Below, piece by piece: positions 1 to 64,000 of a DNA stretch of 64,000 nt; position 1 is the first letter of the stretch, and every line of letters starts with the position of its first letter. The stretch is from positions 62,001 through 126,000 of the forward strand of contig NZ_JTJB01000036.1 of the NCBI RefSeq assembly GCF_000794385.1. Direction: 5' to 3'. The DNA comes from Thermus sp. 2.9. GTDB lineage: Bacteria > Deinococcota > Deinococci > Deinococcales > Thermaceae. A program made the translations under genes and the position numbers. The notes under the pieces were generated by a model. That model saw only the letters and a list, made by a program, of their open reading frames with translations, was not told the origin of the DNA and ran no database searches.

Positions 1-330
1 CTGGCCTGTTAGGAAAACCACCCGGGGATCTTGGGAAACATCAGGTACGAAAAGGGGCTCCCCGCTTTCCAACACCACCCAAGAAACCCCTTTACCACGG
101 GGTAGGCGAAAGCCCACACGCTCCCGAGAAAGACCCTCCGCCGCCACCAGCTCCAAGGCGTCCTCCTCCGGGCGGTAGAGGAAAAGAAGGACCGAGACCG
201 CCCGGGTTTGGGCCTTGGCCGCCTGCACCACCTGGCGGAAGACCTCCTCCCGCCGGTCTAAAGGTGCGAGGAGACGCCACGCGCGGACCAGGGCCTCCAG
301 GCGTTTTAGCTCCAGCACCCCTGAGGCCAT
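1..330 (-). CDS. GAF-domain protein, N-terminal part (runs off the window)
   Basis: The reading frame is open without a stop from an ATG at 330 to the window edge, 110 codons. After about 25 residues (a helix rich in Leu and Arg) it reads like a GAF sensor domain: a strand VSVLLFLYRPEEDALELVAAEG, then RLPRGKGVSWVVLESGEPLFVPDVSQDPRV, the typical GAF order of strand, hydrophobic turn and 'G.PL.V.D...DPR'. The output domain (cyclase, kinase, phosphodiesterase) lies outside the window, so the signalling role is unknown. It starts 8 nt after the DUF4127 gene and probably belongs to the same operon. Confidence 0.75.
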   Translation of the reverse strand, partial: MASGVLELKRLEALVRAWRLLAPLDRREEVFRQVVQAAKAQTRAVSVLLFLYRPEEDALELVAAEGLSRERVGFRLPRGKGVSWVVLESGEPLFVPDVSQDPRVVFLTGQ

Positions 331-338
331 GACGCCCT

Positions 339-1556
339 TCACTCTACCAGGTGAACCGGGGAAGGCAGGGGGACGAGGCTTAACCGAGCCTCAGCCTCAA
401 AGGAGCGGTGCCAGGGAAAAGCGAGGGCCTTAAGGTCTACCCGGTACCCTTCCCACGCCACGTAGGGCCAAAGGGAGGCCACCCCAAGCGCCTCCTCCCC
501 CAAGGGCTCGGGAAAACGGCCCCGCACCCAAGGCCTCCCCACCTCCCCCCACCAGTAGGCGAAGTAGGCCTCGGCCAAGCGCTGAAGGCGCCCTTCCCGG
601 TCCCTTAGAAAAAGCCCCCCTTGGGCCAGGGCGCTCCCCAGGTTGTTGGCCGGGGTGCCCCAAGCGGCGTAGGCGGCGAGCCGGCCGTAAAGCCCCAGGG
701 CCTGGAGGTAGCCCATGAGCCCCGCATCCCCCCGGTTCACCCGGGAAAGGTCCGCCAAAGCCACGGGGTATTGGGCCATCAGGCGGAGGAGGTCTTGGGT
801 GGCTCCTCTAGGGCTTTTGCCCCCGTAAACGTAAAGGACCAGGTCCGGAATATTCTCCAGGGCCACCTCCTCCGCCCCGGCGCTTCGCAAAAGCCTCCTT
901 ACCGTCTCCTCTAGGGGCAAGGCCTCATACGGGGTGGTGCGCTCCGCTAAGGCCGCTTCCTCGTGGACCACCGCCACCCTAAGCCCCGGGGAAAGGGCCC
1001 TAAGGAGGAGGACCTGCCCCGCCTCGTCCGCCCCCGGGCGGCTGGGGTAGGGCAGGGCCCGGGCCTCCTTGGGGGCGGGCGAACCCCTTAGGGCATCGTC
1101 CCATACCGCTTCCAGGTAAAGCCCCTTTAGCGCAGCCCACGGGGCAAGGGCGTGGAGCACCTTTAGGTTTCGCTCCCTCCGAGTGGCGTCCCAGCGGGGC
1201 ACCACGCCGAAGAGGAAGACCTCCCCGCCATACCGCGCCTTCCAGGCCAAAAGGGGCCCAAGCCGGGCCAAAGCGTCCTCGGCGGGGAGGTCAAGGTGGC
1301 GGCTTTGCAGGAGCCCGCCATAGGCGAGGGCGTCCAGGCTGGCCACCAACCCCTTCCCCGGGGTGGAAAGAAGCCAGGCCCTAAGGAGGGGGAGGTCCGC
1401 CCCCTCCGGGCCTCGGTAAACCTCCCGGGGAGGACAGCGCACCCCCTCCCAGCCGCACGGGGCCCAGTTGGGCGGGCGGTCGTCCAGGGGGAGGTACAAA
1501 ACCCCCGCCCCCAGGGCCAACCCCCAAAGGAGGGCGAGGAACCCAAGCCTAGCCAC
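339..1556 (-). CDS. DUF4127 family protein, exported
   Basis: A 405-residue protein starting with GTG after a good AAGGAGGC ribosome site. Residues 1-17 look like a signal peptide, followed at once by the LPLDDRPPN motif that marks DUF4127. Other family hallmarks are DALAYGGLLQSR near residue 55, WDATRRERN near 120 and YGGKSPRGATQD in the middle. The biochemical function of the family is not known to me; the Asp/Arg-rich motifs suggest an enzyme acting outside the cytoplasmic membrane. It sits 6 nt behind trxB and 8 nt before the GAF gene. Confidence 0.8.
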   Translation of the reverse strand: MARLGFLALLWGLALGAGVLYLPLDDRPPNWAPCGWEGVRCPPREVYRGPEGADLPLLRAWLLSTPGKGLVASLDALAYGGLLQSRHLDLPAEDALARLGPLLAWKARYGGEVFLFGVVPRWDATRRERNLKVLHALAPWAALKGLYLEAVWDDALRGSPAPKEARALPYPSRPGADEAGQVLLLRALSPGLRVAVVHEEAALAERTTPYEALPLEETVRRLLRSAGAEEVALENIPDLVLYVYGGKSPRGATQDLLRLMAQYPVALADLSRVNRGDAGLMGYLQALGLYGRLAAYAAWGTPANNLGSALAQGGLFLRDREGRLQRLAEAYFAYWWGEVGRPWVRGRFPEPLGEEALGVASLWPYVAWEGYRVDLKALAFPWHRSFEAEARLSLVPLPSPVHLVE

Positions 1557-1562
1557 GCCTCC

Positions 1563-2555
1563 TTAAGGCTTGGCGGCTTCCTCGTGGGGTTTGGCTTCTT
1601 GTTCCGCCAGGTACTTCTCCGCGGTCATGGCCGCCCGGGTGCCCGCCCCCACGCTGGTGGTGAGCTGGCGGTAGATGGGGTCGGCCACGTCCCCGGCGGC
1701 GAAGATCCCCGGCACCGAGGTGTAGACCTCGTCCCGCACGGCCACGTAGCCATCGGGCCTGAGCTCCACCACCCCCTTAAGGAAGCCGGTGTTGGGCTCG
1801 TGGCCGATGAAGACGAAGACCCCGTCCGTGGGGTAGACGTACTCCTCTCCCGTCTTCAGGTTCTTGAGCCGCACCCCCGTCACCTGGTCCTCGCCCAGGA
1901 TTTCCGTGACCACGTGGGAGAAGAGGAAGTGCATCTTGGGGTTTTGAAAGGCCCGGGCCTGGGCCAGCTTGTTGGCCCTAAGCTCATCCCGGCGGTGGAC
2001 CAGGGTTACCTTGCGGGCGAACTTGGTGAGGAAAAGTCCCTCCTCCACGGCGGCGTCCCCGCCGCCCACCACCACCACCTCCTTGTCCCGGTAAAAGAAG
2101 CCGTCGCAGGTGGCGCAGGTGGAAACCCCCCGGCCGTAGAACTTGTCCTCGCCGGGAACGCCAAGCCGCCTGGGGTTAGCCCCGGTGGCCACGATCACCA
2201 CCCGGGCGGGGTAGGTCCGCTCAAACCCCCGGACCAAGAAGCCGTCCTCCTGGGGCTCTATCCCCAGGACCTCGTCCATGACGATCCTGGCCCCGAACTT
2301 CTCCGCCTGCTGCACCATGCGGCTCGCCAGCTCGGGCCCGGAGATGCCCTCGGGGAAGCCCGGGTAGTTTTCCACCTCCTCCGTCTGGGCGATCTGCCCC
2401 CCGGGAAGGCCCTTTTCCACGATGATCGTCTTGAGGCCCGCCCGGCCCGCGTAGATGCCGGCGGTGAGGCCCGCCGGCCCCCCGCCCAGGATGACCACGT
2501 CGTAGCGCTCCTCCGTCGCCCCGCTCGCCGAGAGTCCTGCCAAGGAAAACTCCAT
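1563..2555 (-). CDS. trxB: Thioredoxin reductase
   Basis: A 330-residue FAD/NAD(P)H pyridine-nucleotide-disulfide oxidoreductase that reduces thioredoxin. Visible features: FAD-binding [17 protein letters not shown] near residue 25, redox-active CATC near 150, second Rossmann motif [13 protein letters not shown] just after it, and C-terminal [11 protein letters not shown] motif. Length matches bacterial low-Mr TrxB. The start at 2555 is chosen over one 12 codons upstream because AAGGAGGGG lies just in front of it. Confidence 0.93.
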
Positions 2556-2674
2556 CTTCCCCTCCTTCGTTTCCAGGCTACACCCCCACATACCTAGCGG
2601 GGGTATATGGCGAACCCAGTTTCGCGGAGCGTGCGCAAGGTGTCAAGGGATAAAAGGGCAATCCGAGCCGCTTC

Positions 2675-2750
2675 TGGTGACCCCAGGGGGATTCGAACCC
2701 CCGTCTCGGCCTTGAGAGGGCCGTGTCCTAGGCCTCTAGACGATGGGGCC
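2675..2750 (-). tRNA. tRNA-Glu (CUC)
   Basis: The 76-nt minus-strand sequence folds as a cloverleaf. Acceptor GGCCCCA pairs with TGGGGTC, CCA is encoded, the T-arm loop is TTCGAAT, and the anticodon loop CTCTCAA gives anticodon CTC, reading GAG, the main Glu codon in this GC-rich genome. It is the third tRNA of a three-tRNA transcript. Confidence 0.95.
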
Positions 2751-2771
2751 ATGCGCGGCTCGGACTGCTTC

Positions 2772-2846
2772 TGGTGACCCCAGGGGGATTCGAACCCCCG
2801 CCGCCGCCTTGAAAGGGCGGTGACCTAACCACTAGTCGATGGGGCC
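2772..2846 (-). tRNA. tRNA-Glu (UUC)
   Basis: A 75-nt cloverleaf on the minus strand with the same acceptor stem, T-arm and encoded CCA as the neighbouring tRNA-Glu. The anticodon loop is CTTTCAA, anticodon TTC. The two Glu tRNAs are tandem paralogues 21 nt apart. Confidence 0.95.
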
Positions 2847-2853
2847 AAACGTT

Positions 2854-2927
2854 TGGCTGGGGTGCGTGGACTCGAACCACGACCGGCGGATCCAGAGTCC
2901 GCTGTCCTGCCGTTAGACGACACCCCA
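2854..2927 (-). tRNA. tRNA-Gln (CUG)
   Basis: A 74-nt cloverleaf on the minus strand. Acceptor TGGGGTG pairs with CACCCCA, followed by discriminator G and encoded CCA; the weak U1-A72 pair is typical of tRNA-Gln. The anticodon loop CTCTGGA gives CTG. It is the first tRNA of the cluster. Confidence 0.93.
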
Positions 2928-2959
2928 GCGGCGGGCGCCCGATCCCTCGGGCAGACGAT

Positions 2960-2988
2960 ATGGTACACTCTAAAGGGCGGATTGGCAA
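2960..2988 (-). promoter_or_regulatory. Promoter of the Gln-Glu-Glu tRNA cluster
   Basis: Read on the minus strand: TTGCCA, a 17-nt spacer, then TACCAT, about 32 nt before the first tRNA. The opposite strand of the same DNA carries TACACT, which could serve the plus-strand gene at 2996. Confidence 0.6.
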
Positions 2989-2995
2989 GCCCCTG

Positions 2996-3604
2996 ATGCC
3001 TATGGAGGAAAGCCTTTTACAAATCCTGAGCCGCTATATCTCGCCCATGGCGGCGGAAAACCTCTTGCGCCGGGCCCTAGGCCCCAAAGCGCCCGCCACC
3101 CCCGGGGAGTGGGCGCGGTTCATAGAAGGGAGCCTTTGGCCCGAGCTTGGCCGCCTCCTTCCCTTTCGCGAGATGCCTCCCGAGCTGAAGGCGTTGGTGC
3201 GGGAGCTGAAGCAGCTTTCCCTCCAGGAGGCGGAAGGGGAAAGCGAGGAACCGGAGGAGGAAGAAGCCCTTCTGGAGGAGGCGGTGGACCTCGAGGACCC
3301 CGCCGCCCGGGAGCACCTGGCGAGGCGGCTCGCCCGCCTGGAGGGGGTTTTGGGGGTGGTGGTGGCCGGTAAGAGCGGCAAGGAGGAGCTTTTCGCCGGG
3401 GAGCCCATCCCTTTGGAGCTCGTCCACCGCCTCCTCACCCGTCAAGGCTACGGGGTTTTCTACGCCCTTCTCCAGGAAAACCTGGTGGCCCTTAGGCCCT
3501 TAGGCCTCGGGTACGTGGGCCTTCTGGCCCGCAAGGAAACCAACATCGGCCGCCTGCTCCACGCCCTGAGGCGGCTTGTACCCATCACGGAGGTAACTGG
3601 ATGA
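2996..3604 (+). CDS. Conserved-looking hypothetical protein
   Basis: About 202 residues from the ATG at 2996 (a second ATG at 3002 is equally possible; an upstream ATG at 2960 lies inside the promoter region). It has a helical N-terminal half, an acidic stretch EEPEEEEALLEEAVDLED in the middle, and a C-terminal half with alternating strands and helices (LEGVLGVVVAGKSGKEELFAGEPIPLELV) that resembles a roadblock/LC7-like fold, but I do not recognise it with confidence. It overlaps the next gene by ATGA, so the two are translationally coupled. Confidence 0.6.
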   Translation: MPMEESLLQILSRYISPMAAENLLRRALGPKAPATPGEWARFIEGSLWPELGRLLPFREMPPELKALVRELKQLSLQEAEGESEEPEEEEALLEEAVDLEDPAAREHLARRLARLEGVLGVVVAGKSGKEELFAGEPIPLELVHRLLTRQGYGVFYALLQENLVALRPLGLGYVGLLARKETNIGRLLHALRRLVPITEVTG

Positions 3605-5298
3605 AAGGATGGCTTCCCCTGGTTCTGGCCCTGGTCCTTCCGGCCCTAGCCGCGCCCTTGCCCCAGGCGTACGACCGCCTGGAGGAAGCCCTGGCCCAGG
3701 TGGGCCTCGCCAACCCCACCCAAGCCCTAGCGGCCCTAGACCGGGCGCAAAGCCTGTTGCGCCAGGAGGCGGAAGGCCTTCCCCCCGTGATCCGCGACGC
3801 CGTCTTGAACAACCTCGAGGGCCTGCGGCAGGCGGTGGTGCAGAGGAGCCGGGCGGACCTGGAAGCCCGCCTTCTCCTCGTTCGCCACCTCTTGGGCAAG
3901 GCGCTTTACGATGGGTTTTTCCAGGCGAACCCCTCGGAAAAGCCCGCCTACCTAAGCCGCCTGGCCCGGGCCACGGGCCTCCCCCCGTCCCTCGTCCAAG
4001 GGGTCCAGGGCTTAGGGGCCGAGGAAGCCAGGCGCCGCCTCGAGGCCTTTTTCCTCCAGGCCATGAGCGAGGACCTGGGTAAGGCCCTAGGGGCGGCCTC
4101 GAGGCCCGAGGCCTACCTGGCCTTGGCCCGGGCTTACGCCCGCTTTTTGGTGGTCCAGGATAGCCCGCAAAGCACCTTGAAGGCCCAGGACTTCATCCAG
4201 GCCTTGGCCAAGGTTTCCTCGGGGGAGGCCTTCCGCCCCGAGGTGGAACGGCTTCGGAACCAAGTGGCCGCCTGGCGCAAGGCCCTCCTGGCCCCGGCCC
4301 CCAAAGCCCAGGCCAGCCCCACGCCTGCCCCGGCCCCCGCCACATCCCCCACCGCCCCTGCGCCTTCCCCCACACCCACCGCACTCCCCAGTCCCTCCCA
4401 ATCCGCCCCCACTCCCCCAGCGGACACAGCGCAGGCCAGCCCTCCTTCGGTGGAAACCTTCTACACCCCGCCCTGGATGGACCGGGCACGGCGGAGGCGG
4501 TGCGCCGCCAGGCCTACACTCTGGGCTACAACTACAACTTTGAACTGCTGGAAGCCCTAAACCAAGTGCAAGCGGAGGTGGGTCTCGCCATTGCCACTTT
4601 GGGGCGGGGAAACCTGGCGCAGGGAAGGTACCACCTGGACCGGGCGTTGTGGCAGTTCCGCGCCAACCTCGAGCCCGTCTTCGCCGTCATTGATCCCGCC
4701 CTTACGGACCAGGTTTCCCGCACCCTCGTGCACCTCTCAGGGGCCACGGGTATCCGGACCCTGGACGCCCTGGTGGTGTATGAGGCCCTTGAAGAGCTAA
4801 AACGAGCATTTGGGCAAGGACCCAGCCAAAACCCTTGGCTCTTCTTGAAGCTTTTCCTGGCCCAAACGGCGGGGGTTCCCCGGGCGGTCTTCTTCCTCTT
4901 GGCCGCCGCCTTGAGCCTTTTTCCCCTTTACCTCATCCGCCTCACCTTCGGCGGGCGGAACGTGTACTGGAACCTCCTGGGCCTCGCCTTTCTCCTCCTT
5001 TTTTTGCCCATTCTGGCCGAAGGGCTTTCCTACTTCGGCTCGGTCATGGCGGACTACGGCAAACCTTCCCTTCCTGGGTTTCCTTGCCAACCTTTCCATC
5101 GGTCAGGGCCTCATCCCCTACCTGGCCTGGGGGCTCACCGTGTTCCTGGTGGTGGCCTTCGCCGGGGCGGGGCTGAGGGGTATCGCCGCCCAGTTCGGCC
5201 TCCTGAAGGAGCGGGGGGAAGAGGTGGCGGCCACCACCGAGCGCCCCGCCACCACCTTGACCAGCGAAACCATCGTGGAGTGGGACGAGGAGTTTTAG
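3601..5298 (+). pseudogene. Exported/membrane protein with two compensating frame changes
   Basis: The protein reads through about 565 residues if two single-base changes are corrected. The N-terminus is a signal peptide (MKGWLPLVLALVLPALA), then a helical domain, a Pro/Ala/Ser/Thr linker around residues 235-285, a second helical domain starting AEAVRRQAYTLGYNYNF, and three hydrophobic segments near the end. One base seems to be missing near 4486, and one A seems to be extra in the AAA at about 5064, which restores the original frame. The downstream frame is fully coding-like, so a sequencing error or very recent mutation is likely. Function unknown. Its stop TTTTAG overlaps the stop of convergent fmt. 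Confidence 0.6.
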
Positions 5299-6209
5299 CC
5301 GAGCCGGGTGCCCGGGGCCACCCCATAGCCCCGGGCCCAGTCGGCGGCGGGCATGGGGCGCCTGCCTTCCGGCTGGACCTGAAGGAGGCGGATAAGACCC
5401 TCCCCGGTGCCCACCAAAACCCCCTCCCGGTCCACGGCCCGGACCACCCCAGGCTCCCCCTCCCCGGGCTCGGGCCGCAGGGCGAGGACCTTGACCCGCT
5501 TGCCCCCGTGGAAGAAGTAGCTCCCCGGCCAGGGCTGCACCCCCCGGTGGCGGTTGTAGATGGCCTGGGCGCTTTCCTCAAAGCGGATCCGCCCTTCCTC
5601 CTTGGTGAGGAGGGGGGCGTAGGAGGGCTCCCCCTCCTGGGGCACAGGGGTGAGGTGGGGGAGGTTTTGGAGCACCTCTAGGAGGAGCTCCACCCCCTTA
5701 TCCCGGAGGCGCCTGGCGAGGGCCTCGGCGTCCTCGTCAGGAGCGATTTCCGTGCGCCAAAGGGCGTAAAGGGGCCCGGTGTCCACCCCCTCCTCCGTCT
5801 TCATGATGGCCACCCCCGTTTCCTTCTCCCCCCGGATGAGGGCCCAGGGCACGGGGGCGGGCCCCCGGTACTTGGGAAGAAGGGAGGGGTGGAGGTTGAG
5901 GAAGCCGTGGGGCGGCACCTCGAGGACCTCCTTGGGCAGGATCTTCCCGTAGGCGGCGGTGACCGCCACCTCGGGGGCCGCCTCTCGGAAAACTTTTAGA
6001 AAAGCCTCGTTCCCCTTAAGCCGCTCGGGCTTTAAAAGGGGAAGCCCGTGGGCCTCGGCGTACTGGGCCACGGGGCTCGGCGTCGGCCTTAGGCCCCGCC
6101 CCTTGGGCTTGTCCGGCTGGGTCACCACCAAGACCACCTGGTGGTGGCGGTTTAAGGCGTCCAGGACGGGCACCGCCCACTCGGGGGTGCCGAAAAAGGC
6201 GACCCTCAT
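5295..6209 (-). CDS. fmt: Methionyl-tRNA formyltransferase
   Basis: A 304-residue enzyme that formylates initiator Met-tRNA using 10-formyl-THF. Visible: N-terminal MRVAFFGTPEWAVPVLDAL, the formyltransferase signature NLHPSLLPKYRGPAPVPWALIRGE with the catalytic Asn and His, and EEGVDTGP. The C-terminal OB-like tRNA-binding domain follows (GVQPWPGSYFFHGGKRVKVL). It overlaps def by 4 nt, the classic def-fmt pair in reverse order of translation use. Confidence 0.95.
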   Translation of the reverse strand: MRVAFFGTPEWAVPVLDALNRHHQVVLVVTQPDKPKGRGLRPTPSPVAQYAEAHGLPLLKPERLKGNEAFLKVFREAAPEVAVTAAYGKILPKEVLEVPPHGFLNLHPSLLPKYRGPAPVPWALIRGEKETGVAIMKTEEGVDTGPLYALWRTEIAPDEDAEALARRLRDKGVELLLEVLQNLPHLTPVPQEGEPSYAPLLTKEEGRIRFEESAQAIYNRHRGVQPWPGSYFFHGGKRVKVLALRPEPGEGEPGVVRAVDREGVLVGTGEGLIRLLQVQPEGRRPMPAADWARGYGVAPGTRLG

Positions 6210-6781
6210 CGCCCGGAAAGCTCCTTGAGGAGGGCTCTGGCCTCCTTTTGCAGGCGGGCCAGCTCCGCCCGGTTCGCCTCCAAAAAGGCCTCCCGCTTAG
6301 GCCCAGGCAGGCGCTCAAAGAAGAGGACCCCGTCCAGGTGGTCCATCTCGTGCTGGAAGACCCGGGCCATGTACCCCTCCAGCTCCAGGACCCGGGGGTT
6401 GCCCTCCTCGTCCTGGTAAGCCACGCGGATGCGCTCCGCCCGGGGCACCTCCTCGGAGTAGAGGCCGGGGAGGGAAAGGCACCCCTCCGTGCCCTCCACC
6501 TCTCCCTCCCGGTGGAGGAGGACGGGGTTGGCCACCACGTAGACCCGGCGCACCAGGTCGCGAAGGGGCTTTTCTTCCTCGTCGGGCTCGTCGGCGTACT
6601 CCACGGCCACGAAAAGGCGCTCGGAAAGCCCGATCTGGGGAGCGGCGAGGCCCACCCCCCGGGCCTCGAGCATGGTTTCCAGCATGTCCTCGGCGAGCTT
6701 TTTCACCCGGGCGAAGTCCCGCACGGGCTGGGCCCGCTTGCGCAAGACCGGGTCGCCGTAGAGGCGGATGGGGTAGATCAT
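6206..6781 (-). CDS. def: Peptide deformylase
   Basis: A 191-residue metalloenzyme that removes the N-formyl group from nascent proteins. All three motifs are present: GVGLAAPQIG (residues 42-51), EGCLSLP with the metal Cys, and QHEMDHLDG with the two metal His and the catalytic Glu. Immediately upstream of fmt with a 4-nt overlap. The ATG is preceded by TACAAT at 6789-6794, so the transcript is probably leaderless. Confidence 0.96.
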   Translation of the reverse strand: MIYPIRLYGDPVLRKRAQPVRDFARVKKLAEDMLETMLEARGVGLAAPQIGLSERLFVAVEYADEPDEEEKPLRDLVRRVYVVANPVLLHREGEVEGTEGCLSLPGLYSEEVPRAERIRVAYQDEEGNPRVLELEGYMARVFQHEMDHLDGVLFFERLPGPKREAFLEANRAELARLQKEARALLKELSGR

Positions 6782-6786
6782 CCTAG

Positions 6787-7604
6787 CTATTGTAGCGCAA
6801 CCCGCACCCTTCCCAAAACCTGGCCCACCGCCTGGACCCCAGGGGGGAGGTTGAGGAGGAGGGGCCCTTCCACCACCCCGGGGCGGAAGCCCCCTTGGGG
6901 CCTCGCCTCCACCTCCTTTAGGCCCTCCAGGGCCTCCTTGGGCCCCACCACCTGGACGGCCTTGGGGGCGTAGTCCTCCACCCTAAGCCCCTCCGGCGGG
7001 CGGAGAACGAGGGGCACCTCCTTGCGGAAAAGGGGCGCCTCCCGGGCCACCAGGCGCACCTTCTCGGGCGTGAGCTCCACCCCGGGCAAGGGCCCTTCCG
7101 GGCCGAAGGCGGTGAGGGCCACCTCCTCCCCCCCAAGGTCCACAACCCCAAGGCCGCCACCGCCCCCTCCACCTGGCTCCGTGGGCCCCTGGCCTCCACG
7201 AAGGCGGGGTCCGTGGCCACCCAGGCCCCCTGGGAAAGGACCTCCACGGGCAGGGTGCGGCGCAAGACCGCCTCCACCCGCCCCTCCACCCGGGCCGGGC
7301 GCACCTCCAGGACCTCCACCCCCTGGGGCACCGCCACCCGCACCTCCCGGGCGAAGGTCCCCTCCACCTCGGAGAGGTCCAGGTAGGCGGAAACGGGGGG
7401 CGTGCCCTCCACCAAGGGGGCGGGCCCCCTAAGGCGCAGGAGGACCTCCTTGGGCACGCCCTCCGCCACCTTCTCCCCTTCCAAGCCCAAAACCCGCAAG
7501 GGCACGCTCACCGCCCGCTCCACCACCGGGGCCCTTTCCCTTAAGGAGTACCAGAGGGCAAAGGCCACGAGCAGCGCCAGGAGAAAGCCACCCCACTCAC
7601 GCAC
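6787..7604 (-). pseudogene. cdaR: CdaR/YbbR-domain regulator of the c-di-AMP synthase, frame disrupted
   Basis: The membrane-anchored YbbR protein starts at GTG 7604 with one transmembrane segment (GGFLLALLVAFALWYSL), followed by repeated beta-rich YbbR-like domains with recurring 'VPL/VEVL...' and 'ARPARVEG' strands. The frame breaks near 7147 at GGGG: one missing G would rejoin VAALGLW to VVDLGGEEVALTAFG. The total length is one base short of a whole number of codons, consistent with a single deletion, perhaps a read error. It overlaps cdaA by 8 nt; CdaR proteins bind and tune CdaA. Confidence 0.75.
6789..6794 (-). promoter_or_regulatory. -10 element of def (leaderless type)
   Basis: On the minus strand TACAAT lies 7 nt in front of the def ATG and overlaps the last codon of cdaR. 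No ribosome-binding site fits between it and the ATG. Confidence 0.55.
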
Positions 7605-8309
7605 GGACCGCCTCCTTTAAGCGTTCCCGCAGGGCCTCGAGGGCCAAGGGGGGCGAAAGCCTTCCCCCCTCGGCCAGCCGGATGGCCCCCGTCTCCTCGC
7701 TCACCACCAGGACCAAGGCGTCGGAAACCTCGGAAAGCCCCAAGGCGGCCCGGTGCCGGGTGCCCAGGCCAAGCCGGGCCTCGGAAAGGGGGAAGACGCA
7801 CCCCGCGGCGAAGACCCGGTCCCCCCGGAGGATGGCCCCCCCGTCGTGCAGGGGGGTGCCGGGGTAGAAGAGGGTTTCCAGAAGCCTAGCGCTAAGCCGC
7901 GCCTCCAGCACCTCCCCCGTGGCGGCGTACTCCCCCAAGGGGGTGCGCCGCTCTAGGGCGATCAGGGCCCCGTAGCGCCGCTCGGAAAGGCGGGAAAGGC
8001 CGAGGAGAAGCTCCTCCAAGGCCAAGGAGGGGGCCCGGGGGCCTTGCGCCCGGCCGAGCCGCTCCAAAAGCCCCTCAGCTCCGGTTGGAAGACCACGATG
8101 AGGGCGAAGGCCCCCAAGGTGGCGGCGTTGCCCAAAAGCCAGGACAGGGTGGAAAGCCCAAGGAGGCTGGCCACGAACCAGACCAAGAGGTAGACCAGGA
8201 CCCCCCGCACCAGGTTTAGGGCCCGGGTTCCGGCGATGAGCCGCCAGAGGTAGTAGAAGAGGACGGCCACCAGGAGGATGTCCAGGAGGTCGCGCCAGGT
8301 GAAGGGCAT
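7597..8309 (-). pseudogene. cdaA: Diadenylate cyclase CdaA (c-di-AMP synthase), frame disrupted
   Basis: The N-terminus has three membrane helices (DILLVAVLFYYLWRLI; LVRGVLVYLLVWFVASLLGL; LLGNAATLGAFALIVVFQPELR), then the DAC catalytic domain with GALIALERRTPLGEY, PLHDGGAILRGDRVFAAGC and GTRHRAALGLSEVSDALVLVVSEETG; the DGA and RHR motifs are both intact. The frame breaks near 8076 at GGGG inside PELRG; one more G restores it. The gene length is one base short of full codons, so a missed base in a homopolymer is the simplest reading. c-di-AMP synthesis is normally important, which also argues against a true pseudogene. Confidence 0.8.
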
Positions 8310-8311
8310 GG

Positions 8312-9457
8312 CTAGCGGATGGGCGTCCCCGGGCCCTCCCAGGGAAGGCCAAAGAGCCTCGCCCAGGTGGCCCCGAGGTCGGCGAAGGTGTCCCGGGTGC
8401 CCAGGTCCCCCTCCACCCCCGGCCCCACCCAAAGGAGCATCCCGTACTCCCGGGTGTGGTCGGTGCCGAAGAAGGTGGGGTCGTTCCCGTGGTCGGAAAC
8501 CAGGAAGAGGTGGTCCTCCGGGCCCAAGGCCGCCAGGAGCTGGGGAAGGAAGTCATCCACCTGGACCAAGGCTTCGCCGTAACCCAAAGGGTTGCGGCGG
8601 TGGCCGTACTTGCTGTCAAAGTCCACCAGGTTGACGAGGAGGAGCCCGGAAAAGGGCTCCCGCAGGAGGGCAAGGGTCTTCTGCAGGCCGTCGGCGTTGT
8701 CCTTGGTCTTCACCTCCCGGGTGAAGCCCCGGTGGGCGTAGATGTCCGGGATCTTCCCCACCCCCACCACCTCGAGGCCCCCCTCCTTCAGCACGTCCAG
8801 CACGTTTCTAGGGGGCTCCAGGGCGAAGTCCTTGCGGTGCTCCTCCAGGCGGTAAAAGTTCCCCGGGCTTCCGGCGAAAGGCCGGGCGATGACCCGGGCC
8901 ACCTGGTACTCGCCCACGAGCATCTCCCGCGCCACCTGGCAGAAGCGGTAAAGCTCCTCCAGGGGAACCACGTCCACATGGGCCGCCACCTGGAAGACGG
9001 AGTCCGCCGAGGTGTAGACGATGGGGTAGCCCGTCTTCAGGTGGGCCTCGCCGTAGTGGCGGATGGCCTCGGTGCCGGAGTAGGGCTTGTTCAAAAGCCA
9101 GCCCCGGACCCCAATCCGCTCCGCCCAAGCCCGCAGGAACTCCTCGGGGAAGCCCTCGGGGAAGGTGCGGAAGGGTTTTTCCAGGTGGACGCCCACGAAC
9201 TCCCAGTGCCCCGTGGTGGTGTCCTTGCCCGGGTTCACCTCCCGCATGCGGCCAAACCCTCCCTTGGGGGAGGAAGGCCGCTCCAGGGTGTGCACCCCCG
9301 GCACCCAGCCCAGGCCCAGGGCGGCGAGGTTGGGAAGGGCGATCCCCGCCTTCAAGACCGTGTGGTCCAGGGTGTCCGCCCCCTCGTCGCCGAAGCTCGG
9401 GGCGTCCGGCAGGTAGCCTAACCCCACGGAATCCAGGACGATGGCCGTGACCTTCAT
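8312..9457 (-). CDS. deoB: Phosphopentomutase
   Basis: A 381-residue alkaline-phosphatase-superfamily enzyme that interconverts (deoxy)ribose 1- and 5-phosphates in nucleoside catabolism. Visible: N-terminal metal motif [21 protein letters not shown] with the conserved Thr region, [10 protein letters not shown], and C-terminal [11 protein letters not shown] metal site. Length fits the family. Its stop lies 2 nt from the cdaA start, and its ATG overlaps the stop of the small gene upstream (TGATG), so all are one operon. Confidence 0.95.
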
Positions 9458-9708
9458 CAGGAACGAAGCCCCTCTTCGTCCTCCTCCTCCGCCAGGGCCA
9501 TGAGCTCCTCCGGGGTCATCTCGGAGAGGGCCCGCACCGCCTGGAACTCTTCCAGTAGGCCCTGGATCTCCTCCATGGCCTCCTTGAGGGAAAGCTCCCC
9601 GTCCTTGTACTCGTCCACCACCTCTTCTATGGCCTCGAGGATCCCCACCGCCGCGCTCGCCTGGGAAAGGGCCTGGGCCAGCTCGGAAAGCCTTTCCGCT
9701 AGGTCCAT
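9457..9708 (-). CDS. Small acidic helical protein
   Basis: An 83-residue, strongly acidic, almost wholly alpha-helical protein ([36 protein letters not shown]...). It ends with [11 protein letters not shown] do not recognise a family. The TGATG overlap with deoB indicates translational coupling, and the gene lies 9 nt downstream of the zapE-like gene, so it is likely expressed with both. Confidence 0.65.
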
Positions 9709-9717
9709 GCCCCCATG

Positions 9718-10689
9718 CTACCCCAAAAGCTCCGCAAGCCGGGACAGGGCCCGCCCGTACTTCTTGGCGAAGGGCCCGTGGCGGTAGCTCTCCGGGAAGA
9801 TCTCCTTGAGGGGCGCCCCGGAGGCCCGCAGGGCGAGACCCAAGTTATAGAGCTGGTCCACGAAGTGCACGAAGCGGAGGGCGTCGTTCTGGTCGGGGAT
9901 GGGGGCGAGGCCCTGGAGGTACACCACCTCCAAACCCTCAAAGAGGTAGCGGTAGCGGATGGGGTGCAGGGCGCGCAGGTGGGCGAGGAGCTCGGGGAAG
10001 GCGTCCAGGCTTTTGGGCCTCGGGTCTTCCCGGTGGAGGGCGAGGAGGGCCCCATCGGAAAGGGGCTCGGGCAGGCGCTCGGGGTCGCGGTGGCGGAAGT
10101 CTTCCCCTTCTATGCGCTCCACGGCGAAGCGCTTGGCCAGGCTTTGGATCTGGTGCCGGAACTGCTCGGCGTTGAAGCGGCCCTCCCCCAGGGCCCCCGG
10201 GGGGGTGTTGGAGGTGGTGGCCACCCTGAGGCCCCGGTCCATGGTGAGGGCCAGGAAGTGGGTGGCCATCTGGGCGTTCCCCGGGTCGTCCAGCTCAAAC
10301 TCGTCCAGGAAGAGGTAGCGAAGGGCGGCGAACCGCCTCGCCCCCTCCCTCAAGCCCAGGAGGCCCAGGGTGTAGGTGAGCTCCTCAAAGGTGAGGAAGG
10401 CCTTGGGCGGGGGGGCCTCGAGGTAGGCCGCCACCAGGAGGTGGGTCTTCCCCACCCCAAACCCCCCGTCCAGATAAATCCCCTGGGGCCCCGGCATCCG
10501 GGGCCGCAAAAGGCCCCTGGGCCGGTCATGCACCCATCTTCGCAGCCTTTCCTTGGCCAGGGCCTGGGAGGGGTAGCGGGGGTCGGGGCGGTAGGCGGCG
10601 AAGGTGGCCTGCTGGAAGCGGGGCGGGGGGACAAAGCTCGCCAAGAGCCTTTCCAGGTCCACCTCGGGGTAGCGGTCCACCAAGCGCAT
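9718..10689 (-). CDS. zapE: ZapE/AFG1-like ATPase
   Basis: A 323-residue AAA-type ATPase. Walker A is [16 protein letters not shown] (about residues 90-105), Walker B is [11 protein letters not shown], and [10 protein letters not shown] is the sensor-like motif typical of AFG1/ZapE proteins. Bacterial members bind Z-ring components and are linked to division under stress; the role in Thermus is inferred. First gene of the run through to cdaR. Divergent from the glutaredoxin-like gene at 10746. Confidence 0.85.
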
Positions 10690-10745
10690 ATAGGCATTCT
10701 ACGGGGGGTGGTCCCAGGGCGCTCCCTTTGCTACCCTATAGGGGT

Positions 10746-11063
10746 ATGGTGCGGCTTTACGGCGTCCCGGGGTGCGGCCCCTGCGAGATCGTGAAGATGT
10801 TCCTGGCGCAAAAGGGCGTGCCCTTCACCTTCGTGAACGCCCGGGAGGATCCAGCGGCGGCGAAAAAGGTGGCGGAGCTCGCCGGAAGCCCCACCGCCGG
10901 GGTGGTCCTGGAGTGGGACGGCAAGACCGAGGTCATCCGCGGGGTATCCCCCGCCGCCCTCAACGCCTGGTACGCCCGCTACCGGGAAGGGAAGGCCTCT
11001 GAAGCGCCTTCAGGTGATGGGCCTCGTGGTAGGCGGCGGCCCGCACCCAGCCCAAGGCGGTGA
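10746..11063 (+). CDS. Glutaredoxin/thioredoxin-like protein with CGPC
   Basis: A short thioredoxin-fold protein: MVRLYGVPGCGPCEIVKMFLAQKGVPF, with a CGPC redox pair, the conserved GSPTAGVV cis-Pro-like region and a C-terminal helix LNAWYARYREG. The domain ends near residue 78; the remaining tail of about 27 residues (SEAPSGDGPRGRRRPAPSPRR) overlaps the convergent DinB-like gene by 104 nt and has no fold signal, so the natural stop may have been lost. TACCCT precedes the ATG by about 8 nt. Confidence 0.75.
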   Translation: MVRLYGVPGCGPCEIVKMFLAQKGVPFTFVNAREDPAAAKKVAELAGSPTAGVVLEWDGKTEVIRGVSPAALNAWYARYREGKASEAPSGDGPRGRRRPAPSPRR

Positions 11064-11487
11064 GGTCCCCGAAGAAGGGGTGGGGGAAGGTGGCGGGGTG
11101 GGTGGGGTCGGCCTTCTGGGCCTCCTCCAGGAGTAAGGCCCGGGCCCTCGCCAAAAGGCCAAGCACCTCCTCCCGGGAAAGCCCCCCTTGGGGCCTTACC
11201 CCCTCGGGGGCCTGGGGCTTGCCGTCCTTGTACTCCCCGGGCTTCACGGGGACAGGCGGAAGCTCCTCCCCCGCCGCCAGGCGCCTCAGCCGCCTTAGAA
11301 CCCGGGCGGTGGACTCCTCCACGAGGGCGATGTGCTCCGCCACCATCAAGGGCGTCCAGGCCCCTTCCCGCAAGGGGCGGGTAAGCCAGGCGGGCTCCGC
11401 CCCTTGCAAAAGGGCAAGGAGCGCTTTCCGGCTTTCCCCAAGCCGGGCAAGGGCTTCCTCCCAAGTGCCGTAGGCTTCCAGCGCCAT
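10960..11487 (-). CDS. DinB/YfiT-superfamily protein
   Basis: A 175-residue four-helix-bundle protein of the DinB superfamily. Metal-ligand histidines are visible in MVAEHIALVEEST (residue about 51) and in YHEAHHLKALQRP near the C-terminus; PLREGAWTPLMVAEHI is the usual family opening. Members include thiol-dependent transferases and hydrolases; the substrate cannot be read from sequence. Convergent with the glutaredoxin-like gene, divergent from fabI. Confidence 0.8.
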   Translation of the reverse strand: MALEAYGTWEEALARLGESRKALLALLQGAEPAWLTRPLREGAWTPLMVAEHIALVEESTARVLRRLRRLAAGEELPPVPVKPGEYKDGKPQAPEGVRPQGGLSREEVLGLLARARALLLEEAQKADPTHPATFPHPFFGDLTALGWVRAAAYHEAHHLKALQRPSLPGSGRTRR

Positions 11488-11504
11488 ACCCCAGGATACC
11501 CCGG

Positions 11505-11510
11505 TATAAT
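11505..11510 (+). promoter_or_regulatory. -10 element of fabI (leaderless type)
   Basis: A perfect TATAAT sits 6 nt before the fabI ATG, with only six C residues between, so transcription should start at or next to the start codon. Confidence 0.7.
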
Positions 11511-11516
11511 CCCCCC

Positions 11517-12299
11517 ATGCTCACCCTGGACCTTTCCGGCAAGAAGGCCCTGGTCATGGGGGTCACCAACCAGCGGAGCCTGGGCTACGCCATCGCCGAA
11601 AAGCTAAGGCAAGCGGGGGCCGAGGTGGCCTTAAGCTACCAAGGGGAAAGGATCCGCCCCGAGGCGGAAAAGCTCGCCGAGGCCCTGGGGGGCGCCCTCC
11701 TCTTCCAGGCGGACGTGACCCAAGACGCCGAGCTAGACGCCCTCTTCGCCGGCCTGAAGGAGGCCTGGGGAAGCCTGGACTACCTGGTCCACGCCATCGC
11801 CTTCGCCCCCCGGGAGGCCATGGAGGGGAGGTACATAGACACGAGGCGGCAGGACTGGCTTCTGGCCCTCGAGGTTTCCGCCTACTCCCTGGTGGCGGTG
11901 GCGAAGCGGGCGGAACCCCTCCTTAGGGAAGGCGGGAGCATCGTCACCCTCACCTACTACGCCAGCGAGAAGGTGGTGCCCAAGTACAACGTCATGGCCA
12001 TCGCCAAGGCCGCCCTCGAGGCCAGCGTCCGCTACCTGGCCTACGAGCTTGGGCCCAAAGGGGTCAGGGTGAACGCCATCTCCGCCGGCCCCGTGCGCAC
12101 CGTGGCCGCACGGAGCATCCCCGGCTTCACCAAGATGTACGACCGCGTGGCCCAGACCGCCCCCCTCAAGCGCAACGTCACCCAGGAGGAGGTGGGCAAC
12201 CTGGGCCTCTTCCTCCTCTCCCCCTTGGCAAGCGGCATCACCGGGGAGGTGATCTACGTGGACGCCGGGTACCACATCATGGGGATGGAGCTGGAGTAA
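11517..12299 (+). CDS. fabI: Enoyl-[acyl-carrier-protein] reductase (NADH)
   Basis: A 260-residue short-chain dehydrogenase-fold enzyme doing the last reduction of each fatty-acid elongation cycle. Visible: the FabI nucleotide motif [20 protein letters not shown] near residue 8, [16 protein letters not shown], the catalytic Tyr-Lys region [23 protein letters not shown], and [14 protein letters not shown]. Length is typical. Leaderless promoter upstream. Confidence 0.96.
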
Positions 12300-12333
12300 G
12301 GCTCACCCCTTTTTCCCCCACGCTTCCGCTAGC

Positions 12334-13557
12334 ATGGAGGGGATGAGACGGCCCACGCCCACGGTCTGGGTGGGGCGGGTGCCCGTGGGAGGCGCCCACC
12401 CCATCGCCGTGCAGTCCATGACCAACACCCCCACCGCCCAGGTGGAGGCCACCTTCCGCCAGGTGGCGGAGCTTTACCGGGCGGGAAGCGAGATCGTGCG
12501 CCTCACGGTGAACGACGAGGCCGCCGCCCGGGCGGTGCCCGAGATCAAGGAAAGGCTCCTGGGCGAAGGGATAGACGTGCCCTTGGTGGGGGACTTCCAC
12601 TTTAACGGCCACCTCCTCCTTAGGAAGTACCCCAAGATGGCCCAGGCCCTGGACAAGTTCCGCATCAACCCGGGCACCCTGGGCCGGGGCCGCCACAAGG
12701 ACCTCCACTTCGCCGAGATGGTGCAAATCGCCCTGGACCTGGGCAAGCCCATCCGCATCGGGGCCAACTGGGGCAGCCTGGACCCCGCCCTCCTCACCGA
12801 GCTCATGGACCGAAACGCCAAGCGCCCCGAGCCCAAAAGCGCCCACGAGGTGGTCCTCGAGGCCCTGGTGGAAAGCGCCGTCCGCTCCTACGAGGCAGCC
12901 CGGGAGCTGGGCCTGGGGGAGGACAAGATCGTCCTTTCCGCCAAGGTGTCCAAGGCCCCCGACCTGGTCTGGGTCTACCGGGAGCTGGCCCGGCGCACCC
13001 CGGCCCCCCTCCACCTGGGCCTCACCGAGGCGGGGATGGGGGTGAAGGGGATCGTGGCCTCCGCCGCCGCCTTGGCCCCCCTGCTTTTGGAGGGGATTGG
13101 GGACACCATCCGCGTCTCCCTCACCCCAAGCCCCACGGAGCCCCGCACCAAGGAGGTGGAGGTGGCCCAGGAGATCCTCCAGGCCCTGGGCCTCCGCACC
13201 TTCGCCCCCGAGGTGGCGAGCTGCCCCGGGTGCGGCCGCACCACCAGCACCTTTTTCCAGGAGCTGGCGGAGGAAGTTTCCCGCCACCTCAAGGAAAAAC
13301 TCCCCGAGTGGCGCCGGCGCTACCCCGGGGTGGAGGGGCTCAAGGTGGCGGTGATGGGGTGCGTGGTGAACGGCCCCGGGGAGAGCAAGCACGCCCATAT
13401 CGGCATCTCCCTCCCCGGGGCAGGCGAGGAGCCCAAAGCCCCCGTCTACGCCGACGGCAAGCTCCTCACCATCCTCAAGGGGGAGAACCTGGCGGAGGAG
13501 TTCCTGAAACTCCTGGAGGCCTACGTGGAGGAGCGCTTCGCCCCCCAGGCCGGATGA
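12334..13557 (+). CDS. ispG: 4-hydroxy-3-methylbut-2-enyl diphosphate synthase
   Basis: A 407-residue [4Fe-4S] enzyme of the MEP isoprenoid pathway. The N-terminal TIM barrel starts [24 protein letters not shown] and includes [10 protein letters not shown] and FRINPGTLG. The cluster-binding C-terminal domain has SCPGCGRTT and [11 protein letters not shown], giving the three cysteines. A second ATG lies at 12343 and could be the true start. Overlaps tgt by ATGA. Confidence 0.96.
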
Positions 13558-14711
13558 AGCCCTTCGCCTTCCACATAGAAGCCCGAAGCGGCCGGGCCCG
13601 GGTGGGTCGCCTCCACACCCCCCACGGGGTGGTGGAAACGCCCCTTTTCATGCCCGTGGGCACCCAGGGTTCGGTGAAGGGCCTCCTGCCCAAAGACCTT
13701 AAGGAAATCGGAAGCCAGATCCTCCTGGCCAACACCTACCACCTCCTCCTGCGCCCGGGGCCGGAGCGGGTGAGGGCCTTAGGGGGGCTTCACGGCTTCG
13801 CCGGGTGGCGGGGGCCCTGGCTCACGGACTCCGGGGGCTTCCAGGTGATGAGCCTGGGGCACCTAAGGCGCATAGACGAGGAAGGGGTGGTCTTCCAAAA
13901 CCACCTGGACGGGAGCCTCCTCCGGCTCACCCCGGAAAGGAGCATCGCCGTGCAGGAGGCCCTGGGAGCGGACATCGCCATGGCCTTTGACGAGTGCCCC
14001 CCCTACCCCGCAAGCCGGGCCTACCTTAAGGAGTCCCTGGAGCGCACCCTGCGCTGGCTGGAGCGCTCCCTCAAGGCCAAGACCCGCCAGGACCAAGCCC
14101 TTTTCGGCATCGCCCAGGGGGGGACGGACCCCGAGCTCAGGCGGCTTTCCACGGAGGAAACCCTCCGCTTTGACCTTCCCGGCTACGCCATCGGGGGGCT
14201 GGCGGTGGGAGAGCCCAAGGAGGCCATGTTCCGCATGGTGGAGCTCTCCACCCGCCTTCTCCCCGAGGGCCGCCCCCGCTACCTCATGGGGGTGGGCCAC
14301 CCCGAGGACCTGGTGGCGGCCATGGGGCTTGGGGTGGACCTCTTTGACTGCGTCTACCCCACGCGCACGGGCCGCTTCGGGAGCGCCCTGGTGCCCGAGG
14401 GCCGCCTCAACCTGAAAAACGCCCGCTTCCTGGAGGAAAAGGGGCCCTTGGAGGAAGGGTGCGACTGCTACGCCTGCCAGACCTTCAGCCGGGGCTACAT
14501 CGCCCACCTGGTGCGCTCCGGGGAGATGCTTGGGGGAATTCTCCTTTCCCTGCACAACCTGCGCCACCTCCACCGCCTCACCGAGGGGGCGCGGGAGGCC
14601 ATCCGGCAAGGGGCCTACGGGGCCTTCGCCCGCGCCTTCGCCGAGCGGCGCTTCGGCCGGGAGGTGCCCCTTTGGTTCCGGGAGGCCCTGGCGGCGGGGG
14701 GGCATTGGTAG
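13554..14711 (+). CDS. tgt: tRNA-guanine transglycosylase (queuosine pathway)
   Basis: A 385-residue TIM-barrel enzyme that exchanges guanine-34 for preQ1. Visible: [16 protein letters not shown], the catalytic Asp region [43 protein letters not shown], the second catalytic Asp in LFDCVYPTR, and the zinc site CDCYACQTF with a later His in LHNLRH. The start overlaps the ispG stop, so the true start is the one at 13554. Confidence 0.96.
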
Positions 14712-14781
14712 TCCGGCGGGAGGGCCGCGCTGAAGGCCATGGCGCCTCCGGCCTAAAGTGGCCCCCCCAAGGGCGGCACCC

Positions 14782-15879
14782 CTAGCCTTCCCGGTAAAAG
14801 CGGCTTTTCTTGTAGTAGTCCTCCAGGAGGACCTTGAAGAAGGCGGCGGCGGGCACCCCCAAAAGGGCGCCCCAGAGGCCAAAGAGGCTCGCCCCGGTGA
14901 GGATGGCGGCGATGGCCGTCACCGGGTGGAGCCTCGTGGCCCGGCCCACGATGAGGGGGCCGAAGAGGTTGCCCTCCAGCTGGTTGGCGAGCCAGAGGAC
15001 CAGGAGGGCGAGGAGGACCTTGAGCCAGCCCCCGGTGGCGGCGAGGAGCAAGGCGGGCACCCCGGAGACGATCACCCCCACGAAGGGGATGAGGTTGAAG
15101 ACCCCGGCCAGAAAACCCAGGCTCGCCGCCAAAGGCACCCCCACAAGCCATAGCCCCACCCCCACCATGAGGCCCACCAAGAAGGCCACGAGGAGCTGCC
15201 CCCGCACGTAGCCCCCCACGCTCCGGTCCAGCTTGGCGGCGAGCTCCGCCACCAGGGGCTGGTAGGGCTCGGGGAAGGCCAGGAGGGCGGCTCGGCCCAG
15301 GCGGGGCAGGTCGTAGAGGAAGTAGAGGGAGAGAGCAAGGGCGGTGAGGAGCTGGAAGACCCCGCCCAGAAGCCCGGTGAAAAAGCCCAGGAGATCGCCT
15401 CCTTGGGCGAGGAGGCCCTGGAGCCAGCGGACCAGGGTTTCCAAAAACCCTTGCAAAAGCCCCTGGAGGTTGCGGCTGGCCTCGGCCAGGATCGGGTTTA
15501 GCGCCTCGGGCACGGGCACGGACCGGACCCTATCGGGCAGGGAGAGGAGCCAGGTGAAAAGGGGCTCCAGGAGCCTGGGGAGTTCCTGGGCGAGGCGGGA
15601 AAGCTCCAAGACCGTCTGGGCGGTGAGGAAGGAGGCGAAGCCCAAGAAAAGACCCAAAAGGAGGTAGACCAGGGCCACCCCCGCCGCCCGGGGAAGCCTA
15701 AGCCCCTCAAAAAAGCGCACCAAGGGGTGGGCCAGGTAGGCGAAGGCGAAGGCGAAGAGGAGGACGGAAAGGGCAGGCCAGGCCCGGGCCAGGAGGCGGT
15801 AGAGGAGGTAGAGGAGGAGGAGGTAGACCAGGACCCGCACGTAGGGGTTTTCCCACACCTTGGCGAAGGCCTCGCGCAT
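14782..15879 (-). CDS. AI-2E family (PerM-like) membrane transporter
   Basis: A 365-residue polytopic membrane protein: paired N-terminal helices (LVYLLLLYLLYRLLARAW and VLLFAFAFAYLAHPLVRFFEGL), a central amphipathic/coil region rich in Leu and Gln, and the family's C-terminal block with IPFVGVIVSGVPALLLA and LEGNLFGPLIVGRATRLHPVTAIAAIL. Members export small molecules or exchange ions; substrate unknown. Followed 4 nt upstream by the M23-like gene, so both probably share a transcript. Confidence 0.85.
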   Translation of the reverse strand: MREAFAKVWENPYVRVLVYLLLLYLLYRLLARAWPALSVLLFAFAFAYLAHPLVRFFEGLRLPRAAGVALVYLLLGLFLGFASFLTAQTVLELSRLAQELPRLLEPLFTWLLSLPDRVRSVPVPEALNPILAEASRNLQGLLQGFLETLVRWLQGLLAQGGDLLGFFTGLLGGVFQLLTALALSLYFLYDLPRLGRAALLAFPEPYQPLVAELAAKLDRSVGGYVRGQLLVAFLVGLMVGVGLWLVGVPLAASLGFLAGVFNLIPFVGVIVSGVPALLLAATGGWLKVLLALLVLWLANQLEGNLFGPLIVGRATRLHPVTAIAAILTGASLFGLWGALLGVPAAAFFKVLLEDYYKKSRFYREG

Positions 15880-15883
15880 GGGG

Positions 15884-16579
15884 CTATTCTAGGCCGAAAA
15901 AGGCCTTGGCCTGGCGCAAAAGCTCCTCTCCCGCAAGGCCCTGGAAGAGGAAGTGCCCCCGGTCGGGCTCGCCTTCCCAGACCTCAAAGAGGAGCCTGGG
16001 GGCCCCGCCCTGGAGGCCGGTGTTGCCCACGTAGCCCAAGGGGTCGCCCCGGTGGAGGCGGCTTCCCACCTTTAGCCCCGGGTACGGGGCCTGCAGGTGG
16101 CCGTAGACGGAAGTGCGGCCATCGGGGTGGCGGAGCCAGACCTCGAGGCCCCGCAAAACGTCCATCTCCTCGGGCCCCGCCCCCTCCTTCACCCGCTCCA
16201 GGAGGGCGCGGAAGGCTTCGGGGGAAGGCTCTTGGTAGTTCAGGTCCACCTTCACCACCTCGCCGCTCGCCGCCGCCACCACCCCCATGCCCCGCACCAC
16301 GGGCACGCAGGCGTCCCCCGCCTGGAAGACAAAGCCGGCGTTCACCCCCTTGCGGTAAGGGCGGGGGGCGCCCGGGAGGTTTTCCGGGCGCCGGGGCAGG
16401 CAGGCCCCGGGCAGGGGCAGGCGGTAGCCCTCGGGGGCCCAGAGGACTTGGGCCTTGTAAAGGGCCACCTCCTGGCCCAGGGCGGCAAGCTGCCGCCCAC
16501 GGGAGAAAAACCCCAGGGTCACCACCAGGGCGTAGAGGGAAAGGAAAAGAAGAAGGTAGTGCCCCGGCTTCCACGCCAC
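15884..16579 (-). CDS. Degenerate M23 (LytM-like) envelope protein
   Basis: A 231-residue protein with an N-terminal membrane anchor (YLLLFLSLYALVVTLGFF) and a LytM-type beta domain: GVVAAASGEVVKV, SVYGHLQAPYPGLKVGSRLHRGDPLGYVGNTG and LLFEVWEGE. The metal ligands of active M23 peptidases are missing: the HxxxD equivalent reads NAGFVFQAGD and the HxH strand reads RLLFEV. Only the His of YGHL remains. Like EnvC, it may regulate a cell-wall hydrolase; this is inference. Confidence 0.75.
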   Translation of the reverse strand: MAWKPGHYLLLFLSLYALVVTLGFFSRGRQLAALGQEVALYKAQVLWAPEGYRLPLPGACLPRRPENLPGAPRPYRKGVNAGFVFQAGDACVPVVRGMGVVAAASGEVVKVDLNYQEPSPEAFRALLERVKEGAGPEEMDVLRGLEVWLRHPDGRTSVYGHLQAPYPGLKVGSRLHRGDPLGYVGNTGLQGGAPRLLFEVWEGEPDRGHFLFQGLAGEELLRQAKAFFGLE

Positions 16580-16595
16580 AGGGACATGCTACAGG

Positions 16596-16618
16596 AAAAG
16601 GCCCCCCCACGGGGGGCC
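16596..16618 (-). terminator. Terminator downstream of rpmB
   Basis: On the minus strand an 8-bp GC stem (GGCCCCCC paired with GGGGGGCC across a 3-nt loop) is followed at once by CTTTTCC. It lies 18 nt after the rpmB stop. Confidence 0.7.
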
Positions 16619-16635
16619 CTGGGGAGGCAGGAAGG

Positions 16636-16932
16636 CTAAAGGAGCTGAAGGAGCCGCTCTTTGATCTCCTTGGCGGAAAGGCCCTCCAGCTTTAGGCCCT
16701 TCGCCCGTTCCAAAAGCTCGTAGACCTTAGGGATGTGGCTCGTGGCTACACGGAAGGTGATCTCCTGGCCCGCCACCTTCACCCGCACCTTCTGGAGGTT
16801 GGGGTACTGGCGCCGCTTGGAGATGCCGGTGGTCTTCTTACCCACGCCCCCTTCCCGCTTGGCCTTACCCCGCCGCTGGATGCTGTTGGCCACGATGGGC
16901 CGCTTTCCGCTGATCTCACACACCTTAGCCAT
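16636..16932 (-). CDS. rpmB: 50S ribosomal protein L28
   Basis: A 98-residue basic ribosomal protein. [18 protein letters not shown] carries the L28 N-terminal signature, followed by [14 protein letters not shown]. The start at 16932 is preceded by GGGAGGGTGCC; an upstream in-frame extension is not needed. A TATACT promoter lies 35-40 nt upstream and a GC hairpin terminator follows, so it is a single-gene transcript. Confidence 0.95.
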
Positions 16933-16966
16933 GGCACCCTCCCGTGCCCGAAGGCAAACCCTATGG

Positions 16967-16998
16967 AGTATAGCACAAAGGGCGGAGTCCGGTAGACT
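16967..16998. promoter_or_regulatory. Divergent promoters rpmB / lspA
   Basis: On the minus strand TGCTATACT (extended -10, TATACT at 16967-16972) serves rpmB. On the plus strand TAGACT at 16993-16998 lies 7 nt before the lspA ATG, the leaderless arrangement. Confidence 0.55.
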
Positions 16999-17005
16999 CT
17001 GGGGG

Positions 17006-17458
17006 ATGCCCACGGTGCTCGTGCCCTTACTCCTGACCTTTGACCAGATCCTAAAGCTATGGGCCCTGGAAACCCTCTCCCCCGTGCCGAAGCCCCTTTT
17101 GGGCGACCTCCTCTACCTCACCCTGGTGAAAAACACCGGGGCGGGCTTTGGCCTTTTGCAGGGAAAGGCCTCCCTCCTGGGGTGGCTGAGCCTTTTGGTG
17201 GGGGCGGCCCTCCTTTACCTCTTAGCCCAAAGGCGCTACGCTCCCCTCTTCACCCTGGCCCTTTCCCTCATCGCCGCAGGGGCCCTGGGGAACGGGATAG
17301 ACCGCCTGGGCCGGGGGTGGGTGGTGGACTACCTGGACCTCGGCACCCCCATCCCCCTCCTCGCCAACTTTCCCGTCTTCAACCTGGCGGATGTTTATGT
17401 GACCCTGGGGGCCCTTCTCCTCCTCTTCGCCCCCAGGCGGCGGAAAAGGGCGTTCTAA
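17006..17458 (+). CDS. lspA: Prolipoprotein signal peptidase (signal peptidase II)
   Basis: A 150-residue aspartyl protease with four membrane helices that cleaves lipoprotein signal peptides. Family motifs: [38 protein letters not shown] with the first catalytic Asp, and [11 protein letters not shown] with the second. Its stop overlaps the convergent aspC stop by 4 nt. Confidence 0.94.
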
Positions 17459-18612
17459 ACCTTTTGCAGCACCCGGGCGAAGCGCTCCAGGGCCTTCCTC
17501 AGGTTTTCCTCGCTGGTAGCGTAGGAAAGCCGCACGTGGCCGAAGGCGGCGAAGTCCGTGCCCGGGACCACGGCCACCCCCGCCTCCAGGAGCTTTTCCG
17601 CCGCCTTCACCTCGTCCTCGGCGATGGCCGCCGTGTCCATCAGGACGTAGAAGGCCCCTTGCGGACGCACCGCCTTCAGGCCGACCCGGGCTAAACCCTC
17701 CAGGAGGAGGTCCCGCCGCCTGCGGTACGCCTCGCGGGCCGTCTCCACGAAGGCGCGGGAGGCTTCCTGGTTGGTGAGGGCCTCGAGGGCCGCCCACTGG
17801 GCGATGGTGTCGGGGCTGGTGGTGGACTGGCTGGACACGTCCGCCATGGCCTTGATGACCTCCTTGGGCCCGCAGGCGTAGCCGATGCGCCAGCCCGTCA
17901 TGGCGAAGGCCTTGGCCGCCCCGTTCACGGTGATGGTGTGCTCCGGGGCCACCCTACCTGGGGAGAAATGGGTCCCCTCGTAGATGAGGTGCTCGTAGAT
18001 CTCGTCGGAGATGAGGTAGAAATCGTGGGCCTGGGCGAGCTCCGCCAGGGCCCTTAAGACCTCCTCCGGGTAGACGGCCCCCGTGGGGTTGTTGGGGGAG
18101 TTCACCACCAGGGCCTTGGTGCGGGGGGTGATGGCCCGCTTCACCCGCTCGGGGTCCGGCACGAAGCCCTCCTCGGGGCGGGTTTCCACCTCCACCGGCA
18201 CCCCCCCGGCGAAGCGCACCATCTCCGGGTAGCTCACCCAGTAGGGGGCCAGGACGATGACCTCGTCCCCCGGGTCCAGGATGGCCTGGAAAAGGTTGAA
18301 AAGGGCCTGCTTCCCCCCCACGGTGACGATGGTTTCCTCGGGGCGCACAATGAGGCCGTTTTCCCGCCGGAACTTCTCCGCCACCGCCTCCCTAAGCTCG
18401 GGGATGCCCGCCGGGGGAGCGTACTTGGTCTTGCCCTGGGCCAGGGCCCGCCGCGCCGCCTCCTTCACGTGCTCCGGGGTGTCAAAGTCGGGCTCGCCGG
18501 CGGTGAGGGCCACCAGGTCCACCCCTTGGCGCTTTAGCTCCAGGGCGCGGGCGTTCACCGCCACCGTGGCCGAGGGCTTCATGGCCTTGACCCTTTGCGA
18601 AAGGCCGCGCAT
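17455..18612 (-). CDS. aspC: Aspartate aminotransferase
   Basis: A 385-residue PLP fold-type-I enzyme. Visible: substrate/PLP residues in TVGGKQALFNLFQAIL, APYWVSYPEMV, NSPNNPTGAVY, SDEIYEHLIYEG, the Schiff-base Lys in NGAAKAFAMTGWRIGYACGP, and the C-terminal Arg in HVRLSYATSEENLRKA. Length equals the well-known Thermus enzyme. TATACT lies 6 nt before the ATG, another leaderless promoter; an upstream extension of the frame is therefore rejected. Confidence 0.95.
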   Translation of the reverse strand: MRGLSQRVKAMKPSATVAVNARALELKRQGVDLVALTAGEPDFDTPEHVKEAARRALAQGKTKYAPPAGIPELREAVAEKFRRENGLIVRPEETIVTVGGKQALFNLFQAILDPGDEVIVLAPYWVSYPEMVRFAGGVPVEVETRPEEGFVPDPERVKRAITPRTKALVVNSPNNPTGAVYPEEVLRALAELAQAHDFYLISDEIYEHLIYEGTHFSPGRVAPEHTITVNGAAKAFAMTGWRIGYACGPKEVIKAMADVSSQSTTSPDTIAQWAALEALTNQEASRAFVETAREAYRRRRDLLLEGLARVGLKAVRPQGAFYVLMDTAAIAEDEVKAAEKLLEAGVAVVPGTDFAAFGHVRLSYATSEENLRKALERFARVLQKV

Positions 18613-18628
18613 GGCATAAGTATAGAGG

Positions 18629-18910
18629 ATGAGCGGTAGGATTAAGGACGTGGACCCTGCCCTGGCCCTGCTCGCCGAACCTCCCTTGGACCTGGCCACC
18701 CCAGCCCGGCTGCGGGAAGCCCTGGAGGAACTCCCCGTGCTCCAGACCTTTGACCTGGTGGAGCTTTCCTGGGCTCCTGGACTGAAGGAAGTGGTAGAAA
18801 AGGAGGGGGTCCTCCTTGCCCGGGGAGAATAAGCTTGCGGCCCAGATTGCCCTTTTCGCCCGGCCGGTTTCGCGCCTGGAAAGCGCCCTGGCCGCTTTCG
18901 CTACCTTCTA
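18629..18910 (+). pseudogene. Decayed minimal nucleotidyltransferase / HEPN (MntA-HepT type) remnant
   Basis: A 67-codon frame from 18629 resembles the second half of a minimal nucleotidyltransferase: KDVDPALALLAEPPLD aligns with the usual GSDVDLALL, and TFDLVELSWAPGLKEVVEKEGVLL with the closing 'VDLVDLS....L...I..EG..L' motif. The GSRA start of the domain is absent. It is followed by a short frame ENKLAAQIALFARPVSRLESALA ending at TAG near 18908, which could be the start of the HEPN partner. Both look truncated. This would be a dead toxin-antitoxin type module. Confidence 0.5.
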
Positions 18911-18930
18911 GAACGTCTTCAAGAACCTCT

Positions 18931-19851
18931 CTAAGAAGCCCCCGCGGGCTGAAGGAGGGGTTCTTTCCCCTTGGCCCCAGCCCGCCTGCCCACCACCCGG
19001 AGGCCCAAAGGCTCCACCGCAGCCCGGTAGGTGGCGGTCTCGGGCAGAAGCTCCCCGTCGGCGTGGGCTGGAACAGGGTGGGGAAAGGCCACCTCCACCT
19101 CCCGCGCGGCGAAGGCCGCCACCTGGGGATGGGATAGGTGCTTGCCCAGGAGGAGCCGGGGAAGGATGAGGACCACCCCGGGTCGGGAAAAGCGCCGGGC
19201 CAAGACCACGGAGAGGAGCCCATCCCGGGGGTCGGCCATGGGGGCGATGGGAATGCCCCCGCCGTAGGCGGGGCCATTCATGGCGGCGAGGAGCAAAAGG
19301 GGGCCTTGGTAAACCTCCTCCCCGTCCAAAAGGACCCGGCCCTCGGGCAGGCGGAGATCCTTGAGCACGGCGAAGAGGGCGTAGAGGTAGCGGGGCATGC
19401 CGCGGAGGAAGGAGGGGGCGGAAAGGGCCCTCTTGGCCACCAGGGCGTCAAACCCCACCCCCAAGGAGGCCCCGAAGGGCTCCCCGTTCACCCGGCAGAG
19501 GTCCACCGCCTCCTCGGGGGCAAGGAGGGCGTGCTCCAGGGCCTCAGGCCAAGGAAGCCCTCTTAGGCCCAGCATGCGGGCGAAGTCGTTCCCGCTCCCG
19601 ATGGGCACCACCCCCAGGGCCTTTTCCGTGCCGGCGAGGCCCCTGAGCACCTCGTGCACGGTGCCGTCCCCCCCCACCGCCACCACCCGGGCCCCGGGGG
19701 GAGCCTCCCGGGCGAGGAGGGTGGCGTGGCCCGGCCCCTCGGTGAGGAAGGCCTTGGCCCCCCGCCTGCGGGCCGCCTCGAGGATGGCCCCCGAAAGCCT
19801 CCCCACCTTGCCCCGGCCCGCGGCGGGGTTCACGATGACCCAGCGTTCCAC
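18931..19851 (-). CDS. Diacylglycerol kinase-like lipid kinase
   Basis: A 306-residue DagK/YegS-family protein. Visible: VNPAAGRGKVGRL, the ATP-site GGDGTVHEVLRGL, GVVPIGSGNDFARMLG, and C-terminal HADGELLPET. It phosphorylates diacylglycerol or a related lipid; the exact substrate is not readable. It starts with GTG at 19851, only 9 nt from the prophage core. Before insertion TAGAAT would have stood 6 nt upstream of this GTG; now the hexamer reads AAGAAT with phage TATAAG behind it, so expression may be changed. Confidence 0.88.
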   Translation of the reverse strand: MERWVIVNPAAGRGKVGRLSGAILEAARRRGAKAFLTEGPGHATLLAREAPPGARVVAVGGDGTVHEVLRGLAGTEKALGVVPIGSGNDFARMLGLRGLPWPEALEHALLAPEEAVDLCRVNGEPFGASLGVGFDALVAKRALSAPSFLRGMPRYLYALFAVLKDLRLPEGRVLLDGEEVYQGPLLLLAAMNGPAYGGGIPIAPMADPRDGLLSVVLARRFSRPGVVLILPRLLLGKHLSHPQVAAFAAREVEVAFPHPVPAHADGELLPETATYRAAVEPLGLRVVGRRAGAKGKEPLLQPAGAS

Positions 19852-19870
19852 CCCCGTATTCTTATAAACC
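19852..19870 (+). other. attL: left target, CT core, phage left end
   Basis: Chromosomal CCCCGTATT (19852-19860), core CT (19861-19862), then phage TATAAACC. The 11 bases CCCCGTATTCT recur exactly in the target loop of the putative bridge RNA (26827-26837). The phage side with the core, CTTATAA, is complementary to the donor loop at 26908-26914. Confidence 0.85.
19863..19868 (+). promoter_or_regulatory. -10 half of the rep promoter (completed only in the circular phage)
   Basis: TATAAA lies 7 nt before the rep ATG. In the integrated state the position 18 nt upstream reads CCCAGC, not a -35. In the circle the phage right end brings TTGACA to exactly 18 bp. Confidence 0.75.
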
Positions 19871-19875
19871 TTTAC

Positions 19876-21162
19876 ATGAACTCCATGAGGCTCCTCGGGT
19901 ACGGGATAGATACCCTGGTGGTCAATCTCTACTGGGACACCGGTGCCTACAACCTGCCTGAGGGGTTGGAGTCCACCCTGGACAACCTGAAGGAGTTAGG
20001 CCGAGAAGACCCGGATGCGGGTGTGTTCTGGGGTGTTGACGCCTATCTGCCCCTGCCTAACCCGTTGCGTGGGTGGTCCAGTTGTTCTGAGATTGAGCCT
20101 GAGTTGTTCCAGTCCGCCAGTGTGCATTCGGTTCGGCATTACCGGTGGCTGTTGGACTTTGCCGGCCTTGTGTTCTGGCGGTTGTCATCGGTCAAGGAGA
20201 CTACTCGGCGGGCTAGCTTCCCCGCTATGCGGGTGGAGTTTACTGGCCGGTACCTGATGTATGCCCGTAGGCGGGCGGATGAGGTAGTGCGGTGGGCTGT
20301 GGAGGCCGCTACTAACCTCGTAGGGGTCCGTCCGTCTAGGGTGCAGGTGTCCCGGGCGGACCTGTTTTGTGATGTGGAGGTGCCCCCGGGGTATTTCAGT
20401 CTGGAAAGCCTAAACCGCTTTACTTCGAGGAGCCGTGCCCGTGGGCTCTACGCCGTGGAGCCGGCGGCCCTGGGCGAAGCCCAGGCCCCGGCTACTGGCG
20501 GGGGGCCCATGAGTATCACGCCCCCCGCTACGTCAGGGCTGAGGGTGCCCGAGTCCTGGGCTGAGGGGCCGGGTCATTTGTCGGCCCATCTGCGGGGTCG
20601 GGACTGGTCGGGCTTTACGTTCGGTCGGGGTCCTCTCCACGCTAGGGTTTACTCCAAGACGATTGAAGCTAAGAGCAAGCCTGGTGCTAGGGCCTTGCTG
20701 GAGGTGTATGCCCAGGAGTACGGCCCCATTCAAGGGGAAGTGGTACGGGTGGAGTTCCAACTGACCACGGAGGCTCTGGCCGAAATGGTGGTTCCCGGTG
20801 ATGGCTCGGATGTGCGGGACTGGGACACGTTCTTGTGGGTGGTCCCGGCTATCTGGCGCTATCTGACTGGTGAGTGGCTTCAGTACCGTGCGGATGGTGG
20901 GCATAAGCATATGCGGCATAACGAGGTGGATGAGGTCTGGAGACTCGTCCAGTCCGCTTTTCAGTCGGGGGAGGTGGGAAGTGGCGGGATAGTTCGGCAC
21001 GCATGGAAGGCTGTGGTGGACCCGGTGATGCTTGCGAGCAGGCTCTCGGTGCTTACCTATCGGCGTTGGTGGCCGTGGGGAAGGTCGTTGACCGGGTTCG
21101 AGGTGTGTGGGTTCGCCTCTTCCGTGAGCTTGGCTTGGATGAGGAAGGGGAAAAGGCCCTAG
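19876..21162 (+). CDS. Phage replication initiator (Rep_trans / RstA-like)
   Basis: A 428-residue protein at the start of the phage, in the place of gene II. Conserved-looking parts are RVEFTGRYLMYARRRADEVV, SRVQVSRADLFCDVEVP (the 'R.D...D' strand of rolling-circle initiators), and GFTFGRGPLHARVYSKTIEAKSK followed by EYGPIQGEVVRVEFQL, where a Tyr followed by Lys and the later R.E resemble RstA/CRI-type replication factors. It should nick the double-stranded form to start rolling-circle replication. An upstream reading-frame extension runs into dagK and is rejected because TATAAA sits 7 nt before this ATG. Its 3' end overlaps the 81-residue ORF. Confidence 0.75.
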   Translation: MNSMRLLGYGIDTLVVNLYWDTGAYNLPEGLESTLDNLKELGREDPDAGVFWGVDAYLPLPNPLRGWSSCSEIEPELFQSASVHSVRHYRWLLDFAGLVFWRLSSVKETTRRASFPAMRVEFTGRYLMYARRRADEVVRWAVEAATNLVGVRPSRVQVSRADLFCDVEVPPGYFSLESLNRFTSRSRARGLYAVEPAALGEAQAPATGGGPMSITPPATSGLRVPESWAEGPGHLSAHLRGRDWSGFTFGRGPLHARVYSKTIEAKSKPGARALLEVYAQEYGPIQGEVVRVEFQLTTEALAEMVVPGDGSDVRDWDTFLWVVPAIWRYLTGEWLQYRADGGHKHMRHNEVDEVWRLVQSAFQSGEVGSGGIVRHAWKAVVDPVMLASRLSVLTYRRWWPWGRSLTGFEVCGFASSVSLAWMRKGKRP

Positions 21163-21248
21163 CGAAGATGGGGTATTGGGCGGTTAAGAAGGCAGAAAGG
21201 ATCAAGTTGGCTAAGTTCGGCATGATGCCGGAGTTTGGAGGTGTCTGA
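21003..21248 (+). CDS. Small phage protein overlapping rep
   Basis: An 81-residue frame inside and beyond the 3' end of rep. It is helical with a Lys-rich C-terminal half (KALAKMGYWAVKKAERIKLAKFGMMPEFGGV). Its stop overlaps the ATG of the ssb gene as TGATG, which supports real, coupled translation. Position resembles gene X/small regulators between Rep and ssDNA-binding protein; function unknown. Confidence 0.55.
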   Translation: MEGCGGPGDACEQALGAYLSALVAVGKVVDRVRGVWVRLFRELGLDEEGEKALAKMGYWAVKKAERIKLAKFGMMPEFGGV

Positions 21249-21289
21249 TGGCTCAAGTGATGGTTCTGGCGGTCAATGTCTACCAGAAG

Positions 21290-22547
21290 GGTCGTGTCAA
21301 GAGTTATGTGTAAGAGTCTGTGTACGGGGGGCATACCGCTCCTGAAGCATCTTCTCCAGCACCTCCTTCACCTCCGAGAACCCCTTTAGTTTCCGTTCTG
21401 CCCACCTCCCTTCCTGCCTCTCCGACTCCAGGTAAAGAAGCTTGTACACCGCCTCTTCCTTAGGAAACTTGTGGTCCCGCACCTTCGTCCCCCGCCGTAG
21501 CTCCCGGATAAACCGCTCCATCAGGTTGGTGCTCCGCAGGTACGGCCAAAGCACCTTGGGGTACCCGTAGAACCGCAGGAAGGCCCCCGAATCCTGTACC
21601 CAAAGCCCCACCACCCCCGGGTACCGCGAACCCCAGGCGGCCTTCACCTCCTCCAAGGCCCCAAGAGCTTCTTCCCGGCTCTCCGCCCCGTACACCCGCC
21701 TCAGGTCCTCCGCCAGCAGGGCCCGGTCCCGGGAGCGCACCTGGGACAGGCTCCACCGCACCCCGTGCACCACGCACCGCTGCCACTCCGCCTGAGGGTA
21801 GACCCTGCGGATCGCTTCAGGAAGCCCGGGCAGCCCGTCGGTGATGAAGAGCAATACCCGCCGCAGGCCCCGCTGCCAAAGCTCCCCCAGGACCCCCTCC
21901 CATCCCAGGGCGCTCTCCGTGGGCAACAGCCAGAACCCCAGGACCCGCCTCTCCCCATTAGGGGCGATGCCCAGGGCCACATACACGCTTTCCCGTACGA
22001 TCCCTTCTCCTTCCCTGAAGACCTTTAGGGAAAGCCCGTCCAGGTAGACGAAGGCCATCTCCTCGGGCAAAGGCCGGGTGCGGAAGGCTCCTGCCGCCTC
22101 CAGGACTTGGTCGGTCAGAGCGCTCAGGGTCTCGTGGGAGTAGCGGTGGCCTAAGAGCAGGCTCAGTATCTCGGCCGCCTTGCGCTGACTGACCCCGGCG
22201 GCGTAAAGGGCTACCGCCACTTCCCCCACGTCCACCAGGCGGCGGACGTAGGGCTTAAGGAAAGCCGGGTAATACCGAGATTCCCGATCCCTAGGGACCT
22301 TCAGGTCCACCTGGCCGAAGGTGGTCTCCAGCTTGCGGGGGTAGTAGCCGTTCCTGCGGCCTCCGTGCACCTGCAAGAAGGCCGTCCGGTCCAGCTCCAG
22401 AACCGTCTGCAGAACCTCGGCTACTGTCTCCCGCACCGCTTCCCTCAGCAAGATCCGCAAGGTATCCTGGTCCACGGGGCACCTCCTCGTGCTAAGGTGT
22501 GCCCCCCTATTAAACACGGACCCTTACACATAAATCCTTACACGACC
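21290..22547 (-). mobile_element. IS256-family insertion sequence inside the phage ssb gene
   Basis: A 1,258-bp element bounded by imperfect inverted repeats of about 34 bp that begin GGTCGTGT on both sides. It is flanked by the direct repeat ACCAGAAG (21282-21289 and 22548-22555), an 8-bp target duplication as usual for IS256. Clean duplication and an intact transposase point to recent insertion. A decayed relative lies at 59704-59911. Confidence 0.92.
21297..22475 (-). CDS. IS256-family (Mutator-type) transposase
   Basis: A 392-residue DDE transposase. N-terminal DNA-binding region with NGYYPRKLETTFGQVDLKVPRDRESRYYP, then YLDGLSLKVF (first Asp), LLFITDGLPGLPEAIRRVYPQAEWQRCVVH (second Asp and the C/H motif), and YLRSTNLMERFIRELRRGTKV close to the Glu. 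GTG at 22475 is chosen as start because GAGGAGGTGCCCC precedes it; the frame extends 14 codons further up without a better site. The stop codon lies within the terminal inverted repeat. Confidence 0.9.
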   Translation of the reverse strand: MDQDTLRILLREAVRETVAEVLQTVLELDRTAFLQVHGGRRNGYYPRKLETTFGQVDLKVPRDRESRYYPAFLKPYVRRLVDVGEVAVALYAAGVSQRKAAEILSLLLGHRYSHETLSALTDQVLEAAGAFRTRPLPEEMAFVYLDGLSLKVFREGEGIVRESVYVALGIAPNGERRVLGFWLLPTESALGWEGVLGELWQRGLRRVLLFITDGLPGLPEAIRRVYPQAEWQRCVVHGVRWSLSQVRSRDRALLAEDLRRVYGAESREEALGALEEVKAAWGSRYPGVVGLWVQDSGAFLRFYGYPKVLWPYLRSTNLMERFIRELRRGTKVRDHKFPKEEAVYKLLYLESERQEGRWAERKLKGFSEVKEVLEKMLQERYAPRTQTLTHNS

Positions 22548-22798
22548 ACCAGAAGAAAGACGGGACGTCTGGGGCTCGTGTGGTGGTGGCGTCTACGCCC
22601 CGCAATCCTAACTTTCGTGGTCTTTTGCCGGTGGAGTTTGAAGCTCTCCCCGAGGTGGCGGATACCATGAAGGTCTCCCGGGGGTCTATGACGTGGACGT
22701 GGACCTGCCCGTGGCCTCGGGGTTTGGGAAGGCTAACGAGGTGCGGCCTCTGGTAGTGGGTGCCCGCTTCGTGGCGGCTGTTGTGCCGGATAAGAAGC

Positions 22799-22891
22799 AT
22801 GCTCAGTCCTGAGGAGCTTCAGGAAGTCTTGAAGGCCCTCATGTTTGCCTTGGGCGTGATTGCGGGGGCGCTGGTTGGAGGTGAGTGGTGA
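22799..22891 (+). CDS. Tiny phage membrane protein (30 aa)
   Basis: Sequence MLSPEELQEVLKALMFALG followed by VIAGALVGGEW: a short amphipathic start and one membrane helix. It overlaps the end of ssb and the start of the next gene. Size and place fit the minor coat proteins (VII/IX type) of filamentous phages, but nothing more can be said. Confidence 0.55.
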   Translation: MLSPEELQEVLKALMFALGVIAGALVGGEW

Positions 22892-22992
22892 ACCCGGTGG
22901 TGTGGTTCGGGATCGTGTTGGCCTGGGTAGTTATGCCGTACACCCTTCTGGCCGCCTATCGCTACACGGGGAGGCTCTATGGAGGCTTGTAA
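22888..22992 (+). CDS. Tiny phage membrane protein (34 aa)
   Basis: MNPVVWFGIVLAWVVMPYT and LLAAYRYTGRLYGGL form one membrane helix with a basic C-terminus. Starts with GTG overlapping the upstream stop (GTGA). Probable minor coat or assembly protein; inferred only from position. Confidence 0.55.
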   Translation: MNPVVWFGIVLAWVVMPYTLLAAYRYTGRLYGGL

Positions 22993-23281
22993 GGCTCGCA
23001 TAGTGGATTGCCCCGAGTGTTGGGGGCAGGGGTTTACTCTGTTTGAGCAGCCCTGTGAGGTGTGTGATGGGTTAGGCTCCGTCCTTGCTGTGGTGATTGA
23101 TGAGCTCAGCGTGGATGGTGAAGTGTTGCGGGGGGTTATATGGACCTCACTCAAGTATTTGCGGCGTTCTGGTGGGGCTTCGGGGCCGGGTTGGTTTCTG
23201 CATTTCTCCGCAATATCCTCAAGCGGCTCTAGGGACAATCGGGAGGACACTCCCGTGATGGTCCAGAAAGGAGGTGAGTAG
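22979..23281 (+). CDS. Phage zinc-finger-like small protein
   Basis: Up to 100 residues. The N-terminal 40 residues hold two CxxCxGxG-like knuckles, CPECWGQGF and CEVCDGLGS, as in the DnaJ zinc domain. The remainder overlaps a second small frame at 23140 and looks less constrained, so the functional part may be the N-terminus. No known inoviral counterpart comes to mind. Confidence 0.5.
   Translation: MEACKARIVDCPECWGQGFTLFEQPCEVCDGLGSVLAVVIDELSVDGEVLRGVIWTSLKYLRRSGGASGPGWFLHFSAISSSGSRDNREDTPVMVQKGGE
23140..23232 (+). CDS. Tiny phage membrane protein (30 aa) nested in another frame
   Basis: MDLTQVFAAFWWGFGAGL then VSAFLRNILKRL: one membrane helix and a basic end, typical of inoviral minor coat proteins. 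It is read in a different frame inside the zinc-finger ORF, so one of the two may be the real product in this stretch. Confidence 0.5.
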   Translation: MDLTQVFAAFWWGFGAGLVSAFLRNILKRL

Positions 23282-23282
23282 G

Positions 23283-23507
23283 GTGAAGCAGAAGGTCAAG
23301 CTCCTGGTTGGTGCCGGCCTTGCCGCATTGCCTGCCGTTCTCCCGGCGTTTGCTCAGGCTCAAGATGTGGAGTTTAACGCCGGGACTATCGCTAGTAAGG
23401 TTGCGACCTATATCGGTGGGATTGCGCTTGCGGGCGTCGGCATCCTTGGGCTGACTGTCGGTCTGACTGCCGCCTGGCGCTACGCTCGGCGCTTCCTGCG
23501 GGGTTAA
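23283..23507 (+). CDS. Major coat protein (pVIII-like) with signal peptide
   Basis: A 74-residue precursor. MKQKVKLLVGAGLAALPAV and LPAFAQA form a signal peptide; the mature part of about 48 residues is acidic at the start (QDVEFNAG), has one membrane helix (YIGGIALAGVGILGLTVGLTA) and ends WRYARRFLRG, the basic DNA-facing tail. This is the standard inoviral coat design. GTG 23283 is selected because AAAGGAGG lies 8 nt before it. Confidence 0.85.
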   Translation: MKQKVKLLVGAGLAALPAVLPAFAQAQDVEFNAGTIASKVATYIGGIALAGVGILGLTVGLTAAWRYARRFLRG

Positions 23508-23511
23508 GCGT

Positions 23512-24981
23512 ATGAGGAAGGCCCTCCTGCTGGCGGCTCTCCTGCTGGTAGGGGGGCCTTCACTCGCTCGAACCCAGTTCAAGGACGCAATAAAGGGAGC
23601 AGTTCAGGGTGCGACCCTGGACGAGATTATTCGGTGGCCTAACGCTCAGTTCCGCCGCCAGGCCACCGTAGGCCGCTACGTGCGCTGGGGCGGTTCCATA
23701 GTCCTCGGGGCGGCACTAGTGGCGGCGGGTTTAGACTATTACTATAACTACCTGCGGCGTGAGACAGGAACTTCCCTTGACGAGTGGTATCACTGGCAGG
23801 GTGGTCCGTGGGTGTACTATATCAGGGAAGGTGGTTGCGATACGTATTTTGGGAGGTATAGCTGGATCTATTTCTATGCGGGTGCGGGTAGGGAGTGGGA
23901 CTGGCTGAGTCCTGACTCGTGTGCCGTGCCTAACCCTCAGTCTGCCATGGACTACGTTGTTGGGCGTTTCGGTGCTAGGGAGGGGTATCGGTGGTATGGT
24001 CCTGTTGTTGTCGATGGGCGCAAGTACTGGTACTATCGGCAGGCTGACCGGCCTCCGCTATCAGACTGGTTGGTCAATCATCCTGATGCGGCTAATGGAG
24101 TGAAGACTGCGGTTGGAACCTATCTGGATAGTGTTCCTATCGGCTCACCTTCTGCCCCGTACCCGGGAGTCCAGTTTGAACCGGTTCCTAACCCTAACCA
24201 GTGGACGGACAACCCCTTCACCCGTCCGGATATAGATACCGATGGAGACGGCTGGCCTGACCCGGTGGAGTGGAGGGAAGCGAATAGGAAGGGCGTGCCG
24301 TGGCCCGATGTTATCAACGACCCTAACGTCTACCCTGACCCTAACGGAGACCCTGACGGGGACAGCTGGCCTACCCTCAAGGAAGTTGAGCTGGGTACTG
24401 ACCCGTATGACGCTACGTCTAAACCCAGTACTGGCACTAACCCTGCCACGCGTTCACCGGATACAGACGGAGACGGCTGGCCTGATGACGTAGAGATAAG
24501 CCAGGGCACTAATCCCCAGGACCCGGCCAGTCATCCTGAGGGGGAACCCCCAACACAGCAGAACCCGGGTGAACCCCAGTGGCCGGGTGGTCCGGCTCCG
24601 GTTAAGCCTGGTGATGTGCAGTTGCCCGGTATCCCCCAGGAGGAGCGGCAGAAACTGCCCCGGGTAAGCGAGTTGCAGGAGCTGTGGCAACCTTTTGAGC
24701 AACAAGTACTGGACCGGTGGCGTGAGGAGTTGGGGAGACTGCGTCAACAGGCGGCGAACAAGTTCCCGTTCGCCATCTTGACCGCCTGGAACTTCCGGGT
24801 ACAAACAGGGTCTTCGCAGTGCGCTTTCACGGTGCCCATAGCGGAGTGGCAAGCCCAGGTGGACATTTGCAACACCCCATTCTGGCAAACGGCCGCCACC
24901 TTCCGGCCTATCCTCGCGATGATGGTCTGGGTTGGGGCCGCTTTCCTCCTAATCCGGCGTGCGCTGGACATTCAGGGGTGA
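23512..24981 (+). CDS. Adsorption/minor coat protein (pIII-like) with calcium-type repeats
   Basis: A 489-residue protein right after the coat gene. Signal peptide MRKALLLAALLLVGGPSLA, an aromatic-rich N-terminal domain (about residues 60-190), then three thrombospondin-type-3-like motifs (DTDGDGWPDPVEW, DPDGDSWPTLKEVELGTDP, DTDGDGWPDDVEISQGTNP), a Pro/Gln linker, a helical region, two cysteines near the end, and a C-terminal anchor FRPILAMMVWVGAAFLLI. The order of receptor domains, linker and C-terminal anchor matches inoviral pIII. Confidence 0.75.
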   Translation: MRKALLLAALLLVGGPSLARTQFKDAIKGAVQGATLDEIIRWPNAQFRRQATVGRYVRWGGSIVLGAALVAAGLDYYYNYLRRETGTSLDEWYHWQGGPWVYYIREGGCDTYFGRYSWIYFYAGAGREWDWLSPDSCAVPNPQSAMDYVVGRFGAREGYRWYGPVVVDGRKYWYYRQADRPPLSDWLVNHPDAANGVKTAVGTYLDSVPIGSPSAPYPGVQFEPVPNPNQWTDNPFTRPDIDTDGDGWPDPVEWREANRKGVPWPDVINDPNVYPDPNGDPDGDSWPTLKEVELGTDPYDATSKPSTGTNPATRSPDTDGDGWPDDVEISQGTNPQDPASHPEGEPPTQQNPGEPQWPGGPAPVKPGDVQLPGIPQEERQKLPRVSELQELWQPFEQQVLDRWREELGRLRQQAANKFPFAILTAWNFRVQTGSSQCAFTVPIAEWQAQVDICNTPFWQTAATFRPILAMMVWVGAAFLLIRRALDIQG

Positions 24982-25011
24982 GATTATGAAACCGCCCACC
25001 AAGCCATTTTT

Positions 25012-25216
25012 CCCCAAGCCCCTTCCCCAAGCTTTTTGGGGTGTGGGGGGGCCGGGGTCCCCGTCAAGGGCCTCTGGCCCCGAGCCCGCACGTAGACCTC
25101 TGCGTTCCCCGGAGGGCACGAGGACGGGTGGAGCGTCGCCGGGCGGGCGAGGGGTGCGTAGCACCCTTGACGGGGTGGCCCCCCCGCTACGCTGGTCTGC
25201 GGGAAGGGGCTTGGGG
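25012..25216 (+). other. 205-nt nested quasi-palindrome: packaging signal and/or origin region
   Basis: Arms pair from outside in: 25012-25027 with 25201-25216 (16 bp, perfect); 25045-25053 with 25177-25185 (9 bp); 25059-25070 with 25164-25175 (12 bp); 25078-25081 and 25084-25089 with 25151-25154 and 25143-25148 (10 bp with one 2-nt mismatch). A small hairpin CCCCAA/TTGGGG at 25025-25041 competes with the outer arm. Filamentous phages carry such an intergenic hairpin region as morphogenetic signal and origin. A frame running through it (from 24986) is probably not translated. Confidence 0.75.
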
Positions 25217-25286
25217 GGCCTTTTGAGCTGGTTAGGTATCCTCTTTTGTTTTGGGGGTTCTCTTCACTGGGAATAGGGGGTGAAGC

Positions 25287-25715
25287 ATGGGCGCAATCAT
25301 CAGTGGCCTGCTGGACCTGTTGCAGTGGCTGGCTAGCACTATAGGGGGCTTCTTTTCCTGGCTCGTTGCCACTATCCAGGCGGTGGCCACTTGGTTTCTG
25401 GGTCTTTTGCAGTGGGTCTTTGTCCACGCTTGGAACCTCCTCATTGAGTTTATCCAGTGGGTTTTGACTGTGGTTTTCTGGTTCCTGGGCAACATACTGG
25501 TTTTGCCCCTTAAGCTTGCTGGGCTTGTGGTTGCGTTGCTACCCAATATGCCTAAAGAGTGGTCCTTTATGTGGAACGTGGTTATTCCCGCTTTCAACGT
25601 GGCTAACCAAATACTGCCCATATCCGAGGCCTTAGCGGTGGGTAGCTTGTGGCTGACGTTCTATGGATTGATGGCCGCATGGCGGGTCATTACCTTCATC
25701 CGAGGTGGCCGGTGA
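25287..25715 (+). CDS. pVI-like minor coat / assembly membrane protein
   Basis: A 142-residue very hydrophobic protein with four or so membrane segments (LLDLLQWLASTIGGFFSWL, LLIEFIQWVLTVVFWFLG, LVLPLKLAGLVVALL, SLWLTFYGLMAAW). It lies directly before the Zot gene with a GTGA overlap, the usual place of pVI. Confidence 0.65.
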   Translation: MGAIISGLLDLLQWLASTIGGFFSWLVATIQAVATWFLGLLQWVFVHAWNLLIEFIQWVLTVVFWFLGNILVLPLKLAGLVVALLPNMPKEWSFMWNVVIPAFNVANQILPISEALAVGSLWLTFYGLMAAWRVITFIRGGR

Positions 25716-26674
25716 TAGAAGCCTTTGTGGGTATACCCGGGTCGGGCAAAAGCTACGCCCTGGTTCTGAAGGGTCTTGAGGCTTTGGCGGCAGATAGGCC
25801 TAGGCCGGTCTATGCTAACTTCGGCTTCATTCGGGAGAATGTCTATCACTACCTGCGTAAGCGGAAGCGTCTTTCTCACCGGGAAGCCGTATTGCGCACT
25901 GACCTAATCCACGAGATACGGGACTATGCCGAGCTTCTCAACGTGCATGACGGGGTCCTGCTGTTTGATGAAGCCCACATGTGGCTCCCGTCGCGCCAGT
26001 TTGACCTAATCCCAGTTGAGGTCATTGCGTTTTGGTCCCAGCACCGTAAGGTGGGCGTGGACGTGTACCTGGCTACTCAACGCTATGGTTCGGTGGACGC
26101 TATAGTCCGTGAGTTGGTGGCTTTCGTCTACTGGGCTAGGCCGGCTCCCTTTGCTCTCAGGCTCCTGCTCCTCCCGTGGTCCCGGGGCCGCAAGGTTCTC
26201 CGGTACACGTCCATCATGGACGAGTCCCTTGGCATGATGCAGAAGCAAACTCGGAGCATCTACGAGGGGATTGCCCGAAACTCCATCGTCATTCTGGACC
26301 CCCTAGCGGCGGCCTGCTACGATACGTACGCCATCTTTGAGCCGCCTATCGTCCGCCTTCAGCGTGAGCTGGACCCTAAGAAGCGGGCTATCTTTGAGCG
26401 CATGGGTTTGTCCTGGGACTCTTCCAAAGTACGGGGCCGTAGGGATAAGCCCCGTGCGGTAGATGGTATGCCGTACCTGACTATGGAGGAGCTGGCGGCG
26501 GCGTACCGGGAAGGTCGTCCCGCATGGCAGGTGCTACGTGAGCGTTGGGATGCCTGGGTAAACTCTTTGCATGACCCTGCTCCTATTGGCGGTTCTTCTC
26601 CTGGGCACGTACCTGCTCCTGAAGAGGACGCGGGGCCGGGCTTTGACTGGTCCCGGTTTGCGTGGGGTGGCTAG
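25712..26674 (+). CDS. Zot/pI-type phage assembly ATPase
   Basis: A 320-residue protein starting at GTG. Walker A is GIPGSGKSYALV (residues 7-18) and Walker B is GVLLFDEAHMWLPSR. SQHRKVGVDVYLATQRYGSVDAIVRELV is the Zot motif 3 region. After it a hydrophobic/basic segment (FALRLLLLPWSRGRKV) may contact the membrane, less clearly than in classic pI. It powers phage extrusion. This is the hallmark gene that identifies the element as an inovirus. Confidence 0.9.
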   Translation: MIEAFVGIPGSGKSYALVLKGLEALAADRPRPVYANFGFIRENVYHYLRKRKRLSHREAVLRTDLIHEIRDYAELLNVHDGVLLFDEAHMWLPSRQFDLIPVEVIAFWSQHRKVGVDVYLATQRYGSVDAIVRELVAFVYWARPAPFALRLLLLPWSRGRKVLRYTSIMDESLGMMQKQTRSIYEGIARNSIVILDPLAAACYDTYAIFEPPIVRLQRELDPKKRAIFERMGLSWDSSKVRGRRDKPRAVDGMPYLTMEELAAAYREGRPAWQVLRERWDAWVNSLHDPAPIGGSSPGHVPAPEEDAGPGFDWSRFAWGG

Positions 26675-26804
26675 GTGCCCGGTATGCGGTATGCCCCATT
26701 CCTTGGCTATGCAAGTTAACCGGTATAAGCGGCATTGCCCCTATGTGGCCTTTGGTCGGTGCCCTTATGACCCTCGGCGTGGTATCTACCGCATGAGGCG
26801 GTAG
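26571..26804 (+). CDS. Small membrane protein with zinc-ribbon-like tail
   Basis: A 77-residue frame overlapping the end of zot: one N-terminal membrane helix (LLLLAVLLLGTYLLL), then CPVCGMPH and CPYVAFGRC, four Cys spaced like a zinc ribbon, and a basic C-terminus. Its last codons and stop lie in the 5' hairpin of the putative bridge RNA. Function unknown. Confidence 0.5.
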   Translation: MTLLLLAVLLLGTYLLLKRTRGRALTGPGLRGVARCPVCGMPHSLAMQVNRYKRHCPYVAFGRCPYDPRRGIYRMRR

Positions 26805-26924
26805 AATGGTTCTGGGCAGTAGGCCGCCCCGTATTCTGGCCTGCGTGGTCGTGCCCTAGACTGGCCTAGGGTCCCCGGCGTTGGTTAGGTTGGCCCGTTG
26901 TGGCCGGTTATAAGAGTGCCGGGG
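26785..26924 (+). ncRNA. Putative bridge RNA of the phage recombinase
   Basis: Three stem-loops can be drawn. 5' hairpin: TCTACCGC/GCGGTAGA (26785-26805). Target loop: stem TAGGCC (26820-26825)/GGCCTA (26863-26868) around an internal hairpin GGCC/GGTC (26838-26850); its 5' strand CCCCGTATTCT (26827-26837) equals the left chromosomal flank plus core, its 3' strand GCCCTAG (26853-26859) is complementary to core plus right flank CTAGGGC. Donor loop: stem CCCCGGC (26873-26879)/GCCGGGG (26918-26924) around GGCC/GGCC; its 5' strand TGGTTAGGT (26882-26890) equals the phage right end, its 3' strand TTATAAGA (26908-26915) is complementary to TCTTATAA spanning the circle junction. This is the IS110 bridge-RNA design. 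Confidence 0.85.
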
Positions 26925-26946
26925 GCCTGCCCTTTTGGGGGGTGGT

Positions 26947-27888
26947 GTGGTCTTTGTTGGCGTGGACGTATCCGCTAGGTGGTTGGATGTAGCTTATGGG
27001 TCTGAGGTCCGGCGTTTTGCTAACCCGGGCGGTATCCCTGACTTAGTTGCGTGGTTGCCGCCGGGTTCGGTGGTTGGTGTGGAGGCTACGGGTAGCTACC
27101 ATAAGCCGGTGGCGTATGCCTTGCGTCAGGCGGGTCATTCGGTCTACGTCGTCAACCCTTTGGCGGTCAAGTCGTATGCCCGTTCTCTGCTCCGACGGGC
27201 TAAAACGGACCGGGTGGATGCCTGTCTGATAGCCCGCTACGTGTCTGAGCGCTACCATGAGCTTCCGCCTTATGAGCCTATCCCCGAGGCGCTTATGTTG
27301 CTCTCGTTGCTGGTGCGCTTGGCGGGTGGCATACGTTCTGACCGGGGCGGGGTGCTGAACCGCCTGCATGCCTGGCAGTACGTTGCGCCTGGTCTGGCTG
27401 GTCTATTGGGCTTTGTTGGCTCTGAGCTTGAGGCGTTGCGGCGAGAAGTGGAGGCTCGGGCTCGGTTGGTTGTTGAGTCTGACCCTCTTCTGACCAGGTG
27501 GTACGTGGCCCTCCAGTCGTTGCCGGGTATCGGTCCCACCTTGGCCCTTCGTGTTCTGGCCTATTCTGGGGATATGAGGCGCTTCCGGTCTGCTCGGGCG
27601 TACGCTGCTTTCACGGGTCTGACGCCTTGGGTCTATCAGTCGGGCACTCTCCCCGAGGTGGGGCGCATCTCGAGGTTCGGCCCTCCTGCTCTGCGGGCCG
27701 CCTTCTGGTGGGCGGCGCTCCAGGCCTCGAGGTTTGACCCCGAGCGTCGGGCGTGGGTGGAGGCTCTCGTGGCTCGTGGGAAGCCGAAGAAGGTAGCTAT
27801 AACTGCTCTAGCAAATCACCTGGCACGTGCGGCATGGGCCGTGTGCGTCGGTGTTGATGGAGGGGGGCTTGACAAAAGGGGTGGTTAG
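26947..27888 (+). CDS. IS110-family DEDD recombinase acting as phage integrase
   Basis: A 313-residue protein with the RuvC-like DEDD set D7 (FVGVDVS), E46 (GVEATGSYH), D88 and D91 (TDRVDACLIARY); the E-to-D spacing of 42 and the final 3-residue step match IS621-type enzymes. The C-terminal Tnp domain has LPGIGPTLALRVLAYSGDMRRF and the catalytic Ser in VYQSGT (S232). GTG 26947 follows GGGGGGTGGT; a TTG 12 nt upstream is an alternative. It is the last phage gene; the phage right end begins only a few nt from its stop. Related Piv-like enzymes are known in Neisseria filamentous phages. Confidence 0.92.
   Translation: MVFVGVDVSARWLDVAYGSEVRRFANPGGIPDLVAWLPPGSVVGVEATGSYHKPVAYALRQAGHSVYVVNPLAVKSYARSLLRRAKTDRVDACLIARYVSERYHELPPYEPIPEALMLLSLLVRLAGGIRSDRGGVLNRLHAWQYVAPGLAGLLGFVGSELEALRREVEARARLVVESDPLLTRWYVALQSLPGIGPTLALRVLAYSGDMRRFRSARAYAAFTGLTPWVYQSGTLPEVGRISRFGPPALRAAFWWAALQASRFDPERRAWVEALVARGKPKKVAITALANHLARAAWAVCVGVDGGGLDKRGG
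27869..27874 (+). promoter_or_regulatory. -35 half of the rep promoter (split by integration)
   Basis: A consensus TTGACA inside the last codons of the recombinase gene. In the prophage no -10 follows at proper distance (AGGGCC stands there). In the excised circle TATAAA of the left end would stand exactly 18 bp downstream. Confidence 0.75.
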
Positions 27889-27898
27889 GTCTAGGGCC
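27882..27898 (+). other. attR: phage right end, CT core, right target
   Basis: Phage TGGTTAGGT (27882-27890), core CT (27891-27892), chromosomal AGGGCC (27893-27898), then the ATG of the phosphatase-like gene. The phage side recurs exactly at 26882-26890 in the donor loop; CTAGGGC is complementary to 26853-26859 in the target loop. Confidence 0.85.
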
Positions 27899-28537
27899 AT
27901 GGGCCTCCTCGCCCACTTCCTGCAAGGCCCCCACCCCAAGACCACCCTGCTCCTCACCCGCGCCGGGCCGGTGGAAAACCCCCACCACCTCCTCTACAGC
28001 CACCCAGGCCTCCCCCTCTCGGGGGAAGGCAGGTGGGCCCTTCACGCCCTCCTCCCCCTCCTCAGGCGCTACCCCGTGGCCCACGTCTACGCCGCCGACA
28101 GCCTGGCGGAAAGCGAAGCCGCCTCCCTCCTGGCCCAGGCCCTGGGGGTGGGCCACACCCTCCTCCCCGAGCTTCGGGAGCGGAGCTGGGGAGCTTGGGA
28201 GGGGAAAAGCTTCGCCGAGGTGGAAACCCTCTATCCCGAGGCGGTAAGGGCCTGGATGGCGGACGAGGCGGGCTTCGCCCCGCCCTTGGGGGAAAGCGTG
28301 CGGGAAGCGTGGGCGAGGGGCCGGGAGGCGGTGCGGACCCTTCTGGCGCGGCACCGGGGCCAGGCCCTCCTGGTGGTGGGCAACTGCACGCTAAACCGCG
28401 CCGCCTTAAGCCTGGCCCTGCCCCTTCCCCCGGAGGAAGGCCTGAGGCTGGAGCAGGACTACGCCCGGCTCACCGTGGTGGACTTTTACGGGGAGGAAGG
28501 GGTGGTGAAGGCCCTCAACCTGGACCCTTGTCCCTAG
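27899..28537 (+). CDS. Histidine-phosphatase-fold protein lacking both catalytic histidines
   Basis: A 212-residue phosphoglycerate-mutase-like protein. The overall pattern is clear: LLLTRAGPVENP at residue 18, HPGLPLSGEGRWAL, VYAADSLAESEAA, and LRERSWGAWEGKSFAEVETLYPEAVRAW. But the catalytic RHG is RAG, and the second His motif (usually V.H.G) reads VVGNCTLNRA. It is probably not a phosphatase by the normal mechanism. The phage replaced the sequence upstream of AGGGCC, removing a TATTCT -10 that stood 6 nt before this ATG. Confidence 0.8.
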   Translation: MGLLAHFLQGPHPKTTLLLTRAGPVENPHHLLYSHPGLPLSGEGRWALHALLPLLRRYPVAHVYAADSLAESEAASLLAQALGVGHTLLPELRERSWGAWEGKSFAEVETLYPEAVRAWMADEAGFAPPLGESVREAWARGREAVRTLLARHRGQALLVVGNCTLNRAALSLALPLPPEEGLRLEQDYARLTVVDFYGEEGVVKALNLDPCP

Positions 28538-28570
28538 CGGCCCGATGGGCCTTAGGGGTAGACTTAGGGC

Positions 28571-29425
28571 ATGATCCGGCCCGTGGCCCGCAAGGACCTC
28601 CCGGGGCTTCTCAAGCTCCTTCGCTTCATGGACGAAAGCCCCCAAAGGGGGGTCCTGGCCCCGGAGGCGCGGGACCTCGAGGGCCTGGCCGAGGAGCTGG
28701 AGGACGGCCTCGTCCTCCTCCGGGAGGGGGAGGTGGCGGGGTACGTGGGGCTTTACCCCTTCTGGGATGGGGCCGCCCTGGAAGGGCCCTTGGCCTACCG
28801 GGAAGAGGACCTCGCCCCCCTTCTGGAAGCGGCGGAAAAGCGGGCCAGGGAGCTTGGGGTGGAAAGGCTTTACGCCTTTCCCCGGGAGGAGAACCAAGGG
28901 GTGCGCCGGGCCTTGGAGGCGGCGGGCTACGGCCTCCTCCACGTCACCTACTTCTTCATGAAAAACCCGGAGGGCCTGGACTTCCCTCCCCCCGAGGGGG
29001 TGCGGATCCGGGAGGGCTTCCCCGGGCCCGGGGTCTACCGGGAGCTCTACCGGGAAAGCGAGGAAGGCTGGGCCTTGCGCCTCAAGTGGACGGACGAGGA
29101 GCTCCTGGAGCACTTCGCCGACCCCGCCATCCACCTCCTGGTGGCCTACCAAGGGGAAACGCCGGTGGGCATGGCCGAGGTGGAGCTGGAGGACCAGGAG
29201 GCCAGCGTGGCCTACATCGGCGTGGTGCCCGCGGCCCGGGGAAAGGGCATCGGCCGCACCCTCTTGGCGGAGGCGGCCAGGCTTGCCCGGAAGAAGGGGG
29301 TGAGGCTTCTCAGGGTGCGGGCCCACGACCACGAAAAAGGGGCCCTGGAGCTTTACCGGAGCCTGGGCTTTAGCCTGGAAGAGGCGGTGGCCACCTACGC
29401 CAAGGAGCTTAGGGCCAGGCGGTAG
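28571..29425 (+). CDS. Tandem GNAT acetyltransferase
   Basis: A 284-residue protein with two GNAT-like halves. The C-terminal half is canonical: VAYIGVVPAARGKGIGRTLLAEAARLARKKG (acetyl-CoA loop) and ELYRSLGFSLEE. The N-terminal half (GLVLLREGEVAGYVGLYPFW ... RRALEAAGYGLL) keeps the fold pattern but a weak cofactor loop. Substrate unknown. TAGACT lies 6 nt before the ATG. Its last 31 nt overlap the convergent deacetylase gene. Confidence 0.85.
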   Translation: MIRPVARKDLPGLLKLLRFMDESPQRGVLAPEARDLEGLAEELEDGLVLLREGEVAGYVGLYPFWDGAALEGPLAYREEDLAPLLEAAEKRARELGVERLYAFPREENQGVRRALEAAGYGLLHVTYFFMKNPEGLDFPPPEGVRIREGFPGPGVYRELYRESEEGWALRLKWTDEELLEHFADPAIHLLVAYQGETPVGMAEVELEDQEASVAYIGVVPAARGKGIGRTLLAEAARLARKKGVRLLRVRAHDHEKGALELYRSLGFSLEEAVATYAKELRARR

Positions 29426-30279
29426 GTCAGGGCGTGGGCGGCCACGGTGAGGGCGGGGTCCCGGTTGTACCCCCCGCCCATGACCACCACCAGGGGCACA
29501 CCAAGCCGCCGGACGAAGCGAAAGACCAAAAGGTCCCGCCGCCCCACCCCTTCCGGGCTCAAGGCCAGGCGGCCAAAGCGGTCCCCCTTTAGGACGTCCA
29601 CCCCGGCGTTGTAAAAGACCAGGTCCGGGCGAAAGGCGAAAGCCCTCTCCAAAGCCTCTTCCAGGGCCCGGAGGTAGCCTTCGTCCCCTGTGCCGTCGGG
29701 AAGGCCCACGTCCAGGTCGCCCTTCTCCTTTTTCAAGGGGTAGTTCCGCTCCCCGTGGAGGGAGAGGGTGAAGACCGTGGGGTCGTTTTGGAAAAAGAAG
29801 GCGGTGCCGTTGCCCTGGTGGGCGTCCAGGTCCACCACCAGGACCCGTCCCCCAAAGCCTCGCTTGGCCCGCAGCCAATGGATGGCCACGGCCACGTCGT
29901 TGAAGAGGCTATACCCCTCCGCCCGTCCCGGAAAGGCATGGTGGGTGCCGCCTGCAAGGTTAAGGCCAAGCCCCAGCTCCAAAGCGTCCTCCGCCGCCCG
30001 CAGGGTTCCCCCGGCGGCGTGGAGGGCCCGTTTTAGGAGCCCCTGACTGAAAGGAAGGCCCAGGCGCAAGGACTCCTCCCGGGTAAGCCCTTCCGTAAAG
30101 AGCCTATCCAGATAGGCCCGCTCGTGGGCCAGGTAGAGCGCCTCCTTGGGCGCCTCTGGAGCAGGCAAGATGGGAAGGAGGCCCTTTAGGGCCTCCGCCA
30201 CCCCCGGGTACTTGTAGAGGGGGAAGGGGTGCCCCTCGGGCAGGGCGAAGGAAAGGTGCGCCGTGGTGTAAGCCCGCAC
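29395..30279 (-). CDS. Histone-deacetylase/acetoin-utilisation-family deacetylase
   Basis: A 294-residue arginase/deacetylase-fold protein. Zinc-site and charge-relay motifs: GGTHHAFPGRAEGYSLFND, VLVVDLDAHQGNGTAFFF, DLVFYNAGVDVL and the closing VVVMGGGYNRD. Prokaryotic members deacetylate small molecules, polyamines or acetyl-lysine (AcuC); the substrate is not clear. Start GTG 30279 is chosen because AGGAGC precedes it. Convergent with an acetyltransferase gene. Confidence 0.88.
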   Translation of the reverse strand: MRAYTTAHLSFALPEGHPFPLYKYPGVAEALKGLLPILPAPEAPKEALYLAHERAYLDRLFTEGLTREESLRLGLPFSQGLLKRALHAAGGTLRAAEDALELGLGLNLAGGTHHAFPGRAEGYSLFNDVAVAIHWLRAKRGFGGRVLVVDLDAHQGNGTAFFFQNDPTVFTLSLHGERNYPLKKEKGDLDVGLPDGTGDEGYLRALEEALERAFAFRPDLVFYNAGVDVLKGDRFGRLALSPEGVGRRDLLVFRFVRRLGVPLVVVMGGGYNRDPALTVAAHALTYRLALSSLA

Positions 30280-30307
30280 GCTCCTATCCTTGCGCCTTTT
30301 TGCCAAA

Positions 30308-30937
30308 ATGAAAAGAAGCGTGCGCCTCCTTCTCCTCTCCGACCAGGTCCACCCCCACATCCACTCCCCCCGCTTCCCCCATAACCTTCCCCCCTTTGAC
30401 CTGGTGCTGGCGGCGGGGGACCTGCCGGGGGAGTACCTGGAGTACGTGGCCAGCCAGGTGGCGGTGCCCGTGCTCTTTGTGCCCGGCAACCACGGGGAGG
30501 AGTGGGTGTGGGAAGAGGGACGGAAGAAGCGCCCCGGGGGGGTGGTGAACCTCCACGGGAGGCTTTTCCGCCACGGGGGCCTCCTCTTCTACGGCATCGG
30601 CGGGGTGCCCCGCTACCGGGAAGGGGAAGGGCAGCTTGCGGAAACGGAGCTTTACCGCCTGGCCCTCAAGCCCCTTTTCCTCCTACCCAGGCGGCTTCTT
30701 AGAGGGCGCGCGGTGGACGTCCTCCTCACCCACGCCCCACCCCCAGGACCCACGGCGGGGAAGGATTTCCCCCACCGGGGGGCGGGGGCGTTCCTCCTCT
30801 TCCACCGCCTTTTCCGCCCCCGGCTCCACGTCCACGGCCACACCCCCCTCCTGGGGGCGAACCCCTTAAGGGGCTACCGCACCCCCTTGGGGGTGGAGGT
30901 GGTCCACGCCCAAGGCTACGCCTTCTTTAGCCTCTAG
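30308..30937 (+). CDS. Calcineurin-like metallophosphoesterase
   Basis: A 209-residue protein with the dimetal site motifs LLLLSDQVHP (Asp), LVLAAGDLPGEY, FVPGNHGEEW, DVLLTHAPPPG and LHVHGHTPLLG. The first motif has SDQVH where most have D.H. Substrate unknown. Divergent from the deacetylase; its stop overlaps the convergent MoaD-like gene by 4 nt. Confidence 0.88.
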   Translation: MKRSVRLLLLSDQVHPHIHSPRFPHNLPPFDLVLAAGDLPGEYLEYVASQVAVPVLFVPGNHGEEWVWEEGRKKRPGGVVNLHGRLFRHGGLLFYGIGGVPRYREGEGQLAETELYRLALKPLFLLPRRLLRGRAVDVLLTHAPPPGPTAGKDFPHRGAGAFLLFHRLFRPRLHVHGHTPLLGANPLRGYRTPLGVEVVHAQGYAFFSL

Positions 30938-31443
30938 CCGCCCCCGCGGCTTGCGGCGAAGACGATGCGGTTAAACCAGGCCTCCGCCTCCTCCCCTTCC
31001 ACCTCCACCCAAAGCTGGGGGACGCTGAGGCTTCCCACCTTTAGGGGCTCCGCCTCGGCGAAGCGCACCTTGGCCCCAGGCAGGGCGTAAAGGCCTTCTT
31101 CCGGCCTCTTTCCTCCCCAGGAGGCGAGGTACTCCTCCAAAAGCCAGGCCGGGAAGGCGCCAAAGTTCCGGGTCAACGCCCCGCCCGCCACCGGGGGGAA
31201 GAGGTCCAAGGTGGCCTCCGGGGCCAAGGGGGTGGAAAGGCCCTCGAGGTACCGCACGTCCCGCCCATCCAAGAAGACCGAAACCCGCTCCGCCAAAGCC
31301 TCCCCTTCAAAGAGCTCCTCCTTGAGCTTGGGGTAGGCCTGGACCAGATTGGCCAGCACCTCCCCCACGGTCCGGCCCTCCACCTCCAGGTGGCTCGTTC
31401 CCGTGAGGTCGCGGAAGGTGGCGTAAAGGTTCACCTTGGGCAT
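30934..31443 (-). CDS. MoaD-related sulfur carrier with C-terminal extension
   Basis: A 169-residue protein. Residues 1-90 are a ubiquitin-like MoaD domain: MPKVNLYATFRDLTGTSHLEVEG, VSVFLDGRDVRYLEGLSTPL and LDLFPPVAGG. The GG that normally ends MoaD is internal, followed by about 80 residues (LTRNFGAFPAWLLEEYLASW...). A MoaD-related protein of this size from T. thermophilus is known from structure work, as I recall. It lies just downstream of the tungsten AOR gene, suggesting a role in tungstopterin sulfur transfer; processing after GG would be needed for classical activity. Confidence 0.8.
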   Translation of the reverse strand: MPKVNLYATFRDLTGTSHLEVEGRTVGEVLANLVQAYPKLKEELFEGEALAERVSVFLDGRDVRYLEGLSTPLAPEATLDLFPPVAGGALTRNFGAFPAWLLEEYLASWGGKRPEEGLYALPGAKVRFAEAEPLKVGSLSVPQLWVEVEGEEAEAWFNRIVFAASRGGG

Positions 31444-31462
31444 AACGGGAGTTTAAAGGAAA

Positions 31463-31483
31463 CCCCGGCCCCTAGGGCCGGGG
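31463..31483 (-). terminator. Terminator/attenuator between AOR and the MoaD-like gene
   Basis: A 9-bp perfect GC stem (CCCCGGCCC/GGGCCGGGG, 3-nt loop); on the minus strand it is followed by TTTCCTTTAAA. It would reduce readthrough from the AOR gene. Confidence 0.6.
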
Positions 31484-31498
31484 TCCTGACCGGAGGGC

Positions 31499-33325
31499 CT
31501 AATCGCCCGCCGCCTGGGAAAGGATGCCCAGCTCCGCCAGCTTGGCCGGGGGCACCACCCCCCGTTCCCAGCCCCGCTCCCGGTAGTACTCCTCCAGCAT
31601 GAGGTCCAGCTCCGTGCGCTGCCCCTTGGAACCGGCGCAGTCGGAGGGCTCCTCCAGGAAGCGCTTGGGCAGGTAGTCCGAGCCCTCAGCCCAGCCCGCC
31701 AGGTTGTTGTAGTAGCGCTCCAGGTTGTAGATGCGCTCCCCGATCTTCAGGATCTCCTCCGGGGTCACCGGGCGGCCCCAGTAGGCGGCGAGCTGCTTGG
31801 CGTACTCTTCGGGCCCCTCGGCGAACTGGCTGAACTTGCAGAGGTCCAGGGAGTCGGTGAAGGCGGAAAGGTCCTGGAAGAGCTTGGTGAGCTTGCCCTT
31901 GCCCTCCCAGGCCAGGGGGTCGGTCTTGTAGGGCACGCCCAGGATCTCCGAGGCGGGGGTGTAGGCCCGGAGGTGGCAGGCCCCGCGGTTGGAGGTGGCG
32001 TAGGCGATGCCCATGCCCTTGAGACCCCGGGGATCGTAGGCGGGGATGGACTGGCCCTTCACCTCCAAGGAGATCTCCGGGTGGCCGATGGCCTTGGCGA
32101 AGCGGGCCGGGCCTTCCGCCAGCATGTCCCCCACCCCCTTGCGGTGGGCGATGGCCTCCAGGATGCGGATCTCCCCCTCCTTGTCCCCGAAGCGAATCCC
32201 GTCCTCGCCCTGGTAGTAGCCCTTCTCCGTGGCCTCCATGAGCACGGCGATGGCGTTGCCCGCCTCAATGGTGTCCATGCCGTAGGCGTTGCAGAGGTAG
32301 ATGGCGTAGCCCGTCCAGTCAGTATCCGTGTGGCCCGAGTGCGCCCCCAAAGCCCAGGCGGACTCGTACTCGTAGGACTCAAAGCGGATGGTCTTGCCGT
32401 TTACGTGGACCTCCACCATCTTCTTGCAGGCCACGGGGCAGGCGTGGCAGGTGTTGTCCTTGACGAGGCGGTGCTCCCGGATGTACTCCCCGGAGATGGT
32501 CTGGACCCCGTCTATGCAGGTGTGCTGGGCGTTAAAGGTGGGCAGGGCCCCCATGACGTTGGTGATGTTCATGAGGACGTTGGTGCCGTAGAGGGAAAGC
32601 CCGCCCTTCTTGGGCGCGGTGACGTTCTTGGGGTCGTTGATGGTGGCGGAGGCCAGCCGGTCCGCCTCCCGCCAAAGCTCGGGGTCCTTGGGCTGGGGCA
32701 TGTGGTCCTGCTTCCCCACCACCACGATGGCCTTGAGCCGCTTGCTCCCCGCCACCGCCCCTGTGCCCCCGCGGCCCGCCGCCCGCTCGTCGTTATTGAT
32801 CCAGTTGGCGAAGCGCACCCGGTTCTCCCCGGCGGGCCCGATGGCCATCACGTCCGCCTCCTCCCCGTGCCGCTCGCGGAGGATGCGGTGCACCTCGTGG
32901 GTGGTCTTGCCCCAGAGGTCGGAAGCGTCGCGGATGGAAACCTCCCCGTCCTTCACCAAGAGGTAAACGGGCTTTTCCGCGGCCCCCTTGATGAGGAGGC
33001 CGTCAAACCCCGCCCACTTCAGCTTGGCGGCGGTCCAGCCTCCCATGTGGCTATCGGTCACCGTGCCGGTGAGGGGGCTTTTGGTCACCACGGCGAGCCG
33101 CCCCGACATCTTGGCCCGGGTGCCGGAAAGGGGCCCGTTCATGATGGCGAGGAGGTTTTCTGGGCTGAAGGGGTCCACCTGGGGGCCGTTTTCAAACACG
33201 TACTTCACCCCAAGGCCCCGCCCCCCCACGTACATCTCCAGGTCCTTGGGGTCGGGGGCAAAGTACTCCACCTTGCCGCTGGTGAGGTCTATACGGGCGA
33301 TCCTGTGGGCATATCCTCCAAGCAT
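31499..33325 (-). CDS. aor: Tungsten-containing aldehyde:ferredoxin oxidoreductase
   Basis: A 608-residue enzyme oxidising aldehydes to acids with ferredoxin. N-terminal pterin domain: IARIDLTSGKVEYF, YVGGRGLGVKYVFE, NGPLSGTRAKMSGRLAVVTKSPLTG. AOR core: GPAGENRVRFANWINNDERAAGRGGTGAV. The [4Fe-4S] site is NTCHACPVACKK plus the distal Cys in DSLDLCKFSQF. AGGAGGTG precedes the ATG at 33325; upstream frame extension is rejected. Anaerobic or microaerobic use is likely. Confidence 0.93.
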   Translation of the reverse strand: MLGGYAHRIARIDLTSGKVEYFAPDPKDLEMYVGGRGLGVKYVFENGPQVDPFSPENLLAIMNGPLSGTRAKMSGRLAVVTKSPLTGTVTDSHMGGWTAAKLKWAGFDGLLIKGAAEKPVYLLVKDGEVSIRDASDLWGKTTHEVHRILRERHGEEADVMAIGPAGENRVRFANWINNDERAAGRGGTGAVAGSKRLKAIVVVGKQDHMPQPKDPELWREADRLASATINDPKNVTAPKKGGLSLYGTNVLMNITNVMGALPTFNAQHTCIDGVQTISGEYIREHRLVKDNTCHACPVACKKMVEVHVNGKTIRFESYEYESAWALGAHSGHTDTDWTGYAIYLCNAYGMDTIEAGNAIAVLMEATEKGYYQGEDGIRFGDKEGEIRILEAIAHRKGVGDMLAEGPARFAKAIGHPEISLEVKGQSIPAYDPRGLKGMGIAYATSNRGACHLRAYTPASEILGVPYKTDPLAWEGKGKLTKLFQDLSAFTDSLDLCKFSQFAEGPEEYAKQLAAYWGRPVTPEEILKIGERIYNLERYYNNLAGWAEGSDYLPKRFLEEPSDCAGSKGQRTELDLMLEEYYRERGWERGVVPPAKLAELGILSQAAGD

Positions 33326-33455
33326 CCTGCACCTCCTATGGGCGGGATAAAAGCGAAGGGCGCCATGAAGACCGCGCGGGGTTGCCCTGGTTGCGGGAAG
33401 GATTATACCACCTTTCCCCCAAAGAATGTGAAGCCAGCCGGGGCATAATGGACCC

Positions 33456-34364
33456 ATGCTGGCCCTGTGCGGCGAGGTCCTGGTGGACCTCATCCTGGAA
33501 GGGGAAAACCCCTTGCGCTTCACCGGGGTCCTGGGGGGCTCGGTGCTGAACACCGCCACCACCCTGGCCCGCCTTGGCTTTCCCGTGCGCTTCCTCTCGG
33601 AGGTGGGGGAGGACTGGCTTTCCGCCTGGAGCGAAGAGGAGATGGGGCGGCGGGGCCTGGAGGGCTGGCTCAAACGCCACCCCACCCCCATGCCCCTGGC
33701 CTTGGTGCGCTTGGACCAAGGAGGGAACGCCCTTTACAGCTTCCATCGTCCCTTCCAAGAACCCTTCCGTTTGGAAGGTGGGGCCCTGAAGGGGGCCCAG
33801 GCCTTCCACTTCGGCTCCCTCTTCGCCCTGGAGGCGCGGGCGGCGGAAGGGCTTTGGGCCCTCCTGGAGGAGGCGGAGCGGGAAGGGGCCCTCCTCTCCT
33901 ATGACCCCAACCTGCGCCACCCCCTCACGGGGGAGGAAAGGGGGTGGATAGAGGCTTACCTAGCGCGGGTGGACCTCCTGAAGCTCTCCCTGGAGGACGC
34001 CGCCCTCCTCTTCCCGGAAGACCCCGTGGAGGCGGTGCGCAGGCTCCCCCCACCCCTCAAGGTCCTCACCCTGGGGAAGGAAGGGGCCCTGGGCTTCCTG
34101 GGGGAGGGGGCGGTGCGGGTGGAGGCGGTGGCGGTGCCGGTGGCGGACACGGTAGGAGCGGGGGATAGCTTCACGGCAGGCCTCCTCGCCCTCCTCCTGC
34201 GGAAGGGCTACACCAAGGAAAGCCTCCCTCGCCTTTCTCGGGAGGACCTGGAGGAAAGCCTAAAGGGGGCGGCGGCCCTGGCCGCCTTGGCCTGCACCGT
34301 GCGGGGGGCTTACCTCCCGGAGGAGGGCCTAAAGGCCTGGAAGGCCCGCTATCTAGGGGATTAG
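33456..34364 (+). CDS. PfkB-family sugar kinase
   Basis: A 302-residue ribokinase-fold kinase. GGSVLNTATTLARLG is the N-terminal PfkB motif and DTVGAGDSFTAGLLALLL the C-terminal one with the catalytic Asp; LSYDPNLRHPLT matches carbohydrate members. Specificity (fructose, ribose, KDG) cannot be decided. CATAAT stands 6 nt before the ATG. Overlaps the convergent quinone reductase by 12 nt. Confidence 0.88.
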   Translation: MLALCGEVLVDLILEGENPLRFTGVLGGSVLNTATTLARLGFPVRFLSEVGEDWLSAWSEEEMGRRGLEGWLKRHPTPMPLALVRLDQGGNALYSFHRPFQEPFRLEGGALKGAQAFHFGSLFALEARAAEGLWALLEEAEREGALLSYDPNLRHPLTGEERGWIEAYLARVDLLKLSLEDAALLFPEDPVEAVRRLPPPLKVLTLGKEGALGFLGEGAVRVEAVAVPVADTVGAGDSFTAGLLALLLRKGYTKESLPRLSREDLEESLKGAAALAALACTVRGAYLPEEGLKAWKARYLGD

Positions 34365-35312
34365 GAGGACCTTGCCCGTGGTCTTTCGCCCCTCCAGGGC
34401 CTCGTGGGCCTCCTTGGCCCTTTCCAGGGGAAACTCGGCCCCGAGGAGGACCTTAAGCCACCCCTCCCGCACCGCCTGGAAGACCTCCCCCGCCCGCCAA
34501 AGGAGCTCCTTGCGGCTCGCCGTGTAGTGGTGGAGGGTGGGGCGGGTGAGGAAGAGGCTTCCCTTGCGGTTTAGGATCTGGGGGTCCTGGGGCGGCACGG
34601 GGCCCGAGGACTGGCCGAAGAGGACCAGGTAGCCCCGGGGCCTCAGGGCCTCGAGGCTCCCCAAAAAGGTGTCCTTCCCCACCCCGTCGTAGACCACGTC
34701 CACCCCGCCCCCAGAAAGGGCCTTCACCGCCTCGGCGAAGCCCTCGTAGGGAAGGGCGTAGTCCGCCCCCAAAGAGCGGGCCAAGGCCCGCTTCTCCTCG
34801 GTGCTGGCCGTGGCGTAAACCGTGGCCCCAAGCCGCTTGGCCCACTGGACGAGGAGGGTGCCCACGCCCCCCGCGGCGGCGTGCACCAGGACCTGGGTCC
34901 CGGGGCCCACGGGGTAGGTGCTCTTCAGGAGGTAGTGCACCGTCATGCCCTGGAGGAGGACCGCCGCCGCCAGCTTGGGGCTAAGCCCCTCGGGAATGGG
35001 CACCAGGCGCTCGGCGGGGACGAGCTGGTACTGGGCGTAGGACCCTTGCACGTTGGCGAAGGCCACCCGGTCCCCAGGGCGCACCCCCAAGACCCCGTCC
35101 CCCACCTGCTCCACCACCCCCGCCCCCTCCTCCCCCAGGGTGAAGGGAAGGGGCATGGGGTAGAGGCCCTTCCGCTTGTAGGTGTCAATGTAGTTGACCC
35201 CAATGGCCTCCAAACGGACGAGGACCTCCCCCGGCCCTGGCTCGGGCGTGGGAAGCTCCTCCAGCCGAAGCACCTCGGGCCCGCCCACCTCGTGTACCCG
35301 GATCGCCCGCAT
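34353..35312 (-). CDS. NAD(P)H:quinone oxidoreductase (zeta-crystallin-like MDR)
   Basis: A 319-residue medium-chain dehydrogenase/reductase without structural zinc. Visible: GVNYIDTYKRKGLYP, PFTLGEEGAGVVEQVG, the nucleotide-binding VLVHAAAGGVGTLLVQWAKRLGA and VYDGVGKDTFLGSL. Reduces quinones or enones with NADPH; physiological acceptor unknown. Confidence 0.88.
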   Translation of the reverse strand: MRAIRVHEVGGPEVLRLEELPTPEPGPGEVLVRLEAIGVNYIDTYKRKGLYPMPLPFTLGEEGAGVVEQVGDGVLGVRPGDRVAFANVQGSYAQYQLVPAERLVPIPEGLSPKLAAAVLLQGMTVHYLLKSTYPVGPGTQVLVHAAAGGVGTLLVQWAKRLGATVYATASTEEKRALARSLGADYALPYEGFAEAVKALSGGGVDVVYDGVGKDTFLGSLEALRPRGYLVLFGQSSGPVPPQDPQILNRKGSLFLTRPTLHHYTASRKELLWRAGEVFQAVREGWLKVLLGAEFPLERAKEAHEALEGRKTTGKVLLIP

Positions 35313-35338
35313 GGGGCCAGTTTACCTCCCCGCGCCCC

Positions 35339-35369
35339 TTGACATCCTCTTAACTTTGCATTACAAAGT
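35339..35369 (+). promoter_or_regulatory. Promoter with palindromic operator before the 35388-36633 operon
   Basis: TTGACA (35339-35344), 17-bp spacer, TACAAA (35362-35367). The perfect inverted repeat ACTTTG-cattA-CAAAGT (35353-35369) covers the -10. A winged-helix regulator is the third gene of the operon and is a good candidate to bind it. Confidence 0.65.
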
Positions 35370-35387
35370 AGTTTGTAGGAGGTGAGC

Positions 35388-35813
35388 ATGCGGCGGATGG
35401 CGCGAGCGCTGGCGGTCCTGACCCTCGCCACCCCCGCCCTGGCGGGCTCCCTGGGCTACGGCTTCCTGGGCTACCAAGGGGGGTTCCAAGGCGGGGGTGG
35501 GGGTTTTGGCACCTTCCACGGCCTGGCCCTGGGCGGGGAGGCCTGGGGCGGGCCCTGGGGTAGGGGCGGCGCCTTGATGGTGGGGCCTTGGCTTTCCCTG
35601 GGGAAGGGCTTCTACCTCCTGCCCGGCCTGGGCCTGGGGGGTGGGGAGGTGGGCCAACAGGGGGGGTTCCTCCTGGACCTGGGGGTGCGGGCCTTTCGCT
35701 TCCTGGGCCCGAAAGGGGGCTGGGCGGTGGGGCTCGGGGCGGGGTACACCTACTCCCCCGCCTTCCCCGGCGGGTTCTACCTGAGGCTTCTCCTGGGGGG
35801 AGGGCGGCCATGA
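35388..35813 (+). CDS. Exported glycine-rich beta protein
   Basis: A 141-residue protein with a signal peptide (MRRMARALAVLTLATPALAG) and a body of Gly/Phe/Leu/Trp with alternating pattern (GYGFLGYQGGFQGGGGGFG, GFYLLPGLGLGGGE, AVGLGAGYTYS, GFYLRLLLGG), as in small outer-membrane beta barrels. No family recognised. Start chosen by AGGAGGTGAGC. Overlaps the next gene (ATGA). Confidence 0.65.
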   Translation: MRRMARALAVLTLATPALAGSLGYGFLGYQGGFQGGGGGFGTFHGLALGGEAWGGPWGRGGALMVGPWLSLGKGFYLLPGLGLGGGEVGQQGGFLLDLGVRAFRFLGPKGGWAVGLGAGYTYSPAFPGGFYLRLLLGGGRP

Positions 35814-36342
35814 GGCGGGAGGAGGCGCGCCACCTTCTGGAGGCCGCCCAGGCCAGCCAACGGGAGGTACGGCTTAGGGTGGCCCTCCTCGGGGGGTGGT
35901 ACCTGGTCCTCTGGGGCGGGGTCTGGGCCCTGGGCTACCTTCTCCTGGCCCTGCGCCCCGCCTGGGCGGGGCCCTTCTTCGCCCTCACCGCTCCCCTCGC
36001 CACCCTCCTCACCTTCTACCTGGGGTTCAGGCAGGGGGAGGCGGTGCGAAGCGAAGGGGGCCTCCTCACCTTCGCCCTGTGGGGGCTCCTCACCCTCTTC
36101 TACCTCCTGCACTGGGCGTTTCTCCTCCCTCCCCGGGGCCTCGAGGGGCAGAGCTTCCTGGTGAGCCTCGTGGCCTTCGGCCTCGCCCTCACCGGGGCTC
36201 TCTGGAAGGCACGCGAGCTTTTCTTGGGCGGCCTGGGCCTCTTCCTCCTCGCCCTCCTGCTCTACCGCCTCTTCCCCGAAGGGTGGCCCTGGGGCATGGC
36301 CTTGGTGGGCCTCTTCGCCCTCCTCCTAGGGGCGCGGCTCGT

Positions 36343-36361
<19 letters not shown>
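35810..36361 (+). CDS. Multi-pass membrane protein
   Basis: A 183-residue protein with a short cytoplasmic helix (MRREEARHLLEAAQASQREVRLR is basic/amphipathic) and about six membrane segments. Second gene of an operon controlled by the palindromic promoter; its end overlaps the regulator gene. I do not recognise a family. Confidence 0.7.
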
Positions 36362-38378
<2,017 letters not shown>

Positions 38379-38382
<4 letters not shown>

Positions 38383-38849
38383 ACCCGCACCCCCGGCTGG
38401 CCCCAGCCCGCGTAGGCGTAAAAGCGGCCCCGCTCCCCGGAAAGGTAGTCCAAAAGGGGCTCCCGCAAGGGGCCTTTCTCGGCGAGCCGAGCCGCCACCT
38501 CCTCCGGGGTGAAGAAGCGGGCTTCCACGATGTGCCCGTCGGGGTCCTTGGGGTTCAAAAGCCCCTCGTAGGTGGCCTTGAAGGCCAGGGCCAAGGTGCG
38601 CTCGTTCTTGCGGCGGTCCTCCACCTGGATCACATAGGCCAGGTGCTCCACCGCCTTGACGCTAAGCCCCGTTTCCTCCCGCACCTCCCGCGCCAGGGCT
38701 TCCAACACCGTTTCCCCCGGCTCCACCGTGCCCCCGGGGAGGGTGTAGCGCACCTGGCCCCGGCGGCCCCAGTCGTTCCCCACCAAGAGGACCCGCCCCT
38801 GGCGGTCCAGAAGGATGGCCGCCACCACCAGGATCTCGCGGCGCATCAC
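38379..38849 (-). CDS. NUDIX hydrolase
   Basis: A 156-residue NUDIX protein with a complete box GGTVEPGETVLEALAREVREETGL at about residues 38-61. It hydrolyses a nucleoside diphosphate linked to another group; substrate unknown. Overlaps prfA by 4 nt (ATGA), so it is coupled to release-factor translation. Confidence 0.9.
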
Positions 38850-39910
38850 GCTTCCGTCATGGCCTCCAGCTGGCGCTCCTGGTCGGCCCGCTTGAGGGCC
38901 TCCAAGAGGGGCTGGAGGTGGCCCGAGAGGACGCCCTCGAGGTCGTGGGTGGTGAAGCCGATGCGGTGGTCCGTGACCCGGGACTGGGGAAAGTTGTAGG
39001 TGCGGATCTTCTCCGAGCGCTCCCCGGTGCCGATCTGGGCCAGGCGGGTCTGGCGGAGCTTTTCCGCCTCCTCCGCCCGCTTCATCTCCAGGAGGCGGCT
39101 ACGGAGGATCATGAGGGCCTTCTCCCGGTTCTTGATCTGGCTGCGGGAGTCTTGGCAGGTGACCATGATCCCCGTGGGCAGGTGGACCACCCGCACCGCG
39201 GAGTCCGTGGTGTTCACCCCCTGCCCGCCCGGCCCCGAGGCCCGCATCACGTCAATGCGGACCTCGTCCATGTTGAGCTGGAAGTCCGCCTCCTCCGCCT
39301 TGGGCAAGACCGCCACGGTGGCGGTGGAGGTGTGGATCCGCCCCTGGGTTTCCGTGGCCGGGACCCGCTGCACCCGGTGAACCCCGCTTTCGTACTTGAA
39401 GGTGCCGTAGGCCCCGGGCCCCCGCACCTCAAAGACCACCTTGGAAAAGCCGCCAAGGTCTGTGGGGTTGGAGTCCAGGATCTCCGTTTCAAAGCCCATC
39501 TCCTCGGCGAAGCGGAGGTACATCTCCAGGAGGTCGCGGGCGAAGAGGGCCGCCTCCTCGCCCCCGGTGCCGGCACGAATCTCCACGATGGCGTCCCGCT
39601 CGTCCATGGGGTCTTTGGGCAGGAGGTGGCGCTCAAGCTCCTTTTCTAGCGCTTCCTTCCGGGTGAGAAGCCGCTCCTTTTCCGCCTTGGCTTCCTCCTT
39701 GAGTTCGGGGTCTTCCAGAAGGGTTTCCAGGCCCTCGAGGTCCTCCAGCACCTTTCGGTACTCCCGAATGAGGGCGATGATCTCCCCCATCTCCGCATAC
39801 CGCCGGGAAAGGTTCTGGTAGCGCTTGGGGTCCTTTAAGACCCCGGGGTCGGCGAGGAGCACTTCCAGCTCCCGGTACTCTTCTTCTAAGCGCGCAAGCT
39901 TATCCAGCAT
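38846..39910 (-). CDS. prfA: Peptide chain release factor 1
   Basis: A 354-residue class I release factor for UAA/UAG. The PAT tripeptide is in RVPATETQGR, the GGQ loop in [17 protein letters not shown], and the N-terminal coiled domain (LARLEEEYRELEVLL) is complete. Compare the SPF-bearing prfB at the right edge of the window. Confidence 0.97.
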   Translation of the reverse strand: MLDKLARLEEEYRELEVLLADPGVLKDPKRYQNLSRRYAEMGEIIALIREYRKVLEDLEGLETLLEDPELKEEAKAEKERLLTRKEALEKELERHLLPKDPMDERDAIVEIRAGTGGEEAALFARDLLEMYLRFAEEMGFETEILDSNPTDLGGFSKVVFEVRGPGAYGTFKYESGVHRVQRVPATETQGRIHTSTATVAVLPKAEEADFQLNMDEVRIDVMRASGPGGQGVNTTDSAVRVVHLPTGIMVTCQDSRSQIKNREKALMILRSRLLEMKRAEEAEKLRQTRLAQIGTGERSEKIRTYNFPQSRVTDHRIGFTTHDLEGVLSGHLQPLLEALKRADQERQLEAMTEA

Positions 39911-39975
39911 ACCTTACCTCAGGATACCCCAAAGCGGGCTTGCCCCGGGATTTAGGTTCCCCTAAAATCGGGGGC

Positions 39976-40770
39976 ATGGACACCCCGGTTCTCCACGCCC
40001 TTCTTGGGGGCCTCTTCACCTGGGGCCTCACCGCAGTGGGGGCGGCCAGCGTCTTCCTGGCCCGGGAGCCGAGCCGCAAGCTCCTGGACGGCATGCTGGG
40101 CTTCGCCGCCGGGGTGATGCTGGCGGCCAGCGTCTTCTCCCTCCTCCTGCCCGGGATGGAGATGGCGGAGGCCCAAGGGCAAAACCCCCTGGTTCCGGCG
40201 GTGGTGGGCTTCCTCCTGGGCGGGGGGTTTCTCCGCTTGTTGGACCGCTTACTGCCCCACGTGCACCTTTTCCCCGGGGCCCAGGCGGAAGGCCTCCCCA
40301 CCCACTGGCGGCGCACCACCCTCCTCATCCTGGCCATCACCCTGCACAACTTCCCCGAAGGGCTCGCCGTGGGGGTGGCCTTCGGGGCCGCCGGCCTGGA
40401 CCCCACGGGGGCGGCGAGCCTGGGGGGAGCCATCGCCTTGGCCGTGGGCATCGGGCTTCAGAACCTGCCCGAGGGCCTGGCGGTGGCCTGGCCCCTGCGG
40501 CGGGCGGGGGTGGGCGCGGGGCTCGCCTTTTTTTACGGCCAGCTTTCCGCCCTCGTGGAACCCCTGGGAGCGGTCTTGGGGGCGCTCTTGGTAGGGCAGA
40601 TGATGGCCCTCCTCCCCTACCTCATGGCCCTGGCGGCGGGGGCCATGATCTTCGTCATCGTGGAGGAGGTGATCCCGGAAAGCCAGGCGGAGGGCAACGG
40701 GGACGTGTCCACCTTCGGGGTCATGGTGGGCTTCGCCACCATGATGGCCCTGGACGTGGCCTTGGGCTAG
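39976..40770 (+). CDS. ZIP-family divalent metal transporter
   Basis: A 264-residue membrane protein with eight hydrophobic segments. Transport-site motifs are ITLHNFPEGLAVGVAFG (TM4) and GIGLQNLPEGLAVAWPL (TM5) with their His/Asn/Pro-Glu. Probably imports Zn or Fe. TAAAAT lies 7 nt before the ATG; the frame extends upstream but the promoter position argues for this start. Confidence 0.9.
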   Translation: MDTPVLHALLGGLFTWGLTAVGAASVFLAREPSRKLLDGMLGFAAGVMLAASVFSLLLPGMEMAEAQGQNPLVPAVVGFLLGGGFLRLLDRLLPHVHLFPGAQAEGLPTHWRRTTLLILAITLHNFPEGLAVGVAFGAAGLDPTGAASLGGAIALAVGIGLQNLPEGLAVAWPLRRAGVGAGLAFFYGQLSALVEPLGAVLGALLVGQMMALLPYLMALAAGAMIFVIVEEVIPESQAEGNGDVSTFGVMVGFATMMALDVALG

Positions 40771-41093
40771 CCCCGGCCCAGGCGCTCCCGGAGGAGGCGG
40801 GCGGCCTCCTCCGCCTTGGCCCTGGCGGTTTCCGCCGCCTTTTTGGCGGCCTCGGCCAGGCCCCTCAGGCGGTCGGGGACCCCGTCTTGGTCTTGGTCCA
40901 GCTCCTTGAGCCGGGCCTTGGCCTCCTCCAAAGCCTTTTTGGCCTCCTCCAGGGCCCGCTCCACCACGTCGGGCCGGCCGTCCTTGTCCTGGTCCAGCTT
41001 CTCCTTGAGCTCCAAAAGGCGCTTTTCCGCCTCCCCCGCCGCTTCCCTAACCGCTTCCCGCGCCTTGTCCAGGAGTTCTTTTAGATCCGCCAT
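40767..41093 (-). CDS. Helical protein with two calcium-loop (DxDxDG) motifs
   Basis: A 108-residue charged coiled-coil protein (Ala, Lys, Glu, Leu). Twice the helix is broken by the same motif: LDQDKDGRPDVV and LDQDQDGVPDRL, 39 residues apart, as in dockerin/thrombospondin-type calcium loops. No signal peptide. The repeat unit suggests a helical rod with two metal sites; function unknown. Confidence 0.7.
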   Translation of the reverse strand: MADLKELLDKAREAVREAAGEAEKRLLELKEKLDQDKDGRPDVVERALEEAKKALEEAKARLKELDQDQDGVPDRLRGLAEAAKKAAETARAKAEEAARLLRERLGRG

Positions 41094-41102
41094 TCGGTCA
41101 TT

Positions 41103-41681
41103 CTACAACAAAGCCCTGAGGTCCGCCACCACCTTGTCCGTGGCCTCCACCTTCTCGGGGCTGAAGAGGAGGACGAGCCTCCCCCCCCGCACCACGAAGG
41201 TGGTGGCGGTGTGGTCCACCAGGTACTCCCCCGGCCCCCGGTACTGGGTCTTCTGGTAGTAGACGCCAAAGCGTTGGGCCACCTCCTGGATGGCCTCAGG
41301 GCTTCCGGAAAGGCCCAGGAAGCTGGGGTGGAAGTTCTTGGCGTAGCGGTCCGCCACCTCGGGGGAATCCCGCTCCGGGTCCACGCTGACGAAGACCACC
41401 CGCACCCGCGCCTGCTCCGCGGGGGAAAGCCCCTCATAGGCCCGCTTCAGGGCCAGGAGGGTGGTGGGGCAGACATCGGGGCAGTGGACGTAGCCGAAGA
41501 AGAGGAGGACCACCTCGCCCAAATCCGCCAGGCGCACCGGGCCCTTCGGGCCTTCCAAGGTGAAGTCCACGGGCTTGGGGTTCATGAGCCGGGTGCCGTG
41601 GAAGCTATGCCCCTTGGGCAGGAAAAGGTAGGCCACCCCCAAGAGGGCCAAAAGGGCAAGGGGAAGCCATAGCCGCCTCAT
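41103..41681 (-). CDS. SCO1/SenC copper chaperone
   Basis: A 192-residue membrane-anchored thioredoxin-fold protein. N-terminal anchor LPLALLALLGVAYLFL, copper/redox site FFGYVHCPDVCPTTL (CxxxC), and the distal His in YLVDHTATTFVV. In T. thermophilus Sco and PCuAC work together in building the CuA centre of ba3 oxidase. Overlaps the PCuAC gene by 4 nt. Confidence 0.93.
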   Translation of the reverse strand: MRRLWLPLALLALLGVAYLFLPKGHSFHGTRLMNPKPVDFTLEGPKGPVRLADLGEVVLLFFGYVHCPDVCPTTLLALKRAYEGLSPAEQARVRVVFVSVDPERDSPEVADRYAKNFHPSFLGLSGSPEAIQEVAQRFGVYYQKTQYRGPGEYLVDHTATTFVVRGGRLVLLFSPEKVEATDKVVADLRALL

Positions 41682-42097
41682 CGTTCCTCCACGGGTAGGC
41701 GTACCTTAAGCTGGGTACCGTTTTGGAACTTGAGGACAAGCTCCACCCTCTCCCCCAGCTTGAGGGGCCGCCTGAGGTTGAAGAGCATGAGGTGGTATCC
41801 CCCGGGCTTGAGGACAAGCCTGCCCTTAGGCGGGACCTCGGCGAAGTCCACGGGCCGCATCCCCATGACCATCTTGCCGTCTTTTTCCTGGTGGAAGGTA
41901 CCGTGGAGCTCCACCCGCTCCGCCCACGCCGCCTCCGCCCCCACCAGGCGCAAGGGGGCGTCCCCCAGGTTTTCCAGGGTCAGGTAGGCGGCGGTGACGG
42001 CCAGGGTGGCCGGATACCGGACCCAGCCCTCCACCACCCGCACCTCTTGCGCCAGGGCAAAACCGAGGAGAAGAAAAAGGACCATCCCGCGCCGCAT
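41678..42097 (-). CDS. PCuAC periplasmic copper chaperone
   Basis: A 139-residue exported protein (signal peptide MRRGMVLFLLLGFALAQ). Cu(I) ligands of the H(M)X10MX21HXM pattern are visible in ELHGTFHQEKDGKMVMGM and GGYHLMLFNLRRPLKLGE. Delivers copper to CuA of cytochrome oxidase; partner Sco gene follows directly. An in-frame extension upstream of 42097 is rejected because the signal peptide starts here. Confidence 0.92.
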   Translation of the reverse strand: MRRGMVLFLLLGFALAQEVRVVEGWVRYPATLAVTAAYLTLENLGDAPLRLVGAEAAWAERVELHGTFHQEKDGKMVMGMRPVDFAEVPPKGRLVLKPGGYHLMLFNLRRPLKLGERVELVLKFQNGTQLKVRLPVEER

Positions 42098-42157
42098 GGC
42101 CTCAGGATAGGGGCTTTGGGGGGAACAAATGTACTTCACCGGGGTAAGATGCCCTCC

Positions 42158-42604
42158 ATGCTCCGCTTGGCCGGGATCCTCCTTACCCTCCCCTTCTTCC
42201 TCCAGCTCCTCGGCCTGGGGGATACCCCCTTGGGCGGGGGGCTTTGCGGGGAGGTCTTCCGCCTGAAAGACCCCGCCTTGGCCTTAGCGACCCCGGGTTT
42301 CTGGTACGGGCTCCTCTTCATGGTCCTTTTGGCCTTGGAGCTCGGCTTTGGGCTTTCCCTCCTCCTTCTCCCCCTTCTAGAGGTGCGCCTTGGACCCAGT
42401 TGGCTTCGGGCGGGGCGCCTTTTGGTGGGGGGGCTTTTCCTCCTCTTCCTCCTCACCCGCACCACCGGGCTCCCCGTGCCCACCCCGGCGGGGGTGGTCC
42501 TGGAGCCTGCCCCCATGGACCCCTTAAGCCTCCTTTTGGTGGGGCTATCCCTTTTGGGCGGGCTCCTTTTGCGGGAGAATGGGGGGCATGGAACGCCTGC
42601 TTGA
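42158..42604 (+). CDS. Hydrophobic membrane protein
   Basis: A 148-residue protein with four membrane segments (LAGILLTLPFFLQLLGL, WYGLLFMVLLALELGFGLSLLLL, LLVGGLFLLFLLTR, SLLLVGLSLLGGLLL). Divergent from the copper chaperone pair but no copper motif is present. TAAGAT stands 7 nt before the ATG. Overlaps mazG. Confidence 0.65.
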   Translation: MLRLAGILLTLPFFLQLLGLGDTPLGGGLCGEVFRLKDPALALATPGFWYGLLFMVLLALELGFGLSLLLLPLLEVRLGPSWLRAGRLLVGGLFLLFLLTRTTGLPVPTPAGVVLEPAPMDPLSLLLVGLSLLGGLLLRENGGHGTPA

Positions 42605-43172
42605 GGTGATGCGCCGCCTCAGGGGCCCCGGGGGGTGCCCTTGGGACCGGGCCCAGACCCACGAGAGCCTGGTGCCCTACCTTTTGGAGGAGGCTTCCGA
42701 AGCGGCGGACGCCCTCCTTAAAGGCAACCCCAAGGAGATGGCGGAGGAGCTGGGGGACGTCCTCTTGCAGGTGGCCTTCCACAGCGTCATCGCCGAGGAG
42801 GAGGGGCGGTTTTCCTACGCCGATGTGGAAGGGGCCATCGTGGAGAAGCTCATCCGCCGCCACCCCCACGTCTTCGGGGAGGCCAAGGCCAACACCCCGG
42901 AGGAGGTGAAGGCCCGCTGGGAAGACCTAAAGGCCCAAGAGGGGAAGCGGGAAGACCCCTGCGGCCTGCCCCAGCACCTCCCCACCCTCCTCCGGGCCTA
43001 CGAGCTCCAGAAGAAGGGGGTAGACCCGGGAAGCGAGGAAGGGCTTAAGCGAGCCCTGGAGGAAGGGGACCTCGAGGAGGCGCTTTGGAACCTGGTGGGG
43101 CTTTTCGCCAAAAAGGGCCTGGACCCCGAGACCGCCTTAAGAAGGCGCTCCCTCAAAGCCTGCCAGCGGTAG
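42588..43172 (+). CDS. mazG: MazG-type nucleoside triphosphate pyrophosphohydrolase
   Basis: A 194-residue all-alpha NTP pyrophosphatase. LRGPGGCPWDRAQTHESLVPYLLEEASEAADAL carries the ExxE metal motif; MAEELGDVLLQVAFHSVIAEE carries ExxD. Shorter than the two-domain E. coli MazG, with a helical tail in place of the second domain. House-cleaning of non-canonical nucleotides. Confidence 0.9.
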   Translation: MERLLEVMRRLRGPGGCPWDRAQTHESLVPYLLEEASEAADALLKGNPKEMAEELGDVLLQVAFHSVIAEEEGRFSYADVEGAIVEKLIRRHPHVFGEAKANTPEEVKARWEDLKAQEGKREDPCGLPQHLPTLLRAYELQKKGVDPGSEEGLKRALEEGDLEEALWNLVGLFAKKGLDPETALRRRSLKACQR

Positions 43173-43180
43173 CCCCGCCC

Positions 43181-43673
43181 GTGGGCTTCCGCTTGGCGGC
43201 GGTGGCGGTTCCCCTCTTGGGGGGGCCACCTCCTCTTCACCCGGCGTAGCCCCCACCTCCCCACCCACGCCGGCCAGGTGAGTTTCCCCGGGGGGGTGGT
43301 GGAGCCGGGGGAAGGGGTGGTGGAAGCAGCCCTGCGGGAGGCGGCGGAGGAGGTGGGGCTAAAGGGGGTGGAGCCTTTAGGCTTCCTCTCCCCTACCCTT
43401 TCCCCCCAGGGGTTTTGGGTGCAGCCCGTGGTGGTCTTCCGGGAGGACCTCCCCGCCCTAGAGCCTAACCCGGAGGAGGTGGCGGAGGTCCTCCTGGCCC
43501 CCTTGGAGGAGCTCTTAAGCCTTTCCCCCTGGAGCGAGGTGCGCTTGGGCCGCACCGTCTGGCACTTCCCCTGGCGGGGGGTGGACATCTGGGGGGTGAC
43601 GGGGAATATCCTGAAGGAGTTCCTGGAGGTGTGGCGTGAAGCGCATCGGGATCCTGCTGGCGGACCTCTTTGA
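43181..43673 (+). pseudogene. NUDIX hydrolase (CoA-pyrophosphatase-like), frame disrupted
   Basis: The main frame from 43278 has LPTHAGQVSFPGGVVEPGEG just at its start and AALREAAEEVGL, the NUDIX box with the 'GQ.sFPGG' hallmark of NudL/CoA pyrophosphatases. The probable beginning, GTG 43181 (VGFRLAAVAVPLLG), is in another frame; the change lies in a run of seven G near 43220, where removing one G gives PLLGGHLLFTRRSPHLPTHAGQ. Likely a read error or slippage. Overlaps the next gene by 38 nt. Confidence 0.7.
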
Positions 43674-44133
43674 CGAGCGGGAGTTCCTCTACCCCTACTA
43701 CCGGGTACTGGAGGCGGGCTACCTGCCGGTGGTCCTGGGGCCGGAGGCCCGGGAGTACCGGGCCAAGTCGGGCTTTGCCTGGAAGGCGGAGCTGGGGGCG
43801 GCGGAGGCCCCGGAGCTCGCCGGGCTTCTCATTCCCGGGGGCTTCGCCCCCGACTACCTGCGCCGAAGCCCGGCCGTCTTGGACCTGGTGCGGAGGGTGG
43901 CGGAAGCGGGCAAACCCTTAGGGGCCATCTGCCATGCGGGCTGGGTCCTCATCAGCGCCGGGCTGGTGCGGGGCAAAAGGGTCACGGGCTTCGCCTCCAT
44001 CCGGGACGACCTGGTGAACGCCGGGGGGCTTTACCAGGAGGAAGGGGTGGTGGTGGACGGCACCCTGGTGACCGCCCAGGGCCCGAAGGACCTCCCCGAG
44101 TTTATGCGGGCTTTTCTCCGGCTCCTAGGGTGA
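43636..44133 (+). CDS. DJ-1/PfpI-family protein
   Basis: A 165-residue class-I glutamine-amidotransferase-like protein. Nucleophile elbow Cys is in AICHAGWVLISAGL (about residue 98), with the conserved Glu equivalent in DLFDEREF near the start and GLLIPGGFAPDYLRR. Members are deglycases, chaperones or proteases; role unknown. Confidence 0.85.
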   Translation: MKRIGILLADLFDEREFLYPYYRVLEAGYLPVVLGPEAREYRAKSGFAWKAELGAAEAPELAGLLIPGGFAPDYLRRSPAVLDLVRRVAEAGKPLGAICHAGWVLISAGLVRGKRVTGFASIRDDLVNAGGLYQEEGVVVDGTLVTAQGPKDLPEFMRAFLRLLG

Positions 44134-44869
44134 AGCGGGTCCCCGCCTGGCCCAGGCGGACCCCCTCCAAGACCCCAGGCCCCCCCTTGGCGATGGCCGC
44201 CCAAGGAGCCCCGGCCCGAAGGGCCGCCAGGGCCGCTTCCACCTTGGGGATCATCCCCCCTTGGATGACCCCTTGCCGCTTTAGGGCCTCCACCTCTTCC
44301 GGGGTGAGGTGGGGAAGGCGGGTCTTGGGGTCCGTGGGGTCGCGGTACACCCCTTCCACGTCGGTGAGGAAAAGGGCGGGCCAGCCCAAGGCCCCAGCCA
44401 CCGCCGCGGCGGCGGTGTCGGCGTTGACGTTTAGGGGGCCCTCCTCGTCCAGGGCGATGGGGGCGAGGAGGGGGGTGTAGCCCTTTTCCAGAAGGTCCAA
44501 GAGGAGCCCCGCCTCCACCCCCACCACCTCCCCCACCCGGCCCAGCTCCGGCAAGGCCCGGCCCCGAAGGCACAAGGCGTCCCGGCCGGAAAGGGCGATG
44601 GCCTTCCTGCCCCTTCTGGAAAGCCCCTCCGCCAGGCGCTTGCCCGTGAGGTAAAGGGCCATCTCCACCGCCTCCACCTGCTCCTTGGGGGTTACGCGGA
44701 GGCCCCCCACGAAGCGGCTCTCGTACCCCAGCCGGGCGAGGAGGGCCCCGATCTCGGGGCCGCCCCCGTGAACCAAAACCAGGGGCCCGGGGTAAGCGGC
44801 GAGCTCGTTCAAAAGGGCCTCAGCCCCCCTTAGGCTTCCTCCCACCTTCACCAGCAAGGCCTCACTCAA
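44102..44869 (-). CDS. argB: Acetylglutamate kinase
   Basis: A 255-residue amino-acid kinase. LLVKVGGSLRG, LVLVHGGGPEIGALLARLG with RFVGGLRVTP, PLNVNADTAAAAVAGALG and FLTDVEGVYRDP are ArgB motifs. The Thermus LysZ paralogue differs in the glutamate-binding loop, so arginine biosynthesis is preferred over lysine. Its 3' end overlaps the convergent PfpI gene by 32 nt. Confidence 0.88.
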   Translation of the reverse strand: MSEALLVKVGGSLRGAEALLNELAAYPGPLVLVHGGGPEIGALLARLGYESRFVGGLRVTPKEQVEAVEMALYLTGKRLAEGLSRRGRKAIALSGRDALCLRGRALPELGRVGEVVGVEAGLLLDLLEKGYTPLLAPIALDEEGPLNVNADTAAAAVAGALGWPALFLTDVEGVYRDPTDPKTRLPHLTPEEVEALKRQGVIQGGMIPKVEAALAALRAGAPWAAIAKGGPGVLEGVRLGQAGTRFTLGAGEKPA

Positions 44870-45353
44870 GGTAGACCACCTCCTCGGGCAAGCCTCCTTC
44901 CTCCTCCGCCTCCAGAAGGTCCAAGAATCCCAGAAGGGCGTGGTCGGGGTGGAGGCCGAAGTGGGCGGCCAGGGCCTGAACGGCGTTTAGGGGGGGCATC
45001 CGCGCCGCCCCTTGCAGAAGGGGAAGGAGGGCCTCGGGGGCCAGGAGAGCCTCCCCCAGCTCCGGGCCCCGCCGGAGCTCCGCCACCCCCTTGCCCTCTT
45101 CCGCCAGGAGGAAGAGGAGGTCCTCCTCGTTTAGGACCATAAAGGCCAGGGCGGGCCCCAGATGGGAAAGCGCCTCCAGGAAGGCCCTTATGGCCTTTGG
45201 ATCTTCGTCGGCCTCGAGGGCCTCGTGATAGAGGCTCACCCATGGGCTGTCGGGCACCACGTAGACCCCGGCCCCCCGGGTTTCGCTTTGGGCCCAGGCC
45301 ACCACCCGCTCTGGGGGGGCCTCCACATGGAAGGAGAGGAAGCTCCGCACCAC
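44862..45353 (-). CDS. Hypothetical protein
   Basis: A 163-residue protein, start GTG-GTG at 45353. No recognised domain: a beta-rich first half (VYVVPDSPWVSLYHEALEADEDPKAIRAFL) and helical second half (NAVQALAAHFGLHPDHALLGFLDLLEAEEEGG). Overlaps argB by 8 nt and shares a symmetric -10 with dnaX. Confidence 0.65.
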   Translation of the reverse strand: MVRSFLSFHVEAPPERVVAWAQSETRGAGVYVVPDSPWVSLYHEALEADEDPKAIRAFLEALSHLGPALAFMVLNEEDLLFLLAEEGKGVAELRRGPELGEALLAPEALLPLLQGAARMPPLNAVQALAAHFGLHPDHALLGFLDLLEAEEEGGLPEEVVYLE

Positions 45354-45357
45354 GCCC

Positions 45358-45364
45358 TATACTA
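45358..45364. promoter_or_regulatory. Symmetric -10 shared by dnaX and the divergent gene
   Basis: TATACTA: plus strand TATACT ends 7 nt before dnaX GTG; minus strand TAGTAT ends 5 nt before the GTG at 45353. One stretch of seven bases can open in both directions, each giving a leaderless transcript. Confidence 0.6.
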
Positions 45365-45370
45365 GCCCTT

Positions 45371-46980
45371 GTGAGCGCCCTCTACCGCCGGGTGCGCCCC
45401 CTCACCTTCGCCGAGGTGGTGGGCCAAGAGCACGTGAAGGAACCCCTCACCCGGGCCATCCGGGAAGGGCGGCTGGCCCAGGCCTACCTCTTCTCCGGCC
45501 CCCGGGGCGTGGGGAAGACCACCACCGCCCGCCTCCTGGCCATGGGTGTGGGCTGCCAAGGGGAGGAGCGCCCCTGCGGGGCCTGCGCCCACTGCCAGGC
45601 GGTGCAAAAAGGAGCCCACCCCGACGTGGTGGAGATTGACGCCGCCAGCAACAACTCGGTGGAGGACGTGCGGGAGCTTAGGGAAAGGATCCTCCTCGCC
45701 CCCCTTGTCGCCCCCAAGAAGGTCTTCATCCTGGACGAGGCCCACATGCTCTCCAAAAGCGCCTTCAACGCCCTCCTCAAGACCCTGGAGGAGCCCCCGC
45801 CCCACGTCCTCTTCGTCTTCGCCACCACGGAGCCGGAAAGGATGCCCCCCACCATCCTCTCCCGCACGCAGCATTACCGCTTCCGCCGCCTCACGGAGGA
45901 GGAGATCGCCGCCAAGCTCACGCGCATCCTCGAGGACCTGGGCCGGCGGGCGGAACGGGAAGCCCTTCTCCTGGTGGCCCGCCTGGCGGACGGGGCCATG
46001 CGGGATGCGGAAAGCCTCCTGGACCGCCTCCTCCTCCTGGAGGACCCCCTCACCCGGGCCAAGGTGGAGGAGGCCTTGGGCCTTCCCCCCAAGGAGGCCC
46101 TTTTCAGCCTCGCCCAGGCCCTGGGAGAGGGCCGGATGAAGGAGGCCCTGGAGGAAGCCCGCAGGCTCTACGGCCAGGGCTTCGCCCCCAGGAGCCTGGT
46201 GGGGGGGCTCATGGAAGCCTTGCGGGAAGCGCTCTACGCCGCCTACGGCCTTCCGGGAAGGTCCCTTTCCCTTCCCCCCGAGGCCCTCCTCGCCGCCCTC
46301 ACCCGGCTGGACGAGGCCCTGGAGCGCCTGGCTCGGCGCTCCGACCTCCTGGCCCTGGAGGCGGCCCTCCTCGCCGCCTTCGCCCCCACCCCCAAGGCCC
46401 CGGCGGAACCCGCCCAGGCCCCGCCCCCGGAACCCCCCTTGCCCGAGTTTGACCCCTTGGCCCCCCCACCCCGCCGCGCCGGGGTGAGGGCGAGGCCCAA
46501 CCGAAGCCCAGTGGGGAAGAAGCCTTGGCTCCCCGCTTCCGCGCCTTTTTGGAGGCCCTTCGGCCCACCCTGCGGGCCTTCGTGCGGGAGGCCAGGCCCG
46601 AGGTGGTGGGGTCCGCCCTCTACCTCCGCTTCCCCGAAGGCAAGGCCTTCCACCACAAGCGGGCGGTGGAGCAAAAGGCGGCCCTTTTGCCCTTGGCCCA
46701 AGCCCACTTCGGGGTGGAGGAGGTCCATTTCGTTCTGGAAAAAAAAACCCCTGAGCCGGTAAGCCCCAAGCCTAAACCCCCTCCCCCGGCCCCGGAACCT
46801 CCCCCTCCGGCCCCGCGGGAGGCTCGGCCTCCGGAAGGAGAGATGGGAAAAGACCCCGAAACCCGCCTTCACCAGATCGCCCGCCTCCTGGGGGGGAAGC
46901 TCCTTTGGGTGCGCAAACCCAAGGCCCCGGAGCCCGAGGAACCCGTGAGCGAGGACAACATAGGGGGTAGTGGTATATAA
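45371..46980 (+). CDS. dnaX: DNA polymerase III tau/gamma subunit
   Basis: Clamp-loader ATPase. Walker A GPRGVGKTTTARLLA, zinc motif C..C..C in ERPCGACAHCQAV, Walker B VFILDEAHMLSKSAFNALLKTLEEPP and sensor 1. Tau is about 536 residues if one missing base near 46483 (GGGG in RRAGVR) is restored, joining the linker to GEGEAQPKPSGEEALAPRFRA. Further on, nine A at 46739-46747 reproduce the Thermus transcriptional-slippage site: gain or loss of one A leads to stops at once, giving gamma. Ends DNIGGSGI. Start GTG is leaderless. Confidence 0.92.
46739..46747 (+). promoter_or_regulatory. A9 transcriptional slippage site of dnaX
   Basis: Context GTTCTGG-AAAAAAAAA-CCCC. Nine A keep the tau frame (GAA AAA AAA ACC CCT GAG). 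Eight A give PLSR then TAA; ten A give AAC CCC TGA. Slippage by RNA polymerase on A9 in T. thermophilus dnaX is established knowledge. Confidence 0.9.
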
Positions 46981-46981
46981 T
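46976..46981 (+). promoter_or_regulatory. -10 element of the CsoR-family gene (leaderless type)
   Basis: A perfect TATAAT overlapping the dnaX stop codon, 6 nt before the ATG at 46988. Confidence 0.65.
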
Positions 46982-46987
46982 GCCCCC

Positions 46988-47269
46988 ATGACCAAGACCA
47001 CCGAGCTGGGACAAGACACCGTGGAAAACATCCTGAAGCGTCTTCGGCGCATTGAGGGCCAGGTTCGGGGCCTGCAGAAGATGGTGGCGGAAGGCCGCCC
47101 CTGCGACGAGGTCCTCACCCAGATGACCGCCACCAAGAAGGCCATGGAGGCGGCGGCCACCCTAATCCTCCACGAGTTCCTAAACGTCTGCGCCACCGAG
47201 GTTTCCGAGGGCAAGGTGGACCCCAAGAAGCCCGAAGAAATCGCCAACATGCTGAAGAAGTTCATCTAG
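46988..47269 (+). CDS. CsoR/CstR-family transcriptional repressor
   Basis: A 93-residue four-helix repressor: ILKRLRRIEGQVRGLQKMVAEGRPCDEVLTQMTATKKAME is the family core. The copper ligand set of CsoR is Cys, His (+25), Cys (+29). Here Cys39 and Cys68 are present at spacing 29 but the +25 position is Phe64; the nearest His is at +23. Two Cys without the His is the pattern of CstR, which senses persulfide. So sulfur sensing is at least as likely as copper. Probably co-transcribed with the HD gene. Confidence 0.85.
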   Translation: MTKTTELGQDTVENILKRLRRIEGQVRGLQKMVAEGRPCDEVLTQMTATKKAMEAAATLILHEFLNVCATEVSEGKVDPKKPEEIANMLKKFI

Positions 47270-47270
47270 G

Positions 47271-47753
47271 ATGGCAGGCCGGCTCGCCCGGCTGAAAAAG
47301 CGGCTTTTTCGCCTTTTCCTGGCCTTCTTCCCCCAAAGGGCGGCGCCGGAGGATGGCTTCGCCTTGGCCTTCTTGAAGGAAGGCGAAAGGGCCCTTTACC
47401 TGGCCATGGACCCCCGGGACCGGGCCCACGCGGTGCGGGTGGCCCGCCGCCTCCTCCAAGCCCACCCGGAGGCCCCACCGGAGGCGGTGCGGGCCGCCCT
47501 CCTTCACGACGCCGGCAAGGCCCTAAGGCCCTACCGCCCCCTGGAACGCATCCTCACGGGGCTTTTCGCCCCGCCCCTTCCCCCCTACCCCTTGCGCTCA
47601 GGGCTTCTTGGGGCCTTCCAGGTGCGCCGCCACCACGCCCTCTACGCCGCCGAGCGCATAGAAGACCCCCTCGTGCGGGCCCTGGTCCTGGAGCACCACG
47701 CCCCCAAGACCCTCTGGGGCAAAAGGCTCCACCAAGCGGACCAGGAGGAGTGA
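47271..47753 (+). CDS. HD-domain protein
   Basis: A 160-residue small HD phosphohydrolase: DPRDRAHAVRVARRLLQAHP (first His), AALLHDAGKALRPY (HD), then RRHHALYAAERIEDPLVRALVLEHHAP with the later His and D/E. Nucleotide or cyclic-nucleotide substrate unknown. One nucleotide after the CsoR/CstR-type gene. Confidence 0.8.
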   Translation: MAGRLARLKKRLFRLFLAFFPQRAAPEDGFALAFLKEGERALYLAMDPRDRAHAVRVARRLLQAHPEAPPEAVRAALLHDAGKALRPYRPLERILTGLFAPPLPPYPLRSGLLGAFQVRRHHALYAAERIEDPLVRALVLEHHAPKTLWGKRLHQADQEE

Positions 47754-47820
47754 TTCGGGCAAATGCCCCTAGCCAACCCGAGGCATAAGGAGTAGCGTAG
47801 TCCTGGACCAAGGAGGGCTT

Positions 47821-49671
47821 ATGGAGGAGTTCACTTGGCGCGTGGGCGGCCCCCAAGGGGGCGGGATAGAGACGGCGGCCACCCTTTTCGCCCGGGCCGT
47901 GGCCAAGGGGGGGTGGTGGGTGGCCACCAAGCGGGAGTACCACTCCAACATCATGGGGCGGCACTCCTACCTGGACGTACGCCTGGGGCGAAAACCCGTG
48001 GGGGCCTTCCGGGACAGGGTGGACTTCCTGGTGGCCCTGGACGGGGAAACCCTAGCCCGCCACCTGGGCGAGGTGCGGCCTGGGGGGGTGCTCCTTTACG
48101 ACCCCAAGGTGCTGGACCTTTCGGTGCACAAGCTCCCCATGTTGGACCACCGGGTGCAGGAGGCCCTGGCCGAGCGCTTTGGCAAGGGCGACCCAAGCCT
48201 TAAGGAGATCCTCGCCGCTTACGCCGAGGCGGGCGTCCAACCCCTCCCCTACCCCTATGAGGAGGTGGCGGACCGCATTGGGGCGGAGCTCGGGGTGCCC
48301 TCGTTGCAGACCCGGCGCACCCTGAACACCATCGCCGTGGCGGCGAGCCTCCACCTCCTGGGCTTTCCCCTAGAACCCCTGCTGGAGGCCTTGGCCCTGC
48401 AGTTTAGGGGGAAGGTGCTGGAGCTCAACGAGAAGGTGGCCCAGGCAGTCTACCGGGAGGAGGTGCCGAGGCTTTCCCTTTCCCTCCGCCTAAACGGCTA
48501 CGAGCCGGGCCGGGTCTACCTCACCGGGGCCCAGGCCGCCGCCCTTGGCAAGCTCGCCGGGGGGCTTCGCTTCCAGACCTACTACCCCATCAGCCCGGCC
48601 ACGGACGAAAGCGTTTACCTCGAGGCCCACACCAACTTCCAAGGAGCGGACGTGGCCGTGGTGCAGACGGAGGACGAAATCGCCGCGGTGACCATGGCCA
48701 TTGGCGCCGCCCTCACCGGGGCCAGGGCGGCCACCGCCACCAGCGGCCCCGGCTTCAGCCTCATGGCCGAGGGGATGGGCTTCGCCGGGATGATTGAGGC
48801 CCCCTTGGTGGTGACCCTCTACCAGCGGGGCGGGCCCTCCACGGGGCTTCCCACCCGCACGGAGCAGGGGGACCTCCTCTTCGCCATCCGGGGCGGGCAC
48901 GGGGAGTATCCCAGGCTCGTCCTCGCCTCCGGCGACATCCTGGACGCCTTCTTGGACGCCCAGAAAGCCCTGGCCTGGGCCTGGCGGTACCAGACGGTGG
49001 TGGTCCACCTCCTGGACAAGTTCCTGGCCTCCATGGCGCAAAGCCTCCCCAAGGAGGCCCTCACGCCCCTTCCCCAAAACGGGGAGAAACGGCTGGCGCC
49101 CCGGGAGGGCTTTGGCCCTTACGAGCGCTACGCCCCCGCGGAAGACGGCATCTCCCCCTTCATCCCCCTCGGGACCCCAGGGGGCTTCTACTGGATGACC
49201 TCGGACGAGCACGACCTCGAGGGGCACATCACGGAAGACCCCGTCCTCCGGGAGTACCAGATGGAAAAGCGCATGGAAAAGCTCCGCACCGCCCGGCGGG
49301 AAATCCCCCTGGAGGACCAGTACACCCTTTACCGGGATGGGGACGTTTTGGTCCTGGGCTTCGGCACGGTGAAGGGAACCCTCCTGGAAGCCTTGGACCA
49401 CCTCCCCGGGGTGGGGTACCTGCACCTAAAGCTCCTTTGGCCCTTCCCCGAGATCGGCCCCCTCCTGGAGGGGAAGCGGCTCGTCACCGTGGAGCACAAC
49501 TACTCCGGGCAGCTCGCCGATCTGGTGCAGCAGGAAACCCTGAAGAAGGTCCACCACCGGGTGGTGAAGTACAACGGCCGTCCCATCACCCTGGACGAGG
49601 CGGTGGAGGCGCTCAAAGCGGTGCTCGCGGGGACGGCCCCCGAGCGCCTGGTCTTGAGGAAGGGAGTCTAG
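47821..49671 (+). CDS. korA: 2-oxoacid:ferredoxin oxidoreductase, fused gamma-alpha subunit
   Basis: A 616-residue protein. Residues 1-200 are the gamma domain ([26 protein letters not shown]). From about 245 comes the alpha subunit with [15 protein letters not shown] (the YPITP-type motif), [33 protein letters not shown] and the TPP-partner contacts. The C-terminal domain ends at the beta subunit, one nt away. Ribosome site AAGGAGGG. Makes acyl-CoA, CO2 and reduced ferredoxin from 2-oxoacids such as 2-oxoglutarate. Confidence 0.92.
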
Positions 49672-49672
49672 C

Positions 49673-50587
49673 ATGGTGGAGCTTAAGCTTCAGGACTACA
49701 AGGCGGAGAAGCAGCCCGACTGGTGCCCGGGCTGCGGGGACTACGGCATCCTCTCCGCCCTCCAGATGGCCCTCTTTGAGCTGAAGAAGAACCCGAGCCA
49801 GACCGTGGTCTTCTCCGGCATCGGCTGCTCGGCCAAGACCCCCCACTACCTGAACGTCTACGGCGTCCACACCCTCCACGGGCGCGTCCTGCCCGTGGCC
49901 CAGGGGGCCAAGCTGGCCAACCCCCACCTCACCGTGGTGGCGGTGGGAGGGGACGGGGACGGCCTGGGCATCGGGGCCGGGCACTTCGTGGCCTCGGGCC
50001 GGAGGAACGTGGACATGCTCTACATCCTCTACGACAACGAGGTCTACGGCCTCACCAAGGGGCAGGCGGGGCCCACCTTGGGCCTGGGGGAGAAGACCAA
50101 GAGCCTGCCCAAGCCCAACCCCCAAGGGCGCATTAACCCCCTCCTCCTGGCCTTCGCCGCGGGGTACACCTGGATCGCCCGGGGCTACGCCTACGACGTG
50201 AAGGGCCTAAAAGAGCTCATCAAGGAGGGCATAACCCACAAGGGCCTCGCCTTCCTCCACGTCCTGCAGCCCTGCCCCACCTACAACGACCTGCACACCA
50301 AGGAGTGGTTCGCCCTCAGGCTCTACAAGCTCCAGGAGGAGGGCTACGACCCCTATGTTCCCGAAGGGCTCTCCCCCGAGGAGCTAGACCAAAAAATGGC
50401 CAAGTTCCAGGAAAAGGCGGCGGAGTGGGGGGAAAGGATCCCCACCGGGGTCTTCTGGAAGGCGGAGGTGCCCACCTTTGAGGAGCGCCTTAAGGCCTAC
50501 CTCCCCCGCTACCCCGAGGTCTACCCCGCCCTGGGGCAGAAGGAGGCCTTGGACCTGGAAGGGCTCCTCAAGGAGTTCGCCCTCTAA
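49673..50587 (+). CDS. korB: 2-oxoacid:ferredoxin oxidoreductase, beta subunit
   Basis: A 304-residue TPP-binding subunit. [17 protein letters not shown] contains cluster Cys residues; [43 protein letters not shown] is the TPP/Mg motif; a third Cys lies in [11 protein letters not shown] and a fourth in [10 protein letters not shown]. No ferredoxin domain, so an external ferredoxin takes the electrons. Ends with a 4-nt overlap with a convergent gene. Confidence 0.93.
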
Positions 50588-51852
50588 AGCTGGGCCCGGG
50601 CCGCCGCCCCCTGGGGGCGGTAGCCGGGGTCGCGGTAGCGGGCAGGCAGGAAGGAATAGGCCCAGGGGGGAAGCGCCTCCCCCAGGACCATCCGGGCCAG
50701 TACCTCCCCCGCCCCCAAGGCGGCCATGACCCCATAGCCGGAAAAGGCGGCGAGGAGGTAGACCCCTTCGGCCACGGGGCCCAAAAGGGGCAGGTTCTCC
50801 GGGGTGCGCACGTAGTACCCCCCGTCCACCCGGGGCCGCACCCCCAGGTAGGCCCTAAGGCCCGGCAAGATGGGGAACAGGCCCCGCAGGGCCACCTCCC
50901 CCGCCCAAGAAGGCGGGGTGGGGCCGCAGGCCCGGGGTTCCTCCGCCCGGGGCCAGGGGTTATAGAGGGCGAGGAAGCCTTCCCCCTCGGGCCGCCCGTG
51001 GGCCCCCGGGGGCAAGGGGCCGAGGAGGGGGGCGAGGTCCTCCGCCTCCGCCAGGAGGGCCCGCTCCTCGGGGGAGAAGATCTCCCCGGGCTCGTTCCAG
51101 ATGAGGAGGGGGGCCTCCCGGGGGAAGAGGCGCAAGGGATCGGGAAACCAGGCCTTGAAGTGGGGCTCGGCCGCCACGGGAAGGCCAGGGTCTAGCCCCC
51201 GCAGGAGGGGAAGAAGGCCGGGCCCGGGGGCCAGGACCAGGGCGAGGAAGGACCAGACCTCTTCCTTCCCCTCAAGCCGCACCCAGGCGGAGCCTTTCCC
51301 CTCCAAGCCCAAAAACTCCCCCCGCACCACCCTTCCCCCCGCCGCCCGCAAGGCCTCCAATAGGGCCATCCCCAGGCCTTGGGCGGAAAGCCAGCCCGCC
51401 CTGCGCACGTGGAGCCCCGCCCTGGCCTTCAGGTGGGCCAGGTAGGGGAAAACCTCCCCCAGGGCCCCGGGCAGGAGGAGGTCCATCCCCTCTTCCGCCC
51501 CTTCGGGGTAGGTGGCGGCCTTGCGGTGGACCCGCAAGGGCCCGGCGTGGGGAGCGGCCTGGGCCAGGGCGAGGAGGTCCTCCGCCCGGCCCAGGTAGAG
51601 GTAGCCCCGGGGCTTCATCCGGGCCGCCTCCGCAAAGGGGCCCAGGTGCTCCAGGCCATGGGCCACCAAGGCGGCCAAGGACTCCTCCCCGGGCCAAAAG
51701 ACCCGGTAGCACTCCGTGGACTTGTCGCTGGTGCAGGAAAGGGGGGCTTCCCGCTCCAAAACGAGGACCGGAAGCCCCTTCTGGGCCAAGAAGTGGGCGG
51801 CGGATAGCCCCAGGATCCCCGCCCCCACCACCAAGACGCTCTCCCTGGGCAC
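50584..51852 (-). CDS. FAD-dependent oxidoreductase (DAO family)
   Basis: A 422-residue flavoprotein. N-terminal Rossmann motif [30 protein letters not shown], and C-terminal [34 protein letters not shown] binding FAD. Resembles amino-acid or sarcosine oxidases; the substrate is unknown. GTG start with TACCCT 7 nt upstream. Confidence 0.85.
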
Positions 51853-51859
51853 CCCCCTT

Positions 51860-51872
51860 AGGGTACTACACT
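51860..51872. promoter_or_regulatory. Divergent leaderless -10 elements (DAO gene / moaC)
   Basis: Minus strand TACCCT (51860-51865) lies 7 nt before the GTG at 51852; plus strand TACACT (51867-51872) lies 6 nt before the moaC ATG at 51879. Confidence 0.5.
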
Positions 51873-51878
51873 GGGACC

Positions 51879-52351
51879 ATGGACCTCACCCACTTCAAGG
51901 ACGGCAAGCCCCAGATGGTGGACGTGACGGAAAAGCCAAAGACCTTCCGCGCCGCCACCGCCGAGGCCTTCGTGGAGCTCACGGAGGAGGCCCTCTTGGC
52001 CTTGGAAAAGGGGGGGTGGGCAAGGGGGACCCCTTGACGGTGGCCCAACTCGCCGGCATTCAGGGGGCCAAGAAGACGGCGGACCTCATCCCCCTCTGCC
52101 ACCCACTTCCCCTCACAGGGGTGGAGGTGAAGGTGGAGCTCTTGCGGGAGGAAAAGCAGGTGCGCATAGAGGCCACGGCCCGCACCAAGGCGGAAACCGG
52201 GGTGGAGATGGAGGCCCTAACCGCCTGCGCCGTGGCGGCCCTCACGGTGTACGACATGCTCAAGGCGGCTTCCAAGGGGCTCGTGATCTCCCAGGTGCGC
52301 CTCCTCCACAAGGCGGGAGGGAAAAGCGGGGAGTGGCGGCGGGAGGGATAG
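51879..52351 (+). pseudogene. moaC: Cyclic pyranopterin monophosphate synthase MoaC, frame disrupted
   Basis: The frame from 51879 gives [20 protein letters not shown] and runs to ALEKGG, then breaks in the G run at about 52011-52016. With one more G it continues [33 protein letters not shown], and [20 protein letters not shown], the MoaC active-site blocks, to residue 157. The second half has no other damage. A missed G in a homopolymer is the likely cause. It makes cPMP for molybdenum/tungsten cofactor, needed by the AOR of this window. Confidence 0.85.
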
Positions 52352-52380
52352 CGTTTACCCCAGGGGTGTATCCTAAAGCC

Positions 52381-52710
52381 ATGCGCGTCGCCATCGCTTT
52401 GGGCAAGGAGGAGGGCCGGGTCTACCCGGGGCCCTTCGGCCACGCTCCCCGCTACGCCATCTACGAGGCGGCAGAGGAAGGGCTAAGGCTTGTGGAGGTG
52501 CGGGAAAACCCCCACGCCAACGAGCACGGGGAGGAGAAGCACGCCAAGATGCGGGCCCTCCTCCAGGACGTGGACCTCAAGGTGGGGGCCCGCTTCGGCC
52601 ACGGGGGGTCCTTGGGGGCCTTTCCCGTGGCGGGGCGCCTCGAGGTGGGCCCCGTTTCCCTGGAAGAGGCCCTAGCCCTCCTCATGGAGCGGCGAAATAG
52701 CGCCGGATGA
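52381..52710 (+). CDS. NifX/NafY-type (dinitrogenase cofactor fold) protein
   Basis: A 109-residue protein: [29 protein letters not shown] opens like the NifX/NifB-C-terminal fold, and [20 protein letters not shown] resembles its cofactor loop. No nitrogenase genes are near; in non-fixing bacteria such proteins have unknown roles with metal clusters. TATCCT lies 6 nt before the ATG. Confidence 0.7.
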
Positions 52711-53605
52711 GCTCCTGGGCCTCGGGGGCCAGGAGGGTCTTCTCCAGGTAGACCTCCACCCCCCGCCGCACCCTTTCCGGGGGCCTCCCCCCAGGCCAAG
52801 GGGAAGGAAGGGCGGCGCCTCCCCCTTCCCCCGGGGCGAGAAGCCCCGCCTCCTCCCCCTGGGGCGTCAGGGGAAGGACGGGAGGGCCCTTTTGGGCATC
52901 CCCGGTGCCCGCCCTTCCCTCGGAAGCCGGGGAAGCCCTCTCCCCCCTGGCCCCGGGCGAGGCTGGGGGGCCTTCTCCCTTCCCCTGCAGCGTACCGCCC
53001 CCTGGGGAAGGCGGGGGGGTTTCCCCTTGGGGCGTCCCGCTCCCCGAGATTCCTTCCCCCTCTTGTGTTCCATTCCCTTTGGCCCCGCCCCCGTGGGCCG
53101 GGGAGCCTTCCTCTTCCTGGGGTGCGCCGTTTCCTTGGACCCCACCCCCAGGGACCCTGGAGCCTTCCCCTTGCCCTTCCCTTCCAGAAGCCCCTTGGGG
53201 CGGGGCAGGCCGCTCCAGGCCGGGCAGGGTCCAAGGGGCCCCACCCCCTTCCGCCCGCCAAGCGGCGAGGAGAAGGGCCAAGAGCAAGGCCAGAAGGTAG
53301 AGGAAAAGAAGCCCATTGGGAAAGGGTGGAAGTTTCAGGGGGGCTTTCCTCGCCTCCGCCCAAAGCCTTTCCTCCCGTAGGCCAAGGCGGTGGGTAGGCG
53401 AGGTCACCCGGGCGATCTCCCTTAAGGCCCTTCCCTCCCAAAGGCGGCTTGGCAGGAGGAGGGCGAAGGGGGAAAGGAGGGCAAAAAGGGGGTGGAAAAA
53501 ACCCAAGAGGGCGAGGCCCAGGGCCAAAAGGAGGCGGTGGCGCCAGGCCAGGCGGCTGGCGTAGGCGCGGTGGAAGCCGGGGCCCACAAGGCGATTATGG
53601 CGCAA
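52682..53605 (-). CDS. Membrane protein with long Gly/Pro/Glu-rich linker
   Basis: A 307-residue protein. Two membrane segments near the start (RLLLALGLALLGFFHPLFALLSPFALLL) and one near 100 (LLFLYLLALLLALLLAAW), then about 130 residues of low-complexity Gly, Glu, Pro and Ser, and a conserved-looking tail [30 protein letters not shown]. No family recognised. Overlaps both neighbours (29 nt and 11 nt). Confidence 0.65.
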   Translation of the reverse strand: MRHNRLVGPGFHRAYASRLAWRHRLLLALGLALLGFFHPLFALLSPFALLLPSRLWEGRALREIARVTSPTHRLGLREERLWAEARKAPLKLPPFPNGLLFLYLLALLLALLLAAWRAEGGGAPWTLPGLERPAPPQGASGREGQGEGSRVPGGGVQGNGAPQEEEGSPAHGGGAKGNGTQEGEGISGSGTPQGETPPPSPGGGTLQGKGEGPPASPGARGERASPASEGRAGTGDAQKGPPVLPLTPQGEEAGLLAPGEGGGAALPSPWPGGRPPERVRRGVEVYLEKTLLAPEAQELIRRYFAAP

Positions 53606-55052
53606 AGAGGGCCAGGACGCTCACCACGGGGCGGGGGCTTCCCGAAGAGGGGCTTCGCAACGCTCCCTTCACCCAAAGCTGGGCCGAGCCGCCCCCGTCC
53701 ATCCGAAGGGCGTTCCAGGCCCCGAGGGCGAGGAGGGCCCGGGCCAGGACCCCCGGGGTGGTGGGCTCGGAAACGAGGAGCCAAAGCCTTCCCTCCTTGG
53801 TCCAGGCCACGGCGGCCTGGGGGGCCACGGCCAAGAGGGGCCTCGGGTCTTTAAAGTTCTCCTTGTCCGGGTCAAAGGCGTACCGGCCCTCCTGGAGGAG
53901 GAGGGGCCCCCCTTCCAGGGCGTAGCGGAAGGGGGGGTCCAGCCGCCCGTAAAGGCTCAGGCGGTCCCCCAGCGCCAAGGGGAAGGGCGGGGCCCCTTTG
54001 GGGAAGGTAAGGGCCCAAGCCCCCGGGGGAAGCTCCGCCGGGGCGGGGAGGAGGGCCACCACCCGGTCCTCCCGCACCAGGGCCACCTCCTCCCCTTCCC
54101 GCCCCACGGGGCCCGGCACGGTGTGGGCGGTGTAGCGGGCCCTCGAGGCGTTCACCCCCACCCGCACCCGCTCCCCCTTGGGCCCCGCCACCACCGCCTC
54201 AAAGCGGGGAAGGCCCAGAAAGAAGGCGAAATCGTCCCACATCAGGGCGGCCCGGCCAAAGGGGTAGGCAACCGTGACCCCGTCCTGGACCCAAAGCCCG
54301 ATGGGGGTGGCGGTCTTGGGGTCAAAGTAGCCCCCGTTGAGCACCACCAAGGCCCCCGGGGCCAGGTCCTTGGGGAGGGCCCTTTTCCCCGGGGTGCCTA
54401 CGGGAAGAAGCCTTCCCCTTTCCGCCTCCACCAGGTAAAGCCTGAGGGGCTCCGGGGTGAAGGCCCAGACCTCGCGGTAGCGCACCCCCGGGGCCAAAGC
54501 CTCCTCCACCTCCGGAGCCAGGAGGTAGAGGTCCAAAACGAGGCGGGGCGGGTTTTCCAGGGGAAAAAGCCGATAGCGGAGGAGCTTCCCGGGGGCGGAA
54601 AGGGTTAGCTCGGTACCCTCGGGAAGGAGCCGCACCGAGGCGGAAAGGCCCTGGGGCCAGGGGACCTCCAGGGCTTGGGGCGCCAGGTAGGGAAGGAGGA
54701 GGCGGGCGCTTCCCCGCCCCGTCCCCTCCTTTGGCGCATGGGGGGAGGAGGTGGGAAGGTCCAGGACCAGGCGGAAGGCCCGCCCTTGGTTGCCGAAGCG
54801 CACCCCCACCTCCGGCACCTGGAAGTAGCCCAGGGCCTTTAGGACTTCCAGGGGAAGCCTCTCCCCTTCCGGGGCGGGCCAGTTCCCCAAGGGCTCGGCC
54901 CAGCCCACCCCGGGCACGTACACAAAGCGCTTCCCACTCCCCTCGTACACCCAAGCCCCCCCCTCCTCCCGAAAGGCGAGGCCGAAGACCTGGGCGGGAA
55001 GGCTTTGGCCGAAGGCGAACCCCAAGGCGAGGAAGAGGGCAAAAAGCCTCAT
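53595..55052 (-). CDS. Exported phosphodiester-glycosidase (NAGPA-like) family protein
   Basis: A 485-residue protein with signal peptide (MRLFALFLALGFAFGQSLPA). The C-terminal domain has LVVLNGGYFDPKTATPIGLWVQDG and ALRMDGGGSAQLWVKG, the two hallmark motifs of the NAGPA/DUF2233 fold. The N-terminal part resembles a copper-amine-oxidase-like/AMIN-type wall-binding region. Likely acts in the envelope on sugar phosphodiesters; inferred. Confidence 0.82.
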   Translation of the reverse strand: MRLFALFLALGFAFGQSLPAQVFGLAFREEGGAWVYEGSGKRFVYVPGVGWAEPLGNWPAPEGERLPLEVLKALGYFQVPEVGVRFGNQGRAFRLVLDLPTSSPHAPKEGTGRGSARLLLPYLAPQALEVPWPQGLSASVRLLPEGTELTLSAPGKLLRYRLFPLENPPRLVLDLYLLAPEVEEALAPGVRYREVWAFTPEPLRLYLVEAERGRLLPVGTPGKRALPKDLAPGALVVLNGGYFDPKTATPIGLWVQDGVTVAYPFGRAALMWDDFAFFLGLPRFEAVVAGPKGERVRVGVNASRARYTAHTVPGPVGREGEEVALVREDRVVALLPAPAELPPGAWALTFPKGAPPFPLALGDRLSLYGRLDPPFRYALEGGPLLLQEGRYAFDPDKENFKDPRPLLAVAPQAAVAWTKEGRLWLLVSEPTTPGVLARALLALGAWNALRMDGGGSAQLWVKGALRSPSSGSPRPVVSVLALFAP

Positions 55053-55086
55053 CCCCCCATGAAAGCAAAGCCCGGTGAGAATGGCC

Positions 55087-56517
55087 TTAGCCCTTCACCA
55101 CGATGAGGGGGCGCAGGCGGGCCACCTTCTTGCCGATCCCCGCCCCCTCCACCGCCTCCACCACCAGGGAGACGTCCTTGTAGGCCTCCGGCATCTCCTC
55201 GTCCACCGTGGCCCGGGTGGCGGCCCGCACCAGGATGCCCCGCTCCGCAAGTTCCTTGACGAGGTTGCGCTCCCGGGCCACCCGCTTGGCCTGGTGGCGG
55301 CTCATCTTCCGCCCCGCCCCGTGGCAGCTGGAGCCGAAGGAGACCTCCATGGCCTTGGCCGTGCCCGCCAGGACGTAGGAGTAGCGGCCCATGTCCCCCG
55401 GCACCAAAACGGGCTGGCCCACCCGGCGGTACTCCGGGGGGATCTCGGGGTTGCCGGGGCCAAAGGCCCGGGTGGCCCCCTTGCGGTGGACGAGAACCCG
55501 CCGCCCCTTGTGCTCCTCAAACTTGGCGTTGTTGTGGGCGAGGTCGTAAAGCACCCTCAGGCCATGGTCCCGGGGCGCGTAGCCCACCGCCTCAAAGGCC
55601 TCCCGCACGAAGTGGGCGATGAGCTGGCGGTTGGCGAAGGCGAAGTTGGCGGCGGCGGCCATGGCCTGGAGGTAGTCCTGGCCCTCGGGGCTCTGGATGG
55701 GGGCCGCCGCCAGCTGCTTGTCCACCAGCTCAATCCCGTAGCGGGGGGCCACCTTGAGGAAGCGCTCCACGTAGTCCTGGCAGACCTGGTGGCCCAGGCC
55801 CCGGCTTCCCGTGTGGATGAGGACGGTGATCTGGCCCCTAAAAAGCCCGTAGGCCTCCGCGGCCTCGAGGTCGTACACCTCGTCCACGTACTGCACCTCC
55901 AGGAAGTGGTTGCCGCTTCCCAAGGTGCCGATCTGGGGGGCTCCCCGCTCAAAGGCCCTTTCCGAGACCTTGTCGGGGTTGGCCCAAGGGAGGCGGCCCT
56001 CGGACTCCATGAAGCGCACGTCCTCGGGGTAGCCATAACCCCGCTTCACCAGCCACCCCGCCCCCTCCTTGAGGATTTCCTTGAGCTCGCGCTTGCTGAA
56101 GCGCACGTCCCGCCGCTCGCTCCCCACCCCCGAGGGGATGAGGCGGTAAAGGGCGTCAGCGAGCTCCCGCTGGCGGGGGAGGAGGTCTTGTAAAGTAAGA
56201 TGAGAAACTAAGAGACGGACCCCACAATTTATATCAAAACCAACTCCACCCGGGCTCACCACCCCGCCCTCCTCCGGGTCAAAGGCCGCCACCCCGCCGA
56301 TGGGAAAGCCATACCCCCAGTGAATGTCGGGCATGGCCAGGGCCGGCTCCACGATGCCGGGCAAGGTGGCCACGTTCATGAGCTGTTGCAAGGAGGCGAA
56401 GTTTTCCGCCTCCAGGTCCTTCAGGATCTCCTCCGAGGCGAAGAAGACGGCGTCCACCCGCATCTTGCCCTGCTTGGGAATGCGGTAGGTGTAGGGGGCG
56501 ATTTTCTCAAAGTGCAT
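55087..56517 (-). CDS. rtcB: RNA 3'-phosphate/5'-OH ligase RtcB
   Basis: A 476-residue tRNA/RNA repair ligase. Metal and GMP sites: GVGFDINCGVR, GTLGSGNHFLEVQ, HTGSRGLGHQV, VLYDLAHNNAKFEEH, HRKGATRAFGPG and SSCHGAGRKMSR with the guanylylated His. Twenty-one consecutive codons covering the DINCGVR motif (about 56194-56256) use mainly A/T third bases, unlike all of the rest of the gene. Start ATG 56517 follows GGAGGGCGCT; the longer open frame is ignored. Confidence 0.95.
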   Translation of the reverse strand: MHFEKIAPYTYRIPKQGKMRVDAVFFASEEILKDLEAENFASLQQLMNVATLPGIVEPALAMPDIHWGYGFPIGGVAAFDPEEGGVVSPGGVGFDINCGVRLLVSHLTLQDLLPRQRELADALYRLIPSGVGSERRDVRFSKRELKEILKEGAGWLVKRGYGYPEDVRFMESEGRLPWANPDKVSERAFERGAPQIGTLGSGNHFLEVQYVDEVYDLEAAEAYGLFRGQITVLIHTGSRGLGHQVCQDYVERFLKVAPRYGIELVDKQLAAAPIQSPEGQDYLQAMAAAANFAFANRQLIAHFVREAFEAVGYAPRDHGLRVLYDLAHNNAKFEEHKGRRVLVHRKGATRAFGPGNPEIPPEYRRVGQPVLVPGDMGRYSYVLAGTAKAMEVSFGSSCHGAGRKMSRHQAKRVARERNLVKELAERGILVRAATRATVDEEMPEAYKDVSLVVEAVEGAGIGKKVARLRPLIVVKG

Positions 56518-56569
56518 AGCGCCCTCCCAAAACAAAACCGCCGGGCTCTTGGGGCCCGGGCTCACCTTC

Positions 56570-56614
56570 AAGCTACCGCCATATGCGGTATGCGTCAAGG
56601 ATATGCGGTAAAAT
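56570..56614. promoter_or_regulatory. Divergent rtcB / PP2C promoters with a direct repeat
   Basis: rtcB (minus): TTGACG, 17-bp spacer, TAGCTT (56570-56598). PP2C (plus): TAAAAT (56609-56614) 6 nt before its GTG. Direct repeats ATATGCGGTA at 56581-56590 and 56601-56610, 20 bp apart or two helical turns, lie in the rtcB spacer and over the PP2C -10. Confidence 0.6.
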
Positions 56615-56620
56615 CCCCCC

Positions 56621-57550
56621 GTGCCGGAGCTCTCCTTCGCCCTGGAAACCCACCCCGGCCGCAAGCGCCCCAAGAACGAGGACGCCGTGGGCCACGCCCT
56701 CACCCCTTGGGGCGGCGTGTTCGTGGTGGCGGACGGGATGGGGGGGCACCGCACGGGGGAGGTGGCGGCCAGGCTGGCGGTGGACACCATCCTGGAACAC
56801 CTGAAGGACAAGGAGCCCTCCCCCAAAGCCCTCCTCGAGGCCTTTGAACGGGCCAACGAGCGCATCTTCCAGGAGGCGCAGCGCCCGGAGAACCGGGGCA
56901 TGGGGACCACCGCCACCTCCTTGGTCCTGGACCTCCCCTACGCCCTCATCGCCCACGTGGGGGACTCGAGGGCCTACCTCCTCCGCCAAGGGGAGCTTTC
57001 CCTCCTCACCGAGGACCACTCCTGGGTGGCGGAACGGGTGCGCCAGGGCCTCCTCACCCCCGAGGAGGCCCGGACCCACCGCTGGCGCAACGTGATCACC
57101 AACGCCCTGGGCTCCTTCCCCCAGGCCCGGGTGGACCTCCTGGGCCTCAAGCTGGAACCAGGTGATGCGTTTCTCCTCTGCACCGACGGGCTTTCCGGGG
57201 TGCTGGACGAGCGCACCCTAAAGGAAGTCCTGAAAACCTTCCCCCCCGAGGAGGCCGCCCGGCGCCTGGTGGCCCTGGCCAACGAGTGGGGCGGCCCCGA
57301 CAACGTGAGCGCCATCGTGGTGCGGGTGCCGGAGGAATTGCCCAGCGGCAACCGCCCCTACGCCCTGCCCCTGGAGGCCGCCCGAGGCGCCCCGGTGCGG
57401 CTGAAGCTGGGGGAGGAGCCCGACGCGCTCCCCACCCAGGTGATGGAACCGCCCAAGCGCCCCCGCATCGGCTGGCGGGACGTGCTCCTCATCGCCCTTT
57501 GGATCCTGGTGGTGGGCTACATCCTCCTGGGCTACTTCAAAGGCCCCTGA
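56621..57550 (+). CDS. PP2C-type Ser/Thr protein phosphatase with membrane anchor
   Basis: A 309-residue protein: HPGRKRPKNEDAVGHAL, VFVVADGMGGHRTGEVAARLAV, ALIAHVGDSRAYLLR, EDHSWVAERV, FLLCTDGLSGVLDE and GGPDNVSAIVVRV are all PP2C motifs with the Asp metal ligands. A juxtamembrane stretch and a single C-terminal membrane helix (DVLLIALWILVVGYILLGYF) place the catalytic domain inside. GTG start, leaderless. Confidence 0.92.
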   Translation: MPELSFALETHPGRKRPKNEDAVGHALTPWGGVFVVADGMGGHRTGEVAARLAVDTILEHLKDKEPSPKALLEAFERANERIFQEAQRPENRGMGTTATSLVLDLPYALIAHVGDSRAYLLRQGELSLLTEDHSWVAERVRQGLLTPEEARTHRWRNVITNALGSFPQARVDLLGLKLEPGDAFLLCTDGLSGVLDERTLKEVLKTFPPEEAARRLVALANEWGGPDNVSAIVVRVPEELPSGNRPYALPLEAARGAPVRLKLGEEPDALPTQVMEPPKRPRIGWRDVLLIALWILVVGYILLGYFKGP

Positions 57551-57573
57551 GGACCTGCTAGACTCCTAAGGGT

Positions 57574-57987
57574 ATGGAGCGCACCTTCGTCATGGTCAAA
57601 CCCGACGGCTTCCGGCGCGGCCTGGTGGGGGAGATCCTCGCCCGGTTTGAGCGCAAGGGCTTCCGCATCGTGGGGCTAAAGGCCCTCAGACTCTCCCAGG
57701 AACTGGCGGAAAAGCACTACGCCGAACACCGGGAAAAACCCTTTTTTCCCGGCCTGGTGGGCTTCATCACCTCGGGGCCGGTGGTGGCCATGGTCCTGGA
57801 AGGCCCCAACGCCATCGCCGAGGTGCGCAAGATGATGGGGGCCACCCACCCCAAGGACGCCCTCCCGGGCACCATCCGCGGGGACTTCGCCACCACCATT
57901 GACGAAAACGTGATCCACGGCTCCGCCACCCCGGAGGACGCCCAGAGGGAGATCGCCCTCTTCTTCCGCCCCGAGGAGCTCCTCTAG
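57574..57987 (+). CDS. ndk: Nucleoside diphosphate kinase
   Basis: A 137-residue enzyme that balances NTP pools. [21 protein letters not shown], then the active-site His in [20 protein letters not shown]. Size and motif order are standard. Preceded by TAGACT and TAAGGGT. Confidence 0.96.
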
Positions 57988-58532
57988 CCCTCCCCGCCCT
58001 CCGGGGCCTGGGGGAGGCTGGGCGCCCGAAGCCTCTCCCAGGGAAAGTCGTCCAGGGGGTAGAAGCGGTCCGCCTGCTGGGCCAGGCGGTGGGAGGAAAG
58101 GGCGTGGAAGGTGGTGTTCTCCACCTGCTTGCCCATGTCCTGCACCACCCGCACCACCTCGGCGAAGTCCCCATCCCCCGACACCAGCACCGCCACGTCG
58201 TAAGCGTCGGCGTAAGCCAGGCGCAGGATGTCAATGGCGATCTGGATGTCCACCCCCTTTTCCACGAAGCCGTCCGCCCGGCGCTCCAGCCGCCCCAGGC
58301 GCACCGCCACGTAGGGCACCCGCTTCAGGTAGTTGAGGAAGCTCTGGTGGGCCTTGGCCGCGGGGTCTTCCGGGGGAAGGGGGGCGTTGTAGTAGTAGGC
58401 GCGCAGAAGCCGCCTCCCGGCGGTGAGGAGGGTGATGAACTCCACGAAGTTCAGCCGATAGTCCGAGCCCAGGTGCTGCACCAACCCCTTGTAGAGGTTG
58501 GAGCCGTCAATAAATATGGCCACCCTTTCCAT
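57984..58532 (-). CDS. NYN-domain (LabA/DUF88) putative RNase
   Basis: A 182-residue PIN-like protein: [30 protein letters not shown] and [26 protein letters not shown] hold the acidic metal-binding residues. Bacterial members are thought to act on RNA. Overlaps the convergent ndk stop by 4 nt. Confidence 0.88.
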
Positions 58533-58593
58533 AATCGGCCCGCCCCTTTCCGGGCACCCTCAGTTTAGCCCCGGGGCGTGAGAAAGTTTATAG

Positions 58594-58616
58594 CCCACCG
58601 CTCCATGAGCGGTGGG
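58594..58616. repeat. 10-bp perfect hairpin, possible IS200/IS605-like end
   Basis: CCCACCGCTC and GAGCGGTGGG with a 3-nt loop, next to AAAGTTTATAG. It resembles the subterminal hairpins of IS200/IS605 elements but no tnpA or tnpB fragment is seen beside it. The following 58617-58721 holds no gene that I can recognise. Confidence 0.4.
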
Positions 58617-58721
58617 GGAGGCATACCAGCTTCGGCTTAGCCCTTTCGGGCGAGACCATCCTATCATGGATTTCTCAAAATGTGCAAGATTCTGTAGTCG
58701 GTCAAGACATTCCTTCGTGTG

Positions 58722-59102
58722 CTACCTCAAATCCCCACCCCTGCCATCCTGAGAAGGATCCGGCTCCGGATGAGGTTGTGAGCTAAGGTCACGCGATAGC
58801 GTACCTTGCGGATGAGGTTCACCCCCGCCAAAAGACCCCAAAAGGACCTGACCCCTACCCGAGGAAGCCCCAAAGAGCGCACCATCACGCTGAAGCGGGT
58901 TTCTATCCAGTTCCTCACCTCCCGGACCCAGCGAAACCCCCGGTCCCCCAGGACGGCGGGAAGCCCAAGCAAAAGCGCTTCCCCCCAAGTCTCCCCGAGC
59001 GTTGCCGGGCGGGAGGCCAAAGGGGAAAAACAGGCCTTTGGCCAGGGAGATGGGTTTGAGGTCCACCACCTGGGTCACGGGCGAAGCCCGTAGATTGCGC
59101 AA
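58722..59102 (-). pseudogene. DDE transposase C-terminal remnant
   Basis: Two overlapping frames together read LRASPVTQVVDLKPISLAKG, then LLGLPAVLGDRGFRWVREVRNWIETRFSVMVRSLGL and FWGLLAGVNLIRKVRYRV. 'GDRGF...R..IE..FS....LG' is a typical end of IS4/IS5/IS982-like transposases. N-terminus missing, one frameshift in the middle. Confidence 0.6.
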
Positions 59103-59171
59103 GCCTTCTCCCCCGGCGAAGGTTTGGGCGGGTAGCGTAGCGTATTTTGTGGGTTAATCTGGAGGTGTCCG

Positions 59172-59709
59172 ATGACCCAAGAGAAGCTCCAGCGGTTGAC
59201 CAAGGAGGAGATCCGCCGGCGCACTCGGTAAGGGGTGAAAGCGGTCCGTGAGCGGGCGCTGGAGGAGGAGATGACCGAGCACCTGGCCGCCGGCTACCAG
59301 GAGCGCACATCCAGCCGGCGGGTGGAGAAGGGAAGGAGGCGTGGAGGAACCTTCTGAAGGGTTTGGTGGAGCGGGGGCTTCGGGGGATGAAGGTGGTGAT
59401 TTCCGACGACCACCCATCCATCCGTGGGGCGGTGATGGCGGAGCTACCTGGGGCGAGGTGGCGGCGCTTGGCGTGCGACGTGTTGGCCCATGTACTGGGC
59501 GGATCAAGCGCGCGAACGTGCGGGAGCGGCTATTCAGGGAGGTGAAGCGGAGGACCGGGGTGGTGGGGGTGTTTCCGAGCGAGAGGAGCCTGGGCAACCT
59601 GGCCACGGTGGTGATGCTGAGGGCGAGGGAGGACTGGGCGTTCAGGCGCTACAGGGACATGGGCCCCCTCTGGGCCGTGGAGGAGAAACCCACAAAAAAG
59701 GCTACTTGA
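59172..59709 (+). pseudogene. IS256-family transposase relic 1
   Basis: Scrambled fragments in several frames: MTQEKLQRLTKEEIRRRTR then a stop; LVERGLRGMKVVISDDHPSIRGAVMAELPG (DDE core); IKRANVRERLFREVKRRTGVVGVFPSERSLGNLATVVML near the end. Internal deletions removed much of the middle. Not closely related to the intact copy at 21290. Confidence 0.7.
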
Positions 59710-59911
59710 CCAACCGGGAAGCTTTCCTCTGGGAAAACGGCGGCGGCAAGAACGGCTACTACCTAAGGAAGTTCTTGATCGCCCTTACAGAACAGATGGG
59801 TTACCCAAGGGTTGCGGGGCTTCGCTGAAGTAGAGGGAGTGCTGGGGAGGATGCTTTGGGAGCGGTGTGCTCCCCGTACGCAGATTCCTACACACAACAC
59901 CTAACTCGACC
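59704..59911 (+). pseudogene. IS256-family element relic 2 (relative of the intact copy)
   Basis: REAFLWENGGGKNGYYLRK corresponds to the N-terminal part of the intact transposase; a deletion then joins it to GVLGRMLWERCAPRTQ... near its C-terminus. The right end keeps an inverted repeat ending CTCGACC at 59911, recognisably related to the GGTCGTGT repeat of the intact IS. Confidence 0.65.
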
Positions 59912-59940
59912 GGCCAAATCCCTTATCGCCATAAAAGGGC

Positions 59941-59968
59941 CTCCCCGCCTCACTATCAAGGCGGGGAG
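59941..59968. terminator. Bidirectional-looking terminator at tRNA-Val
   Basis: Stem CTCCCCGCCT/AGGCGGGGAG, 8-nt loop. Plus side is followed by TTTTGCC, minus side by GCCCTTTTAT. On the minus strand it stands 17 nt after the tRNA-Val gene. Confidence 0.75.
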
Positions 59969-59984
59969 TTTTGCCTTTCCATCG

Positions 59985-60059
59985 TGGTGGGCGGCGTAGG
60001 ACTTGAACCTACGACCTCTCGCGTGTGAGGCGAGCGCTCTTCCGCTGAGCTAGCCGCCC
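59985..60059 (-). tRNA. tRNA-Val (CAC)
   Basis: A 75-nt minus-strand cloverleaf: acceptor GGGCGGC/GCCGCCC with discriminator A and encoded CCA, T-loop TTCAAGT, anticodon loop CTCACAC giving CAC (codon GUG). Confidence 0.95.
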
Positions 60060-60071
60060 TCAGCCTTTTGA

Positions 60072-60101
60072 AGGTTAGCACGGGCCGGGAAAGCCTGTCA
60101 A
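60072..60101 (-). promoter_or_regulatory. Promoter of tRNA-Val
   Basis: Minus strand TTGACA (60096-60101), 18-bp spacer, TAACCT (60072-60077), about 12 nt before the mature tRNA start. Confidence 0.65.
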
Positions 60102-60117
60102 GCAAAGGGGGGCTTGC

Positions 60118-60768
60118 CTAGTAAATCGCCTTGTACCCCGGCGGAGGGGGGAGGAGGGAAAAGAGAACCCTGAGGCCATAAGCCAAAAGCTCCAAGAACA
60201 CCCGCACCATCGCCGTCTTGGGCTTCCTTTCCGCCAAATACCCACCCCTAAGCCCCGTCTTCATCCCCCGCTCCCACCGCACCAGGGCCAGGAGCCGGCT
60301 ATGCCCCCGCACCCGCCGCACCTCCTCCCCCCTGCGGTACCGCAGTACCTGGTCCTTGCTCCAGTAGCTCAGGCCGGTGGTGTCCATGAGGTAAAGGGGG
60401 GGTCGGGGTCTTGGGGTGCGAGGTGGGCCTCCACCTCCTGGGCCAGGCGGTGGAGGAGGTCCTCCAGGAGGCTTGGGTCCAGGTGGTGGAGGGCGTAGCG
60501 GGCCAGGGACGGGTGGGAGGGGAAGGGGTCTTCCATCAGGTCTTGGATACGGCTTCGGTTTTCCGGTAGGTGAGCTTGTAGAAGGCGCGGGTCACGCGAA
60601 GCGTAACTTGCCTAGGAGGAGGGCGAGGTAGAGGGCGTGGGAGTAGCGCCAGGGTCTCCCCCTTCGGCCCGTGGGGGTGGGAGGGGCCACCTCCTGGGCG
60701 AGGCGGAGGCAGTGGGTGAGGACCTCTTTGGGGCTCGGTTCTCGCCGGGGAAAGCCGCGCTTGCCCAT
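60118..60768 (-). pseudogene. Transposase relic (IS4/IS5-like)
   Basis: Starts MGKRGFPRREPSPKEVLTHCL and continues RRGRPWRYSHALYLALLLGKLRF before a stop; further on, in another frame, DDP-rich helix text and then MDTTGLSYWSKDQVLRYRRGEE, KTGLRGGYLAERKPKTAMVRVF. 'MDTTGL' is the first DDE Asp region. At least two frame changes, so inactive. Confidence 0.6.
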
Positions 60769-60870
60769 GGGGTTAGGATGCATAGACCTAACGGATTTTG
60801 CAAGGCAAGCCCAGCAAAGGGCTTGACCATGCCCTGACAAAGGGGAGGCTAGACTGAAGGCGTTGCCACG

Positions 60871-61533
60871 GTGCTCCTGGTGGAGGACGAGCCGGCGGTG
60901 CGGCTTGGGGTTCGCCTCGCCTTGGAGCGGGCCGGGCACCGGGTCCTCGAGGCGGAAAGCGCCCAGGGGGCTTGGCCCCTCCTCAAGGAGGCGGAGGCGG
61001 TGATCCTAGACTGGATGCTCCCCGACGAACCCGGGATCAAGCTCCTAGAAAGGATGCGGCAGGGCCCTTTCCCCGAGCTTCCCGTCCTCCTCCTCACCGC
61101 CCGGGCCGAGGTGCGGGACCGGGTGGAGGGCCTGAGCCGGGGGGCGGACGATTATCTGGCCAAACCCTTCGCCACGGAGGAGCTTCTGGCCCGCCTCGAG
61201 GCCCTGTTGCGCCGGGCGGGAAAGCGCAAGCTCCTCAGGCGGGGCCCCCTCCTCCTGGACCTGGAGCGCATGGAGGCGAGCCTGGGGGGCAGGCCCCTCC
61301 CCCTCACCCGGCGGGAGTTCGCCCTCTTGGCCTTCTTGGCCCAGCGCCCGGGCCGGGTCTACACCCGGGAGGAGCTCCTGGAGGCGGTCTGGGGCCAAGA
61401 CTACCTCGGCACCCCCAGGACCGTGGACCAGCACGTGCTGCAACTCCGGGAAAAGCTCGGGGAAGACCCCAAAGCGCCCCGCTTTTTGGAAACGGTGCGG
61501 GGCATAGGCTACCGCTTCCGGGAGGCGGGGTGA
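60871..61533 (+). CDS. phoB: PhoB/OmpR-family response regulator
   Basis: A 220-residue regulator. Receiver: LLVEDEPAVRLGVRLALE (acidic pair), LDWMLPDEPG (phospho-Asp), LLLTARAEVRDRV (Thr/Ala) and DDYLAKPF (Lys). Winged-helix effector: LTRREFALLAFLAQRPGRVYTREELLEAVWG and RTVDQHVLQLREKLG. The first recognised start is GTG 60871; TAGACT at 60850-60855 would suggest a start near 60862, but that codon is GTT. Phosphate control is inferred from the adjacent phoU. Confidence 0.85.
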   Translation: MLLVEDEPAVRLGVRLALERAGHRVLEAESAQGAWPLLKEAEAVILDWMLPDEPGIKLLERMRQGPFPELPVLLLTARAEVRDRVEGLSRGADDYLAKPFATEELLARLEALLRRAGKRKLLRRGPLLLDLERMEASLGGRPLPLTRREFALLAFLAQRPGRVYTREELLEAVWGQDYLGTPRTVDQHVLQLREKLGEDPKAPRFLETVRGIGYRFREAG

Positions 61534-62420
61534 AGGAGCTTCTGGCCGCCTGGGAGGAGGCCCTGGAGGGGCTGGTCCTCCACCGCAACCGGGAGGTGGT
61601 CTACCTGAACCCCAAGGCGGAGGAGCTCCTGGAGGTGAGCCGGGACAAGGTGGTGGGCCGTCCCCTCCTCCTGGCCCTGCGGGACCACCGCCTCGAGGCC
61701 CTGGCCCTCCACGGGGGGGAAAGAACCTTAGAGGTGCGGGGCCGCCTCCTTCGGGCCAAGGCCCTTCCGGGGAGGCTCTACCTCCTGGACGAAACCGAGG
61801 TGAGGCGGCGGCTAGAGGCCTTGGAGGAGGCCACCCTCACCCTGGCCCACGAGCTCAGGACCCCCCTGGCGGGGATGGGCCCCCTCCTGGAGGCCCTGAC
61901 CCCCAGGACCCGGCAGGAAAAAGAGGTCCTGGACCTCCTTAAAGGGGAGGTGGCCCGCTTGGGCCGCCTGGCGCAAAGCCTTTCCTTCACCCAGCCCGGC
62001 CCCAAGCGAACCTTTCCCCTGGAGGAGCTCTGGCCCCGCCTGGAAAGGCTCCTTCAGGAAAGGCTTCGGGGAAGGCGGGTGGAGGTCCACCTCCCCTACA
62101 CCGTCCACACCGACCCCGACGCCCTCTTCCAGATCCTCCTGAACCTTCTGGAGAATGCCCTCAAGTACGGCCAAGACCCCATCCACCTCTGCGCGCGGGT
62201 GGAAGACGGCCACCTCCACCTGGAGGTGCGGGACCAAGGCCCTCCCTTACCCGACTACGAGACCCTCTTCCTCCCCGGGCGCCGGGGGTTCCAGGGGGGC
62301 TTGGGGCAGGGGCTTGGCCTTTACCTGGTGCGCCGTCTGGCTCGAGGCCTGGGAGGCGAGGCCTACGCCAAGCGGGAAGGGGCGGAGAACGTTTTCGGCA
62401 TCCGCCTTCCCCTAGACTAA
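61530..62420 (+). CDS. Sensor histidine kinase (PhoR-like, soluble)
   Basis: A 296-residue kinase with a PAS-like start (VLHRNREVVYLNPKAEELLEVSRDKVVGRPL), H-box LAHELRTPLAGM, N-box NLLENALKYG, and a shortened ATP lid (LGQGLGLYLVRRLARGLGG). No membrane helix is present, unlike typical PhoR. GTG overlaps the regulator stop (GTGA). The three-gene order regulator-kinase-phoU supports a phosphate role. Confidence 0.88.
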   Translation: MKELLAAWEEALEGLVLHRNREVVYLNPKAEELLEVSRDKVVGRPLLLALRDHRLEALALHGGERTLEVRGRLLRAKALPGRLYLLDETEVRRRLEALEEATLTLAHELRTPLAGMGPLLEALTPRTRQEKEVLDLLKGEVARLGRLAQSLSFTQPGPKRTFPLEELWPRLERLLQERLRGRRVEVHLPYTVHTDPDALFQILLNLLENALKYGQDPIHLCARVEDGHLHLEVRDQGPPLPDYETLFLPGRRGFQGGLGQGLGLYLVRRLARGLGGEAYAKREGAENVFGIRLPLD

Positions 62421-62435
62421 AGCAAGGAGGAACCC

Positions 62436-63098
62436 ATGCGGGAAGCCCTTGACCGAGCGCTCAACCAGCTATTGGAAGAAACCCTAAGGATGCTCTCCCT
62501 GGTGCGGGAGATGACCCAGGAGGCCACGGAGGCCCTCGTCCAGCAAGACGCCGCCCGGGCCCAGGAGGTCATCGCCAAGGACAAGGAGGTGGACGCCCTG
62601 GAGCTTAAGGTTGAAAACCAGGCCATCGCCGTCATCGCCCGCCACCAGCCCGTGGCCACGGACCTCCGGCTCATCTTCACCGTCATCAAGGCCCTCACCG
62701 ATCTGGAGCGGGCGGGGGACTACGCCATGCACGTGGCGGAAGACACCCTCCTCCTGAGCAAGGAACCCCCCTTGAAGCGCTACGTGACCCTGCCGGAGAT
62801 GGGCCGGCGCCTTCTGGAGATGACGGACACCCTAGGGAGGAGCGTGGCCGAGCGGGACGCCGCCCTCGCCCGTAAGGTCCTGGAACTGGACGACCAGGTG
62901 GACGGCCTCTACGAGGAGGTGACCCGGGAGCTCATCACCTACATGATGGAAGACCCCAGGACCATCACCAAGGCCCTCACCCTGATGCGGGTGGCCCGCA
63001 GCTACGAGCGGCTCGGGGACCACCTGGAAAACGTGGCGGAGCGGGTCATCTACTGGCTTACCGGGGAGGTTTACAAGGCCCCGGAGGACGTCTACTAG
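62436..63098 (+). CDS. phoU: Phosphate-signalling protein PhoU
   Basis: A 220-residue protein made of two three-helix PhoU repeats: [35 protein letters not shown] and later [35 protein letters not shown], each with the E/DxxxD metal motif. It links Pst transport to the two-component pair before it. Ribosome site AAGGAGG. Confidence 0.94.
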
Positions 63099-63099
63099 C

Positions 63100-63441
63100 A
63101 TGGCCCGCCCCCAAGACCCCGAGGCGGTGTTGGCGGCCATAGAAGGCTGGCCCGAGCCCGACCGCTCCTTGGCCCTCCGCCTCCACGCCCTGGTGCAAAA
63201 GACCGCCCCCGCCCTCACCTTGCGCCTTTGGTACGGCATGCCCGCCTACGCCCTAAAGGGCAAGGTCCTCTGCTTCTTCCAGCCCGCCCACCGCTTCAAG
63301 ACCCGCTACGCCACCTTGGGCTTCACCGACCAGGCCCGGTTGGACCAGGGAAGGATGTGGCCCGTGGCTTTTGCCCTAAAAGATCTAGGCCCGGAGGAGG
63401 AGGCCCAGATCCAAGCCCTCCTGCGCCGGGCCGTGGGCTAG
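63100..63441 (+). CDS. DUF1801 / YdhG-type protein
   Basis: A 113-residue protein with the DUF1801 pattern [33 protein letters not shown] and a C-terminal [11 protein letters not shown]. Function not established. Its start is 1 nt after the phoU stop, so it can be read in the same transcript. Confidence 0.75.
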
Positions 63442-64000
63442 TCCGCCTCCACCTCTTCCGCCGCTTGGCGGCGGCCTGCCTTCCACTCCAGCCCCGCCCA
63501 GATGAAGTCCATGAGGTCCCCGTCCAGGACGTTTTGCGGGTCAAAGCGCATGAGCCCCGTGCGGTGGTCCTTCACGTACTGCTTGTCCAAGACGTAGCTG
63601 CGGATCTGGCTTCCCCACTCAATGGGCCGCACCTCGCCCTTGAGCTTCCTCAGCTCCTCCTGCTTCTTCTTCCACTCCAGCTCAAAAAGCCGGGAGCGGA
63701 GGACCTTTAGGGCCAGCTCCTTGTTCTTGATCTGGCTCCGGGTGGTCTGGCAGGTGACGGTGATCCCCGTGGGCAGGTGGACGATGCGCACCGCGGAGTC
63801 CGTGGTGTTCACCCCCTGCCCCCCGTGGCCTTGGGAGCGGAAGACGTCAATGCGCAGATCCTCGGGGCGGATCACCACCTCCACACTCTCGTCCACCTCC
63901 GGCACCACCTCCACCCCGGCGAAGGAGGTGTGGCGGCGGCCCGAGGCGTCAAAGGGGGAAGGCCGCACCAGGCGGTGCACCCCCGCCTCGGGGGAAAGAA
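63438..64000 (-). CDS. prfB: Peptide chain release factor 2, C-terminal part (runs off the window)
   Basis: The C-terminal half (about 187 residues) of RF2, which reads UGA/UAA. The SPF tripeptide is in [20 protein letters not shown], the GGQ loop in [23 protein letters not shown]. The N-terminal part with any programmed frameshift lies outside the window. Overlaps the previous gene by 4 nt. Confidence 0.96.

Follow-up and report, generated by a model that had tools for sequence, protein, structure and literature searches.

An island of A/T-ending codons at an empty intein site in rtcB of Thermus sp. 2.9, a possible scar of gene conversion

Results

A patch of A/T-ending codons in rtcB

The window analysed here, a stretch of 64,000 nucleotides from a contig of Thermus sp. 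2.9 (NZ_JTJB01000036.1), contains an rtcB gene on the minus strand, with its ATG at 56517-56515 (Table 1). Its match to PF01139 (RtcB) is the only one in this genome. Within the gene lies a block of 21 codons ending mostly in A or T, which consists, from 56250 downward, of GGT GGA GTT GGT TTT GAT ATA AAT on the N-terminal side of the bond between 56227 and 56226, and of TGT GGG GTC CGT CTC TTA GTT TCT CAT CTT ACT TTA CAA on its C-terminal side. The fraction of codons with G or C in the third position (GC3) is 3/21 in this patch, as opposed to 0.93 in the remainder of the 478-codon rtcB reading, which makes it the joint lowest of 109,125 in-frame 21-codon windows taken from 359 predicted genes (385 kb of the same genome). 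Of the remaining low windows listed, some are in our judgement ORFs extended too far at the start, with Arg/Gly/Pro-rich out-of-frame peptides, and the others low-GC genes; no credible gene has an in-frame 21-codon window that goes lower in these 385 kb. By plain base composition, windows of 63 nt with 38% GC or less form only seven stretches in the same 385 kb.

Table 1. Features of the rtcB locus, in window coordinates (a slash in the protein motif marks the insertion bond)
Feature	Position	Strand	Basis
rtcB, RNA-splicing ligase RtcB, intein-free allele	55087..56517	-	PF01139 match (E 1e-174) and ORF reading
A/T-ending 21-codon patch GGVGFDINCGVRLLVSHLTLQ, GC3 0.14	56188..56250	-	codon counts and genome-wide windows
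Empty intein insertion site GFDIN/C, between AAT and TGT	56226..56227	-	15 further Thermus species have an intein of 480-483 aa at this bond
N-extein segment, near-identical to empty G013	56251..56523	-	4 differences in 273 nt
C-extein segment, most similar to that of the intein-bearing sister species (G022)	55087..56187	-	57 differences in 1098 nt
rtcB leader/promoter stretch, near-identical to G013 until unrelated transposase-like DNA	56524..56613	-	sequence comparison; length by eye

The initial annotation of this DNA had pointed to A/T-ending codons in an otherwise GC3-high rtcB, and these numbers bear it out; its coordinates (56194-56256) have to be shifted by 6 nt, to 56250-56188 on the minus strand, and the protein within the patch is not perfectly conserved as it had stated, since Val and Gln stand in place of the Ala and Glu typical of most Thermus. 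The patch is absent from the sister species, G022, although its first codon, GGT, is common to both, so that the change starts at GGA. A comparison of GC3 across Thermus rtcB genes had also been proposed, with a patch in all species as the outcome that would speak against its reading, and a universal patch is not what one sees. Outside the genus, 74 rtcB genes of other bacterial and archaeal taxa show no GC3 dip at the motif (mean difference 0.002, SD 0.108), and the patch is therefore not a property of the active-site motif.

The patch spans a bond that carries an intein in relatives

All 27 Thermus genomes examined have rtcB, and in 15 of them, including the sister species, the gene has an in-frame insertion of about 480 codons exactly at GFDIN/C. 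The insertion matches models of intein N- and C-terminal splicing regions as well as NCBIfam NF038162 (intein-containing RtcB), and in a search of solved structures it matched the RecA intein PI-MtuI. An intein at the same bond is also found in G049, from the genus next to Thermus. Since this bond falls within the patch, the guess made earlier that the patch marks an intein site proved correct. In Thermus sp. 2.9 the site is empty: it is filled in close relatives and vacant here with the frame intact, and the uninterrupted gene falls outside the definition of NF038162, which concerns the same gene and insertion bond.

The LAGLIDADG_3 domain scores above its cut-off in the rtcB intein of G009 and just under it in that of G012. 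The intein of G022 has no LAGLIDADG_3 match, and there Gly replaces both acidic LAGLIDADG residues (ALGGGTLY and FGAGLS, as opposed to ALGDGTLY and FGAELS), which looks like a stage of decay that precedes loss. Two other rtcB inteins, L113 (G007) and L117 (G017), contain single-base frameshifts; if these are neither suppressed nor errors of sequencing, they would cut RtcB short. Occupied Thermus rtcB alleles show a mild dip at the site as well (GC3 0.76 vs 0.89), on average the lowest window of the gene. Empty alleles thus do not account for the whole signal, and the dip in the occupied ones may reflect repeated exchange at the site.

A recombination junction at the edge of the patch

In a tree of extein DNA from which the columns at the site were left out, G022 is the partner of this genome (100/98), and the pair belongs to a larger clade (99/97) together with G007, G011 and G012; G022 and these three all carry the intein. 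An ancestor with the intein is likely, yet unproven, because inteins also move horizontally. The N-terminal part of the gene tells of a different relationship. Compared with G013, whose rtcB is empty and lacks the patch, the gene differs by 1.5% upstream of the patch and by 9.5% (104/1098) downstream of it (Fisher 6e-7). A maximum-chi-square scan with the patch removed places the best breakpoint at nt 278, the patch starting at nt 276 (permutation p 0.001), so that the nearest relative switches over a sharp boundary at the patch. At other genes the two genomes differ by 6.5% (DnaE) and 14.8% (ribonucleotide reductase). G013 is also closer to G022 in the upstream part (5.9%) than in the downstream part (10.0%), a hint that G013 may have received the upstream tract from the lineage of Thermus sp. 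2.9. The N-side of the patch itself, GGA GTY GGT TTT GAT ATA, is nearest to the empty alleles of G014 and G021.

The leader of rtcB (56524-56613, minus strand) is conserved in several Thermus species and contains a terminator-like hairpin, CCGGGCCC..GAGCCCGG CGGTTTTGTTTTGGGAG, preceded by ACCGCATA repeats around TTGACGCATA; from its sequence it looks like an operator or attenuator. In G013 (L003 1-270) transposase-like DNA lies directly upstream of the leader and replaces a divergent phosphatase-like gene found in most other species compared.

Empty alleles of another genus and other intein sites

The same bond was compared in other genera. In g14, a genus of the same order, G065 and G068 carry an intein in rtcB, G070 apparently does too (its junctions are unreadable in the sequence stretch compared), and G067, G069 and G071 are empty. 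Two of these three empty alleles have an A/T-ending patch at the bond, with GC3 of 0.38 in G067 and 0.43 in G071 in genes of about 0.88, whereas windows flanking the site in the intein-bearing G065 and G068 have GC3 of 0.67-0.86. The g14 patches use AGA, TTA and TCA, codons that are rare in the Thermus genes counted. The patch of G071 is nearest to that of G067 (21% different) and is 35-40% different from the relatives otherwise most like G071. Since the rest of the gene is far closer to those other species, the shared patch looks transferred, as by gene conversion. In genera g12 and g13, where the rtcB alleles examined are intein-free, GC3 at the bond is 0.95-1.0.

Weaker patches are seen in empty alleles at two intein sites of the Thermus ribonucleotide reductase, RIR1. 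At site b (STNP/CGEI) many empty alleles have codons like CGT TAT TGG ATT CGT TCC ACT AAC, with a Trp, as opposed to TAC CAG ATC CGC TCC ACC AAC in occupied alleles, and the sister species G006 (occupied) and G026 (empty) show this same contrast. At site c, G019 has a GC3 of 0.52 (codons TCA AAA / ACG ATA AAT CTT CCA AAT), and transversions make up 13/20 of the changes in G019 and 11/13 in G006. No clear A/T patch was observed at RIR1 site a or at the DnaE site, and the effect is therefore not present at every intein site. At the DnaE site (loci L253-L277) the first C-extein Ser codon is TCC in 16/16 occupied alleles, whereas the majority of empty alleles have AGC; two bases differ between these codons, which suggests that the codon was co-converted with the intein. 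In Thermus sp. 2.9 itself the B12-type ribonucleotide reductase has three inteins in one open frame of 2238 aa (L165 8642-15355, contig C1), and its DnaE (contig C47, 1680 aa) has one.

When the five intein sites are pooled, GC3 is lower in empty than in occupied alleles by a stratified permutation test that does not correct for shared ancestry (p 0.0009; p 0.003 without the present rtcB). With ancestry likewise uncorrected, site b alone among the five is significant on its own (p 0.010); the difference is not significant at rtcB (p 0.13), at DnaE or at sites a and c.

Search for a donor

Exact patterns of the patch had no match in 2.9 million viral contigs, and those of two ribonucleotide reductase patches had none in the viral contigs either. 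By blastn, the patch with its flanks gave no match in phage records and only chance matches of 24-28 nt in plasmids. No RtcB protein of a phage or plasmid reached 60% identity, and the matches listed included no Thermus phage; ribonucleotide reductases of phages likewise stayed under 60%. The genome itself did not offer a second copy. Against 80 other rtcB loci the best outsider matched the patch at 43/63 nucleotides, and within the phylum there was only a weak rtcB resemblance. Viral contigs, phages, plasmids and the phylum did not yield an identifiable donor.

Discussion

The patch coincides with an intein site, in a gene nested among intein carriers, at a recombination junction, and comparable patches occur at other empty sites. 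From these sequence comparisons we think that the patch is probably a scar of short-tract gene conversion, in which DNA from an A/T-richer, intein-free homologue either displaced the intein or kept it out. On this view an intein that encodes a homing endonuclease of LAGLIDADG type would circulate in Thermus rtcB at GFDIN/C, and a tract of about 60 nt, reaching about 21 nt from the site in one direction and about 39 nt in the other, would have been swapped for A/T-richer intein-free rtcB DNA, either when a break at the homing site was repaired or when a resident, decaying intein was lost. The route may also be worded as recombination with incoming DNA in a transformable host, and Thermus is naturally competent. 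As the tract encodes nearly the same protein with most third positions changed, its acquisition would have restored an uninterrupted RtcB and possibly spoiled the target of the endonuclease. A single replacement of this kind would account at once for the vacant site, the precise location of the patch, its block of foreign codons and the breakpoint. The foreign A/T-rich donor, the order of events and the resistance to homing are what we infer in this account, and a difficulty for it is that, with a divergent donor, so short a homologous replacement (about 60 nt) would have to make do with very little homology at its ends.

One may also consider that an intein came in together with its flanks from an A/T-rich donor and was later deleted precisely, leaving the flanks behind, as the initial annotation had supposed. 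Co-conversion of flanking codons in intein invasion has already been described (PMC10643990), the patch extends to either side of the bond, relatives have the intein, and the intein-bearing G011 and G012 share with the patch Val, Gln and the C-side codons TGT, GTT, CAT and CAA. However, among the intein-bearing alleles of Thermus and g14 that were examined, the flanks are G/C-ending or mildly shifted rather than A/T-rich (GC3 0.62-0.91), no A/T-rich intein-bearing donor is found among these alleles, strong patches occur in empty alleles only, and the N-side of the patch is like empty alleles and unlike occupied ones. The scenario also requires two events, the second being a precise deletion, which is held to be very rare (PMC3229294). 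The hypothesis is thus weakened, and we regard it as unlikely. The other idea raised at that stage, a recoding by which the site escapes the endonuclease, is a better fit than co-conversion, except that the codons look imported as a block and not mutated singly. Stepwise selection of synonymous changes that block recognition would agree with changes that are nearly all synonymous and centred on the insertion bond; yet few changes should suffice for it, some 20 towards A/T are unexpected in a genome that favours G/C, and the recombination breakpoint coincides with the patch, all of which makes it very improbable.

Alternatively, repeated cuts by the endonuclease at the site may expose single-stranded DNA, leading to clustered C-to-T changes (by deamination or error-prone synthesis) that are then filtered by selection on the protein. 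In this patch C-to-T changes on the coding strand, which deamination could also give, make up 12 of 20; nearly all synonymous C positions are altered, and occupied Thermus alleles, too, have a mild dip. Changes of G to T, G to C and C to A are nevertheless seen as well, patch haplotypes are common to several species, and neither the transversions at RIR1 site c nor the AGA-containing patches of g14 fit C-to-T mutation, so that mutagenic repair appears distinctly unlikely. Pure C-to-T hypermutation fits in part here and as a general cause is ruled out by the transversion-rich patches elsewhere. Since several patches are rich in transversions and in the rare codons AGA, ATA and TTA, import is favoured over deamination. 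Apart from its unusual base composition nothing points to a regulatory, RNA or translation-speed element within rtcB: no promoter-like site or Rfam family was found in the patch region, the patch is not kept even in the sister species, its position is that of the intein bond, and the two intein-free genera show nothing there. Such an element is disfavoured to the point of being highly improbable. Finally, there is one draft assembly per species, and this one is in 62 contigs, so one could suspect an assembly error or a contaminating read; with the frame and the uninterrupted protein kept, inside a 150-kb contig, and similar patches at the same bond in two other assemblies, we give this hardly any credence.

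Conversion by an intein-free homologue bears on current views of how inteins are lost. In the homing cycle of invasion, decay and loss (Goddard and Burt; Barzel et al. 2011, PMC3229294), the original empty site is regained by rare precise deletion. Occupied alleles, alleles with a degenerate endonuclease and empty alleles do coexist among close relatives of this rtcB, but the empty site here is a recoded tract at a recombination junction and not the original site. Soucy et al. (2014, PMC4071816) put forward another route than precise deletion, namely that an intein-free allele from outside the population takes the place of the intein-bearing one by homologous replacement, and this agrees with the recombination evidence in the present gene, although the tract is only about 60 nt and is visible as a codon-usage island. 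In haloarchaeal MCM inteins, extein codon co-conversion and resistant empty alleles are known (PMC10643990); there, too, site-adjacent codons differ between empty and occupied alleles, as with the Ser codon of Thermus DnaE, but one codon and an amino-acid change that blocks splicing are involved, as opposed to about 20 mostly synonymous changes here. The open-access literature that we searched, whose coverage is incomplete, held no description of A/T-rich recoded scars at empty intein sites or of the Thermus rtcB intein.

Because inteins sit at the most conserved residues, hosts are thought to have little room for clean loss or for changing the target (PMC2814812, PMC3229294). With comparable stretches present at further empty intein sites, it would seem that bacteria lose or resist inteins by patching the target with short pieces of differently spelled DNA. 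Synonymous scars at empty sites would then be a readable record of intein loss or resistance in naturally transformable bacteria, their codon-usage signature a cheap way of finding former intein sites in intein-free genomes, and the scars themselves a natural counterpart of the recoded-target idea in engineered homing drives. More tentatively, recoded intein-free haplotypes of about 60 nt could act as transferable immunity that spreads between species by very short conversion tracts, so that a single step would both eliminate the intein and bar it from coming back. We consider this possible but less likely than not; if true, such haplotypes would solve both precise intein loss and immunity at a functionally fixed target.
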